This document shows positions 1 to 64,000 of a stretch of 64,000 bases of DNA, one piece after another. Under the pieces are notes generated by a model, which worked only from the letters and a program-made list of their open reading frames with translations, searched no databases and was not told the DNA's origin. The DNA is from Paragyromitra xinjiangensis (lineage: Eukaryota > Ascomycota > Pezizomycetes > Pezizales > Discinaceae). The stretch's first letter is position 1, and each line of letters begins with the position of its first letter. Both the position numbers and the translations under genes were made by a program. Location of the stretch: positions 1,811,001 through 1,875,000 of the forward strand of contig JBCAMK010000004.1 of the NCBI GenBank assembly GCA_038503065.1, read 5' to 3'.

Positions 1-133
1 GCGGTCAAAGGTCTAGAAACCATGCCTCCCGGGCGCGCCGAGGTGCTGCAGCAACCTAGCAGAAGGGTAACATTCCGCCCGACCGCCTAGACCTCCAGGC
101 GGCCAGGGCGGCTTTATCTATTTTTACTGATGA
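1..133. other. Unidentified GC-rich sequence that truncates a LINE ORF1
   Basis: The homology of the LINE-D ORF1 to its sister copy at 18173-19492 stops near 133. What lies to the left is GC-rich and unrelated to LINE-D. Its last ~25 bases before the junction resemble 49424-49448, which also sits in a GC-rich block, so both may belong to one unrecognised repeat. The window edge prevents finding the other end or a target duplication. Confidence 0.4.
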
Positions 134-1166
134 TAGCTGAATGGGTTTTGTTGGCCCTTGCTTCTGGAGTTGTGAGCCAACGGGGGGTTTGGGCAAGGGT
201 AAAAGTTGGTACTGAAATGGCCATTTGTTCTGTGACTTCTGCCATTGTTGCTTTGGTGGGGATGCCGTGGATGATAAATTTGGACCATTTGGAATTTGGT
301 CTGGCTTCGCCGAGGGGGACTTTGAGCAGAGTGCATGCCGTTTCGATTTCCTTTTGATAAGCTTGGCAGATTTGTTCGGCAGATTCATCAGGGCGGGTAG
401 TTAGGACAAAGTTGTGTCTGGCAGTTTTGGTGCACATGAGGATGGAGGTGTTGCGTGGGGCCAGCTCCTTATTTATTGCTGTTAAGAGGAAAGAGGTTTC
501 TACTGATGGTGGGATATCGGCGGAGGTTTCCAAGATGATTTGACGGTTGATGGTGGTGAATTGGGGTTGGAAGAGCTTGGGGGGGAGGGCCTTCTTCTTC
601 TTACCCTTGTTGACTTTGGTGAATGGGGCTGCGGGGGCATTCGCAGCTTGCGCGTATGTCATGGGCTTTCCGTCGTTGAGGAGGGGGGTTTGAGGTTTTT
701 GAGCAGGTGGTTTTTGTTGTTGGTTGCTGGCTGGTGCCGGGGTTCGAGTGGGTTGGCTGGTGTTCTTGTCAATGGTTTGAAGGGACCTGGCCATGTTGTT
801 GAGGGTGGTGGAAAGTTTTCCGACCATTTCTTGGAGGATCTTGGTTTGATCCGTGAGTCTGAGGATGTCGTTCTCCTGCATAGCTACTTTGGCGAGGAGG
901 TGGGTGTTGTTTTCCTCCACTTGGGAGTGAAGTCGAGCAAAGCTGGATTTGGAGAGCCAGGCGAGATATTGTTCGGTGGAGTCTTCGGTGTCAACATCAG
1001 GCATGTAATCCTCATGTTTGCTGAAGTCTTTGAGCCAGTTGGGAGTAGAGTCATCGGGAAGTTCTTGCATTAGAGCTTCATCGATGTACTGGGAATCAGT
1101 AGAGGGTTCAGCATGAGCTGCTGAAGCGAAGAGAGATTGTCCGGTGGAGGGTCCAGGGGTCGCCAT
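114..1166 (-). pseudogene. LINE-D ORF1 (Gag-like) fragment, lacks zinc knuckles
   Basis: ORF1 protein of a Tad1-like LINE, an RNA-binding Gag-like protein that packages the LINE transcript. The open frame extends upstream of 1166 to 1487, but that start is a TTG. The ATG at 1164-1166 is preferred because it aligns with the ATG starts of the ORF1s at 19492 and 36620. Visible parts are a Pro/Ser/Thr-rich N-terminus, a probable coiled coil (residues ~80-130) and a conserved central domain with the motif NSKWSKFIIHGIPT. The frame runs into foreign sequence near 133 and stops at 114, so the three C-terminal CCHC knuckles of its relatives are missing. Not functional as it stands. Confidence 0.7.
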
Positions 1167-1487
1167 TTTAGTTGGTGATCCTGATCGAGCGGGGGCTGGT
1201 GAGGGGTTGGAGAGAGTGCGCTTCTTGTCGATGAGGGGGAGGGTGAAGTTGGTGCCAAAGGTCACCAGCTTCACGGGGGATGGGGAGGGTGTGCGGGATC
1301 TCCTGGGAGGAGTTTGGGGCGGATCCAGGATGAGTTGGGGCAATGCGCCCGATGAAAGGTTGCGAGAGCGGGGAAGTGGTGAGAAATGAAGCCGAAGATT
1401 TAGAGACTTTTTGCAGTGTGTAACGCCGTTGCAACGTAGCTTTTGGAGTTTTGCAGGGATCTTTTTTGCGTGCAGGATGAGGCCCAA
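134..1487 (-). mobile_element. LINE-D, 5' part only (ORF1), truncated by window-edge sequence
   Basis: The 5' end of a Tad1-like LINE on the minus strand. It starts exactly where the 3' tail of another LINE-D ends (1488), so the two copies are joined head to tail. The first ~300 bases (5' leader) match the start of the ORF1-only relative at 19840. The element loses its 3' part near 133, before the zinc knuckles and ORF2. Confidence 0.75.
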
Positions 1488-4400
1488 TTTCCAATTTCCA
1501 ATTTCATTTAATTTAGACGATCGCTAACCTAACTAGCTACCGAATGGTACGCGTATAAGAATACATGACCTCATCCACCGCCAACCTCTCTTCCCCGTTA
1601 ATAAAAACATCATACAAAATAAAGAAAATTCAATACAAAACGTAACAAAACACACACGAACAAACACAATCAAACAATATAAATCAAAATCAAAAATAAA
1701 ATAAATGAAATATCCCCAGTAACCGGAAACAAAAGAACAACTTCCCCCGCCCGGATTACCAATTTTCATTCTTTAATCAAGCAAATTGCAATTAGAAATT
1801 GCATCCAAATATGTATTCGAGGAAAGTTGAACCAAATTATTCATACGAATAAAGTGAAGTAAGTCTGTTGCATTGGTGTTATTTAATATTGCTGTGTTCC
1901 AATTGCTTCCCCATTGTGGGCGTGATGAGGTGTTCAGCGGGCAGTGTAGAGCCAAATGGACTGATGATGATGTTTCCCCGCATGCGCATATCGTTGGGGG
2001 GGTCAATGGGTTTGGGTCCGCTTTGGTTTGATTCGTACGTAATAGGGAAATAGCTCGTGCTTGTGATCGTCGGAGGAATCTGATAACGTGAGGAGGGTGT
2101 AGGGAGACTGGGGTGGGAGCATTCCGCTGCCATTCTCTCAGGAGTTGTAATTTGGGTTGTAGGCATAGCCAGCCCAGCGTTGTACAGGTGTGTTTGCATG
2201 GATGTTTTGTTAATCCTTCCTTGGCGAGTCGATCTGCTATTTCGTTGCCCGCTATGCCCATGTGAGATGGGGTCCAGCGTGCGGTGACCGAGCAGTTTAG
2301 GTTGTGAAGGGTTTTGATATGTGACAGGGTGTCATTTAAAAACTGTCTGTTGGATGTGGGTCCTCCGGCTAGTGCTCTGATTGCGTTTTGATTGTCGATG
2401 CAGAGGTAAATGTCAGCATTGTCTATTGGTAGGTTTTTGATGAGATATGAAGTGGCTTCCTGTATGCCATGGAGTTCGGCATCTTCGTTTTCACATTGAT
2501 GACCGAGGTTGCAGTTGCCTGAATGTGACTGGAGGGTTGTTCCGGCAAAAATATGTTGGATATTCCAGCCTGCTGCAGTGGTGCCTGTTTCGGATTTGGA
2601 TCCGTCTGAATAGACCACCCAGGCGTTGGAAAGGGAGTTTATCCAATCTTTGTGGGATAGGGTTGCTGATTGTTTGGTACCCGCTATGTGGATGTTGTTG
2701 CGGGGAAGAAGTGGGTGTGTGGGAAGGGAGAGGGCTTCGAGTGGGGGCCCTTGAAGGAGATTGGAAAGAATATTGCCAACTCTTTGTAGTCCTGTGCCTA
2801 CGAATTTGTTGTGTTGCATGTGTTGTTGTAAAATGTGATGAAGGGGATTGTTGGGATTGCGTAGGATGCGTATCGCGTATAATTGTGTGCGCATGTCCAG
2901 TAATAGATTGAGGGGGGGTAAACCTGCTTCTGGCAGGAGTTTGTTGATGGGGGTAAATTTAGGGAGGCCGGTTATGAGTCGGGCAACCCTATGATAGGGG
3001 GGGTTGAGTCGGTTGAGAATATCTGAAGTGCCAGTCCACCATACCTCTGAGCCAAACAGGGCTGCTGGGAGGATGATGGTGAGGGCTAATTGATGTAGGA
3101 GGTGTGGCGTTGGACCCTTGCTCTTGACAAGGTTGTTGACTAAGTATAGCGATGTTCGTAGTCTGGAAGCTGCTTTCTGGCAGTGTGTGTGGAAATTTAA
3201 TCTTTGGTCCAGTATGATACCAAGGACCTTGATTTGCGGAGATGGAGCGATGGTTTTGTTGAAAAGTTGTATGCTTTGTTTTATTGACAGGCTGCTGCTG
3301 GAAGGAATTAAATGGAGCAGTTCGGTCTTGGGCTCGGAGAAGGATATGTTGAGGAAGTTTGCCCTTTGGGTTTTGGCCTCATGTCTTTCGGTTAGCCTCT
3401 TCGTGGCATACAGCGGAGTTTTTGCAAGTTGGAATGCAGTGTCGTCATCAATAAATATGGTTGATAATTCGTTGGTGGGTGGGTTTGGGCAGTCCAGTGC
3501 GGCTGCGTATATGACGAATGTGATTGATGATAATGGTGATCCTTGGGGAAGGCCAATTTTCAGCGGGAGTGGTGGTTCCAAGTTGCCGTTTATTCTGAAG
3601 GCGAGGGTGCGATTGGAAGTGAAGCTGGTCATCCATTTGATGCACCAGTTTGGGAATCGGTAATGTTGAAGGATTTGGATTAGGTGGGGATGGGAAACAC
3701 AGTTGAAGGCTCCGTCTATGTCTGTTGCTAAGAGGGTGGGTCGAGAGGGTAGGCGCTGTGTTTTTCGATCATTGTTGGTGATTGGTATGAGGAGTTGTTT
3801 TTGTGCGGGAATGAGTATGAAGTGGAGTGAGTCGATGGCAGATACGCCTGTTCTGGCTCCTGTGTGGTGTTGTCGGATGGCTCCGTTGAGGGTGGCGTAT
3901 CGTTCAAGATTTTTTGCTACTATTTTTTCAAGGAGTTTTCCTAGGCAAGACAGCAAGGATACTGGGCGGTAACTCTTGGGATCCGAGTAGTCTGCCTTAT
4001 TCGACTTGGGGATGGGAACGCAGTGTGTGATTTTCCATCTGTCGGGCATGTGGCCTGACTGTAGGAGATTGTTGAACAGGGCGACAAAGAGTGCTGGCCG
4101 GGCTCTGTGTACCTCCCTGAGAGTGAGGTAGTTGAAGCCGTCCGCTCCCACTGCTGTACGCATGTTGGAATGTTGGAGTAGATTTTCTATTTCCTGCGAT
4201 GTGATTATGTGCGTGTATCCGCTGGTGTCTGTGAGGGGGGGAGGTAAGAAATCATTCGGGAAAGGTGGGGGTTCATTTTGGGGAGGAAAGAAGGTTTGGC
4301 GAAAAGATGCCCCGATGTCTTTATTGGTTGTGTTGCCTTGTATGGCTGGGATTGTGGATTTGTTGCGAGCGGAGGATTTGTTCAATAGGTTCCATGCTGC

Positions 4401-4695
4401 ACTTGGGTTCATGTCTTTGAGAGTGAGGTGCCAGTGATTCCATTTTGCTTGGATGATTTCGGCTTTCCAGATGCGTCTCGTTTCATTGGCTTGGTGTCTG
4501 ATTGTAGGTGGGGAATTTGGTTTTCGTCGTTGTTTTTCTAGCCAGGCTAGCTTGCGTTTGAGGGTGGAAAGGTGAGGTGTCCACCAGGCTTTGGCTTGTA
4601 TTTTGGGTTTGGATAGGGGAACTGCGATTTGGATGGCTTTGTTGATCAAGCTCTCGATATGATTGAGAGTGGTTTCAGTTGTCTGTATGTTGCTG
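1488..4695 (-). mobile_element. LINE-D, 3' part (ORF2 RT/RNase H and 3' UTR)
   Basis: Minus-strand LINE 3' portion. ORF2 starts mid-frame at 4693, where LINE-A copy A1 is inserted. The 3' UTR is 1772-1488 and ends in AAATTGGAAATT-type repeats. The last ~115 bases of the 3' UTR are shared with the ORF1-only element at 17754-19840. The endonuclease and ORF1 parts of this copy are not contiguous in the window. Confidence 0.8.
1773..4693 (-). pseudogene. LINE-D ORF2 fragment: reverse transcriptase, RNase H, Cys-His tail
   Basis: A C-terminal ORF2 fragment of about 970 codons. The reverse transcriptase shows the YRPVSLLSCLGK motif, TDIDGAF (first catalytic Asp), GLPQGSPLSS and FIDDD in place of the usual F/Y-x-DD. 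An RNase H domain follows with SDGS, ENEDAELHGIQEA, DNQNA and the GNEIADRLA block. Near the C-terminus there is a CxC-x7-H-x4-C motif (CACGETSSSVHLALHC), common in Tad1-clade ORF2. The frame is open throughout but has no start or endonuclease, because LINE-A copy A1 interrupts it at about 4695. The apparent start at 4649 is a TTG inside the frame and is not a real initiation codon. Confidence 0.85.
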
Positions 4696-7600
4696 TTATT
4701 TATTGCTCATATTGCATAAATCCGTAACGGATATGGCATACAATGAAAGGAAACCCCATGACCGTACAATAACTAACAAAAGAAAATCCTCCGCGAACAT
4801 GAACCAACTAATTAGTAGATATCCACATCAGATATCCTTTTGCGAAAACAAAACATAAATCAAAACAAAATAACAAAAGGAAAATAACAAAAGAGGAAAT
4901 AACAATTTTTATCTCAAAGTTCTACCGAACAGTAGAAACGAACGGATTATCAATCGACAGGGTAAAATCATAGGGAAATACTCAAACAGTTTTTATAATC
5001 AGAAATCCTCCACACGGTCATGTTCCATCTCACCCCACTTTCAGGGTATTCATCAGTTTTCTATCATCCTTCACCATCGCATGCTTTGGGCCTATAGCCT
5101 GTTCTTACTAGCCGTTCTCTCTTTCTCTTTCGCTCTCTTCCTCTTCGTCATTGTAGAGGTATATTCCTTGGTGGGAGTACCTGTTGTCTTCTTGTCGTTC
5201 CAGGGTCCAATTTCTGGTAGCGGTTTGGGTTGGTGTGAGGAATGTTTCAATGGTGGCAGCCAGGCCAGCATTGGTATGCATCGCAGTTCTCCATGTGAGT
5301 GGCATTGGTTTGAGGGCTGCTTTGAGTGCTTTGCGATGGGTAGGAAGTGGTTCCTGGCCACACTCTAGCAGTAGGTGTTGAGGTGTTTGGTTATCGAAGC
5401 CACATTTGCATTTGGTGTCTTCAATGTTGTTGGTGGGGATTCTGGCAAGGTAGGATTTGGTGTATCCATGTCCGGTTCTCATTTGAGTGATGGTGGAGGC
5501 TGTTCTTCTGGGGATGTTTCCCCTCAGCGGGGCACTTGGTTTCAGTGCTGGTTGTCCGTAGTAGCTGCGGCCTTTCTTTGCCTGCTTCCATTTGGCTTTC
5601 CATGTCGTCAGGGAGTGTTCCTTGATGTTTCTCTTGAGGTATGTGATGGAGGTGAGGACATCTGATTCTATCCTGGTTCCTTGGGCTCCTATCTTGGCGA
5701 GCTTATCAGCTAGCTCGTTGCCGGCAACATTGACATGTCCTGGTACCCAATAGACATGGGTTTTTATGCCACTTTCTTCGAGTTGAAGCAAGTTGTTGCG
5801 CGCTTCAATGACCAGGTGTTGGCCAGGCATGGGGAGGGTGTGGTCATTCGTTGCACTGCTGCTTGGTTGTCACAGTAGATGTAGACATCGTTTGTCAGGT
5901 GAGGTGATCGCTGTACTTGTAGGATTGCATGCTTAGTGGCTTTTGCAATACCATAAAGTTCTGCGTCAAAGACTTCATTTTCTTTGCCAAGGTGGTAGGA
6001 TTTGTTGACCACAGAGTGACCTCTGCGGAAACCAGCAACTCCAGCTCCTGTTTTGCCTTCCAGGAGGGAGCCATCAGTGTAGAAGACTAGGCGATCAGTC
6101 CTAGTACTGTCTCCAGCTGTGTGGTTCCGATGGTTTTCTGCTGCTGCGTCTTTATCTGCAGGGTCGATGTAGATGTCAATGGTGTTTTGGTGCCATGGTG
6201 GACAAGCCAGATTATCTACGCATTCAATCTCTGATTGTGGCTGGATCCATTTGTTGGTAGATGCCAGTATCCTATGTAGTCTTGTTTCATATTTGGGGAG
6301 GTGGTGGTGGCTTGGTGCCATGTAGTGTTGTTGGAGTTATCTGGGTTGTCGTTTTCCTGGGTTGAAGGCCAGGAATCAGGGCAGAGGGAGGTGATGGGAT
6401 GGGTGTTTGGTAGGGAAAGGACTCGGAGTGCATATTTCCTTTGCAGCTCGTCCAATCTGATTGGGGTAGGGAGGAGTCCTGTCTCTGCTTCCAGGGCATG
6501 AACAGGTGAGGTTCTGAAGGCTCCAGCAATCTTGCGCATTGCTTGATTCTGGACTTTCTGGATGGTGTTGCTGAGTCCAATCTGTCCGTTCCACCACACT
6601 TCAGCTCCGAAGTCACTGATGGTGGCTACACAGGTTTGGTAGAGTTGGCGGAGTGCCTTGTAACTCAGTCCTTTTTCTGTGTTTGCGAGACGGGAGATAG
6701 CCATGAAGGCTCTAAGTGCGGAGGCAGCTTTGGTCTTGACATGAGGTTTGAATGTGAGTTTGCGGTCAAACCAGACACCCAGCCAACGCTGGACATCTGC
6801 AGCCTCAATTACGTTGCCGTCAGGCATTGTGACTTTGGCTTCATCAGAAGTGTCAGTTGTTCGTCTGGAGTGGAAGTGGGTGAGTTCTGTCTTTGGATTG
6901 TCAAAGTACAAGGCATTTTTCTCACCCCATTCGGAGGAGGTGAGTGCCATTGCTTCCAGGGTTCGAGAGTTTTCTGCTTCAGACTTTCCTGTAACCAGGA
7001 GGCCTACATCATCGACGTAGCTTGGGCAGGTGGAGTCAGGATATTTTTCTTCTAGCTCGTTGAACAATGGAGCCAGGTATAAGAGGAAGAGGATAGGGGA
7101 TGTGGGAGATCCTTGTGGGATACCAGTTTGAATGGGTGCCATGGCTTCAATTTCACCGTCGAATGCCATACAGGCTGTTCGATTGCTGAGGAAGGAGTCC
7201 ACCCATTGGCAGATGGGAAGTGGGAGGTCCAGTTCTATCATGGTCTTGATCAGTCGTCGTTTGAATACAAAGTCATATGCACCTTTCACGTCCATGCAAA
7301 GTGCAGAGAGTGTTAGGCCTTTCTTTTTGGCTGAATCTGCAAGTGTGCTGATAAGCATACAAGCGTCGACAGCTGATCTTTTTGGTAGACCTCCAATTTG
7401 CCATCTATGGAGAAGATGATATCTCTCTGCCATGAAGGCTAATCGGGTTGCTATGATCTTTTCTGAGACTTTGCCGAGGCAGTTGAGGAGTGATACTGGT
7501 CGGTAGGCTTTTGCTATCGTATAGTCAGGTTTATTGGCCTTTCTGATGATTGCAATTGTAGCTTCACGCCATATGGTTGGGTGGTTTCCTGCTTTCATGG

Positions 7601-8307
7601 TGGCCTTGTAGAAGGAGTTGAACTGGGTCGGGTCAACTTGATATGCTTTTTGAATGCATAGGAAGCCAATTCCATCTGGTCCAGGTGCTTTCTTTGGTGC
7701 TGAGGTCATGATTGCTTTCCGAATCTCATCGTTGGTGAGGTCTTTCCATGGGATCTTGTGTTTTCCTGCTGGAACAGGTTCATCAAGCTCCACTGAGGGA
7801 GGGGGAGGGAATAGGGTAGCTCGGAAGAGATTGGCTTTCTCTTCAAAGGTTTTGGATTCTTGGAGGGTGGTGGGATTGTGTAGGGTGGGGGTGCGTTCAC
7901 ATCTGCGAGGCTTGGTGTACCTCATTGCTGTGAAGACATCTTTGCCGTGAGCTTCTTCTAGGAATGTATTCCAGTGTTCACTCTTTGCTGTCCGGATTCG
8001 TCTGAAGTAGGATGTTCGCAGGTTTTTGAATCTTCGCCACATGGCTGGAGTCTGATCTGTTCTCCAGTCCCTGAGGGCTGTTTTCATGTGTCTGCGTCCT
8101 TCTCTGATGTCTTCATTCCACCAAGGTTTGGCGAAGGGCGATGGTTTTCGTTTCGGTACATGGATGTTGGCAGCTGCTATGATTGAATCTCGTAGGTGTT
8201 GAGCTGCTTCGTCAAGGTTTGAATGGGTTGGGTGGGAGTGTAGGAACTCCCAGGTGTCTTTTGTGGTGATGGAGGAGAGGGTGAAAGTTTGTTGGAAGCC
8301 GTCCCAG
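4696..8307 (-). mobile_element. LINE-A copy A1, 5'-truncated, inserted in LINE-D ORF2
   Basis: Minus-strand copy of LINE-A with the complete 3' UTR and an AATA-repeat tail at 4696-4704. It breaks off at 8307 against the LTR of the plus-strand Gypsy, inside ORF2 after the endonuclease domain. It is nearly identical to the intact copy at 24381-30967. Confidence 0.9.
5108..8307 (-). pseudogene. LINE-A ORF2 fragment (RT, RNase H) with two frameshifts
   Basis: This corresponds to ORF2 from just before the RT domain to the stop. RT motifs AKAYRPVSLLNCLGK, MDVKGAYDF, GIPQGSPTSP and YVDD are intact, as are the RNase H motifs YTDGS, DAELYG, DNQAA and GNELADKLA and the C-terminal CKCGFDNQTPQHLLLEC. 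Compared with the intact copy, one G is missing from the run at about 6295-6298 and one from the run at about 5836-5838, splitting the frame into three. The apparent start at 8402 lies in the Gypsy LTR and is fortuitous. Confidence 0.85.
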
Positions 8308-9040
8308 TGTAACGGACCCACAAGGCTGTTACATGCGAAAGGTAGAATAGACCCGGGCAGACGGAGAGGTACAAGGACCAGCATGAGTGGAGTAGCTACC
8401 ACATGCTAGGGAACACCAGTACCCCGCTGACCTGGTGGTTAGGAACATCCGGAGGTGCTAAGGCTGACGGGCCTGTAGCAGATCACCGATGACATCAAAC
8501 ACTTAGAGATGTGGTTGAGTTCCTAATCCACCTGTGCATGCCCCACCAGCTATGGCTGATAGGCGGCGCAACTGGGAGAACTATTCTAGCGGACACCTGA
8601 CGCAACTATGGATTGATCAGCGCCATGCAAGTAGTCCTGTAGGACTAGGCTGGCGGATCACAGAGTCCTGACTGGTAGAGCAGTGCATGAGGAGCGGTTG
8701 CACATGAGGTGCAGAACTCCAGCGGAATGTGAGAGAACACTTCCGAAGAGACCCGCCCATGATCACTGACAGGATTCAGGGTTAACCGGATCCCCCAGCT
8801 GAGTAGAACTGAGTAGAGGCGGCGAGCATGCAGTACTACAAATACTGGCGAGCCCCGCCACCAGTTGCTCTTCTCCATCTTCGACCAGAGACCTAATGAC
8901 GAGAATTACCGAGTTCCGCCCTTAAGATTATTGAGTATACTGCACGAAAATACTTTAAGATCTCAGCCTGACTTTAGTATAAGCAACGGCCGTTTTCCTA
9001 TCTAGCCTTAGCAGTTGTCTAGAGGACCACCCCCGTTACA
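8308..9040 (+). repeat. 5' LTR of plus-strand Gypsy (733 bp)
   Basis: Begins TGTAACGGACCC and ends CACCCCCGTTACA, with short inverted TGTAACGG/CCGTTACA termini. Nearly identical to 15281-16013. The following bases (GTATAATCTTAAGG) do not start with TGG, so a standard tRNA 3'-end primer site is not evident. Self-priming, as in some chromoviruses, is possible but not shown. Confidence 0.95.
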
Positions 9041-9080
9041 GTATAATCTTAAGGACTCAGTCACCTTGAGATCACCCATC

Positions 9081-11274
9081 ATGAGATCCTCCCGCAGATC
9101 CGAAACCCCGGCAATCAATGCCCCGGTGCTTCCCCTTCAGATTACATGGGAGAAGAAGGAACTAGCAGTAGGAGAGACAGACATGACCCAACTAGTCCAC
9201 CGCCCGAAATCCACTATCCAAAGACATATCCCAGGCATCTCCACCCCATGGACAGACACATCAAAAGTCACCATAGCCGATTTCTTTGACGCATTTCAAG
9301 ACCATCTCATGTCCCAGATCAACCTATCGGTTGGGGATACCACACAGACCATGAGAATGCTACAGGAACGGCAAGAAGTGGAGAATACCTTGTTGCGGGA
9401 GGCTGCCAAGTATTTGGACCGGAAGGTCCTCAATCTCCAGCAGCATCTACAACAGTTGCTGACGGACAAAGACGACCTCGCAACTGATCCCATGGATATA
9501 GACCCCCCCGAAGCAGTTGGAATTCCTGACTACATCGGAGCACTACAGCAGGCCATTACAGAAGGCCGCCTACACATCACTGCACCCCCGAAACCAGCGG
9601 CAGGAAGAGAAAGATCCAGTAGTGTCTTTCTCTCAGATACCTTCCCAATTACCCTACCTACCACACCTACCAATAAAGCAGACCCCCCATCGTTACCCCC
9701 CACAGTTCAAAAACCAGCAGTTAGTTTTGCGCCCTCAGGCTCATCCTCTACTCCAATACCTCCGCAGACACCTAGAGGTCCCTTTTCTTATGGACCTTGG
9801 TCCCTTGCAGGCGGCAGTGGTTATACACCACCACCCCTCGATAGTGGTAGCTCATGGCTACCAAGAGGAACATACCCAAGGCCCTCGGAAGGAAGGAAGG
9901 AAGAAGGAGAAAGTAGTGGAGGAAGAACAGGAAGAGAAACCAGTGAACAACAAGGGCAGGGAAACGAGAACCAGGGAGGAGGAGCAGGAGGAGGTGATGG
10001 AAATATAGGAGTAGGAGGAGGAGACCCCGGTGATAGTAGTAGCAGCAGCAGTAGTGAAGGAGGGGCAGAGAGGGATCCGAAGGAGTGGAAGAAGTATTTC
10101 CGCAAGAAGCAGCGGAAAGCAGAGAAGAAGATGTTGGAGATGATGGCTACAGTTTTCAGCAGTGGCACCGGTCCCACCTCTACTGGGAGCCTTAGGGGAC
10201 GAGAACCCAAGGCACCTCAACCCAGCAAGTTCAAAGGAGAAGCTACCGATGTGGACCGATTCCTCCGGCAATGTGAAAATGTCTTCACTATTGAAGCATC
10301 CAGTTTTCAGCAGGAATCAATCAAGATCCGCTACACTGGTAACCTTCTCGAAGGACATGCAGCAGTCAACTGGTATGAGGCCTACCATAACCTCATAGAC
10401 CAAGGTGCTGCCGATAGAGCTGCAGGACGACCTGTTCAGCTTGACCCTCACTGGAACCATTGGGTTACCTTTTCCAATTCCTTTCGATCATCCTTTGGTG
10501 ATAGAGTCACCAGAGAAGAGGCGGTAGCTAAGTGGGATAAACTCTCCCAGACCGCTGGAATTGATGCTTTCCTGGACCAGATAGTCCAACTCATGTGGAA
10601 AACCGGTTATGCTGGCGAGGTTGTGGATGATAAAATATCCCAAGGCCTCACCGCTGAGCTGGCTCTGGATTGGGCTAAGGTTGCAGTCAAACCTCAGTCC
10701 CTCCATGAGAGGATACAGATGATCCGCCACATGGGACATGTCCTGGAAAGACATAGGAAGGTCAGAGCCCCGGAGTCCAGGGCAACAGGAGAAGGAGGTG
10801 AGAAGAAGAAGAGATCCAGAGGTAGAGGCAAAGGTCAGAGTACCGCCGCCTCCCCTGAGAACAAGTCCACTCCCGGGGTTAGTAACCCACCGCAGGAGAA
10901 GAAAGATAAAGCTGTGGAGCTAAAAGGTATGGCAGAGTCCAACCTCCCTTGATAAGACACCACATGCTAACCACCCCTTGATAGGAATACCCGAGGGAAT
11001 CCTTTCCGATAGAAAGAAGGCAGATAAATGCCTGAAATGCGGAAAGGGTGGACATGCATGGTTTAAGTGTTGGACTACTGATCCGGTAACTGTTAGAGTT
11101 GCGGCAGTAAGAAAGAGGAAGAGAGGAACTGAGCTAGAGGCCAGTGATCCTCCGGAATCTAAGAAGGGAAAAGTTGCCACTGTATCTAGATCAGGACAGA
11201 GTTCCGGCAGTCTCAAACAGGAGACTGGTGTATTTACGGCGGTAGATGATGACAGTGGACCTGAAATCATCTAG
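9081..11274 (+). CDS. gag: Gypsy Gag (capsid plus zinc knuckle), two exons
   Basis: Structural protein that forms the virus-like particle. The first ATG is at 9081; the open frame upstream begins with a TTG in the LTR. Exon 1 (9081-10926) encodes the N-terminal region, a long Gly/Ser/Glu-rich linker and a capsid-type domain (KAPQPSKFKGEATDVDRFLR onwards). Exon 2 (10985-11274) carries the nucleocapsid knuckle CLKCGKGGHAWFKC (CX2CX4HX4C) and a basic tail. The exons are in different frames. Removing 10927-10984 (GTATGG...GCTAAC...GATAG) joins them in frame to give 711 aa. Without splicing, Gag ends about nine codons after the donor and lacks the knuckle. The minus-strand copy has the same arrangement. 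Confidence 0.8.
10927..10984 (+). other. Predicted spliceosomal intron in Gypsy gag (58 nt)
   Basis: Donor AAAG/GTATGG, branch-like TGCTAAC, acceptor TTGATAG/GA. The length (58 nt) is not a multiple of three, and its removal is needed to join the capsid and zinc-knuckle frames. The minus-strand Gypsy has a 61-nt equivalent at the same codon with GTATGT, CTGAC and CACAG. A programmed frameshift is the alternative. Confidence 0.72.
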
Positions 11275-11325
11275 CCTAGTCATTCTTTAGAAATATATTT
11301 CGTTGGGCAGGACCCTATTGCTCCT

Positions 11326-11378
11326 ACAGGTACTGAGGAGGGATAATATCCCGAAATTTGCTGGTCAAATATGCCAGT
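11326..11378 (+). ncRNA. Candidate type I hammerhead ribozyme between gag and pol
   Basis: The core CTGAGGA (CUGANGA consensus) is at 11333-11339. Stem II is GGGAT/ATCCC with loop AAT (11340-11352), followed by GAA plus A (11353-11356). Stem III is ATTTG/CAAAT with loop CTGGT (11356-11370). The cleavage-site nucleotide is A11371, preceded by the paired U, giving an AUA triplet that satisfies NUH. Stem I is formed by 11326-11332 with 11372-11378: four pairs next to the core including one U-G, then an A-A mismatch and two more pairs. Cleavage would fall between 11371 and 11372, upstream of the pol ATG. The minus-strand copy has the same core with compensatory changes in the stems. Confidence 0.72.
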
Positions 11379-11463
11379 TCTCCCAAGCTATACCCAGATA
11401 CAGATATGGCCATCACTAGCGATCATTGATACCCTGCGATTGAAAAAGAAAACCTCAACCACT

Positions 11464-14400
11464 ATGTCTACAGGCTACACTCCATTTCAAGGCGGCATAA
11501 GTAAGACCAGACCCGAGAGGTCAGTGGCAAAGCGCCAGAGAAGTCCCAGTCATGAAGACCACCCACCAACGAAGAGAAGAATGGAAGAACCCCCGCCAGA
11601 ACCCGTCCATGGGCAGAGACCCATTTTGAAGGCTGAGTTGAACTGGAAGGTGCGGAACCACATCAGCAGGTGCCATGGAAGGTTCCTGTTTGACACTGGA
11701 TGCACCGGGCCTATCCTCAGCGAAGAGTTTGTGAAGAAGGAGAAGATACCTGTGGAGCGCCAGGATTCTCCTATTCAGATGTTTGATGCCCAAGGTGACC
11801 TTATGATGGGAGCTGGCGAGTATTTTACTGCCACCCTCGACATGGTCATGGGCAAACATGAGGAGTTGATCCGGTGGGAGGTGGGACCTTTAGAAGAAGG
11901 CATCTCCGGATATCTTCCCATCTCATGGGCTCAGAAGCACAACCCAGACTTTGATTGGCATACTGGCCGCGTCAGGTGGAGGAGTGACTATTGCAAGAAG
12001 CATTGCATTCCCGCCGATGTCACGATTGAAGTATGTGAAGACTGGGAGATGTTGGCCGAAGATAGGGCCAATGTACATCAGATTGGATCAGCAGTGTGGC
12101 ATGATGAGCAGGGCGGAGATGTGGGATTGAGGTTACCGCCGGAGTACCGGGAATGGGCAGATGTGTTCAGCAATGAGAAGAGCTCAAAGCTACCAGAGCA
12201 TAGTGCATTTGACCACCATATCAGATTGCAGCCCGGAACGAAACCACCTTTTGGGCCTCTCTATCCATGCTCTGAGAGTGAGCTGAAGGCCCTCCGGGAG
12301 TTTCTGAACAAAGCACTACCCTCCGGAAAGATCTCCAGGTCCAATTCCCCCGCCGCTCCTATCCTGTTTGTGCCCAAGCCTAATGGTACCCTCCGCATTT
12401 GTGTGGATTACCGGGGCTTGAACAAGATCACAATCAAGGACAAGTACCCACTTCCACTGATGTCAGAACTGAGAGACAGGTTGACCACCGCCAGGGTCTT
12501 TACCAAGATAGACTTGAAGGATGGGTTCAACCTGCTAAGGATCGCCAAAGGGGACGAGTGGAAGACAGCTTTCCGGACCAGATATGGCTTGTATGAGTAC
12601 AATGTCATGCCATTTGGTCTGTGCAATGCACCCTCCTCATTCCAGGCTATGATCAATGAGGTTCTACATGACCTCCTAGATCTCGGAGTTATAGTATACT
12701 TAGATGATATACTTATATACTCCGAGAACATGGAAGGACACCAGTTCCTCGTCAAGAAGGTGTTAGGAAGGTTGAGAGAAGCCAACCTCCATGCCCACAT
12801 TGACAAGTCCTTCTTTCATTTGAAAGAAGTGGAATATTTGGGGTACAACATCTCCGAGCATGGCATCTCTATGTCCAAAGAGAAAGTCAATGCTGTCAGG
12901 GAGTGGCCGGTACCTAGAACTGTGAAGGATGTGCAGGCCTTCTTAGGCTTCGCCAACTTCTACAGGAGATTCATAGCAGGTTTCAGTCGGGTTTGCAAGC
13001 CCTTGACGGATCTGCTGATGAAAGACAAGAAGTGGTTCTGGACTGCCGCTTGTGACAGAGCTTTCGAGGAACTCAAGCAGCTGTTCACAAGTGAGCCGGT
13101 CCTAGTTCATTTTCACCCCAGTAGGCGCACAGTTGTAGAAACTGATGCAAGTGACTTTGCGAAAGGTGCAGTGTTATCTCAGTATGGCGAGGATGGGAAG
13201 CTACACCCTGTGGCCTTCTACTCCAAGAAGTTTTCCCCACCGAGATAAACTATGACATCCATGACAAGGAAATGGGCGCCATAGTGGCTGCTTTCCGAGA
13301 ATGGGAGCACCTTTTGAAGTCAGTAGAGGGAGAAGTCACTGTGTTCACCGACCATAAGAACCTAGAGTACTTTAACAGTACCAAGGTCTTAACCCGCCGG
13401 CAGGCCAGATGGTCTGAAGACCTGGCGGGTTATAACTTTAAGGTGGTCTACAGATCCGGTGACAAGAATGGGAAGCCAGATGTCCTATCCAGACGGTGGG
13501 ATCACCGCCTAGGAGAGGGAGGTGAACCTGCAGTTGTAGAACCGCAGTTGTTTTTCCGTCCTGGGCAATTGGTGTTGAACCCTGCTAGGCTAGCGGCCAT
13601 CAGAGTTCACCAACTCCAGTCTACATTCTTGCAGAGGCTTGAAGCTGCGGCAGCTCAAGATATCCAGTGGCAAGGCATCTGCCAGGCACTACAGGAGAAG
13701 AAAGAAGGATTAGACCCGTCACTGTCCCTCAAGGATGGTTTAGTGTTCTATAAGAACCAATGGTATGTCCCGGAAGGCAGAGACCTCCGCCAGGAAATCT
13801 TCACCGAGTGCCATGACAGCAAGATGGCCGGTCACTTTGGGCAGTTCAAGACAGTTGAGAAAATCAAGTCCAACTTCTACTGGCCCAACATGGATAAGGA
13901 CATTGAAGAGTATGTCCGAAGCTGTGATAGCTGCCAGAGGAACAAAACCGCCCGCCACAAGAAGTACGGCGAGTTATTACCTCTGGAGGTGCCCTACCGA
14001 CCCTGGACCTCAATCTCTATGGACTTCATAGTGGGATTGCCTGAATCCGATGGGAATACCAAGATCTGGGTCATAGTTGACCGGTTTTCAAAGATGGCTC
14101 ACTTCATTCCGCTTCCTAGCGAGAATAAGACTGAGGACATGGCAAAACTCTTCCTGAAAGAAATCTGGAAGCTTCATGGTCTCCCTGATGACATAGTCTC
14201 GGATAGGGATAGCAAATTCATCTCCCATTTTTGGCAGTCACTGATGGATCTCCTCAATGTGAAGTTGAACTTGTCTACCGCATTTCATCCACAAACCGAT
14301 GGTCAAACCGAGAGGGTTAACCAGGTTCTGGAGCAGTATATGCGGAGCTATTGTTCCTTCCAACAGGATGATTGGTCAGATCTCCTCCCCCTCGCTGAGT

Positions 14401-15107
14401 ATGCCTATAACTCTGCTATCTCCGAGTCCACCAAGGTATCACCCTTTTGTGCAAACTATGGGTTTGAACCTCGGACCAATTGGCCAAATGCAAAGCCAAG
14501 AGCAGATTGGGATAACCCGGCGAGTCAAGTTAAGGTATCTCAGTGGGAAGCCATTTGGCATGCCATGCAGGAGAACCTGGGGAAGGCTAGGGTCCGGATG
14601 GCCCGCTGGTATGATAAGCATCACCAGAAGGGACCGGAACTCAAGCCAGGTGATGAGGTTATGCTTGATCGGCGCAATGTACAGACAAAGCGGCCGATGA
14701 ACAAGCTGGATCAGAAGAAGTTTGGGCCCTTTAAGGTCAAGAAGGCAGTGGGGAAGCGAGCCTTTGAGCTTGTCTTGCCTCCGGGTATGAAGATACACCT
14801 GGTATTCCACATCAGCCTCTTGGAACCTTATAGAGCGCCAGCAGACTCTCTGAGAAGAGAACCCCCACCGGAGATGGAGATGGTAGATGAGGAAGAGAAC
14901 TGGGTGATGAGGGAGATAGCGGACTCCAGGGTGAACCGCAAAAAGAAGAGAGTGGAATATCTCGTGTTATGGGAGGGTTATGATCAGGAAGAGGCCACAT
15001 GGGAACCCTGGGAACATCTTAGGAATAGTGCCGAAGAGGCCCTTTCAGATTTCCACAAGAGGTACCCTAAGAAGCCCCGAGACAGGAGGATTGCGGGGCC
15101 AGAGTAG
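11464..15107 (+). pseudogene. pol: Gypsy Pol (protease, RT, RNase H, integrase, chromodomain), one frameshift
   Basis: Polyprotein for reverse transcription and integration. The ATG at 11464 (MSTGYTP) is preferred because the minus-strand copy has the same start; an in-frame ATG at 11371 is not conserved. Order: aspartic protease with FDTG, RT with VDYRGLN, KIDLKDGFN, MPFGLCNAP and VYLDDILIY, RNase H with ETDASDF. A one-base loss at about 13237-13241 then shifts the frame, and the second open part runs 13272-15107. This part has the H2C2 zinc site (CDSCQRNK), the integrase core (MDFIVGLP, VSDRDSKF, HPQTDGQTERVN) and a C-terminal chromodomain (YLVLWEGYDQEEATWEPW). The chromodomain places it among chromoviruses. 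The frameshift would block Pol from this copy unless it is a sequencing error. Confidence 0.9.
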
Positions 15108-15265
15108 CCCATTTCCTTATAGTTCTTGTTTTCCTTTGGTTCAAATCATTTCCGCTATGTACACGAGAATTTCCTATTGCAGTACTAGAGTAGTAGACCT
15201 AGAAGTTTAGAAGAATAGACTAGACTATAGAACTCAATTGGAAAAAGATCCCGAAGACAGGATCT

Positions 15266-15280
15266 AGGAGAGGGAGGTAC
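15266..15280 (+). other. Polypurine tract of plus-strand Gypsy
   Basis: The purine-rich stretch AGGAGAGGGAGGTAC lies directly against the 3' LTR start TGTAACGG, where second-strand priming takes place in LTR retroelements. Confidence 0.8.
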
Positions 15281-16013
15281 TGTAACGGACCCACAAGGCT
15301 GTTACATGTGAAAGGTAGAATAGACCCGGGCAGACGGAGAGGTACAAGGACCAGCATGAGTGGAGTAGCTACCACATGCTAGGGAACACCAGTACCCCGC
15401 TGACCTGGTGGTTAGGAACATCCGGAGGTGCTAAGGCTGACGGGCCTGTAGCAGATCACCGATGACATCAAACACTTAGAGATGTGGTTGAGTTCCTAAT
15501 CCACCTGTGCATGCCCCACCAGCTATGGCTGATAGGCGGCGCAACTGGGAGAACTATTCTAGCGGACACCTGACGCAACTATGGATTGATCAGCGCCATG
15601 CAAGTAGTCCTGTAGGACTAGGCTGGCGGATCACAGAGTCCTGACTGGTAGAGCAGTGCATGAGGAGCGGTTGCACATGAGGTGCAGAACTCCAGCGGAA
15701 TGTGAGAGAACACTTCCGAAGAGACCCGCCCATGATCACTGACAGGATTCAGGGTTAACCGGATCCCCCAGCTGAGTAGAACTGAGTAGAGGCGGCGAGC
15801 ATGCAGTACTACAAATACTGGCGAGCCCCGCCACCAGTTGCTCTTCTCCATCTTCGACCAGAGACCTAGTGACGAGAATTACCGAGTTCCGCCCTTAAGA
15901 TTATTGAGTATACTGCACGAAAATACTTTAAGATCTCAGCCTGACTTTAGTATAAGCAACGGCCGTTTTCCTATCTAGCCTTAGCAGTTGTCTAGAGGAC
16001 CACCCCCGTTACA
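15281..16013 (+). repeat. 3' LTR of plus-strand Gypsy (733 bp)
   Basis: Same length as the 5' LTR and almost identical to it; visible differences include C/T at the position matching 8329 and A/G near 15869. It ends CCCCCGTTACA, followed directly by LINE-A ORF2 sequence. Confidence 0.95.
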
Positions 16014-17292
16014 CCTCTGCCCTGACTCCTGGCCTTCAACCCAGGAAAACGACAACCCAGATAGCTCCAACAACACTCCATGGCACCAAACCACCACCTC
16101 CCCCAAATACGAAACAAGACTACATAGGATACTGGCATCTACCAACAAATGGGTCCAGCCACAATCAGAGATTGAATGCGTAGACAATCTGGCATGTCCA
16201 CCATGGCACCAAAACACCATAGACATCTACATTGACCCTGCAGACAAAGACGCAGCAGCAGAAAACCATCGGAACCACACAGCTGGAGACAGTACTAGGA
16301 CTGATCGCCTAGTATTCTACACTGATGGCTCCCTCCTGGAAGGCAAAACAGGAGCTGGAGTTGCTGGTTTCCGCAGAGGTCATGCTGTGGTCAACAAATC
16401 CTACCACCTTGGCAAAGAAAATGAAGTCTTCGACGCAGAACTTTATGGTATTGCAAAAGCCACTAAGCATGCAATCCTACAAGTACAGCGATCACCTCAC
16501 CTGACAAACAATGTCTACATCTACTGTGACAACCAAGCAGCAGTACAACGAATGACAACACCCCTCCCTATGCCAGGCCAACACCTGGTCATTGAAGCCC
16601 GCAACAACTTGCTTCAACTCGAAGACAGTGGCATCAAAACCCCTGTTTATTGGGTACCAGGACATGTCAACGTTGCCGGCAACGAGCTAGCTGATAAGCT
16701 CGCCAAGATAGGAGCCCAAGGAACCAGGATAGAATCAGATGTCCTCACCTCCATCACATACCTCAAGAGAAACATCAAGGAACACTCCCTGATGACATGG
16801 AAAGCCAAATGGAAGCAGGCAAAGAAAGGCCGCAGCTACTACGGACAACCAGCACTGAAACCAAGTGCCCCGCTGAGGGGAAACATCCCCAGAAGAACAG
16901 CCTCCACCATCACTCAAATGAGAACCGGACATGGATACACCAAATCCTACCTTGCCAGAATCCCCACCAACAACATTGAAGACACCAAATGCAAATGTGG
17001 CTTCGATAACCAAACACCTCAACACCTACTGCTAGAGTGTGGCCAGGAACCACTTCCTACCCATCGCAAAGCACTCAAAGCAGCCCTTAAACCAATGCCA
17101 CTCACATGGAGAACTGCGATGCATACCAATGCTGGCCTGGCTGCCACCATTGAAACATTTCTCACACCAACCCAAATCGCTACCAGAAATTGGACCCTGG
17201 AACGACAAGAAGACAATAGGTATTCCCACCAAGGAATTTACCTCTACAACGACGAAGAGGAAGAGAGCGAAGGAGAAAGAGAGAACGGCTAG
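16014..17292 (+). pseudogene. LINE-A ORF2 C-terminal fragment (RNase H and Cys-His tail)
   Basis: About 425 codons of ORF2 covering the RNase H domain (YTDGS, DAELYG, DNQAA, GNELADKLA) and the CKCGFDNQTPQHLLLEC motif. The apparent start codon (15988) belongs to the Gypsy LTR and is fortuitous. The frame is open to the normal stop. It has several amino-acid differences from the other copies (for example GHAVV for GHSVV), so it is a separate insertion and not an assembly duplicate of A1. Confidence 0.85.
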
Positions 17293-17732
17293 TAAGAACG
17301 GGCTATAGGCCCAAAGCATGCGATGGTGAAGTACGATATAAAACTGATGAATACCCTGAAAGTGGGGTGAGATGGAACATGACCGTGTGGAGGATTTCTG
17401 ATTATAAAAAACTGTTTGAGTATTTCCCTATGATTTTACTCTGTCGATTGATATTCCGTTCGTTTCTACTGTTCGGTAGAACTTTGAGATAAAAATTGTT
17501 ATTTCCTCTTTTGTTATTTTCCTTTTGTTATTTTGTTTTGATTTATGTTTTTTTTTTTTTTCTGTTTTTCGCAAAGGGATATCTGATGTGGATATCTACT
17601 AATTAGTTGGTTCATGTTCGCGGAGGATTTTCCTTTGTTAGTTATTGTGCGGTCATGGGGTTTCCTTTCACTGTATGCCATATCCGTTACGGATTTATGC
17701 AATATGAGCAATAAATAAATAAATAAATAATT
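16014..17732 (+). mobile_element. LINE-A fragment A3 (3' third), plus strand
   Basis: Starts abruptly after the Gypsy LTR inside ORF2 and runs through the complete 3' UTR to an AATA-repeat tail (about 17709-17730). It is inserted in the first ~25 bases of a LINE-D unit (17733-17753). It is oriented opposite to copy A1 on the other side of the Gypsy. It also carries an expanded T run near 17549-17563 relative to other copies. Confidence 0.88.
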
Positions 17733-17753
17733 TCGCGTGCAGGATGAGGCCCA
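17733..17753 (-). mobile_element. First bases of another LINE-D unit, joined to the 3' end of the preceding one
   Basis: Twenty-one bases matching the 5' end of LINE-D (compare 1467-1487 and 19820-19840) follow directly after the 3' end of the ORF1-only LINE-D unit. The unit is then cut by the LINE-A tail. Two end-to-end LINE-D junctions therefore exist in the window, here and at 1487/1488. Confidence 0.65.
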
Positions 17754-19840
17754 ATTTTCCAATTTCAAATTTCAATTTATTTAGACAGTCGCTAACCTAA
17801 CTAGCTACTGAATGGCACGCGTATAAGAATACATGGCCTCATCCACCGCCAACCTCACAACCCCTACACTTCCGAGTTACAGTCTCTATGGTGCGAGACC
17901 AACCGCACGTTCCGTTACAGGACAGGCCACAAGGAAGCACAAAAGAAAGCATACAAGAACACCACGAGGGGAGATTCAAGCTTAGTGGATAGGAAAATAA
18001 AACAAAAGGTAGGCTAAAAGAAAACTTGATCAGAGTAAACGAAACTTGCCAAATGAAAATATAAAAACAATGCAACAAGAAAACAGTAAGTATGGTCTCT
18101 TACCAACCGCACATCCTTTTTACAGGCAGGAAATCGTTGTTGTTGGTAAGAGGGGTGGGCAAAGTAGGCAGATCAGGCGTTTGCCGGATGAGGGGTGCGT
18201 TTTGCCAGAGTAAGTTTGGCAAAGTGAGTGCAGGAGGAGCGCTTGAAGGCACGGTGTCCCTGCTTGCAGTTGACACATCTGATGGGGGGATGGGTGCATT
18301 TGGCTCCTTTTTGGCATCCTTTGGTACTGCATGGGTGTTGGGCCGTTGGGTGGGGCTCAGCGCAGATAGCACAGGCAATGGTATTGTGGCAAGTCTGCTG
18401 ATGGTGACCATATTGCTGACATTTCCGACATTGTGTGGTGGGAGAAATTGAAAAGTATTCCTGGACGCGGCAGGATTTGTTGAACATGGGGATGTAGGTT
18501 AACCCAAGGGTTGCCATGCTGTATTTTTTGGGAAGGGCGATAACAATAGCTGAGGCTGTTTTCCCAGCTCTCTGGGCTTCAGTTGTGAGCCAGCGTGGGA
18601 TTTGGGCGAGAGTGAGGGAAGGTGCAGCAGTGGCAATAGCCTCCTGTGCCTCTTTCATGGTGGTGGTGGTGGGAACGCCGTTGATGATGAACTTGGACCA
18701 TCTGGAGTTGGGTCGCACGTCGGAGATGGGTAGGTGAAGGAGGTTGCAGGCTTCTTCAATCTCTCTCTGATAGAAAGAGCAGACTTGTTCGCCAGATTCT
18801 GTGGGTCGGGTGAGGAGAACAAAGTTGTATCTTTCTGTTCTGGTGCACATAAGGATGGAAGAGTTGCGAGGGGAGAGAGTGATGTTGATGGCCTTCAAGA
18901 GGGTGTCACTGGTGATTTCGTGGGAGGAGGTTGAAGTTTCCACAATGATCTCGCGATTGATCTTTGTGTACTCAGGGTTGTAAAGGGGGGTGACCTTGGG
19001 TTTCTTGGTCTTGTTTGTGGTGGTGGTGGCGGGAGCAGCGGCGGCTTGCGCATATGTGGTGGTTTTTGGGCCAGGAGCCTGTGAGGGGGCCGGGGCTGGG
19101 TGTGGGACAAGAGGGGTGTTGGGTTTGGTAGAGATGTCTCTGACCAGGGAGGATAGGGCATTGTTTGCTCTGGAGAGCTCATTGTTGCGGGAAGTGAGGG
19201 TGAGAATGTCGGATGCTTGGTGATCCAGTCTGTTTATGAGAGCTTGCTGGTTGAGTTGCATTTGCTCCGTTAAGGCTGCAAAGCTGTTCTGAATGGTCCA
19301 GAGCATGTATTGTTGGACGTCTTTGCCCTCCTCCTCTGCTGGGACTTCGGGGGCGTAGTCTTGGTCAGGGGAGAATGGGAGATGGGAGGGGGGGGTGTTG
19401 GGTTGTTGCGGTGGGAGGGCTGAGGAGGAAGATTCCCCCATGTCAAGATCATCTGCGAAAGCAGATAGTGCAGTGGAGCCAAAGAGAGCCATTTCTTTTG
19501 AGGGAGATGGGGTTCTGGCTGGTTGAGGTGAAGGGTCGGAGAGCTGACGCTTCCTGGGGATGGGGCCTTTCTTGCGGCCGTTCCCTTTGGTGAAGATGGG
19601 TGGCAGGCGCACGTCCACCAACTTGACAGGTGATGGGGAGGGTGAAGCTGAACGTCTAGGAGGTGTTTGTGGAGGATCCAGTGTGATTTCCACGGGTTGC
19701 GACTGTGAAAACTGAGAGTGGGGTAAAGGTGATGAGAAATGAAGCCGAAGAGTTAAAGACTTTTTGCTGTGTGTAACGCCGTTGCAACGTTGCTTTTGGA
19801 GTTTTGCAGGGATCTTTTTCGCGTGCAGGATGAGGCCCAA
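17754..19840 (-). mobile_element. ORF1-only LINE-D relative ('half-LINE-D')
   Basis: About 2.09 kb on the minus strand: 5' leader (19840-19493), ORF1 (19492-18173) and a ~420-base 3' UTR, with no trace of ORF2. The last ~115 bases match the 3' end of the ORF2-bearing LINE-D (1488-1605), while the rest of its 3' UTR is unrelated. The 5' end lies in the integrase region of the minus-strand Gypsy, with short microhomology (TGGGCCTC) at the junction. The 3' UTR contains two copies of ACCAACCGCAC (near 17888 and 18106). Confidence 0.8.
18173..19492 (-). CDS. ORF1 (Gag-like, three zinc knuckles) of half-LINE-D
   Basis: Intact ORF1 of 439 aa if it starts at the ATG at 19490-19492; the open frame continues upstream to a TTG at 19840. 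The chosen ATG begins MALFGSTALSAF and aligns with the start of LINE-C ORF1 (MSAPEGSTALSAF). There is a coiled-coil-like stretch (residues ~65-120) and the central domain with NSRWSKFIINGVPT. Three C-terminal Cys-His knuckles follow: CRKCQQYGHHQQTC, CAICAEPHPTAQHPC and a partial CVNCKQGHRAF. The family role is RNA binding and RNP formation. It has no associated ORF2 and would depend on an autonomous LINE for reverse transcription. Confidence 0.8.
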   Translation of the reverse strand: MALFGSTALSAFADDLDMGESSSSALPPQQPNTPPSHLPFSPDQDYAPEVPAEEEGKDVQQYMLWTIQNSFAALTEQMQLNQQALINRLDHQASDILTLTSRNNELSRANNALSSLVRDISTKPNTPLVPHPAPAPSQAPGPKTTTYAQAAAAPATTTTNKTKKPKVTPLYNPEYTKINREIIVETSTSSHEITSDTLLKAINITLSPRNSSILMCTRTERYNFVLLTRPTESGEQVCSFYQREIEEACNLLHLPISDVRPNSRWSKFIINGVPTTTTMKEAQEAIATAAPSLTLAQIPRWLTTEAQRAGKTASAIVIALPKKYSMATLGLTYIPMFNKSCRVQEYFSISPTTQCRKCQQYGHHQQTCHNTIACAICAEPHPTAQHPCSTKGCQKGAKCTHPPIRCVNCKQGHRAFKRSSCTHFAKLTLAKRTPHPANA

Positions 19841-20439
19841 GGGCGATAGGGAATCTCCAAGGGAAGCAGCTCTCCATACTTCTTGTGGCGAGCTGTCTTA
19901 TTCCTCTGACAGCTATCACAGCTGCGGACGTATTCCTCTATGTCCTTGTCCATGTTGGGCCAGTAGAAGTTCGCCTTGATCCTTTCAGCGGTCTTGTACT
20001 GCCCAAAGTGCCCGGCGATCCTGCTATCATGGTTCTCAGAGAAGATCTCTTGCCGGAGGTCTCTGCCTTCCGGGACATACTAGCGGTTCTTGAAGAACAC
20101 CAGTCCCTCGGAAAGGGACAACGCCTGGTCAAGTCCAGTCTTCTTCTCCTCCAAAGCCTTACGGATCCCTTGCCACTGCTCATCTCCCAACGATGCATCT
20201 TTCAGCTTCTGCAGGAACGGCGATTGCAGCTGGTGAACTCTCACAGCACTGAGTCTGGCTGAGTTCATGACAAGCTGTCCAGGACGGAAAAACAACTGCG
20301 GCTGTGGGGCAGCAGGTTCACCTCCCTCTCCCAGACGGTGATCCCAACGTCTAGATAGGACATCAGGCTTGCCATTCCGTTCACCGGGTCTGTAGATGAC
20401 CTTGAAATCAAACCCCGCCAGGTCCTCAGCCCATCTGGC
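19841..20439 (-). pseudogene. pol: Gypsy Pol fragment: end of RNase H and integrase zinc domain
   Basis: Continues the pol frame from 22703 across the ORF1-only LINE insertion. It shows RWAEDLAGF, the linker, and the integrase H2C2 region ending in CDSCQRNKTARHKKYGE. A TAG stop at about 20080-20082 replaces the Trp codon found in the plus-strand copy (NQWYVPEG). The frame ends at the half-LINE-D junction just before the integrase catalytic core. Confidence 0.8.
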
Positions 20440-20473
20440 AACCGACAACAACAACCACGAAACGACTTTTTGG

Positions 20474-20785
20474 TCATAACTCCACCAGTTTTACTCCGAT
20501 TAACGAGATTTTGGTTATTCGGACTCGCCTCACTGCCCCCGTTCGATCCTGCTATTGTACGTCGAGGTCGCTCCCGATTTGCAAAAGTTGTTGTCGAATT
20601 CGCTATTTTACCCCTCTTTTCCCCCCTACATCTCAAATTTTGAGATTTTGCAAAACCTCATATCTCCACCAATACTACTCCGATTGACTCGACCCCGGGC
20701 TTTTTGGAGTCCCCTCACTGTGCCCGTTCGATCGCCCTCTCGTTCGTCCGGATCGGAGCCGATTTGCAAAAGTTGTTGACACTTT
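20474..20785 (+). repeat. Two tandem ~127-bp units in the half-LINE-B 5' UTR
   Basis: Units at about 20474-20600 and 20659-20785 share TCATA(A/T)CTCCACCA, ACTCCGATT, CTCACTG..CCCGTTCGATC and GATTTGCAAAAGTTGTTG in the same order. Other LINEs use repeated 5' UTR units as promoters; that role here is inferred. Confidence 0.65.
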
Positions 20786-20858
20786 CTGCTCCACCCACCC
20801 CCTCCCCTTAGGGACCCCCCCATACACCCCACCTCCTGTCGGTTCAGGATCAACCTCC

Positions 20859-22358
20859 ATGTCTTCCTCTTCGTCTAGAGGCAGAGGGAGAGGCAGAGGC
20901 TATCAGCCCTCCTCTTCTGGCGTCAATTCGCCCCAAAACACCCCTACAACACCCATTATTGCACCTACAACACCCCCATTTTCGCGCTTTTCGGCCTCCC
21001 ACCATGGAGACCCAGAGCAAACACCCACCCAGACTCTCCCACTGCGTCCTGCTGTTGCTCTACAGGACTATGAATCCCTCCCACTTCCCCCAGACTCTCA
21101 GGACCATGAGATGACTGAATCTGAGAGTGAAACGGAGGAAGAATTCACCCCCCCCATCCTCAACACCACCCCCAAGATTGCAGATGCTGTCCTCCAGCTA
21201 GCTGCAACCCTCCATGAATACCGAGCCTGCATCAAGCAGATGCTCAAAACCATCCGCAGGCTTGAAAAAGCAGCCAGGACTCCTCCACCACCTCCAGTCT
21301 TCCACAACGACCCTGCACTTGTGGAAAAGATTGCCACCCTCACAGCCAAAGTAGCAGATCTGGAGCAGAAACGCGCCTTGACTACCATCTTGGCCTCTGC
21401 CTCTGCCTCTGGCCCTGCCTCACTCCCCCCACCTCCAGCAGCTACCCCAGCACCTGCACCCCACTCCTGGGCCCAGGTTGCCTCTAAAAAGGCTTCCAGG
21501 ACCGCCCCCAAGGCCTCCAAGGCCTCCAAACCACCCACAACGCCCCCCAAACGCGACCGCACCCTTATCATCACCAGGAATGGTCTACCCATTCCTGAGG
21601 ACATCACCCCACTCACCATTCGCAATGCAGTCAATGCAGCCCTAGAAAGCCCATTGATTGCAGAGGTGCGATTCACACCTGCACACCATGTTCAGCTCAT
21701 TGCTGTTACTACCACCACCTCCGACACACTCCTCAAGCAGAGATCAAAGTTTGAGGAGATTGTGAGATCAACCATCCCGAATGCAAACAGCTTGGAGAAA
21801 GAAGTCACTCTCTTCCAAGTTGTTCTGCACAACGTCCCCACCTCCATTCCTTCTGGCGAAGAAGGTTTCCAACACATCAGGTCAGAGGTTGAACAGTTCA
21901 ACCCTGGCACTACCCTCATGCGCAACCCTCGCTGGCTCACCAGACCAGAGCAGAGAGAGGGCAAGCAGGCTTCCTCAATGGTTCTTACCATTCAGGGGAA
22001 ACAACCTGCCACCACTGCCCTTGAGAGAGGGCTCTCCCTTTTCGGACGCCGCCTCAAGGTCTCCAAATACCTTCGCTTTGGACAAGACACCCAATGCACC
22101 CACTGCCTTGCCTTCGGGCACCACCAACAACGTTGTACCAGCAAGACCCCTATTTGTACCATCTGTGCTGGACCTCATACAGCGTCAACACATACCTGCG
22201 GCAAATCCTCTTGCACTGTCAAGGGATCCCCATGCCTCCACACTACTATCCGCTGCGCTAACTGTGGCGAACAACATAAGGGCAACTCGCCAGGATGCCC
22301 CACACTCACTGCAGCCAGACTTGCTGCTAGCGAACGACAGAACCGCATGCAACAATAA
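20859..22358 (+). CDS. ORF1 (Gag-like) of half-LINE-B, copy B1
   Basis: Intact ORF of 499 aa from an ATG in a favourable context (CTCCATGT). The N-terminus is Arg/Gly/Ser-rich (SSRGRGRGRG), which may bind RNA. A coiled-coil stretch lies near residues 100-175, then a Pro/Ala-rich linker, a conserved central domain (residues ~235-400) with NPRWLTRPEQREGK, and C-terminal Cys-His knuckles CTHCLAFGHHQQRC, CTICAGPHTASTHTC and CANCGEQHKGNSPGC. Related to but clearly different from LINE-A ORF1. It probably coats element RNA. With no ORF2, mobility would need the RT of another LINE, plausibly LINE-A. Confidence 0.85.
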   Translation: MSSSSSRGRGRGRGYQPSSSGVNSPQNTPTTPIIAPTTPPFSRFSASHHGDPEQTPTQTLPLRPAVALQDYESLPLPPDSQDHEMTESESETEEEFTPPILNTTPKIADAVLQLAATLHEYRACIKQMLKTIRRLEKAARTPPPPPVFHNDPALVEKIATLTAKVADLEQKRALTTILASASASGPASLPPPPAATPAPAPHSWAQVASKKASRTAPKASKASKPPTTPPKRDRTLIITRNGLPIPEDITPLTIRNAVNAALESPLIAEVRFTPAHHVQLIAVTTTTSDTLLKQRSKFEEIVRSTIPNANSLEKEVTLFQVVLHNVPTSIPSGEEGFQHIRSEVEQFNPGTTLMRNPRWLTRPEQREGKQASSMVLTIQGKQPATTALERGLSLFGRRLKVSKYLRFGQDTQCTHCLAFGHHQQRCTSKTPICTICAGPHTASTHTCGKSSCTVKGSPCLHTTIRCANCGEQHKGNSPGCPTLTAARLAASERQNRMQQ

Positions 22359-22419
22359 GTCTTTCCTATACCCTTATGATTTCGTTTGTCCTTTCTGGTT
22401 TTTGGATTGGAAGTGGGCT

Positions 22420-22541
22420 GTGCTATAGGCACAAAGCAAGCGATGGTGAATGAACAATGCCCAGGGTAGTTTTGACCCGTGAGAGAGGTCACTAGATCAT
22501 GGGTATTAACTACTAAACTGATGATGAGCCTAGAAGAGGCT
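22420..22541 (+). other. Two 3' UTR hairpins of half-LINE-B copy B1
   Basis: Hairpin 1 is GTGC/GCAC around TATAG (22420-22432). Hairpin 2 is AGCCT/AGGCT around AGAAG (22527-22541). Both have counterparts in LINE-A (GGGC/GCCC at 30552-30564; ACCC/GGGT at 30605-30620) with paired substitutions, so they are probably recognised by the LINE RT. Confidence 0.65.
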
Positions 22542-22653
22542 GAGTTGGAATTCGTGGAGGATTAGTTAGTTTTGTTTTGTTTTTCTTTATGTTCTGTTGG
22601 GTTTTCTTCTACTGTACGCCATATCCGTCCCGGACGCATGCGAGTATGAACAA

Positions 22654-22689
<36 letters not shown>

Positions 22690-22702
22690 CAGCCCATCTG
22701 GC

Positions 22703-24380
22703 CTGCCGGCGGTTCAAAACCTTAGTACTGTTGAAGTACTCTAGGTTCTTATGATCGGTGAAGACCACAACCTCTCCCTCAACGGACTTAAGAAGGTGCT
22801 CCCATTCCCGGAACGCAGCTACTATGGCACCCATTTCCTTATCATGGATGTCATAGTTGATCTCAGCTGGCGAGTGCTTCTTACTATAGAAAGCAACAGG
22901 ATGCAACTTGCCATCCTCGCCATACTGGGACATCACAGCTCCCTTCGCAAAGTCAGAAGCATCAGTCTCTACAACTGTGCGTCTCTGTGGGTGGAAGTGG
23001 ACCAAGATAGGCTCGCTGGTGAACAGCTGCTTGAGTTCCTCGAAAGCCCTGTCACAGGCAGCGGTCCAGTGCCACTTCCCTTCTTTCCTCAGCAGGTCAG
23101 TCAATGGTTTGCACACCTTGCTAAACCCGGCGATGAACCTGCGGTAGAAGTTGGCTAAGCCTAAAAAGGCTTGCACATCCTTCACGTTCCTAGGGACTGG
23201 CCAGTCCTTCACGGCGTTGACCTTCTCTTTAGACATAGAGATGCCACGCTCGGAGATCTGGTATCCCAAGTACTCAACCTCCTTCAAGTGGAAGAAGGTC
23301 TTATCTATATGTGCATGCAGACTTGCCTCTCGAAGCCTCTGCAGCACCTTCTGAATGAGGCGTTGATGCTCCCCAATTGTTTCTGTATAGATAAGTATAT
23401 CATCTAAGTATACTATCACGCCCAGATCCAATAGGTCATGCAACACCTCATTGATCATAGCCTGGAACGACGAAGGGGCATTACAGAGGCCGAAGGGCAT
23501 GACATTGTACTCATAAAAGCCATACCGGGTCCTGAACACCGTCTTCCACTCGTCCCCTTTGGCTATCCTCAACAGGTTGAACCCATCCTTCAGGTCAATC
23601 TTGGTAAAGACCTTAGCGGTTCTCACCCTGTCCCTCAACTCAGACATCAGTGGTAGCGGGTATTTGTCCTTTACTGTGATCCTGTTAAGGCCCCGGTAGT
23701 CAACGCAGATGCGGAGAGTACCATTAGGCTTAGGAACGAACAGGATAGGCGCAGCGGCGGGGGAATTGGATCTGGATATCTTTCCAGATGGTAGGGCCTT
23801 GTTCAGGAACTCTCGGAGGGCCTTAAGCTCGGATTCAGAGCAAGCATACAAGGGCCCGAACGGTGGCTTTGTTCCTGGTTGTAGGTTGATGTGGTGATCG
23901 AAAGCACCATGCTCCGGCAGCTTTGAGCTCTTCTCATTGCTGAAGACATCCGCCCATTCCCGGTACTCCGCTGGTAGCCTCAGGCTCACATCTCCTCCGC
24001 TATCATCATGCCAAACCGCAGCTCCAATCTGATGCACATTGGTCCGGTCTTCTGCCATCATCTCCCAGTCTTCACACACCTCTATGTGGACGTCAGTGGG
24101 GATGCAGTTCTTGTGGCAGTAATCGGAACGCCAATGGATGCGGCCAGTATGCCAATCGATGTCTGGGTTGTGCTTTTGTGCCCATGAGATAGGCAGATAC
24201 CCGGAGATGCCTCCCTCTAGAGGTCCAACCTCCCAACGGATCAGTTCCTCATGCTTGCCCATGACCATGTCTAGGGGGGCAGTAAAATACTCACCAGCTC
24301 CCATCATCAGGTCACCCTGGGCATCAAGCATCTGAATGGGAACCTCACACTTCTCTGGTGGTATCCCTTCTTTTCTCACA
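22703..24380 (-). pseudogene. pol: Gypsy Pol middle part: protease end, RT, RNase H
   Basis: Open frame of about 560 codons between two LINE insertions. RT motifs VDYRGLN, KIDLKDGFN, MPFGLCNAP and VYLDDILIY are present, as is the RNase H ETDASDF and the following SPAEINYDIHDKEMGA. This stretch is intact where the plus-strand copy has its frameshift. It is the middle of a single pol interrupted by LINE-A (right) and half-LINE-B (left); the reading frame is collinear across both insertion sites once the duplications are discounted. Confidence 0.88.
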
Positions 24381-24935
24381 CAACGATCTCCTGACAGCGA
24401 CAACTATTCTATCAGGACGAATTTTCGAAAATAACTCCACAACCAACAGAGATATCATCAAACCGACTTCATATTCGGAATCAGCACCCCCTTTTACCCC
24501 CTTCTACACCTCCTGGGAAATCCATCTCTTCTATTGCAGAAGTTGTTGTGATTTTCCCCTTCATTTCCCCTCTTTGGGGCTCACCCCACCAAAAAACCCG
24601 CCGAGCCCCCCCTCAAAATCGTCGCCAGTCAACCAGTTCTTGTCCGATTGACTTGAAACTTGCACATCTACGCCGCCTACATACTACGGCCCAGGATTTT
24701 TAGTTTCAGCCAAATCGGCCCACAGGCGCCCGAGTAGTACTCATTTTATCGCCAGAAATCGCCAGAAATCTCGGAATATTACAATTCTGACTGACAGCAC
24801 ATCACCTGCTACCTTCTGGAACATTCCATCGGTGGAACCCAATCAGCCTCCGGTCTTCAACGTCCAATCAACTTTTGTCTCGGCAATTTATTTTTAGTAT
24901 CCGTTACACGAAAATTTCCGAAAATTTCCGGAACC

Positions 24936-26540
24936 ATGTCGGCCCATGGGGATGAAATGCAAGACGATACGGAACTTCCCATCATGCCTCCATCTTCACC
25001 TCCCTCCAGCCCTACCATGACGGCCACAAACCAATTCCTGAACGTCAGCCAGCATGCTCCAGACATCATGAGCAGCAACCCTATTTCCTCCACCACCAAA
25101 CCTCTCCCAGCACCATTTGCTCGCAAGATTACACTCCCTCCACCATTCTTCTCCTCAGCAGGCAACTCCCCCACACATCCTCTATCATTTAGGAACACTT
25201 TGGGAGGAATTGACCTCACCTACGAGCCAGAACCAATGACCAGGACCAGATCCGCAGCTGGCCCGTCAAAGAGAACCTTTGGCAACCAACAACAATCTGC
25301 TCCCCCTCCCAAACGCACTCCCAGCTACTTTGCACTCCCAATGAGTCAAAACGACGTCAACCAACACCTTATGGCACAGAACGAACACCTAAATAAGGAA
25401 ATCGCTGAGCTTAAGATGATGGTTAGCAACCTCACCACCCAAATCTCAACCTCCCTGGGCTCCATGAGCCACACTGTGATCGGGAAAGTGGATTCAATCC
25501 ACCGCACCCTGAAAGCAACTCCTGTCGTACCAGCAATCACAGCAACAACAACCCCCACCGCTCCCCAACAACCCAAGAAGAACAAGGGAAAGGGAAAGGC
25601 AACTGAAAACGCGCCAGCACCTCCTCCCCCCCCTCCACCTCCTGCACCAAAGACTTGGGCCACTGTGGCGAAAGATGGAAAGCCTGCGAAGGCCAACACT
25701 GATACCCCCACAACCCCAACCCCAGAACTCACCAAGAACATGATTGTCCAGCGCAGTGGTGATCAGAAAGAAGAAAGCCTCAACCTCCTTGTCCTGCGCA
25801 ACACCATCAACAAAGAACTCCTGACTGCCAAAGCACCAGAAAGCCTCCAGATCTCAGGAATCTCCTGGAACCTGAAAGCAAATCTCCTGCTTTACACTCG
25901 CAATGGATTCACCAGCACTGACTTTGACCTTCACAAGGCCACCATTGAGAAAGTTGTGAAAGAAAGCGATGAGAAAGCTCTCTTTCTCTCCAAACAGGAG
26001 TCCTGGCACAAGGTTGCCATTCACGGAGTCCCAATCATGGAATACCCTGACAATCGTACCGGCATGAGCGACCTGCAAAATGAACTGGAATACCAAAACA
26101 GTGATCTCAAACTGGCAGCACCTCCTCGCTACATGACCCACCCTGACAAGAGAAATGGAAAGTCCCACAGCTCGGTGATGATTGCCATCACCAGCAAAAG
26201 CATGTACAACAAACTGATCAAAAACGGGATCCTCATCTTCGGCCAAAGACACAGGACCGGAGCTTACTTGACTGCGCGCCCTGGTGACCAATGTTCTAAC
26301 TGTCAAAAGTTTGGACACAAGTTCCAGAGATGCCCCTCGTCCAAGCCAGCCTGTGCCTATTGTGGACACGAACATACTACCAACAAGCACTTCTGTGGGA
26401 CTTGCAGAGCCACTGACTCCTGCGCCCACATGCCTCCCAAATGCATCAACTGTGGTGGCACACATAAAGCCACTGACAGATCCTGTGTTGCACGCCCAGA
26501 CCTCTCCCGAACTGAAAAAGACATCATGGTGGAACAATGA
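24936..26540 (+). CDS. LINE-A ORF1, Gag-like RNA-binding protein
   Basis: 534 aa from an ATG in context GAACCATGT. The N-terminus is Ser/Pro-rich. A predicted coiled coil lies at about residues 140-190 (NEHLNKEIAELKMMVSNLTT), followed by a Lys-rich segment and a proline run, a conserved central domain (~260-440), and three Cys-His knuckles: CSNCQKFGHKFQRC, CAYCGHEHTTNKHFC and CINCGGTHKATDRSC. In this family ORF1 binds the element RNA and forms the RNP needed for retrotransposition. Its stop codon overlaps the ORF2 start (ATGA, 26537-26540), suggesting termination-reinitiation as the route to ORF2. Confidence 0.92.
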   Translation: MSAHGDEMQDDTELPIMPPSSPPSSPTMTATNQFLNVSQHAPDIMSSNPISSTTKPLPAPFARKITLPPPFFSSAGNSPTHPLSFRNTLGGIDLTYEPEPMTRTRSAAGPSKRTFGNQQQSAPPPKRTPSYFALPMSQNDVNQHLMAQNEHLNKEIAELKMMVSNLTTQISTSLGSMSHTVIGKVDSIHRTLKATPVVPAITATTTPTAPQQPKKNKGKGKATENAPAPPPPPPPPAPKTWATVAKDGKPAKANTDTPTTPTPELTKNMIVQRSGDQKEESLNLLVLRNTINKELLTAKAPESLQISGISWNLKANLLLYTRNGFTSTDFDLHKATIEKVVKESDEKALFLSKQESWHKVAIHGVPIMEYPDNRTGMSDLQNELEYQNSDLKLAAPPRYMTHPDKRNGKSHSSVMIAITSKSMYNKLIKNGILIFGQRHRTGAYLTARPGDQCSNCQKFGHKFQRCPSSKPACAYCGHEHTTNKHFCGTCRATDSCAHMPPKCINCGGTHKATDRSCVARPDLSRTEKDIMVEQ

Positions 26541-29500
26541 TTGTGCAACCAAACCCACACAAGATCCGCCTGATGCAACATAACTGCCGAAGAAACCAAA
26601 ATGTCATGCTATCCCTCCTCGACTCAGCCTCAGAAACGGCTGATATAGTTATTATTCAAGAACCCTTTGTTATGCCCGATACTTCCCCTGACGCACCACC
26701 AAACTCCTGGACATCAATATCACATGGGTCATTCGCAAGGATGATTCCAACCAGCATTAACCGCCCTCGAACCATGACCTTTATATCGAAATCCAACCTC
26801 TTCCTGAAATATCAGCCAAGACCCGACATCATCAATAACGAGGATGTACAGGCCATAGAGCTGTCAACCCTCTCCATTCCTGCTTTTACCCTCCTCAACA
26901 TCTACAATGAACAACCTGCAGCATCACAACAAGTTCCTGACAGCCACCCACAATACACAGTTGAACGTGTACTTGTGGGACTAAAGCTACCAGAACGCTG
27001 TATCATGGCAGGTGACTTTAATGCCCACCATCCTCTCTGGGACTCACGAGTCCGTTCACCAAAACGACATGAAGCACTCCTAGCTATACTAGAAGAGTTC
27101 AACTACACCCTCATTAACGAGCCTGATATTTATACCTACAACTACCCTACAGGCACTGGCAGATCCGTTTTGGATCTTGCCTTCTCCTCCTCACCGATGA
27201 CAGACTTGATTATGAACTGGGCAGTCATGGAAGACCTTGCAACAGGATCCGACCATGAAGTTGTTCAGTTTGAAATTGCCTCTGACTCTTTGGAATGTGC
27301 CCCCCCACCATCAACAGAACAATTTAATTGGGCCAAGGCGGACTGGGACGGCTTCCAACAAACTTTCACCCTCTCCTCCATCACCACAAAAGACACCTGG
27401 GAGTTCCTACACTCCCACCCAACCCATTCAAACCTTGACGAAGCAGCTCAACACCTACGAGATTCAATCATAGCAGCTGCCAACATCCATGTACCGAAAC
27501 GAAAACCATCGCCCTTCGCCAAACCTTGGTGGAATGAAGACATCAGAGAAGGACGCAGACACATGAAAACAGCCCTCAGGGACTGGAGAACAGATCAGAC
27601 TCCAGCCATGTGGCGAAGATTCAAAAACCTGCGAACATCCTACTTCAGACGAATCCGGACAGCAAAGAGTGAACACTGGAATACATTCCTAGAAGAAGCT
27701 CACGGCAAAGATGTCTTCACAGCAATGAGGTACACCAAGCCTCGCAGATGTGAACGCACCCCCACCCTACACAATCCCACCACCCTCCAAGAATCCAAAA
27801 CCTTTGAAGAGAAAGCCAATCTCTTCCGAGCTACCCTATTCCCTCCCCCTCCCTCAGTGGAGCTTGATGAACCTGTTCCAGCAGGAAAACACAAGATCCC
27901 ATGGAAAGACCTCACCAACGATGAGATTCGGAAAGCAATCATGACCTCAGCACCAAAGAAAGCACCTGGACCAGATGGAATTGGCTTCCTATGCATTCAA
28001 AAAGCATATCAAGTTGACCCGACCCAGTTCAACTCCTTCTACAAGGCCACCATGAAAGCAGGAAACCACCCAACCATATGGCGTGAAGCTACAATTGCAA
28101 TCATCAGAAAGGCCAATAAACCTGACTATACGATAGCAAAAGCCTACCGACCAGTATCACTCCTCAACTGCCTCGGCAAAGTCTCAGAAAAGATCATAGC
28201 AACCCGATTAGCCTTCATGGCAGAGAGATATCATCTTCTCCATAGATGGCAAATTGGAGGTCTACCAAAAAGATCAGCTGTCGACGCTTGTATGCTTATC
28301 AGCACACTTGCAGATTCAGCCAAAAAGAAAGGCCTAACACTCTCTGCACTTTGCATGGACGTGAAAGGTGCATATGACTTTGTATTCAAACGACGACTGA
28401 TCAAGACCATGATAGAACTGGACCTCCCACTTCCCATCTGCCAATGGGTGGACTCCTTCCTCAGCAATCGAACAGCCTGTATGGCATTCGACGGTGAAAT
28501 TGAAGCCATGGCACCCATTCAAACTGGTATCCCACAAGGATCTCCCACATCCCCTATCCTCTTCCTCTTATACCTGGCTCCATTGTTCAACGAGCTAGAA
28601 GAAAAATATCCTGACTCCACCTGCCCAAGCTACGTCGATGATGTAGGCCTCCTGGTTACAGGAAAGTCTGAAGCAGAAAACTCTCGAACCCTGGAAGCAA
28701 TGGCACTCACCTCCTCCGAATGGGGTGAGAAAAATGCCTTGTACTTTGACAATCCAAAGACAGAACTCACCCACTTCCACTCCAGACGAACAACTGACAC
28801 TTCTGATGAAGCCAAAGTCACAATGCCTGACGGCAACGTAATTGAGGCTGCAGATGTCCAGCGTTGGCTGGGTGTCTGGTTTGACCGCAAACTCACATTC
28901 AAACCTCATGTCAAGACCAAAGCTGCCTCCGCACTTAGAGCCTTCATGGCTATCTCCCGTCTCGCAAACACAGAAAAAGGACTGAGTTACAAGGCACTCC
29001 GCCAACTCTACCAAACCTGTGTAGCCACCATCAGTGACTTCGGAGCTGAAGTGTGGTGGAACGGACAGATTGGACTCAGCAACACCATCCAGAAAGTCCA
29101 GAATCAAGCAATGCGCAAGATTGCTGGAGCCTTCAGAACCTCACCTGTTCATGCCCTGGAAGCAGAGACAGGACTCCTCCCTACCCCAATCAGATTGGAC
29201 GAGCTGCAAAGGAAATATGCACTCCGAGTCCTTTCCCTACCAAACACCCATCCCATCACCTCCCTCTGCCCTGATTCCTGGCCTTCAACCCAGGAAAACG
29301 ACAACCCAGATAACTCCAACAACACTACATGGCACCAGGCCACCACCACCTCCCCCAAATATGAAACAAGACTACATAGGATACTGGCATCTACCAACAA
29401 ATGGATCCAGCCACAATCAGAGATTGAATGCGTAGATAATCTGGCTTGTCCACCATGGCACCAAAACACCATTGACATCTACATCGACCCTGCAGATAAA

Positions 29501-30544
29501 GACGCAGCAGCAGAAAACCATCGGAACCACACAGCTGGAGACAGTACTAGGACTGATCGCCTAGTCTTCTACACTGATGGCTCCCTCCTGGAAGGCAAAA
29601 CAGGAGCTGGAGTTGCTGGTTTCCGCAGAGGTCACTCTGTGGTCAACAAATCCTACCACCTTGGCAAAGAAAATGAAGTCTTTGACGCAGAACTTTATGG
29701 TATTGCAAAAGCCACTAAGCATGCAATCCTACAAGTACAGCGATCACCTCACCTGACAAACGATGTCTACATCTACTGTGACAACCAAGCAGCAGTGCAA
29801 CGAATGACCACACCCCTCCCCATGCCTGGCCAACACCTGGTCATTGAAGCGCGCAACAACTTGCTTCAACTCGAAGAAAGTGGCATAAAAACCCATGTCT
29901 ATTGGGTACCAGGACATGTCAATGTTGCCGGCAACGAGCTAGCTGATAAGCTCGCCAAGATAGGAGCCCAAGGAACCAGGATAGAATCAGATGTCCTCAC
30001 CTCCATCACATACCTCAAGAGAAACATCAAGGAACACTCCCTGACGACATGGAAAGCCAAATGGAAGCAGGCAAAGAAAGGCCGCAGCTACTACGGACAA
30101 CCAGCACTGAAACCAAGTGCCCCGCTGAGGGGAAACATCCCCAGAAGAACAGCCTCCACCATCACTCAAATGAGAACCGGACATGGATACACCAAATCCT
30201 ACCTTGCCAGAATCCCCACCAACAACATTGAAGACACCAAATGCAAATGTGGCTTCGATAACCAAACACCTCAACACCTACTGCTAGAGTGTGGCCAGGA
30301 ACCACTTCCTACCCATCGCAAAGCACTCAAAGCAGCCCTCAAACCAATGCCACTCACATGGAGAACTGCGATGCATACCAATGCTGGCCTGGCTGCCACC
30401 ATTGAAACATTCCTCACACCTACCCAAATCGCTACCAGAAATTGGACCCTGGAACGACAAGAAGACAACAGGTACTCCCACCAAGGAATATACCTCTACA
30501 ATGACGAAGAGGAAGAGAGCGAAAGAGAAAGAGAGAACAGCTAG
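26537..30544 (+). CDS. LINE-A ORF2: APE endonuclease, reverse transcriptase, RNase H
   Basis: 1335 aa, intact. An N-terminal APE-like endonuclease (residues ~8-245) shows QHNCRRN, IQEPFV, MAGDFNAHHPLWDS and SDHEVV; this nicks the target to start target-primed reverse transcription. The RT (about 430-760) has AKAYRPVSLLNCLGK, MDVKGAYDF, GIPQGSPTSP and the catalytic YVDD. RNase H (about 1005-1140) has YTDGS, DAELYG, DNQAA and GNELADKLA. A C-terminal CKCGFDNQTPQHLLLEC motif (CxC-x7-H-x4-C) follows. ORF2 starts inside the last codon of ORF1 (ATGA overlap). No frameshift or stop is seen, in contrast to the other copies. Confidence 0.95.
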   Translation: MIVQPNPHKIRLMQHNCRRNQNVMLSLLDSASETADIVIIQEPFVMPDTSPDAPPNSWTSISHGSFARMIPTSINRPRTMTFISKSNLFLKYQPRPDIINNEDVQAIELSTLSIPAFTLLNIYNEQPAASQQVPDSHPQYTVERVLVGLKLPERCIMAGDFNAHHPLWDSRVRSPKRHEALLAILEEFNYTLINEPDIYTYNYPTGTGRSVLDLAFSSSPMTDLIMNWAVMEDLATGSDHEVVQFEIASDSLECAPPPSTEQFNWAKADWDGFQQTFTLSSITTKDTWEFLHSHPTHSNLDEAAQHLRDSIIAAANIHVPKRKPSPFAKPWWNEDIREGRRHMKTALRDWRTDQTPAMWRRFKNLRTSYFRRIRTAKSEHWNTFLEEAHGKDVFTAMRYTKPRRCERTPTLHNPTTLQESKTFEEKANLFRATLFPPPPSVELDEPVPAGKHKIPWKDLTNDEIRKAIMTSAPKKAPGPDGIGFLCIQKAYQVDPTQFNSFYKATMKAGNHPTIWREATIAIIRKANKPDYTIAKAYRPVSLLNCLGKVSEKIIATRLAFMAERYHLLHRWQIGGLPKRSAVDACMLISTLADSAKKKGLTLSALCMDVKGAYDFVFKRRLIKTMIELDLPLPICQWVDSFLSNRTACMAFDGEIEAMAPIQTGIPQGSPTSPILFLLYLAPLFNELEEKYPDSTCPSYVDDVGLLVTGKSEAENSRTLEAMALTSSEWGEKNALYFDNPKTELTHFHSRRTTDTSDEAKVTMPDGNVIEAADVQRWLGVWFDRKLTFKPHVKTKAASALRAFMAISRLANTEKGLSYKALRQLYQTCVATISDFGAEVWWNGQIGLSNTIQKVQNQAMRKIAGAFRTSPVHALEAETGLLPTPIRLDELQRKYALRVLSLPNTHPITSLCPDSWPSTQENDNPDNSNNTTWHQATTTSPKYETRLHRILASTNKWIQPQSEIECVDNLACPPWHQNTIDIYIDPADKDAAAENHRNHTAGDSTRTDRLVFYTDGSLLEGKTGAGVAGFRRGHSVVNKSYHLGKENEVFDAELYGIAKATKHAILQVQRSPHLTNDVYIYCDNQAAVQRMTTPLPMPGQHLVIEARNNLLQLEESGIKTHVYWVPGHVNVAGNELADKLAKIGAQGTRIESDVLTSITYLKRNIKEHSLTTWKAKWKQAKKGRSYYGQPALKPSAPLRGNIPRRTASTITQMRTGHGYTKSYLARIPTNNIEDTKCKCGFDNQTPQHLLLECGQEPLPTHRKALKAALKPMPLTWRTAMHTNAGLAATIETFLTPTQIATRNWTLERQEDNRYSHQGIYLYNDEEEESERERENS

Positions 30545-30551
30545 TAAGAAC

Positions 30552-30620
30552 GGGCTATAGGCCCAAAGCATGCGATGGTGAAGGATGATAGAAAACTGAT
30601 GAATACCCTGAAAGTGGGGT
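30552..30620 (+). other. Two hairpins in the LINE-A 3' UTR
   Basis: Hairpin 1 is GGGC-TATAG-GCCC at 30552-30564. Hairpin 2 is ACCCT-GAAAGT-GGGGT at 30605-30620, followed by GAGATGGAAC. Positions and flanks match the half-LINE-B hairpins, but stem bases differ in a paired way. Confidence 0.65.
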
Positions 30621-30982
30621 GAGATGGAACATGACCGTGTGGAGGATTTCTGATTATAAAAACTGTTTGAGTATTTCCCTATGATTTTACCCTGTCGACT
30701 GATAATCCGTTCGTTTCTACTGTTCGGTAGAACTTTGAGATAAAAATTGTTATTTCCTCTTTTGTTATTTTCCTTTTGTTATTTTGTTTTGATTTATGTT
30801 TTGTTTTCGCAAAAGGATATCTGATGTGGATATCTACTAATTAGTTGGTTCATGTTCGCGGAGGATTTTCTTTTGTTAGTTATTGTACGGTCATGGGGTT
30901 TCCTTTCATTGTATGCCATATCCGTTACGGATTTATGCAATATGAGCAATAAATAAATAAATAAATACCTTCTTTTCTCACA

Positions 30983-31248
30983 AAGTCCTCGCTGAGGATA
31001 GGTCCGGTGCAGCCAGTATCGAACAGGAACTTACCATGGCACCTGTTGATATGCTTCCGCACTTTCCAGTTCAACTCAGCCTTCAGTATAGGCCTCTGAC
31101 CATGTACTGGCTGTGCTGGCGGTTCTTCTAGTCTTCTCTTCGATGGTGGGTTTCCACTAGGGCTATGGCTTCGCTGACGCTTTGCCTTTCGTCTCTCGGA
31201 CAAGGTCTTACGCATGCCGTCATTGTATGGGGTGTAGCCTGTGGACAT
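30983..31248 (-). pseudogene. pol: Gypsy Pol N-terminus with protease active site
   Basis: Starts at the ATG at 31248 (MSTGYTPYNDG). It includes a basic segment and the aspartic protease motif FLFDTGCTGPILSE, and is cut by LINE-A after FVRKEG. The frame resumes at 24380. Confidence 0.85.
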
Positions 31249-31348
31249 GACAGTTGTACTGTGATACTAACGCAACGATGTCAATGATCGTTGAGCAGGT
31301 TTCTGTGCAGGTATCGACAATGGTTTGAGCTGGGTGTTAGCTAGGAGA

Positions 31349-31400
31349 AGTTACATATCGATCCAGCGATTTCGGCCTATCAGGCCTCCTCAGTACAACT
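31349..31400 (-). ncRNA. Candidate type I hammerhead ribozyme between gag and pol (minus Gypsy)
   Basis: Read on the minus strand: stem I 5' arm AGTTGTA (31400-31394), core CTGAGGA (31393-31387), stem II GGCCT/AGGCC with loop GAT (31386-31374), GAA (31373-31371), stem III ATCG/CGAT with loop CTGGAT (31370-31357), A17 at 31356, stem I 3' arm TGTAACT (31355-31349). Stem I has seven pairs, two of them G-U type. The triplet before the cut is AUA. Cleavage would fall between 31356 and 31355, about 107 nt upstream of the pol ATG. Core and topology equal those in the plus-strand Gypsy while the stem sequences differ. Confidence 0.75.
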
Positions 31401-31441
31401 GATATAAGAACGAAATGATATTAAGACTAATGAACGGCTAT

Positions 31442-33656
31442 CTAGTAGATCTCAGGATCACTATCCTCATCTACTACAAACAATCTCTCAGGCTCTGCCT
31501 TGAGAGGAACAGGACTATGGACTGCCGCTACTGCGGCTGCTTTTCCCTTCTTAGACTCCGGTGGAACAGCAGTGGCTTCTAGCTCTTCTGCTCTCTTCCT
31601 CTTCCTCGTGGCTGCTACTCTAGCTACCACAGGAACCTGAGTCCAACACTTTCCCCATGAATGCCCCTTTTTTCCACACTTTAAACAGACTTCGGCTTTA
31701 CGCCTCTCTGCCAGGATACTCTCTGGTATTCCTGTGAATGCGGATGGGTCAGTCAGGTACTTGTCTCAAAGGAAGGTAGTACTCAGACATACCTTTTAGC
31801 TCCACAGCTTTATCCTTCTTCGCTGGCGGAGTCTTATTCTCACCAGCGGCCTTTCTATCAGAGGTAGCAGCGGTACTCTGACCTTTCTGCTCACCCCTCT
31901 TCTTTCCACTACTCTCGCCACCACCCTTCTTTTCTTCCTTCCGTTCCGGGGGCCTTGTCTTCTTGTATCTCTCAAGAACATGACCCATGTGCCAGACTAG
32001 TTGAATCCTCTCATGGAGAGAGGCGGGTTTAACAGCTACCTTAGCCCAATCGAGGGCTAGTTCTGCATTGAGGCCTTGGGATATTTTATCATCCACTACC
32101 TCGCCGCTATAGCCTGTCTTCCACATCAACTGCACAATCTGGTCCAAGAAGGCATCGATACCGGCGGTCTGTGAGAGCTTATCCCACTTAGCTACCGCTT
32201 CTTCCCTGGTGACTCTATCCCCAAACGAAGACTGGAACGAAAGCGTGAAGGTGGCCCAAGAGAACCAGTGAGCATCCAAGATTACAGGACGCCCTGCGGC
32301 CCTATCAGCTGCTCCTTGGTCAATGAGGTTATAGTAGGCCTCATACCAGTTGAGCACTGCGTTGCCTTCCAGGAGATTACCAGTGTAACGGATCTTCATG
32401 ACATCCTGTTGAAAGGAGGATGCCTCTATCGAGAAGACATTCTCACACTGGCGTAGGAAACGGTTGACATCATGGGCTTCTCCCTTGAACTTAGCAGGTT
32501 GTGGTGCCTTGGGTTCCCAGGTCCTGCTAACAGCGTTGGACATGCCACCGCCTGCTCCCATCATCGTGGCCATCATCTCCATCATCCTCTTCTCCTGCTT
32601 CCTCATCTTGCGATGGTAGTACCTCTTCCAGGCTTTAGGATCTGCACCCTCAGGTTCAGAGTCACTATCACTGGAATCCGGGTCCCTACCACCACCTCCT
32701 CCTACCCTTCTGCCTCCTCCTCCACCTCCTCCTTGTCCACCATTATCTCCTCTGTTGCCCACTGCTTCTCCTTCCCCTCTATTCTCCTCCCTTGGTGTTG
32801 CTGGCCGGTCGAAGGGGGGTGGAGGTGAATTAGCAGGTGGTGTTCTCTGTGGCGTCCATCCTGATGTGCCCTGAGGGGTTACAGGAGGCAAACCACCACC
32901 ACCAGAGCGCTGAGATCCTCCGAGTCCCCAGGTAGTTGAACCATAGCCGCGTGAAGGGGGTAGGGGTGTTCTGGATCCAACAGAAAGGCCGAGGGGCATC
33001 CAGGACTCGTCTATAGGAGCCTGGGATCGTGCTCTTCGTCGTGGTTTTGGTGCTGGAGGTGGGGGTGCGAGTGGTAGGGGAAAGGACTCTAAAGGGAACG
33101 TAGTGTTAGACCTTGGCCTTCCTATCCTTTCTTCCGGAGCCTTGATGTGTAGCTGTCCACTCCGGATAGCTTCCTGCACAATGGTTAGGTAGTCCGGTGG
33201 AGCAGCCTGCTCCGGTAGATCTAGGTCCATAGGTTCCGTTCCGCTTAGTTCGTCCCTTGACAGCAGCAGGTGTTGCACTCGCTGCTGTAGGTGTTGTGCC
33301 TGATCATTCAGGTAGTTCATGGCATCCTTCATGAGGGTTTGCTCAGCTGACTGCCGTTCCTCTAACATCCGTAAGGCATGTCCTGCCTGGGCAACCGTGC
33401 TGTTGATGTAGCTCTTCATGTGCTCTTGATAGTGCTCAAAGAACTCCGCAATGGTGACCTTGGACCAATCTGTCCAGTTGGTCTGGACACCTGGGATGTA
33501 CTTCTCGAGGGTTGTCTTTGGGGCTTTGACTAGCTGTGCATCTTCTCCGTCTCCAACCGCCAGCGTCTTCTTTTCCAATTGAATCTGAAGGGGAGGAGCG
33601 GGTGCTCCTAACACTGGGGTGTTGCGGCTGGAGGATCGTCCAGAACGTGATGCCAT
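31442..33656 (-). CDS. gag: Gypsy Gag (capsid plus zinc knuckle), two exons, minus copy
   Basis: The ATG at 33654-33656 (MASRSGRSSSR) is chosen. The longer open frame begins with a GTG at 33749, but the downstream ATG aligns with the Gag start of the plus-strand copy. Exon 1 is 33656-31793: an N-terminal domain (ITIAEFF-type block near residue 60), a Gly/Pro/Arg-rich linker, and the capsid domain with KAPQPAKFKGEAHDVNRFLR. Exon 2 is 31731-31442 with the knuckle CLKCGKKGHSWGKC and a basic tail ending DEDSDPEIY. Splicing out 31792-31732 joins the two frames to give 717 aa. Both exons are uninterrupted although the rest of the element is broken by insertions. Confidence 0.8.
31732..31792 (-). 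other. Predicted spliceosomal intron in Gypsy gag (61 nt)
   Basis: Minus strand: donor AAAG/GTATGT, branch-like CTGAC, acceptor CATTCACAG/GA. Same codon position and phase as the 58-nt intron in the plus-strand copy, although the intron sequence has diverged. Confidence 0.72.
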
Positions 33657-33869
33657 TGCTGTAGCTTGGGGTATAGGAGTGCTCGCTGTGGTAGTTCGAT
33701 TGTACTGGTGCTGGAACAGTGATCTCGCAGATACTGTTCGTCTAGCCACTCAGGGTAGTTCTCCTGCCAATGGATGTGGTCAGGAATCGAAGGTTTCCTC
33801 TTCAAACTGCTGAAGAGGATCGAAAGCCAACTCATGTACCGGTGGGCTACAGGAAGTGATTCTGAAGGT

Positions 33870-35255
33870 ACACCCACCCAAGCCCTGCCACTTCGCCCAG
33901 CAGTCCCCCTACCTCACTATGCCTCCCTGCCCGCCACAGAGCCCACAGAGAGTGGCTCTGTCCTCCTGGAAGAGTCTGACTCTGACATGACGGACACTGA
34001 GGGACCCCTCACCTTCTCCACCACCCTACCTCCAGTCATCCAGATGGATGACTCCGACAGCAATCTAGATCGCCTTGGTGCCATTGGTACTGGGGAGAAC
34101 TACAACCCCTCCCTCTTCGCAGTGATGGATGAGCAGAACAGGCTCATCAAGGCACTCACCAAACGCGTTAAACAGCTTGAAAAAGCTATCCTCACACCAC
34201 CACCAGCCCCTACCTTCCACAATGACCCAGCTCTAGTGGAAAAGGTGGCTACCCTCACCTCCAAGGTAGCAGACTTGGAACAGAAACGGACCCTCACAAC
34301 GATTCTGACCTCTGCCAACCTCCCACCACCTCCAGCATCTGCTCCCCCACCTGCCACCACCTCCTGGGCTCAGGTTGCCTCTAAAAAGGCTCCCAGACCC
34401 GCCAGCAAGGCCTCCAAGGCTCCCAAACAACCCACAGCGCCCCCCAAACACGACAGAACACTTATCATCACCAGGAATGGTCTACCCATTCCTGATGACA
34501 TCACTCCACTGCTCATTCGCAATGCAGTCAATGCTGCCCTGGAAAGGCCATTGATTGCAGAAGTGCGATTCACTCCTGCCCACCATGTGCAGCTTATTGC
34601 TGTCACCTCCACCACCTCCGACTCCCTGCTCAAGCAAAGACAGAAACTTGAGGAGGTAGTTCGCACTACAATTCCCAATGCCACCAGCATGGAGAAGGAA
34701 GCAGTCCTGACCCAAGTTGTTGTGCACAACGTTCCCACCTCCATTCCCTCTGGCGAAGAGGGATTCCAGCAGATCAGGTCTGAGGTTGAGCAGTTTAACC
34801 CAGGCACCACCCTACTCCGCGACCCCCGCTGGCTCACTAGACCTGAGCAGAGAGAGGGGAAACAGGCATCCTCCATGGTTCTTACCATTGTTGGGAAGCA
34901 GCCTGCCACCACTGCCCTTGAGAGAGGGCTCTCCATGTTTGGACTACGTCACAAAGTCACCAAATATCTTCGCTTTGGGCCAGACACTCAATGCACCACC
35001 TGCCTGGCCTTTGGCCACCCACAACAACGCTGTACCAGCAAAACCCCTTACTGCAACATCTGTGCTGGGCCACATACAGCATCCTCTCACTCCTGCGCAA
35101 CCTCCTCTTGCAACATCAAGGGAGCCCCTTGCCTCCACACTATCATCCGTTGCAAGAACTGTAACGAACAGCATCGTGGTAACTTTTCTGGTTGCCTCAC
35201 ACTCACTCAAGCAAGACTTAGAGCCAGCGAACGTCAGGATCGCATGGTTGTTTAA
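33870..35255 (+). pseudogene. ORF1 fragment of half-LINE-B, copy B2
   Basis: About 460 codons homologous to the B1 ORF1 from its residue ~54 (TPTQALPLRPAV) to the C-terminus. The coiled-coil region, central domain (NPGTTLLRDPRWLTRPEQRE) and knuckles CTTCLAFGHPQQRC, CNICAGPHTASSHSC and CKNCNEQHRGNFSGC are open and intact. Divergence from B1 is moderate and the frame has been kept, so it descends from a separate ORF1-coding source. An ATG at 33774 gives a longer frame only by reading antisense Gypsy leader; it is not a real start. Confidence 0.82.
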
Positions 35256-35316
35256 GTTTTCCCCTACCTGTTATGATTTAACCAGCCTTCAGGGGTCTTA
35301 GGATTCAGTGGAAGGA

Positions 35317-35429
35317 GTGCTATAGGCACAAAACATGCGATGGTGAAGGAAAAAGGAACAGGTTGAGATCTTCGGGTAGTCACTTGTCTTTCCTTAACAT
35401 ATCAACTGACGATGAGCCTGAGAGAGGCT
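35317..35429 (+). other. Two 3' UTR hairpins of half-LINE-B copy B2
   Basis: Hairpin 1 is GTGC-TATAG-GCAC at 35317-35329. Hairpin 2 is AGCCT-GAGAG-AGGCT at 35415-35429, followed by GAGATGGAAC, in the same order and spacing as in B1 and LINE-A. Confidence 0.65.
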
Positions 35430-35601
35430 GAGATGGAACTGGCGGAGGATTTAGTTAGTTTGTTTTGTTTTCTTTTCGTTCCTGTTGGGTTTTCTCTTAT
35501 TGTACGCCATATCCGATTCGGATGCATGCGAGTATGAACAATAAATAAATAAATAAATAAATAAATGATTCTGAAGGTGAAGTAGAGAGATAAGATTCTA
35601 C

Positions 35602-36287
35602 TGTAACGGGGGTAGGCCTAGGTAGATAGGCTAGGTGTACGGCCGTTGCGAAATGGATATAGATCAGGTTCAGAATCCGATTCTTTCATGCAAACTACTC
35701 AAGAATCTTAAGGGCTCAATTATCGCTTAAAGAACAGAGCAGCAGGGTGGAGCATTCGTGATGTATTTAACACCTGCGTTCCGCAGTCCTCGCTCTGCCG
35801 TGCTCTAGTGGGGGACTGGGTTTGACCCGGAGTCCCATTGCCAAATGGACTGGTGTTCTACTCCGGAAGACCTTCCGTACTTCCGGGGGCTATGCTTCAA
35901 GAGCTGCCGCACCTCCATTAGCAATCTGACCACTCTAGACTCTATGAACCACCGGCATAGTTCTGCACACTGCAGTCCTACATGCACGGCGCAGTTCAGT
36001 CTAATCTGTATGTGTATTACCCGTAGATAGCGCTGCCAGTGCGTTGCCTATCAGCTTCCGCTGATGCATACTGCACAGGTTGATTCAGAACTCTACCACT
36101 TCCTCGGAGTGGTAGATGCAGCCGTCTATGTGCCGTCAGCTCGTCAGCTTACGCACATGCGGTTCCTCTGTATCAACCAGATCAGTGGGATGCGGTAGCT
36201 CTCTGCATGTGGGAGCAACCCCACCGATGCAGGCTCCTACAGTCCCATCAGTCTGGCCCTGATCTACTACGCATACTAGAGGCAGTA
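35602..36287 (-). repeat. 5' LTR of minus-strand Gypsy, split by LINE-C
   Basis: The plus-strand text begins TGTAACGGGGG at 35602. It is interrupted at 36287 by LINE-C and finishes at 48538-48554 with GTACCCGTTACA. The reconstructed LTR is about 703 bp. It shares only its termini with the plus-strand Gypsy LTR. On the minus strand the sequence after the LTR, GTAGAATCTTA, resembles the corresponding GTATAATCTTA of the other element. Confidence 0.8.
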
Positions 36288-36619
36288 TATAACTAGCGAC
36301 CACCCACCTCGCTTCCACTCTTCCTCCACCATCTCCGACCGCAAACTCAACACCACAAACCACCTCTCCCAGAAATCCACAGAACCAAAAGTCTTTATCT
36401 CTTTGGCCTCGTCCATCATCATACCCTACTTCGCCTCTGGGAACTCATCACTCCCATCGCTCCCCCATCAATCTGGCTCCCAATACTCCACCCAGAGTAT
36501 CGCCATCACCACCCGCAACTCCCGTCCGACTTGTTTGGGCACCCATCACACCCACACCCCTTGCTGGGCGCAAACGCACCTCTAGCCACCTTTCCCCCCA
36601 TCTCACCCGAACCTCCAAC

Positions 36620-38059
36620 ATGTCTGCACCTGAAGGCAGCACCGCCCTCTCCGCCTTCGATCCCGCAGACCTCCCAATGGAAGACAAACCTGCCTCCAAC
36701 CACAGCAGCTCCTCCAGTGAACATAATGATGATGAAAGCGTCGGAGGTCAGGAATTCAACTCCAAGCTTAACTTCACTCAAATCCCCGCCGAAGAAATGG
36801 CAAACATGACCAATGCCACATCCACCAACTACCTCGCCTGGTTCATCCAGAGCCAATTCAATTCAATGAAAGACGAATTTGAGAGACAAATGGACACCCT
36901 CCTAGCTCAAATCAAATTCAACAACATCCAAAACAACAACACCACCTCCAAACTCGCGGAAATCAAAGCTCAAAACATTTCCCTCCAAAACACCGTACGC
37001 TCCCTAGACGCCAGACTGTCACACCTCCAAACCAACCAAAGCGCCAACACCAACACTACTGCCACGAACAACAAACCTCCCGCCACAAACACCAGCAAAC
37101 CCTCCAACACCAACACCACCAACAAAGCACAAGAAACCTATACCAGCAAAGCCACAACTGCACCTGGCGAAAATAATTTCACCACCGTCACCAATCGCAA
37201 AACCCCAAAAATCCAACCACTCTACAAGCCCGATTTCATCACCGACAAAAGAGAAATCATAATTGAACTCACCGAACCCCTTCCCGCCTCAGCCACCCCA
37301 GATTCCATACTCAACACCATCAACAACCGCCTAGGAGCCGTCAACACATGCATCCTGGCCGTTCACAAAACCAACAATGACAATCTCATTCTCACCACCA
37401 AACCCAACGAAGCCGCTGACAAATTCATCGAACAATACGAACATGAAATCACCTCAGCATGCAACCTTCTCAAAATCCCAATCACCAACATCAGGATCAA
37501 CAGCAGATGGTCCAAATTCATCATCGACGCAGTCCCCCTCAACTTCAACCTCGAACCCGTCACACCCACCACCATCACCAATGCCCTCCAAGCTGCCCTA
37601 CCTGACGTACAACTGGCCCAAGCCCCAAGATGGCTATCCACACAAGAAAAACGCATTGGCAAAAAAGCCTCTTCCATCGTCATCGCCCTGCCAGCCAAAC
37701 ACACCCTCAAAACCCTAGGTTTCACCTACCTCAACATCCTAAACGCCACCTGTAAAATCCGCGAATATCACCCAATTAATCCCACCACCCAATGCCAAAA
37801 TTGTCAAAAACTTGGACACCACGATGCCACCTGCAAGCAAGAAGTTGCCTGTGCCATCTGCGCACTCACCCACCACACCAAAGACCACAAATGCGACCAA
37901 ATCACATGCAAAGGAGGTGCCAGATGCACACATATGCCACTCAGATGCGCCTGCTGCAACACCAACCAACACACCGCCATTGACTGCCCCGAAAAAATGA
38001 AGACCAGAGCACTTTATCTTGCTCAACGCGCACAAAAAATCAACAACCGTAATGATTGA
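36620..38059 (+). CDS. LINE-C ORF1, Gag-like protein
   Basis: 479 aa from an ATG in context CCAACATGT, beginning MSAPEGSTALSAF. There is an Asn/Thr-rich linker (residues ~120-180), a coiled-coil-like stretch at about 75-130 and a conserved central domain with NSRWSKFIIDAVP. Three C-terminal Cys-His knuckles follow: CQNCQKLGHHDATC, CAICALTHHTKDHKC and CACCNTNQHTAIDC. The frame is intact. Its stop overlaps the ORF2 start by eight bases (ATGATTGA, 38052-38059), the same arrangement as in LINE-A. Confidence 0.88.
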   Translation: MSAPEGSTALSAFDPADLPMEDKPASNHSSSSSEHNDDESVGGQEFNSKLNFTQIPAEEMANMTNATSTNYLAWFIQSQFNSMKDEFERQMDTLLAQIKFNNIQNNNTTSKLAEIKAQNISLQNTVRSLDARLSHLQTNQSANTNTTATNNKPPATNTSKPSNTNTTNKAQETYTSKATTAPGENNFTTVTNRKTPKIQPLYKPDFITDKREIIIELTEPLPASATPDSILNTINNRLGAVNTCILAVHKTNNDNLILTTKPNEAADKFIEQYEHEITSACNLLKIPITNIRINSRWSKFIIDAVPLNFNLEPVTPTTITNALQAALPDVQLAQAPRWLSTQEKRIGKKASSIVIALPAKHTLKTLGFTYLNILNATCKIREYHPINPTTQCQNCQKLGHHDATCKQEVACAICALTHHTKDHKCDQITCKGGARCTHMPLRCACCNTNQHTAIDCPEKMKTRALYLAQRAQKINNRND

Positions 38060-38712
38060 ACACACAACACAAATCACAGGCATAGCCCAAGTGCAACAAC
38101 TGAATTGCGCTAAAGGAAAGGCCTCCACTCTCTCAGTACTCCATCATGCAAACATCAACACCCAGCTCGCCATACTTGCACTACAAGACCCATGGTCAGA
38201 AACCCAGGGCCTACCACCAAACATCACAAACTTTCATTGTTTTTCACCAACAAATCAGAATCCCAAATGCATCACCTACATAAATGCAAACATGAACCTA
38301 AATCCCCGCATTTCAACCTCCTTCTTCAATAACGCCATATCAATCATCATTACCACGGCAATAGGTGACATCGAAATTTCTAACATCTACGCCAACCACA
38401 CACCAACAACACACACCTATCTTAATATGCATCACTTTCTTCCCATGCACATAATATTAGCAGACACCAACCTACATCACACATGGTGGTACGGATTTGA
38501 AACCGACACTCATCGCACCTCCATCAACAGAACCAGATTAATAGCCAACCAACTCGTGGACTGGCTAGAAGATCACAACTACCAACTCATCAATCACCCA
38601 GGAACCCTCACACACTTCCCCAGAAATGGCAACCAAAATTCCATCATCGATCTCACCTTATTCAAAAACATACAACAATACCTCATAACATGGCAATCTG
38701 ATCAAGGACTAA
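38052..38712 (+). pseudogene. LINE-C ORF2 N-terminal part (APE endonuclease), interrupted
   Basis: Starts at the ATG overlapping the ORF1 stop (MIEHTTQITGIAQVQQLNC). Endonuclease-like motifs are ALQDPWS and LADTNLHHTWW, where the usual GDFN is ADTN. That change in a catalytic block may impair nicking. The frame is cut by LINE-A copy A2 after DQGL and resumes in the same frame at 45301 with the SDH motif. Confidence 0.8.
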
Positions 38713-39129
38713 TTTATTTATTTATTGCTCATATTGCATAAATCCGTAACGGATATGGCATACAATGAAAGGAAACCCCATGACCGTACAATAACTAACA
38801 AAAGAAAATCCTCCGCGAACATGAACCAACTAATTAGTAGATATCCACATCAGATATCCTTTTGCGAAAACAAAACATAAATCAAAACAAAATAACAAAA
38901 GGAAAATAACAAAAGAGGAAATAACAATTTTTATCTCAAAGTTCTACCGAACAGTAGAAACGAACGGATTATCAGTCGACAGGGTAAAATCATAGGGAAA
39001 TACTCAAACAGTTTTTATAATCAGAAATCCTCCACACGGTCATGTTCCATCTCACCCCACTTTCAGGGTATTCATCAGTTTTCTATCATCCTTCACCATC
39101 GCATGCTTTGGGCCTATAGCCCGTTCTTA

Positions 39130-42100
39130 CTAGCTGTTCTCTCTTTCTCTTTCGCTCTCTTCCTCTTCGTCATTGTAGAGGTATATTCCTTGGTGGGAGT
39201 ACCTGTTGTCTTCTTGTCGTTCCAGGGTCCAATTTCTGGTAGCGATTTGGGTAGGTGTGAGGAATGTTTCAATGGTGGCAGCCAGGCCAGCATTGGTATG
39301 CATCGCAGTTCTCCATGTGAGTGGCATTGGTTTGAGGGCTGCTTTGAGTGCTTTGCGATGGGTAGGAAGTGGTTCCTGGCCACACTCTAGCAGTAGGTGT
39401 TGAGGTGTTTGGTTATCGAAGCCACATTTGCATTTGGTGTCTTCAATGTTGTTGGTGGGGATTCTGGCAAGGTAGGATTTGGTGTATCCATGTCCGGTTC
39501 TCATTTGAGTGATGGTGGAGGCTGTTCTTCTGGGGATGTTTCCCCTCAGCGGGGCACTTGGTTTCAGTGCTGGTTGTCCGTAGTAGCTGCGGCCTTTCTT
39601 TGCCTGCTTCCATTTGGCTTTCCATGTCGTCAGGGAGTGTTCCTTGATGTTTCTCTTGAGGTATGTGATGGAGGTGAGGACATCTGATTCTATCCTGGTT
39701 CCTTGGGCTCCTATCTTGGCAAGCTTATCAGCTAGCTCGTTGCCGGCAACATTGACATGTCCTGGTACCCAATAGACATGGGTTTTTATGCCACTGTCTT
39801 CGAGTTGAAGCAAGTTGTTGCGCGCTTCAATGACCAGGTGTTGGCCAGGCATGGGGAGGGGTGTGGTCATTCGTTGCACTGCTGCTTGGTTGTCACAGTA
39901 GATGTAGACATCGTTTGTCAGGTGAGGTGATCGCTGTACTTGTAGGATTGCATGCTTAGTGGCTTTTGCAATACCATAAAGTTCTGCGTCAAAGACTTCA
40001 TTTTCTTTGCCAAGGTGGTAGGATTTGTTGACCACAGAGTGACCTCTGCGGAAACCAGCAACTCCAGCTCCTGTTTTGCCTTCCAGGAGGGAGCCATCAG
40101 TGTAGAAGACTAGGCGATCAGTCCTAGTACTGTCTCCAGCTGTGTGGTTCCGATGGTTTTCTGCTGCTGCGTCTTTATCTGCAGGGTCGATGTAGATGTC
40201 AATGGTGTTTTGGTGCCATGGTGGACAAGCCAGATTATCTACGCATTCAATCTCTGATTGTGGCTGGATCCATTTGTTGGTAGATGCCAGTATCCTATGT
40301 AGTCTTGTTTCATATTTGGGGGAGGTGGTGGTGGCTTGGTGCCATGTAGTGTTGTTGGAGTTATCTGGGTTGTCGTTTTCCTGGGTTGAAGGCCAGGAAT
40401 CAGGGCAGAGGGAGGTGATGGGATGGGTGTTTGGTAGGGAAAGGACTCGGAGTGCATATTTCCTTTGCAGCTCGTCCAATCTGATTGGGGTAGGGAGGAG
40501 TCCTGTCTCTGCTTCCAGGGCATGAACAGGTGAGGTTCTGAAGGCTCCAGCAATCTTGCGCATTGCTTGATTCTGGACTTTCTGGATGGTGTTGCTGAGT
40601 CCAATCTGTCCGTTCCACCACACTTCAGCTCCGAAGTCACTGATGGTGGCTACACAGGTTTGGTAGAGTTGGCGGAGTGCCTTGTAACTCAGTCCTTTTT
40701 CTGTGTTTGCGAGACGGGAGATAGCCATGAAGGCTCTAAGTGCGGAGGCAGCTTTGGTCTTGACATGAGGTTTGAATGTGAGTTTGCGGTCAAACCAGAC
40801 ACCCAGCCAACGCTGGACATCTGCAGCCTCAATTACGTTGCCGTCAGGCATTGTGACTTTGGCTTCATCAGAAGTGTCAGTTGTTCGTCTGGAGTGGAAG
40901 TGGGTGAGTTCTGTCTTTGGATTGTCAAAGTACAAGGCATTTTTCTCACCCCATTCGGAGGAGGTGAGTGCCATTGCTTCCAGGGTTCGAGAGTTTTCTG
41001 CTTCAGACTTTCCTGTAACCAGGAGGCCTACATCATCGACGTAGCTTGGGCAGGTGGAGTCAGGATATTTTTCTTCTAGCTCGTTGAACAATGGAGCCAG
41101 GTATAAGAGGAAGAGGATAGGGGATGTGGGAGATCCTTGTGGGATACCAGTTTGAATGGGTGCCATGGCTTCAATTTCACCGTCGAATGCCATACAGGCT
41201 GTTCGATTGCTGAGGAAGGAGTCCACCCATTGGCAGATGGGAAGTGGGAGGTCCAGTTCTATCATGGTCTTGATCAGTCGTCGTTTGAATACAAAGTCAT
41301 ATGCACCTTTCACGTCCATGCAAAGTGCAGAGAGTGTTAGGCCTTTCTTTTTGGCTGAATCTGCAAGTGTGCTGATAAGCATACAAGCGTCGACAGCTGA
41401 TCTTTTTGGTAGACCTCCAATTTGCCATCTATGGAGAAGATGATATCTCTCTGCCATGAAGGCTAATCGGGTTGCTATGATCTTTTCTGAGACTTTGCCG
41501 AGGCAGTTGAGGAGTGATACTGGTCGGTAGGCTTTTGCTATCGTATAGTCAGGTTTATTGGCCTTTCTGATGATTGCAATTGTAGCTTCACGCCATATGG
41601 TTGGGTGGTTTCCTGCTTTCATGGTGGCCTTGTAGAAGGAGTTGAACTGGGTCGGGTCAACTTGATATGCTTTTTGAATGCATAGGAAGCCAATTCCATC
41701 TGGTCCAGGTGCTTTCTTTGGTGCTGAGGTCATGATTGCTTTCCGAATCTCATCGTTGGTGAGGTCTTTCCATGGGATCTTGTGTTTTCCTGCTGGAACA
41801 GGTTCATCAAGCTCCACTGAGGGAGGGGAGGGAATAGGGTAGCTCGGAAGAGATTGGCTTTCTCTTCAAAGGTTTTGGATTCTTGGAGGGTGGTGGGATT
41901 GTGTAGGGTGGGGGTGCGTTCACATCTGCGAGGCTTGGTGTACCTCATTGCTGTGAAGACATCTTTGCCGTGAGCTTCTTCTAGGAATGTATTCCAGTGT
42001 TCACTCTTTGCTGTCCGGATTCCTCTGAAGTACGATGTTCGCAGGTTTTGAATCTTCGCCACATGGCTGGAGTCTGATCTGTTCTCCAGTCCCTGAGGGC

Positions 42101-43134
42101 TGTTTTCATGTGTCTGCGTCCTTCTCTGATGTCTTCATTCCACCAAGGTTTGGCGAAGGGCGATGGTTTTCGTTTCGGTACATGGATGTTGGCAGCTGCT
42201 ATGATTGAATCTCGTAGGTGTTGAGCTGCTTCGTCAAGGTTTGAATGGGTTGGGTGGGAGTGTAGGAACTCCCAGGTGTCTTTTGTGGTGATGGAGGAGA
42301 GGGTGAAAGTTTGTTGGAAGCCGTCCCAGTCCGCCTTGGCCCAATTAAATTGTTCTGTTGATGGTGGGGCGGCACATTCCAAAGAGTCAGAGGCAATTTC
42401 AAACTGAACAACTTCATGGTCGGATCCTGTTGCAAGGTCTTCCATGACTGCCCAGTTCATAATCAAGTCTGTCATCGGTGAGGAGGAGAAGGCAAGATCC
42501 AAAACGGATCTGCCAGTGCCTGTAGGGTAGTTGTAGGTATAAATATCAGGCTCGTTAATGAGGGTGTAGTTGAACTCTTCTAGTATAGCTAGGAGTGCTT
42601 CATGTCGTTTTGGTGAACGGACTCGTGAGTCCCAGAGAGGATGGTGGGCATTAAAGTCACCTGCCATGATACAGCGTTCTGGTAGCTTTAGTCCCACAAG
42701 TACACGTTCAACTGTGTATTGTGGGTGGCTGTCAGGAACTTGTTGTGATGCTGCAGGTTGTTCATTGTAGATGTTGAGGAGGGTAAAAGCAGGAATGGAG
42801 AGGGTTGACAGCTCTATGGCCTGTACATCCTCGTTATTGATGATGTCGGGTCTTGGCTGATATTTCAGGAAGAGGTTGGATTTCGATATAAAGGTCATGG
42901 TTCGAGGCGGTTAATGCTGGTTGGAATCATCCTTGCGAATGACCCATGTGATATTGATGTCCAGGAGTTTGGTGGTGCGTCAGGGGAAGTATCGGGCATA
43001 ACAAAGGGTTCTTGAATAATAACTATATCAGCCGTTTCTGAGGCTGAGTCGAGGAGGGATAGCATGACATTTTGGTTTCTTCGGCAGTTATGTTGCATCA
43101 GGCGGATCTTGTGTGGGTTTGGTTGCACAATCAT
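39130..43134 (-). pseudogene. LINE-A ORF2, copy A2, three frameshifts
   Basis: Same domain order as the intact ORF2: endonuclease, RT with YVDD, RNase H and Cys-His tail. Single-base losses in short homopolymers at about 42906 (C run), 42045-42049 (A run in the coding sense) and 41824 (C run) split it into four open parts: 43134-42895, 42898-41981, 42062-41730 and 41817-39130. The last part retains the RT and RNase H motifs. Otherwise almost identical to the intact copy. Confidence 0.88.
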
Positions 43135-44733
43135 TGTTCCACCATGATGTCTTTTTCAGTTCGGGAGAGGTCTGGGCGTGCAACACAGGATCTGTCAGTG
43201 GCTTTATGTGTGCCACCACAGTTGATGCATTTGGGAGGCATGTGGGCGCAGGAGTCAGTGGCTCTGCAAGTCCCACAGAAGTGCTTGTTGGTAGTATGTT
43301 CGTGTCCACAATAGGCACAGGCTGGCTTGGACGAGGGGCATCTCTGGAACTTGTGTCCAAACTTTTGACAGTTAGAACATTGGTCACCAGGGCGCGCAGT
43401 CAAGTAAGCTCCGGTCCTGTGTCTTTGGCCGAAGATGAGGATCCCGTTTTTGATCAGTTTGTTGTACATGCTTTTGCTGGTGATGGCAATCATCACCGAG
43501 CTGTGGGACTTTCCATTTCTCTTGTCAGGGTGGGTCATGTAGCGAGGAGGTGCTGCCAGTTTGAGATCACTGTTTTGGTATTCCAGTTCATTTTGCAGGT
43601 CGCTCATGCCGGTACGATTGTCAGGGTATTCCATGATTGGGACTCCGTGAATGGCAACCTTGTGCCAGGACTCCTGTTTGGAGAGAAAGAGAGCTTTCTC
43701 ATCGCTTTCTTTCACAACTTTCTCAATGGTGGCCTTGTGAAGGTCAAAGTCAGTGCTGGTGAATCCATTGCGAGTGTAAAGCAGGAGATTTGCTTTCAGG
43801 TTCCAGGAGATTCCTGAGATCTGGAGGCTTTCTGGTGCTTTGGCAGTCAGGAGTTCTTTGTTGATGGTGTTGCGCAGGACAAGGAGGTTGAGGCTTTCTT
43901 CTTTCTGATCACCACTGCGCTGGACAATCATGTTCTTGGTGAGTTCTGGGGTTGGGGTTGTGGGGGTATCAGTGTTGGCCTTCGCAGGCTTTCCATCTTT
44001 CGCCACAGTGGCCCAAGTCTTTGGTGCAGGAGGTGGAGGGGGGGGAGGAGGTGCTGGCGCGTTTTCAGTTGCCTTTCCCTTTCCCTTGTTCTTCTTGGGT
44101 TGTTGGGGAGCGGTGGGGGTTGTTGTTGCTGTGATTGCTGGTACGACAGGAGTTGCTTTCAGGGTGCGGTGGATTGAATCCACTTTCCCGATCACAGTGT
44201 GGCTCATGGAGCCCAGGGAGGTTGAGATTTGGGTGGTGAGGTTGCTAACCATCATCTTAAGCTCAGCGATTTCCTTATTTAGGTGTTCGTTCTGTGCCAT
44301 AAGGTGTTGGTTGACGTCGTTTTGACTCATTGGGAGTGCAAAGTAGCTGGGAGTGCGTTTGGGAGGGGCGCAGATTGTTGTTGCGTGCCAAAGGTGCTCT
44401 TTGACGGGCCAGCTCCGGATGTGGTCCAGGTCATTGGTTCTGGCTCGTACGTGAGGACAATTCCTCCCAAAGTGTTCCTAAATGATAGAGCATGTGTGGG
44501 GGAGTTGCCTGCTGAGGAGAAGAATGGTGGAGGAGTGTAATCTTGCGAGCAAATGGTGCTGGGAGAGGTTTGGTGGTGGAGGAAATAGGGTTGCTGCTCA
44601 TGATGTCTGGAGCATGCTGGCTGACGTTCAGGAATTGGTTTGTGGCCGTCATGGTAGGGCTGGAGGGAGGTGAAGATGGAGGCATGATGGGAAGTTCCGT
44701 ATCGTCTTGCATTTCATCCCCATGGGCCGACAT
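43131..44733 (-). pseudogene. LINE-A ORF1, copy A2, frameshifted
   Basis: ORF1 begins at 44733 (MSAHGDEMQDD) but leaves frame near 44525, where a G run is one base short, and again near 44365. The C-terminal 399 codons (44330-43131) are open, with the coiled coil, central domain and all three knuckles. Substitutions are concentrated at about 44365-44490. Confidence 0.85.
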
Positions 44734-45300
44734 GGTTCCGGAAATTTTCGGAAATTTTCGTGTAACGGATACTAAAAATAAATTGCCGAGACAAAAGTTG
44801 ATTGGACGTTGAAGACCGGAGGCTGATTGGGTTCCACCGATGGAATGTTCCAGAAGGTAGCAGGTGATGTGCTGTCAGTCAGAATTGTAATATTCCGAGA
44901 TTTCTGGCGATTTCTGGCGATAAAATGAGTACTACTCGGGCGCCTGTGGGCCGATTTGGCTGAAACTAAAAATCCTGGGCCGTAGTATGTAGGCGGCGTA
45001 GATGTGCAAGTTTCAAGTCAATCGGACAAGAACTGGTTGACTGGCGACGATTTTGAGGGGGGGCTCGGCGGGTTTTTTGGTGGGGTGAGCCCCAAAGAGG
45101 GGAAATGAAGGGGAAAATCACAACAACTTCTGCAATAGAAGAGATGGATTTCCCAGGAGGTGTAGAAGGGGGTAAAAGGGGGTGCTGATTCCGAATATGA
45201 AGTCGGTTTGATGATATCTCTGTTGGTTGTGGAGTTATTTTCGAAAATTCGTCCTGATAGAATAGTTGTCGCTAGGAAAATTGGTGTGATCAAGGACTAA

Positions 45301-48300
45301 GGGACAACTCTGATCACACCCTAATCACAACCACCATATTCCTCCCACCAAAACCCACAGCCACACCCAAACACAACCTCAGCAAAGCAAACTGGACTCA
45401 ATTCCATAACATAATAAAACAATCAGCACTTAACAATTCCCAACCCACCAACGCCAATGAAACCACCAAAGAATGCGAACAGCTCACTTCTCTCATACAA
45501 TTCGCCACCATCACAGCCATACCTTTATCGAAACCTAGCCAACACTCCAAAGGCTGGTGGACCAACGAACTTTCCAGACTCAAAAAGAAAATAAACGCCA
45601 TCAATCACCTAATCAAGCGACCCAACCCACCCCAACATGCCAAAAGCCTTCTCAAAAACCTTCGAACACAATGGAAAACCGAAATCAACGAAGCCAAGAA
45701 ACATCACTGGCACCAACGGCTATCCTCCAACGATCCCAAACAAATATGGCAAGCCATCAAAAAAACCAATGGCCGCAGACCTCCCACCACCATACAACCT
45801 TTACACAATGCACCCGACTTTGAAGCACAATGCAATGCCTTTAAATCCACCTTCTTCCCACCCATTCTCGCCTCCCCCCAGCCACTACCACAAAACTGGC
45901 TCCCCCCACCCGCATCAGACCAATCCCTCAACACACCTCATGTCACCCCAGAGTTAATCTCCAAACTGCTCGCCAAAACCTCCGCTGCATCCGCTCCAGG
46001 ACACGATGGAATCATTTATCCTCACATACAGCACGTTCATCAAGCCACTCCCCTACTCATTCCCAAAATCTTCACAGCTGCCCTTCGCTTCGGCGCCTTT
46101 CCCGATATATGGAAACAAGCAATCATCACACCCATACCTAAATCAGGCAAAGACGATTACTCCAAACCCAACGCCTACCGCCCTATCTCACTATTATCAT
46201 GTCTTGGCAAACTCCTAGAACGCATCATCACCAGACAATTAGAAATTGCCGCAATAAACTCAGGCGCAATCAACCACCAACACACAGGTGGACGCACAGG
46301 AATCTCGGCAATAGACGCCCTACAACAAATCATCACACCATCCCAATCCTGGCTTGACACTCCTGCTACAACAGGACACCAAAAGCAACTACGACCCTCC
46401 ATCCTCACCACAGACATCGAAGGAGCATTCAACTGCATCATCCATCAACAGATGATCGCAATCTTCCTTCATTTCAAATTTCCCACTTACCTCATACAAT
46501 GGTACCAAAGTTTCACTACCAATCGAACAATAGCCTTCCGCTTTAACAGCACCACAAGCCCAACATCACCCTTCAACAGTGGACTCCCTCAAGGATCTGC
46601 TGTGTCATCCATTGCTTTCACTATATACAGTGCCGCGTTAGACACTAAACCGTCACCCTCAAACCTTACCTATTCTAACACCTACATTGACGACAACGCC
46701 ATGCTACAAGCAAGTTTTTCACAAAAATTTGCCACCAGGACACTGCAACAACGTCTCAATCTTAAAATCGAAAGAGGCTCATACCTCAACATTCTTTTTT
46801 CCCCACCAAAAACGGAACTCATGCATCTAAGACTCAACTCTAGAGTCAAAGATCCCACCCCCATTCCCATCACGCTCTACGATTAAAGCATATCGCCCAC
46901 CGAACAAAACCGCATGCTAGGTCTCATAATCAATCGAAGATTAACCTTTCACCAACACACACATCACATCGTCGCCTCCCTACTTAAAACCAAAGGAGCC
47001 ATTTATCCTCTTCTCAAATCTATACATCTTACCCCCGCTACAATACATCACATACTACACACAGTCCACATTCCCAAGATGCTTTGGGGTTCCCCCATAT
47101 GGTGGACAGGCGCACCCACCATAATAGACAACATTCAACCAGTATATCACAGCCTCGCCCGCCTTATTACAGGCCTTCCCAGATATACCAAAATAACCCA
47201 CCTATTACGCGAAGCCGCCCTACCACCGCTCAACTTACTGCTAAACTATCATTCACAAAAATATGGCATACGCATCCTAAAAAACAACGCACATAACCCA
47301 GCCTTCCTCCCACTACTCAAGCTCCTCCCACAAACAACAGAATACAAAGGAACAGGACTCAAAAGAATAGCCTCCCTACTCCAACCCCTCATCAACAATC
47401 AACCTCTCGAAAGACTTGAATTTCCTTTTCATTCCCCATTCCTCACATCAAGTTCCTTACAAATTTCCCAACTTTCCAAACAACAAACAGCCACGCAACA
47501 CATCAACTGGACAGGCACATTAGAAAATTCCTGGCTCCTCTACACAGATGGCTCTCTCAACGACAACAGACACTCATCCTCCGGCGCACACATCGCCCAC
47601 ATACGATATGGCATCACCACACAAACATACACACATTCCTGCGCCCTCGGACATTATGCCGAAAATGAAGACGCCGAAATTCACGCCATACAAGAAGCCT
47701 TAGCCCTCTTGCTCCAACACATTATTTATCCAACTCCCATATACATATGCGTTGACAACCAAAATGCCCTAAAGTCACTCGCAGGAGGACCCACACACAA
47801 CAAGGAATACCTGTGGCACGCACTTAATGCATGCAACTCACTTCAAAATATAGGATGCTCCATCACTGGCATATGGACTCCCTCTCACACACAAATTTTT
47901 GGCAACGAGAAAGCCGATCAATTGGCCACACTCGCCCACAACAAACCCCTCTGCCCATGGCACCGCCTCACCCTTGGACATCTCTCACTCCTACCCAAGA
48001 AACATTTACTCCAATCATGGGCCTCTAACGCTCCAGAGCCCGTCGCGCTTCACATCATGCAACACCTCACACCATTATCACGAAAACGGTTCTCCAAACT
48101 TGCGAAGATACGCAATCAAGCGCACTTCATCGATCCCACCGGATTCACCGATCCCCTCACATGCATATGCGGCGAACAGGATGGTTCTTACCATCGCATC
48201 ATGTCCTGCAAACTCAGAAACAAAGAACGACAAGATTTCTTTAAAGATTCAGAACCAGATTGGAATATTCTCTTTTCGCCTAAGTTAAATTTTTCTGAGT

Positions 48301-48332
48301 TCTTTTCTTACATGAACCTATTAGGGTTATAA
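45301..48332 (+). pseudogene. LINE-C ORF2 C-terminal part (RT, RNase H) with one premature stop
   Basis: Continues the ORF2 frame after the LINE-A insertion, starting with the endonuclease SDHTLI motif. The RT has NAYRPISLLSCLGK, TDIEGAFNC, GLPQGSAVSS and YIDDNA. An in-frame TAA at 46884-46886 follows LYD, at the spot where LINE-D has Lys. The same frame then continues to 48332 with RNase H (YTDGS, ENEDAEIHAIQEA, DNQNA, GNEKADQLA) and the tail CICGEQDGSYHRIMSC. No ATG occurs from 45301 to 46451 in this frame, consistent with the middle of a larger ORF. Confidence 0.87.
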
Positions 48333-48837
48333 AATTATGTGAATAAGTAGGCGGATGATTGATTTGGGTTTCCTTTCAGTTATTTTCCTTCGTAAACGTT
48401 TTGTTATTATTTTCTTCTTATGATGAGTTAAAATTGGTGCGGAAACGGGGAGGATTTATTTGTAGTTGGTGGTGGATGAGGCGATATACTTTAGTATCAG
48501 GGCCGTAGAATTAAAACACTAAACACTAGAGGCAGTAACGGCGTACCCGTTACACATTCTTTGTTCCGTGATAAATTCTCCATTGTATCAAGTTGTTTAG
48601 CATAGCTTCGTGCTTCAACACTCGTGTCCTTCCTATTGAGAAAGTTCTTTCAACGGAACAGCCCCGACCCTTATCTCGCTTAAACTATCGTTGCCTTTGT
48701 GCGGTTCATAAGAAATTGTCAGGACGTGTGCTCGGGTATTGTGCTACGGATAGTAGCCGGTCGAGTTACAGAGTCTAAAGAGCTAACTAAAGCTTCGCTT
48801 AGAATCCAGTAGTGGTGCAAAGTACCGGTCTTACAAT

Positions 48838-48990
48838 TCAGGAGTCAATTCAGCAGGATTCGGAGGCAAGCAAGTAGCTGCTTTGGAGGCAGGAAAGCAC
48901 GAGTTTCGGAGTCTATTCAGGAGTCAATTCGGAGGCTGGAAAGCACGAGATTTGGAGGCAGGCAAGCAGTCGATTCAGCCGTAGATTCAG
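48838..48990. repeat. Degenerate short repeats (GGAGGCAGGAAAGCACGAG type)
   Basis: Variants of CAGGAGTCAATTC (two copies, 48840 and 48917) and GGAGGC(A/T)GG(A/C)AAGCA (three copies) alternate in one direction, giving an imperfect tandem array with a period near 70 bases. Confidence 0.55.
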
Positions 48991-49350
48991 CAGCTGCTTG
49001 GTCGTTGATTTCGTGGGTAAGGGGCCTATTCAGAGTTAGCTACTGTGCAAACAACGCGTCTATGTTGGAGATGCGGGAGAGGAGGAGGTACGGGCGTTGC
49101 TAAGGGGGTTAAAAGGGGGTGGGTGAATAGGGGCAGCGTGGGTGGGTTGGGGCAGCAACAGGCAGTTGAAAAAAATTCTTCTAAGTCCCTAAGCGAGATC
49201 CAATAGTCTGCGATTCAGGGAGTCTCTGGCAGTGGAGTTGAGGTCCAGGAGTGGGGTGGAGGCTCAGCATCGTGCCTTTGGCTCATGGAGGATACAGCAT
49301 ATCTCGGGAGAAGCCATATCCTCCGGGAGATGCAGGTTGGGGCGCTCGTG

Positions 49351-49388
49351 CCTCCAGGCGCCCTGGGAGCGCACGGAGCGCCTGGAGG
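49351..49388. repeat. GC-rich perfect inverted repeat (11-bp arms)
   Basis: Arms CCTCCAGGCGC (49351-49361) and GCGCCTGGAGG (49378-49388) are separated by 16 bases, inside a block rich in related CTCCNGG words. Could be a recombination relic or a cruciform-prone site. Confidence 0.6.
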
Positions 49389-49500
49389 AGATTGCCTCCC
49401 CGGGAGACATGCCCATGCTCCTGGAGGCGTTAATTATTTTTGCTGATGCACCCCCGTTACAGTATCTCAGCTAAAATATGACGTTCTTCTGTTCCTGGTA

Positions 49501-50450
49501 TTAAAGCTTGGCTACGAAGATGTTCCGCCTCATTATCATTGGCAACATTAATGGCTGCAACAATACCATCATTTTTTTACTTTTCCTCTTTCTTTTCCTT
49601 TGCCCAAATGTAGTACGGGCCTTTATATCCATATGCAATTGATGTTCAAAACATGACACGAAGGCTGGTTTTAACCTTGGGACGTGCATAATCATAAGGG
49701 TTTGATTTTCTAGGTTGGAAAACTCGCTTTCGTCTTCATGTACCTCCAATAAGTGCCCATGTTTCATCGGTAAATACAAAAATTGTGCCACATCATAATG
49801 TGAATGAAAGACCCACTCTGCTAGCTTTGATAATGCCCATTCTGCAAATGATACACAGTCCGACATATCAGATTCACGCAACAGTGGTTTTAGGCGTACT
49901 GCGTAGCGATAAATGTCCAAATGTTGATGCACAACTCTCTTGATAGTTGAACGACATACATCAAGCCCCAACTCTTTCGCAACCTCAATCCATGGCATAT
50001 CTTGAAGAATTACTTTCTCCAACTGTATCGCATCTCTGGATCCTGCAGGTATCCTCTCTGGACCACCGCATCTTCCCTCCCTGTCATCCCCTACTGCAGA
50101 AAATAATGCTCTGATCCGTTCATAAGAAATTCCATCAACATTGGAATCTGGTGGAAGATCAACCTCTCCTTCGGTAGTTCTCTTCTAAACTATTTATTAG
50201 CTGCGAAAAATAACATCGGAGAATGGCTTTTACCTCTACTTTCTTGCAAATATTACTTGCAGTTGCTGGATTAACCTTCAAGAACTTGGAAATATCGAGA
50301 TAACCCATCTTAGCAAGATGCAAAGCTAGAACTCCTCTTTGTAGCGCCACTGGAATATCTGAATCTCCTTTTTGGCAGGGCAATGTACTGCTTGCTTGAT
50401 TGATTTCTTACTCTCTTGCTCTCTTGCTCGCTTGCTCGCTTGCATCATCT
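49501..50450 (-). pseudogene. Mariner/Tc1-type transposase remnant with a probable 49-nt intron
   Basis: Minus strand. The N-terminal part (about 50383 onward) has a helix-turn-helix-like region (HLAKMGYLDISKFLKVNPAT). An intron at 50233-50185 (GTAAAAG...CTAAT...TTTAG) restores the frame into DLPPDSNVDG and then the second helix-turn-helix region (WIEVAKELGLDVCRSTIKR). A KGPYYIWAKE-like motif, found in fungal mariner-type transposases, is visible only after a frameshift near 49625. A further shift near 50370 separates the likely N-terminus (ATG near 50449). The catalytic DDE half is missing, so this is a dead remnant. Family placement rests on the motif and the overall pattern. Confidence 0.6.
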
Positions 50451-51320
50451 TCCGATCCTCTGCCAAGATTTGCCAAGAAATCCACGTGCCTTATTTTAAA
50501 GTCAGCGACATGAGTATTTAGGTTCTAAGGAATGTATTAGACTTAGTTTCATAACTTTGTTGTAAGTATTGGATTTACTGCGGTCTTTCAGGTTAACAGG
50601 ACAGTTAGGCGGGTATATACCGACCTAAAAGAAATAATGTTCGGGTATGCTCGCTAACCGGATTTGGTGCCAAGACCGTATTTTCTTAACCAAGCGGTTA
50701 GTCGAGTATTGCTCAATTCCCTAATCAGATCGTGGTGGCGATCCAGTGAAAAAATACATGTGGAGACCTGGACGCACTTCACCCCTAAGACTCCCCGAAC
50801 CATACGTACTTCCTAATTCTCTCGAACTACATTAATCGCTCTCCATTCATGCTGTTACCGTAACCCAGTTCAGTATGGTCATTAGTAGACCGATGATTAG
50901 ACTCTAAACTAAAATTCCCTTTCGGTAAACTAAAAAGCTGAAAGTCAAAGTTATGAAGTTTAACTATTTCTGGCACTTTTAGGAATGTGAAAAGGCATGG
51001 TGTTTGAAAATGTCTGAATCGGCTTTCAGAGGTACAACACGAATATATGGCTCAATAGACAAGGAACATGCAACAAGCTGGGGTAGAAAAATTGAGCTCA
51101 CGGCTAAAACGAAAAAAAAGCTTTAGATCACGTTAAGAATTCCAAACCATGTTATAGATGTGCTCAAGTTCGATTTAAAGCCTTTCTCCAACCGAAAACG
51201 AACCAAAAGGAAATGGAAGCCACGCTCATCTAGGAATTTCATCAGTTCCATAGCCCCCATGAATCTTGAATTCCAACCTCATTTCCCCTCCTCCATGGCA
51301 AAGGTACCTCCTACGGTTAT
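50451..51320. other. Intergenic, no gene seen
   Basis: AT-rich spacer between the transposase remnant and the calmodulin stop. It includes the presumptive calmodulin 3' UTR. No ORF with recognisable similarity or RNA gene was found. It marks the edge between the repeat bed and the gene island. Confidence 0.6.
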
Positions 51321-52348
51321 TTACTTCTGCATCATGAGTTGTACAAACTCATTATCTGTATGCGCTGAATCAATATCGGTTTCAATGTGCCCTGAACAGA
51401 TAATGGGATGAGTAAATTAAACTTACAGTCGATCCTTCCATCACCATCCTGATCTGCTTCCCTAATCATCTCATCGACCTCATCGTCTGTCAACTTCTCG
51501 CCAATCGAGGTCATGACATGCCTCAGTTCGGCAGCTGAGATAAACCCATTATTGTCACGGTCAAAAACCTTGAATGCCTCTGTCTCACGGATCGCTTGTA
51601 AGCGGCGCAATATATGATTAATTATCCACCTTTTCTGTGCTTACCTCGGATCTCCTCTTCACTATCGGTGTCCTTCATCTTACGAGCCATCATAGTCAGG
51701 AATTCTACAAGGCGAAATATTAGAGAAACAATAACACAAAAGATCAAGGGTAAAGGAAACATCAAAGAGGACCAACCAGGAAAATCGATAGTGCCGTTGT
51801 TGTCCGCATCGACCTCATTGATCATATCCTGAAGCTCGGATTCGGAAGGGTTCTGTCCTAAGCTTCGCATAACAGTTCCCAGCTCCTTGGTTGTAATTTG
51901 GCCTTTAAAGCAAGATCTTCATTAGTCACATGAACGACACTGAGCCGTCGCAAACTTCTATCAAGCTATATGCGAACATTAGGTGCAACAAGAGTTTGCA
52001 ATAGGCAACAGAATAGTAAGCTATGGCAATAGTACTAACCATCTCCATCTTTATCCTATGCATCTCGAAATGTTATTAACAAGCACACAAAGTAGTCAAT
52101 ACAGAGTGAGGGCTCGGAAGAGCAGCAACGAAACATAAACGCAGAAGAGCAACTCACAAACAAGGAAAAGGCCTCCTTGAATTCAGAAACTTGGTCTTCA
52201 GAAAGAGAATCGGCCTGTTACCGACGTTAGTTATAATTTATTAAAGCGCAGCACAGTGAGGAGCGAATAGTCCCCGTGATACAGAAATGCGGGGCACTGA
52301 TAAATTTACAACCCCGCAGAAACAAGTAAATAATAGTAAACATACCAT
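51321..52348 (-). CDS. CMD1: Calmodulin, seven exons
   Basis: Ca2+ sensor of 149 aa, the standard length, that activates kinases, calcineurin and cytoskeletal targets. Exons (minus strand): 52348-52346, 52214-52158, 52055-52040, 51902-51777, 51704-51645, 51579-51427, 51355-51321. All introns are GT-AG and total coding length is 450 nt. Four EF-hands are visible with loops starting [24 protein letters not shown] and DQDGDGRID; the C-terminus is EFVQLMMQK. The start ATG stands alone in exon 1, and exon 3 is only 16 nt. The intron after FP uses GTTGGT as donor. It is divergently transcribed from TLG2 over a ~600-bp shared upstream region. Confidence 0.96.
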
Positions 52349-52954
52349 GTTGGATTATGCTTTTGGTGACTAGACCGACTTGGAAGATATAAAGCTAGAA
52401 TTTATGTTAGGTGGGAAGATTCAAGCGATGGAACAGAGGTGAAGAAGCAGAGAAGAAGAAGCAGAGAAGAAGAAGCAGAAACACTATCAGAGGAGAACTG
52501 CCTGATGGAGGGGAAAGGGGGGAAATGCCAAGGCTTCACTCAGGCCAGGGCTGAAGCTTGGTGCCCCACGCCCATGTGGGAACTTAGTTGATAGGCGATG
52601 ACGAACACTGGTTTCCTAGTGCCCAGGCCTACTGTAACCGGCGCATATCAGCGCACTCGAACTCCGCAGGTCAGGTCCACAGCTGCAACTTTATTCGAAA
52701 TTAGCTACTCCTGAGCCTCTTCCACGCGCAAGTTGATGGGATCTAGAATTCTCATTTGTATGAAGTTAAATATTACCACCACCACCACCACCACCACCAT
52801 CACCACCGCAGCCCTAGCTATTACTACTAGCCAATACTTTCTTATCAGTGCATGAACGTCTGAAATCGATTAGACTTTTCTTCCTTCATTATCCTTCCGA
52901 TCTCCCGGCCACTCGTTCCTATCTCCACCCCGCTACTGGCACATCCAGGAGTCA
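52349..52954. promoter_or_regulatory. Shared upstream region of calmodulin and TLG2
   Basis: Divergent promoter region of ~600 bp. It contains three near-copies of AGAAGAAGCAG (52446-52480), likely in the calmodulin 5' UTR, and a (CCA)n microsatellite (about 52775-52806). No specific factor site can be assigned. Confidence 0.5.
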
Positions 52955-54278
52955 ATGTGGCGGGATCGAACAAACCTGTAAGGCTTCATTTTAACCCTCT
53001 TGCTTGCCGTAAGCTCCTAACGCCTTTTTTTATCTTCTACAGCTACATCTCCTATCGTCAATCCTACTCCCATCACCCAGCCAAACGTTCTCGCTTCACG
53101 CCTACAGCTGGTGCATTCTCCTCTGGGCTTCATGCCGATGAAGAGCGCCGTGGCCTCATCTCCACCACTGATGCAGAAGATACCTTCTCCAATAATGGCG
53201 ACACAATTATAGAGATGGATTTGCTACCACCTAGGTGGGCAGATGTTTCCGATGATGTCAATGATATCTTGTCAGACATAGCCCGCAAGTCAGTCAAACT
53301 AGACAAGCTGCACCAAAAGCATGTTTTGCCGGGATTTGATGACAACCGGTCTCTGGAGGAGGGCGAGATCGAGAGATTAACAACAGACATCACAAGCGCA
53401 TTCCACGAATGTCAGAACAAAATTGGAACAGTTCAAGTCATAGCGAGAGGTGGTTCAAACGAGATATCGAAGGCAGAAGAGGCTATGAGCAAGAATATCC
53501 AGATCAGTCTCGCCACTAAAGTTCAAGACGCCAGCACGTCTTTTAGGAAAAAGCAGTCGGCGTACCTTAAAAGTATGTATCCCCTGAAAAATCCGAGTTT
53601 GCCAAAAAAATATCGACTGATCTATTCAACTAAAGGGCTTCGCGGGCTGTCAGGGATGACCACGCCACTCGATCGTGTTAATTCACCCTCCCAGTTCAAT
53701 CAAGACTCTGATCCTTCAGCCGACATATATTTTTCGCAATCAGCGCTCCAACAATCCGCTACACTAACATCCAATGATGCTGCTATCATGCAACGAGAAA
53801 GAGAGATCACAGATATAGCCAAGGGAATCATTGAGCTAGCAGATATATTCAAAGAATTGCAGACAATGGTAATAGACCAAGGCACTCTTCTGGATAGGAT
53901 TGATTACAATGTGGAGCGAATGAGCGTGCACGTTAAGGCCGCCGACAAAGAAATGACAGTGGTAATTCTCCTATTCTTCCTACTAATACGCGATTATAGC
54001 TCACATACACCTCATTTAAATAGGCTTCAGGTTATCAACGTAGAACAACTAAGAGAAAGTTCATCCTTCTCCTCCTCCTGATAATAGTTGGCTTGATCAT
54101 AGTTCTTGCGATCAAACCGAACAAACCATCTGTGATACCTCCGCCGGATCCTAACTCACCTCGCCCGCCACCGATTCCAATAAAGGAGGATCCTCCTACC
54201 CTACCTCCAGATTTTCTCGTTTTAAGGAGTGAAGTAAGGATTGAAAAACGGCCAGGACACAGGAGACAAGTCTCCTGA
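52955..54278 (+). CDS. TLG2: Qa-SNARE syntaxin of the TLG2/STX16 type
   Basis: t-SNARE of the trans-Golgi/endosomal system, 377 aa. Exons 52955-52977, 53043-53572, 53636-53961, 54024-54278 (GT-AG, in frame). The N-terminus MWRDRTNLYISYRQS matches the conserved N-peptide by which TLG2-type syntaxins bind the SM protein Vps45. A helical region follows (residues ~60-200), then the SNARE motif (about 240-300, REREITDIAKGIIELADIFKE) with the central Gln in KELQTMV, and a single C-terminal membrane anchor (FILLLLLIIVGLIIVLAI). About 55 residues, Pro-rich at first, follow the anchor and would be lumenal. The N-peptide depends on exon 1, only 23 nt long, so the ATG at 52955 is preferred over any later start. 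Confidence 0.93.
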
Positions 54279-54887
54279 ATGATGTTAAATTCTTCAGTGA
54301 GGCTGGAATACCGTATACGTTCAGTGGAGTATTTCCCATGAGAACGTTCCAACGATGGTATGAATAGTCCTTTGTCATTGGTCCAGTACTTGATATTCTT
54401 CCTCAATTTATACTAGCGATTATTTAAGATATTATGGGTTCCTCATGCTCTTGCGGCTTCTCCGTTTATATTTGTGATGCCAAATCAAAGGTCAAAGATG
54501 CGCCTTTCTGGAGGTACAGGGGTTCGAATAGTTAGAGCACACAATTGATCACGGAATTTGACTAAACACCCTGGCGGAGGGACACCCTAACGGAGGGCTG
54601 GGCGTAAGATCATTTCAACATTTCCCCTGTTCCAGGGTAGGGCACTCAATTCTATGCACAGCTTTATGTCACAGTATCTCTTCTGAAGAAGTATCCGGTT
54701 TGCGCATTCGCTCTCAAGCAAACACTCGCTATGTAGGTCGAAACCCTAATACTATCAAATGACAGCCTATAAACACCAAACGCGAATTGGGATTTTCTAA
54801 GATCTCCCACGATTGATCCAATGAATTGCTACTATATCTAACTTACAACTTCCCTCAGAAAATCCCACCTCTGAAGTTAATTAGTTC
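54279..54887. other. Convergent intergenic region, no gene seen
   Basis: About 600 bases between the 3' ends of TLG2 and DBP9, presumably both 3' UTRs. No coding frame with recognisable features. Confidence 0.6.
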
Positions 54888-57059
54888 TCATTTCTTTCCA
54901 CTCCTAAACAATTTCAATGGGTCTCTCCCTCCAGCACCTCTTCCACTTTTGTTAACCTTTTTCATCCTTGCCACTCTTATCCTATTTTCATTCACCTTCT
55001 TGATACTAATGAATCTACCCCCCGCCGCTTTGTCGAGAACATTGGATGCCGAAATCGCCGCGTTTCCGGCTGTTGGTAGCAGATAGTCTGGGACGTGTCT
55101 CAGATGGGGTTGGATTCTAGCCGCCCTTAGTTCGCCATCGTGTCTCAAGTGGACAAGATCCGTGGGGTTCTCTTCGAAATGGCGCTTCAGCTTCTCGCTC
55201 GCTAAAAGTTCCTGGCGAATTTCTCTAGTTCGAGCCTCGCGGACAGCAACCCGGGTGACCGCACGCAACGCATCTTCCATACGATACCGGAATGCTTCGA
55301 CCTGTTTCATATCGAAGTTGTATGGCTGCAACTCTTGGCCGCGCTTCAACTGGTGCCGCGCAATCTTCGCAAGCACTTGCTCGTCGTTCTCACAGCTCTT
55401 TACGCTAGTAGGTTTATGTTTACGGAAGAGCTCGGAGGGGACAATGAAAGAAAGTGCCATCCCCGTTTTGCCGGCACGTGCAGTTCGGCCTATTCGATGG
55501 GTGTAGGACTTGGAACTTGTCGGAAGATCGAAATTCAGAACACAGGCAACGTTCTGAAAATCGATGCCACGGGAGACTCCGTACTCTTTGTCCCGGTACA
55601 CCCTTTTTCGTTTCTTTTTAGGGGGTTTGTCGATTGCATGTTTGGGAATTTTTGGTGTTTCATCCATTCCAGGGCCGGCGTGTTCGGCGGTATCCTCCAA
55701 TATTAGGTTGTTTGATTGTTCCCCGTCCTGCTCATCGCCTAGAACCTCGTTTTCGTCCGTTGCTATGATGATCTCGTACACATTCTTGTTGAACTCCTCC
55801 ACAATGTGTAAACGGGAATTGACAGGCAGTTCTGAATTAAGGACGCAACTCCGAATCCCGAATTGCTCCAAGAATAGCTTCAGTCGATAGCACCTATCGA
55901 TATCTCCTACAAATATGATACATTTACCTTTGATAAGCTTGAGTTTGAAGATTACGTAAACCAAAAGGAACTTTTCGTCTTCTCCACACCTACTCCCACC
56001 CGACCAGTCAGTCCATCGCCCTTGCACTGCCGAAGAGGGAGTAGATCAAAATAAAGAAGCATACTTGACGCAAAACTGGCTCACTCCGCCCCCACCGCCC
56101 TCTTCACCCTCTTCCAAACGTAAAATCGCCGGATTACGGCAAAAAAGTCCTTTCAAGGTCTCAACCTCGGGCGTGAGCGTTGCACTCATAAGAAATGTCT
56201 GAAGGCCTTTCGGTAGCGACCTTGCGACGGCTCGTAAATCATCCTCGTATCCATATGATAGTACCAAATCCGCCTCGTCAATAACAAGGTGTGTAACTTT
56301 GGAAGTTATAGCATGTGCAGAGAGACTGCTATGCGCCATAGCACGAGACGGGGTGGCAATAACAATATCCGGGTGCTCAGCAAGAAGAGATCTGCAATGT
56401 GATTGGACCTTTTGTCAGCTATAGTCACTCCCAATCGCGATTTTTTTTGTAGGTGGGGAAAATCCTACTGCTGCACTTGTTCTGACACATTCTGTGCCAC
56501 ATTAACCGCCTTGATTTTCTTTCCACAGTATGCTGCTAGCCTTTCAGTGGTCCTATGGACCTGCCCTGCAAGCTCTCTCGTAGGGACTAGAATCAGAGCA
56601 GTCGTGAACCTATCGTCCGGAAAATTCTGCATTTATATCAGCTTAATCCGTGAGGGCAGAAATTCGATTCATCTAGAAATCACCACTGACATCTTTCCTG
56701 CTCAGAATTGCTTGCAACAAAGGTAGAAGATACGCCGCCGTCTTTCCAGATCCTGTTTTAGCTCTCGCTATATGACAGTTACCATCAATCCTCGGTGCTT
56801 GTGACATTTGATTTAAGAAGGCTTCCATATTCAGGCACAAAGAGGGGAGAAAAGACACAGTACCTAAAATATCTTTTCCCTCTAATGCCAAAGGTATAGC
56901 CTTGGACTGCACTAGGGTAGGATGCGGAAAGTTCATTTTTGCGAGTCCCTGCAATAACCTGGAATCCAGCCCAAGCATTGCAAAGGACACATCAGAATTG
57001 ATTGCAGAATCATCTGCTAGCGCAAGGTTTTCGTCACCTTTTCCGTATTTTCGCTTCAT
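54888..57059 (-). CDS. DBP9: DEAD-box ATP-dependent RNA helicase DBP9 (DDX56 family)
   Basis: Nucleolar helicase for 60S ribosomal subunit assembly, 619 aa. Exons (minus strand): 57059-56864, 56767-56691, 56626-56469, 56391-56065, 55989-54888, all GT-AG and in frame. Visible motifs in order: Q-motif region ([14 protein letters not shown]...[10 protein letters not shown]), I (AKTGSGKT), Ia (PTRELAGQ), Ib (TPSRA), II (DEAD), III (SAT), the C-terminal lobe ([14 protein letters not shown]), and VI ([10 protein letters not shown]). An acidic insertion and a Lys/Arg run (KPPKKKRKR) sit between lobe motifs, as is usual in DBP9. The C-terminus is basic ([18 protein letters not shown]). The FVGD-DRC block and the insertion separate it from other DEAD-box families. 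Confidence 0.94.
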
Positions 57060-57188
57060 GATGAAATTGACATCGAGTAACAGTAAGAGTAAAAGGTATG
57101 CAACTATTTTTTGGGAGGCGACTTAGAGCTGGTCAGTTACCCTACCGTAGGTCGCACCTAAAATCTGACGGAATTCAACAACGCTACC

Positions 57189-57466
57189 CATGCCGCCAGA
57201 TTTATAATGCCGGATGACTAAATTCTGACTGAGGATGGAACTATTGTGCCTGTGGTAGGAGATATGGGGAAAAGTAGGATCCTGGGGGTAGTAGCAACTT
57301 TGGCGCACTAGAAACAATGTATCTTACTTATTTCAATTTTCTATGATTCATGGTTGTTGAGGAATCCAGCTTTCTGTGGAGTTTCCGCTAGTGTCTGAGA
57401 CCCATTCTTGCACTCGGTATTCATAGTAAGATCTTAGTCATCCGGCATTATAAGTCTAGCGGCATG
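57189..57466. repeat. Foldback repeat 1 (32-bp arms)
   Basis: Arms at 57189-57220 and 57435-57466 are inverted copies (CATGCCGC.AGA.TTATAATG...) with two mismatches, enclosing ~214 bases. MITE-like structure; no target duplication recognised. Confidence 0.65.
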
Positions 57467-57480
57467 AGTAGAGTACTTGG

Positions 57481-57698
57481 GTGTAGGGGTAAGTCTGGCG
57501 ACAGGTGGCGGTGCAGCTATTTTCTCAGTGGCCTCAAGCTCGTTTGAATTTCATACTTTTGCCAACTAAATTTGTTTGATGTTTAATACATAGCATTCTT
57601 GCTCCCTTAGACGTTTTTATCAGGCCTCTCAGGGAGTTGTGGAGGGAGAAGAAACTGGGATCTCGCACCACCACCTGTCGCCAGACTTACCCCTACAC
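57481..57698. repeat. Foldback repeat 2 (34-bp arms)
   Basis: Arms at 57481-57514 and 57665-57698 are inverted copies with one mismatch (GTGTAGGGGTAAGTCTGGCG...), enclosing 150 bases. Unrelated in sequence to foldback 1, although only 14 bases from it. Confidence 0.7.
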
Positions 57699-57960
57699 CC
57701 GAGCACATTACGACCAGTTACCCTCCCATTAAGCCAAACTTTACTAGCCCAACAACCAATCTATCACGTGATAATTCCCCTTGAATTAAGCATTAACAGA
57801 TTGTCCAGACAACAAATGAATTTTAGCATCCGTATTCCTTCGCTACCCACATGTCTTAGTTTTAGCTACATGTATGTACGTAAAAAAAGTTTCACTGAAT
57901 GATGCCCTTGTAGGTTTCTGCTAAATTTTATCAGTCTCTAGGTGGTGGTTTCAACAAGGG

Positions 57961-58133
57961 TACAGTGAAAACCGGTCATATGGCGGATCCGGTGTGTGGT
58001 GGCCAGGGGTGCTTTTAGCAAAGGGACACAATATTCCCGAGCCGCACCACCAGCAGATATTGTGTCCCTCAACCAAAAAAAACCCCCCTGTCCGCCACAC
58101 ACCGGATCCGCCATATGACCGGTTTTCACTGTA
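57961..58133. mobile_element. Foldback repeat 3: MITE with 39-bp perfect terminal inverted repeats
   Basis: Arms 57961-57999 and 58095-58133 are perfect inverted copies beginning TACAGTGAAAACCGG. A second inner palindrome (AGGGACACAATAT, 58022-58034, against 58057-58069) makes the element fold almost end to end. Termini of the form TA-CAGT...ACTG-TA fit a Tc1/mariner-type MITE with a TA target duplication. The transposase remnant at 49.5-50.4 kb is of that superfamily, but a direct link is not shown. Confidence 0.75.
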
Positions 58134-58555
58134 GCCTTGGACAAGAGCTTCATTGACTATTAGCAACAAATCATTGTAATTCAGTAACAAGATTGAGAAT
58201 TTAGTATCAATCCTCCCCCCCCCCGATATCTGTGTGCTATCTCAACTTCTTAGAGCTTGCTATATTATTGTGGTCACTTAAGAAGCCAAAATAGGACTCG
58301 TTTGTGATTGTTGCAATGACCAAAGTTACACTGCATGCCACAGGATACTGAAGCCAAACACATGTATTTTATTTCCCCAGAAACTACATGTATGCGGTTA
58401 ACATAACATGTACCGTAAGTGTACTATCCTTCCCCGCCCTCCGAAGAATCGTTCAAAGGACATGTATATCGCTTTTATAGCTAGACTAATTATGTTTGTA
58501 TCCAATCCTCTAAGCCGCGATCTTCAAAAAATTTTAAGTCAGCGGCAGTGCGTTT

Positions 58556-61318
58556 CTAATTCGAAGGCCCCTTAGCCTTCACGTCGATAACCCTAGGTTC
58601 CTCTTCATCTTCATCATACTGTGTCACCTCTTCCTCGGGCTCCATTCTCGCCTCCTCCGGCTCTATTGGAGGCCCATGAGGTGGCCTGGGCGAGATTTCC
58701 CCACCATGAAGTTGCCATTCCATAAGTTTGCTGAACGGCCCATCCTTTGAGCTCAACTCTTTGAACGTCCCTTGTTCCGCAACCTTACCATCAGAACCAA
58801 GGACAATTATCCGATCGCTTCTTTTGATTGTAGAAAGCCTGTGTGCAATGCTTATTGTAGTAGAAGAAGAGCACATAAGCTTAGTCAAAGCTTCGTTTAC
58901 GGCCGTTTCAGACTCTGCATCTAGTGCTGATGTGGCTTCATCGAGGATTAAAATATCTGGATCTTTGACAAGTGCGCGAGCGATCGCTATTCGTTGCTTC
59001 TGACCACCAGAAAGCATGGCGCCGCGAGCACCAACAGAAGTCTCGAGACCATCAGGGAAATCAGAAATAAACTGGCAATTTGCCTTCCTTGCAGCGGCTA
59101 TGATTTCGGCTCTTGTTGCATTTGGCTTGCCGTATGCGATGTTCTCCGCAATTGTTCCAGAAAAAAGGACAGGTTCTTGGGCTACTACACCAATCCTTCG
59201 TCTCAGTGACTTTAGATTAAAAGACGAAATGTCGACATCGTTGATCGTGATAGAGCCAGACGCAGGTGCGTAAAAGCGCAACAATAAGGAACCTAAGAAA
59301 AATAATTAGGCACAGATTGACTACAGAATTGAATTGATTGCTGCTCACTAATTGTAGACTTCCCACCACCGGAAGAACCAACAATGGCAACATTGGTCCC
59401 TGGTGGAATCTCAAAACTAAGACCGTCAAAGATATTAACTGCAGGGCGTGTCGGATAGCTAAAGACGACATCGTTGAATTTGATTGTTCCTCGCGCAGAA
59501 ATTACAGGGCTTCCCACTGTAGACATCTTGAGCTAAGTTGATCTCAAATGAAAGCCTGGAGTCAGATATAATCACCTGTTGGGGAGATTGAGGGCTTTCT
59601 ATCTTGAAGCTCAAACAATCGACTAGCAGCACCAACACCTTTCATGAGCTCCGAGTAAAAACTCGATAAGCCGAAAAGGCTGGATCCGGCGTACGCAGTG
59701 TACCTGATCACTGAATCAGTAGCGCTAACGATACTATGTACAAGGAAGACATACATCAGAAACGACGACAGTTCTCCAATACTTATGGCACCAGACTTAA
59801 CCTGCTGCCCCCCAATGTAGAGAATGGCAAGTATTGTCATATTTCCGATCAAACCTGTCTAAAGATTCTATCTGTTAACCTTGTGTCCAAAAATCAGTCC
59901 CCTCTTGCTACAATAAAACAACTTTACTTACACTGCTGAAAAATGTAGCACTTATTAATGCCTCACGTTTCCCAAGTCCGAAAATCTTCCGAACCTGATG
60001 ATTGTATCTTCTCACTTCCAAAATTTCTCCAGCAAAAGCTTGGCTTGTCCTAACATTGCCCAAACGCTCTTCGGCAATTTTTGTCAAAGTACCCACATTT
60101 CTCTGGATTTTTCTACTCAAATTCCTGATACTCCTCCCGTAGAAGAAAGCACCGATTGCAATCGGGGGGAACATAATAGTCATGACCGCGGTCAATTTTA
60201 GGCTCACATATGTCATTAAGCCCAACCCTGCGCCACCTGTGACAAGGGCGCGGAGGCCGTCAGATATGTTCTGTGTGATACTTTTACCAACGATAACTGT
60301 GTCTGAAGATAAACGCGAGATCAAGTCACCAACTCGATTAGCATCAAAGAATTCGGCATTCTGGATGTACGTTCGACGGAAAAGTTGAGACCGGAGACGA
60401 GCTACGATACGTTCACCAACGATACGGAGAAGAATAATACGAGCGTAATTGGCGGCCGCACCCAGACAAAGAACCTGAAACACAGTCAGTGAGTGTCCTA
60501 AAAGTGGATACTTTCGCAAAGTAGCCGTTACCCCTGCAAGAACTGTATAGAACTGTGGAAGCGCTAATCCAAAGAGCGTGCCAGCTTGTTCGTCAGGTTT
60601 CGTCGCCATATCCAGTATTTTACCGATCGAGAAGCTTGATAGAACACCCTCAGCACCTTCGTATTACAATCTTTCAGCACATGGATTACTTACGGAATCG
60701 ACATCGTAATCGTAGAGCTCACCAGGAGAAAAATGAACGCAACTATAACTTGCATTCAGTAACTGCGACATCCACTCGATATTAATCTTTTGTGCCCATA
60801 CCCCCAAGCCATTTTGCTTCCGGACGCGCAATCCTTAAGAGCCGGATAATTTCCCCCATTCCCGATTTCGTTGAGTTTGACGATCCATCTTTATTCAGCC
60901 TCGCTGAAAGATTGACCTGTGCTGCTCGTGACGCCTTCTCTGAACGCCCAAAGCCTTCTACTTCAACCTCAGCCGGTAAAGTTTCCCCCCTTTGAGACAG
61001 TGACCCATTGGTACCCGCTGACCGAATCGAACCCAGTATCTGTGATGTAGATAGTGGCTGTTGGCATTTAACCCAGGCCCTCCCAGGGACGCGATTTAGA
61101 GCTGAGAAGCCACAGGAAGACTGTGGAGTGCATATTGAGGATGGCAATCTAACTTGAGAGCATACTGAAGTTGCGGAATACGATCGAAAGGCTCCCAATT
61201 GGGTCGAAGATGCGGGCAAATGGCATTTTGGAACTAAGAAAGGAGCGAGTATCCTCGGGGGAACCGAGAACATAGAGCCTCGAGGCCCTGGATGCAGATG
61301 AGGGATCAACGAGCGCAT
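58556..61318 (-). CDS. MDL1: Mitochondrial half-ABC transporter (MDL1/ABCB10 type), seven exons
   Basis: Inner-membrane ABC exporter of the B family, 801 aa. Exons (minus strand): 61318-60802, 60748-60694, 60634-60532, 60474-59932, 59858-59576, 59516-59349, 59292-58556, all GT-AG and in frame. The N-terminal ~170 residues are Arg/Ser-rich with few acidic residues at first (MRSLIPHLHPGPRGS), like a mitochondrial presequence. One transmembrane domain follows (SIGKILD, then GERIVARLRSQLFRRT and FDANRVGDLISRLSSD). The nucleotide-binding domain has Walker A GSSGGGKST, Q-loop AQEPVLF, signature LSGGQKQR, Walker B ILILDEATSALD and the H-loop SIAHRLST. The C-terminal tail is acidic. A GTG upstream at 61402 extends the frame, but the ATG at 61318 is preferred. 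Confidence 0.93.
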
Positions 61319-61877
61319 GACATGGAAAGTGATTCTGAATACAATCGCACAAGAGCCTGCGTACCAGAGTAGCTTTACTATCTCAATGCTCTGTGGGAGC
61401 ACTTGTGATCAAAAACAATCCAATGTCTCAAATGTTGATTCAAACGTTGAGATGACAACTCTTAATTTGGTGGTGGGGTACTTCCTTTCCCACATGTGCC
61501 AAGACGTCTGACACAAGGAATGATGCGCACCACATGGAAGTGCCTAGACGACCCACCACAGTTCTTTTCCAATAGCTGGGGGTTCTTTATAACGTGAAAA
61601 GTTTCCAAGCTGGACCAAATCCCTTCTCGATTAGTTTATTCAAGTTTCCAAGTGAGATGAAGTCTTGAGAGAGCCGGTGTCTTATCATTACATGTAGTTT
61701 GACTACTACTGAACTTGATTCTTCTACCACCCCACACCGCACCACACCACCCCCACTTCAACCTCCCGCTTTCCTGATTATTTTCTTGATTTCTCTTCTC
61801 CCTCCTCCTCCACCTCCTCCTTCCGTATACGCATTCGCTCACTTCCATCCATTAATCCCGTGCCCCAATCACCTACC
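61319..61877. promoter_or_regulatory. Shared upstream region of MDL1 and CDC37
   Basis: Divergent region of ~560 bp. A pyrimidine-rich stretch (about 61735-61830, with CCTCCTCCTCCACC) lies just upstream of the CDC37 start, as is common for fungal core promoters. No specific sites assigned. Confidence 0.5.
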
Positions 61878-63660
61878 ATGGTTCTTGACTACTCAAAGTG
61901 GGACAAGTATGTGCCCTATCATTATCACTTTTGATATTTAATCGTTAGCTTCTATTTGCAGAGCTGATAGGAACTCCCAAACAGCATCGAGTTATCCGAT
62001 GATTCGGATATCGAAGTTCACCGTAAGCACCAGTACTCTCCCAGCCTCCACCAGAAATCCAACTGACAGTAATTCCTACAGCAAATGTTGACAAACGTTC
62101 CTTTATTAATGCCAAAAGACGCCAGATACACGAGGCACGTGCTGTACGGAAGCAAAACATCACCAACATTCGCATAGAGCTCTCTATGAATGAAGTCCTA
62201 CTTAAGCGCTTGACAAAACTCATTCACACCCTAGAGTCAACCACCGGATCTAAATCTCCCGAGGAAATAGTGCTTCAGGCACTTGTCGATATTTCTTCCG
62301 AGGAAGGCAAAGAGAAGATTCCAGCTCTCCCACCTAACACCCCTACCTACGCTCAAATGATGGCGTCACTAGTCGACTCAATAAAACGAGAAATAGACCA
62401 GGAAGCACCCGACGACCGTGCAAAAACTTTTTTAGATAAACTCCACGAACATAAGGTGAAACTTACAGAAGTGCATCGCCAATCTGCCAAGAAGCTGGCG
62501 GAGCTTGAAAAGGAAGATAACGCCAAAATTACTAGCGACCATCTCCATGATGGATTCTCTGCTGGTCATGTCAACAAAACGGTCCAGTTTCCAGCCGCCC
62601 CAGAGAGGAAGAAAAAGTCAACCCAAAAAGTACAAGCGGTGGAGCAACTTAACTCAGGAACGAAGCCCATCGATCCAAGGAACGATTCTGCGTCTTCAGG
62701 GGCAGAGGCAGATCTAGAAGAATCGGCAGAAGATGATAATGAAGATCATATCGAGCCGACGAAGCTAGGCATAGAATTCGCTAAAATAAAAATTGGAGAT
62801 TATCGGAAATGTATGGAATACATCTCGAGAAACCCAGCTGTCGTAGCTGAGAAAGAAACCGACGGACTCTTAATCGAAGCTTTCAATTCACAGATGGATG
62901 GCAAAGATGACTATGCGAAACAGTGTGTGCATCAAGCCCTACTTTTACAATATTGTCGACAGCTAGGAAGGGATGGTGTTGCGTTATTTTTTAAAAGGTA
63001 TACAGTATTCCGTTAGCCGCTCATCTGTTACATCATCCTAATACGCCTTGCTTAGAATTACCACGCCAAACCATCAAGCACAAAAGGTCTTTCATGAAGA
63101 TGTTATGACCACTTACCAACGTATCCGTGAACGAGCGAAGTCCATGGCCGAAGAGCGAACAAGTGAAGCTGCAGGGATAGAGCAAATCCAACTACACGCT
63201 GTGGATCCGAACACCCAAATTACTATTGCTGTGCCATCAATTGGCTCAGATGATCCAGAAATCCAAAAGTCAAGAGAGATATTTGAGACCTTTCCTCCCG
63301 GATTACAACGAGCTCTTGAGAGCGGTAGCTTAGACGAGGTCAATAAGGTACTCGGAAAGCTGAGTGTAGAGGAAGCCGAAGAAGTAGTTGGGCTGCTCGG
63401 AGAGGTTTGTGAGCCCCAAGTTACCACCCATTATCTTCAATTCAATAGTTTACACTCAGTATCAGGGAGGGATGTTATCGCTCGAAAGCCAGATCATCGA
63501 CGCCACAACCGAGGAAGGCAAGGAGAAACTCAAGCAAATTGAAGAGGACGAGAGGCAAGCAAGAGCGAATCACTCTGACAGTACAGATGCTACCGAAACG
63601 GAAACGAAAGGAAAAGGAAACGAAAAGGCACAACCTTCCCACGTCGAAGAAGTTGATTGA
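61878..63660 (+). CDS. CDC37: Hsp90 co-chaperone Cdc37, five exons
   Basis: Kinase-specific co-chaperone that loads clients on Hsp90, 508 aa. Exons 61878-61906, 61985-62022, 62082-62997, 63056-63404, 63466-63660 (GT-AG, in frame). The N-terminus MVLDYSKWDNIELSDDSDIE is the conserved kinase-interaction region, with the Ser in an acidic SDDSD context expected for CK2 phosphorylation. A long coiled coil follows (residues ~30-170), then an acidic linker, the Hsp90-binding middle domain (IEFAKIKIGDYRKCMEYIS...) and a C-terminal domain (EGGMLSLESQIIDATTEEGK) with a charged tail. The last intron has a second acceptor six bases upstream (63459), which would add Tyr-Gln. Confidence 0.94.
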
Positions 63661-64000
63661 TTCCCCTGGGCCCCTTGAGCATTAGTGGTCTTCTGCTATT
63701 TGCCCATGTGTGAGGAGTGGCTCTGACGTTCCTTTACGCTTTCTTAAGATTGTCTGAAAGTCTGCATGTATGTCACTCGGGAGCTAACCTCCCGCCCTCT
63801 CATTTATCCCTTACCAGCAACCTCTTTTAAGCTGCGATGCATATACTCTAGAAAAACTTAAAATATTCTTTCAAAACATTACTTAGTCGTCAGGATAGTT
63901 TTAATATATGTTTTTGGCGGTCATATCTCAATATATTGAAGATATATGCTTCCTGATATTCTTGTACGGCTACAATTGATTTTCGATATAAGCGTTCTCT
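63661..64000. other. CDC37 downstream region, nothing further seen
   Basis: AT-rich sequence after the CDC37 stop, presumably its 3' UTR and beyond, running into the window edge. No coding frame recognised. Confidence 0.6.

Follow-up and report, generated by a model that had tools for sequence, protein, structure and literature searches.

The plant LTR retrozymes resemble the fungal element described here in having a hammerhead in an LTR retroelement that is tied to Ty3/Gypsy machinery (Cervera, Urbina and de la Pena 2016, PMC4918200). They differ in being described as non-coding and non-autonomous; they have circular RNAs, and each of their LTRs contains a hammerhead (type III; PMC7761336). 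By contrast, the fungal element is coding and has one type I hammerhead, which is placed between gag and pol. Type I hammerheads in autonomous coding retroelements are also reported from Penelope-like elements (PLEs) and Terminons, where they are described as minimal, usually without helix III or tertiary loop contacts, and as sitting in pseudo-LTRs (PMC7761336, PMC6155905, PMC11167929). In the fungal element, helix III is complete and the motif separates two genes instead. The HDV-like ribozymes of R2 and other non-LTR elements are reportedly the subject of work by Ruminski et al. These ribozymes likewise act in the processing of retroelement RNA and may promote translation initiation, but they belong to another ribozyme class and are located at the 5' end of the element rather than between genes (PMC7761336).

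Hammerheads are also reported from fungi. Those of Yarrowia lipolytica are associated with interspersed repeats (Perreault et al. 2011, PMC3088659), and their placement within these repeats may resemble the gag-pol position, while Pleurotus ostreatus is reported to have five 55-nt Hammerhead_3 matches (PMC5040776). Among the matches listed in a search of the open PMC literature, which leaves out most subscription journals and all bioRxiv preprints, no title or start of an abstract places a hammerhead in the gag-pol interval of a coding LTR retrotransposon.

The window (i.e. the whole 64,000-nt stretch of Paragyromitra xinjiangensis DNA that was analysed) was searched on both strands with a type I hammerhead descriptor, which matches at two places, 11333 (+) and 31393 (-). 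Both are gag-pol gaps of Gypsy elements, and these belong to two related families, here called family 1 (represented by the plus-strand copy, the window element) and family 2. The features of the two elements are given below; the parts of the family-1 hammerhead were read from sequence and alignment, and its cleavage site from the sequence.

8308..9040, +, 5' LTR of 733 bp, TG...CA, with two mismatches against the 3' LTR
9081..10926, +, gag exon 1 with a presumed start codon, within the open reading frame 9015-10952
10927..10984, +, predicted gag intron of 58 nt, GTATGG...CTAAC...TAG (motif search and comparison with a sister family)
10985..11274, +, Gag-nucleocapsid (Gag-NC) exon with the CCHC knuckle CLKCGKGGHAWFKC (translation; knuckle by eye) and a stop at 11272-11274
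11326..11332, +, hammerhead stem I, 5' strand
11333..11339, +, hammerhead core CUGAGGA
11340..11352, +, stem-loop II, GGGAU(AAU)AUCCC, 5 bp with the triloop AAU
11353..11356, +, hammerhead core GAAA, its last A being position 15.1
11356..11370, +, stem-loop III, A-UUUG(CUGGU)CAAA-U, 5 bp with the loop CUGGU
11371..11372, +, predicted cleavage site after A11371 (H17; AUA triplet), which splits the AUG at 11371-11373
11372..11378, +, hammerhead stem I, 3' strand
11379..11463, +, spacer from the ribozyme to the pol AUG (sequence reading)
11464..13248, +, first part of pol, with RT and the start of RNase H (open reading frame and Pfam)
13272..15107, +, second part of pol, with the end of RNase H, integrase and chromodomain (open reading frame and Pfam)
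15281..16013, +, 3' LTR (LTR comparison)
31249..31441, -, family-2 gap of 193 nt from the Gag-NC stop to the pol ATG, whose A is at 31248 (sequence reading)
31349..31400, -, homologous family-2 hammerhead, predicted to be cut between 31356 and 31355 (descriptor and covariance model)
31732-31792, -, predicted spliceosomal intron of 61 nt in family-2 gag

The motif has the architecture of a type I hammerhead. Specifically, three helices surround the core and are entered through stem I, and the core reads CUGANGA...GAAA with an A15.1-U16.1 pair and a base other than G at H17. Position 7 of the hammerhead core may be any base, and AUA triplets occur naturally. The core, the 5-bp stem II, the GAAA, the A-U-closed stem III and the AUA triplet all lie where the original prediction had placed them. 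The flanking arms that it assigned to stem I do pair, with one mismatch in the window copy (A11328 against A11376) that is private to this copy and has no counterpart in the other 22 copies of family 1. Stem I consists of 7 plain pairs and loop II is a triloop, and by eye we recognised no known contact between loop I and loop II. For natural hammerheads, such loop contacts are described as needed for high activity at low Mg2+ (PMC6155905). They mark the fast natural forms and are not universal.

The element that carries the motif is a Ty3/Gypsy chromovirus, the class proposed from the sequence at the outset. It has LTRs, the order RT-RNase H-integrase and a C-terminal chromodomain, with Pfam matches to RVT_1, RNase H, integrase and chromodomain (PF00078, PF17917/17919, PF17921, PF00665, PF00385), while the same scan of the element finds no Pfam match for Gag. 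The first pol frame ends at 13248 in the window copy, and several other copies have longer open pol frames. With RVT_1, integrase, a chromodomain and direct LTRs, and with no GIY-YIG-type endonuclease among its Pfam matches, the window element is not a PLE. Nor is it an LTR retrozyme of the plant type, as its sole hammerhead is outside the LTRs and it encodes RT, integrase and chromodomain. Plant LTR and animal retrozymes are reported to use hammerheads for cutting multimeric or circular transcripts, followed by ligation to RNA circles (PMC4918200, PMC7761336). A similar use here is very improbable, since the only hammerhead found in the window element is internal, with none in the LTRs, and a linear transcript would give no unit circle.

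The sequences flanking the window element (8300-8307 and 16014-16021) show no target-site duplication (CCCAG vs CCTCT). The LINE-like copies that they match are oppositely oriented on the left and right, suggesting recombination. In the family-2 element in the window (22562-24403 and 30971-33749, -), pol is apparently split by a LINE-like insertion. A host helicase encoded in the window has its nearest named relatives in Morchella importuna (76%) and Rhizina undulata (74%), from which a host in the Pezizales is probable.

As predicted, the motif lies on the sense strand between the Gag-NC stop and the pol ATG, in a gap of 189 nt (11275-11463, followed by the pol ATG at 11464) where about 190 had been claimed. 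Counts of stops and of first AUGs after the cut refer to 38 of 43 copies, as no pol start is recognised in L013, L034 and L043-L045. In 38 of 38, a stop that lies within the gap, downstream of the Gag-NC stop, closes the pol frame, and because of these stops pol is out of reach of simple frameshifting or readthrough. Four other Gypsy families (one copy each; 64, 58, 55, and 42% alike in RT) have gag and pol frames that overlap, stop to stop, the overlap being just 5 nt in L082. In these single copies, neither the descriptor nor the covariance model finds a hammerhead.

The predicted cut was also said to fall inside the AUG at 11371, separating A from UG, and this extends to every copy: in 43 of 43, the cut has the A of an AUG on its 5' side and the UG on its 3' side. 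The split AUG is 90-92 and 107-113 nt away from the pol AUG, and it is not a conserved pol start because this distance is not kept in frame. The first AUG after the predicted cut is that of pol in 33 of 38 copies (17/22 in family 1 and 16/16 in family 2). In the five remaining family-1 copies, including the window copy, the AUG of pol is preceded by another, 34 nt downstream of the cut.

The Gag of both families seems, from its sequence, to be interrupted by a short spliceosomal intron before the nucleocapsid exon. We infer a splice donor after 10926 in the window element from GTATGG and homology. The intron measures 57-58 nt in all 8 family-1 loci that are long enough to show it and 61-62 nt in the family-2 loci where the motif search succeeded, while the homologous Gag of a sister family, compared by eye, runs through without an intron. 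Since genomic copies retain the gag intron, they must, like those of retroviruses, have been templated by unspliced RNA. Splicing could have a second role, in which an alternative event joins the gag donor to ACAG/GC in the conserved ATGTC(T/C)ACAGGC at the pol start and so produces a Gag-Pol fusion; the ribozyme, located in the resulting long intron, would then reduce the spliced share. In favour of this route, the short gag intron has the look of a genuine one in both families, the sequence puts the gag donor in one codon phase with either possible acceptor, and a CATTGA block is conserved between the ribozyme and pol. Conservation of the acceptor, however, proves nothing because it overlaps pol coding sequence, and no clear branch point is seen by eye at the usual distance. 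We consider this second role of splicing quite unlikely. Beyond the ribozyme (11379-11463 and the family-2 gap), blocks conserved between the families are UCUCC directly after stem I, ACCCAG, and CGATCATTGA.

The descriptor matches are not due to chance. When the whole window is shuffled by dinucleotides, 5 of 60 shuffles give any match, the best with 14 pairs compared with the 16 observed. Shuffles of the two gaps alone give 2 matches in 60,000 and 0 in 60,000, none with 16 pairs. A loose hammerhead pattern has 103 matches in the P. xinjiangensis genome, compared with 69 for a reversed control, and among those listed the well-paired ones, as judged by eye, come only from the two families. A loose pattern is found in at least 120 stretches of IMG/VR. 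A specific pattern of both families has 0 matches in GTDB genomes and 0 in IMG/VR (prokaryotic and viral collections). A 220-residue piece of pol has no relative in IMG/VR.

The Rfam hammerhead covariance scan suggested with the original prediction gives no match for the window motif. Searches of the whole genome with RF00163 and RF00008 have no match at the two motif places and none above the cut-off (73 and 67 candidates scored), and Hammerhead_3 gives only 12.4 bits (E 2.2) on the family-2 motif. Neither family reaches the Rfam gathering cut-off, which is a detection criterion rather than a defining feature. The absence of any covariance-model hit in an alignment of many family members had been named in advance as refuting the motif: the Rfam models indeed yield none, but a model built from five family-1 rows recovers all 20 family-2 places at 37.2-47.9 bits (E about 1e-10). 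The Rfam misses count against the motif, yet are outweighed by this one-family model. In L064 and L079-L082, the same model finds nothing up to E 10.

Searches of the 48.2-Mb genome give at least 25 matches to the family-1 gap region and at least 21 to that of family 2, and the ribozyme region is kept in 23 and 20 copies, respectively (including L004, which has a changed core); these copies are not independent, because they represent one genome and two related families. Outside the copy counts are L024 (no 5' half), L025 (an old relict whose core is changed and whose cut site reads A/UC) and L046 (no ribozyme region). Over a 220-residue stretch of RT, the two families are 90-92% alike where the match is complete, and the initial 600 bases of pol are 82% alike. 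When a single representative per family is compared, the core is identical at 13 of 13 positions, while the stems have 19 of 32 letters identical and 12 differing. All 16 comparable pairs are retained nonetheless, which is equalled by 2 of 200,000 random substitution sets.

Pair counts were taken from a model-fitted alignment, which favours structure, because MAFFT misplaced the family-2 gap of one base into stem III. In its 11 distinct rows and 17 pairs, 97.3% of cells pair (at most 41.5% with slid partners), and five pairs are changed on both sides. In a column shuffle, a control that is weakened by the relatedness of the sequences, 0 of 500 replicates reach the observed pairing, number of double-changed cells or covariation score; two of the five measures are not unusual, as the count of double-changed pairs is as high in 218 of 500 and that of pair types in 354 of 500.

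Ten ribozyme columns vary over the 43 copies, each in a single copy. Variants common to at least 2 of 41 copies (L044 and L045 are incomplete and were left out) occur in 0 of 105 ribozyme columns, compared with 29 of 281 in the rest of the gap (P = 7e-5) and 33 of 714 in coding sequence (P = 0.01), and when only shared and single-copy variants are compared the values are P = 0.005 and P = 0.049, respectively; since the copies are related by descent, these P values are a guide only. Changes in the ribozyme thus seem not to be passed on by transposition.

Covariation between the two families and the absence of shared variants within them both back the hammerhead reading that was first made from the window alone. 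A fold that arose by chance, or that has decayed and lost its function, would fit the lack of Rfam scores, the stem I mismatch of the window copy, the changed core of L004 and the different fold predicted once flanks are included (see below), but not the shuffles, the covariation or the missing shared variants, and it is scarcely credible. The motif is almost certainly a real and selected hammerhead, as judged from these sequence comparisons.

One locus, L054 (G000:C9 near 248408), has family-1 homology that starts 2 nt before the predicted cut, and was considered as a retrocopy of a cut 3' RNA. This was rejected: the 3' LTR of the locus is complete, and the sequence flanking it upstream is a repeat that has 211 genomic matches, a count that includes internal tandem repeats. 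It is probably a junction with another multi-copy repeat.

Predicted folding energies, which are a rough guide because the nearest-neighbour model is blind to the catalytic core and to tertiary gain, depend on the segment and copy used. In typical copies of both families, the 52-53-nt segment taken without flanks is predicted to be most stable as the hammerhead (-12.1 and -12.9 kcal/mol). A competing hairpin, in which GCUGGU of stem-loop III pairs with GCCAGU of stem I (11360-11378 in the window), reaches -11.8 kcal/mol in typical family-1 copies compared with -12.1 for the hammerhead. In the window copy, the private stem I mismatch lets this hairpin win (-11.8 vs -7.0 kcal/mol), and with the hairpin as its predicted minimum this copy would be a poor choice for an assay on its own. 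Family 2 cannot form the hairpin, as judged by eye, though the CUGG of loop III is conserved. When 5-11 flanking bases are added on each side, another fold is favoured in both families, by 2.9 kcal/mol in family 1 (-15.5 vs -12.6) and by 2.1 kcal/mol in family 2 (-15.6 vs -13.5). These predicted folds go against easy folding of the hammerhead, and self-cleavage, which they make somewhat less likely, is still probable.

The near-equal stability of hairpin and hammerhead in family 1 is what a switch would need, and the ribozyme could act as a brake on the element. In this case, it would cut part of the full-length RNA and so limit Pol or genome copies, the 3' product would be degraded, and selection would act on restraint. 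The structural evidence fits such a brake equally, and slow partial cutting is plausible for so compact a motif. A brake leaves unexplained, however, how Pol is supplied when stops bar simple frameshifting, and why the pol AUG is the first after the cut in 33 of 38 copies; the hairpin itself, by eye, cannot form in family 2. We consider restraint unlikely as the main role.

Release of a pol RNA has slightly less than an even chance of being the main use of the motif. Under this model, the element's sense RNA would be cut after the A of the split AUG, leaving a 5' product that would carry gag and a 3' product that would be a pol RNA with a 5'-OH end, some 90-113 nt of leader and a first AUG that would normally be the pol start. 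Some transcripts would stay uncut and serve as template for reverse transcription; partial cutting is proposed because the motif is compact and lacks a recognised loop I-loop II contact. Pol would then be supplied by cutting instead of by overlapping frames as in the sister families. We infer the cutting, its partial extent and the translation of the 3' product from the arrangement of the locus, and some points stand against the model: an RNA with a 5'-OH and no cap is unlike an ordinary mRNA, and a genome that is cut is lost as a template. Public RNA-seq is also reported to lack ends at the cut site of the PLE PAc, which has a conserved hammerhead (PMC11167929). For the reading as a whole, i.e. 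a genuine type I hammerhead that is fixed in the gag-pol gap of two sister chromovirus families and cuts their sense RNA to yield a separate pol RNA, we see the chances as evenly balanced. More tentatively, the ribozyme may partition gag and pol in an LTR lineage that replaced ribosomal frameshifting by RNA self-cleavage; this would yield a pol message of its own, beginning close to its first AUG, the uncut RNA being the genome.

The hammerhead's role in PLEs has been called a mystery (PMC7761336), and what genomic hammerheads do for their hosts has been called unknown (PMC4918200). If the motif cuts, it would represent a new way for a retroelement to set its Gag:Pol balance, and a case of visible selection on a hammerhead inside a coding, autonomous LTR element. 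The function of genomic hammerheads for their hosts could then be tested directly. Similar motifs may hide in other fungal genomes, because standard Rfam models can overlook them. As judged from the sequences compared here, the conserved hammerhead between the coding regions of two related elements suggests self-cutting of the element's RNA as a control on the production of its enzymes.
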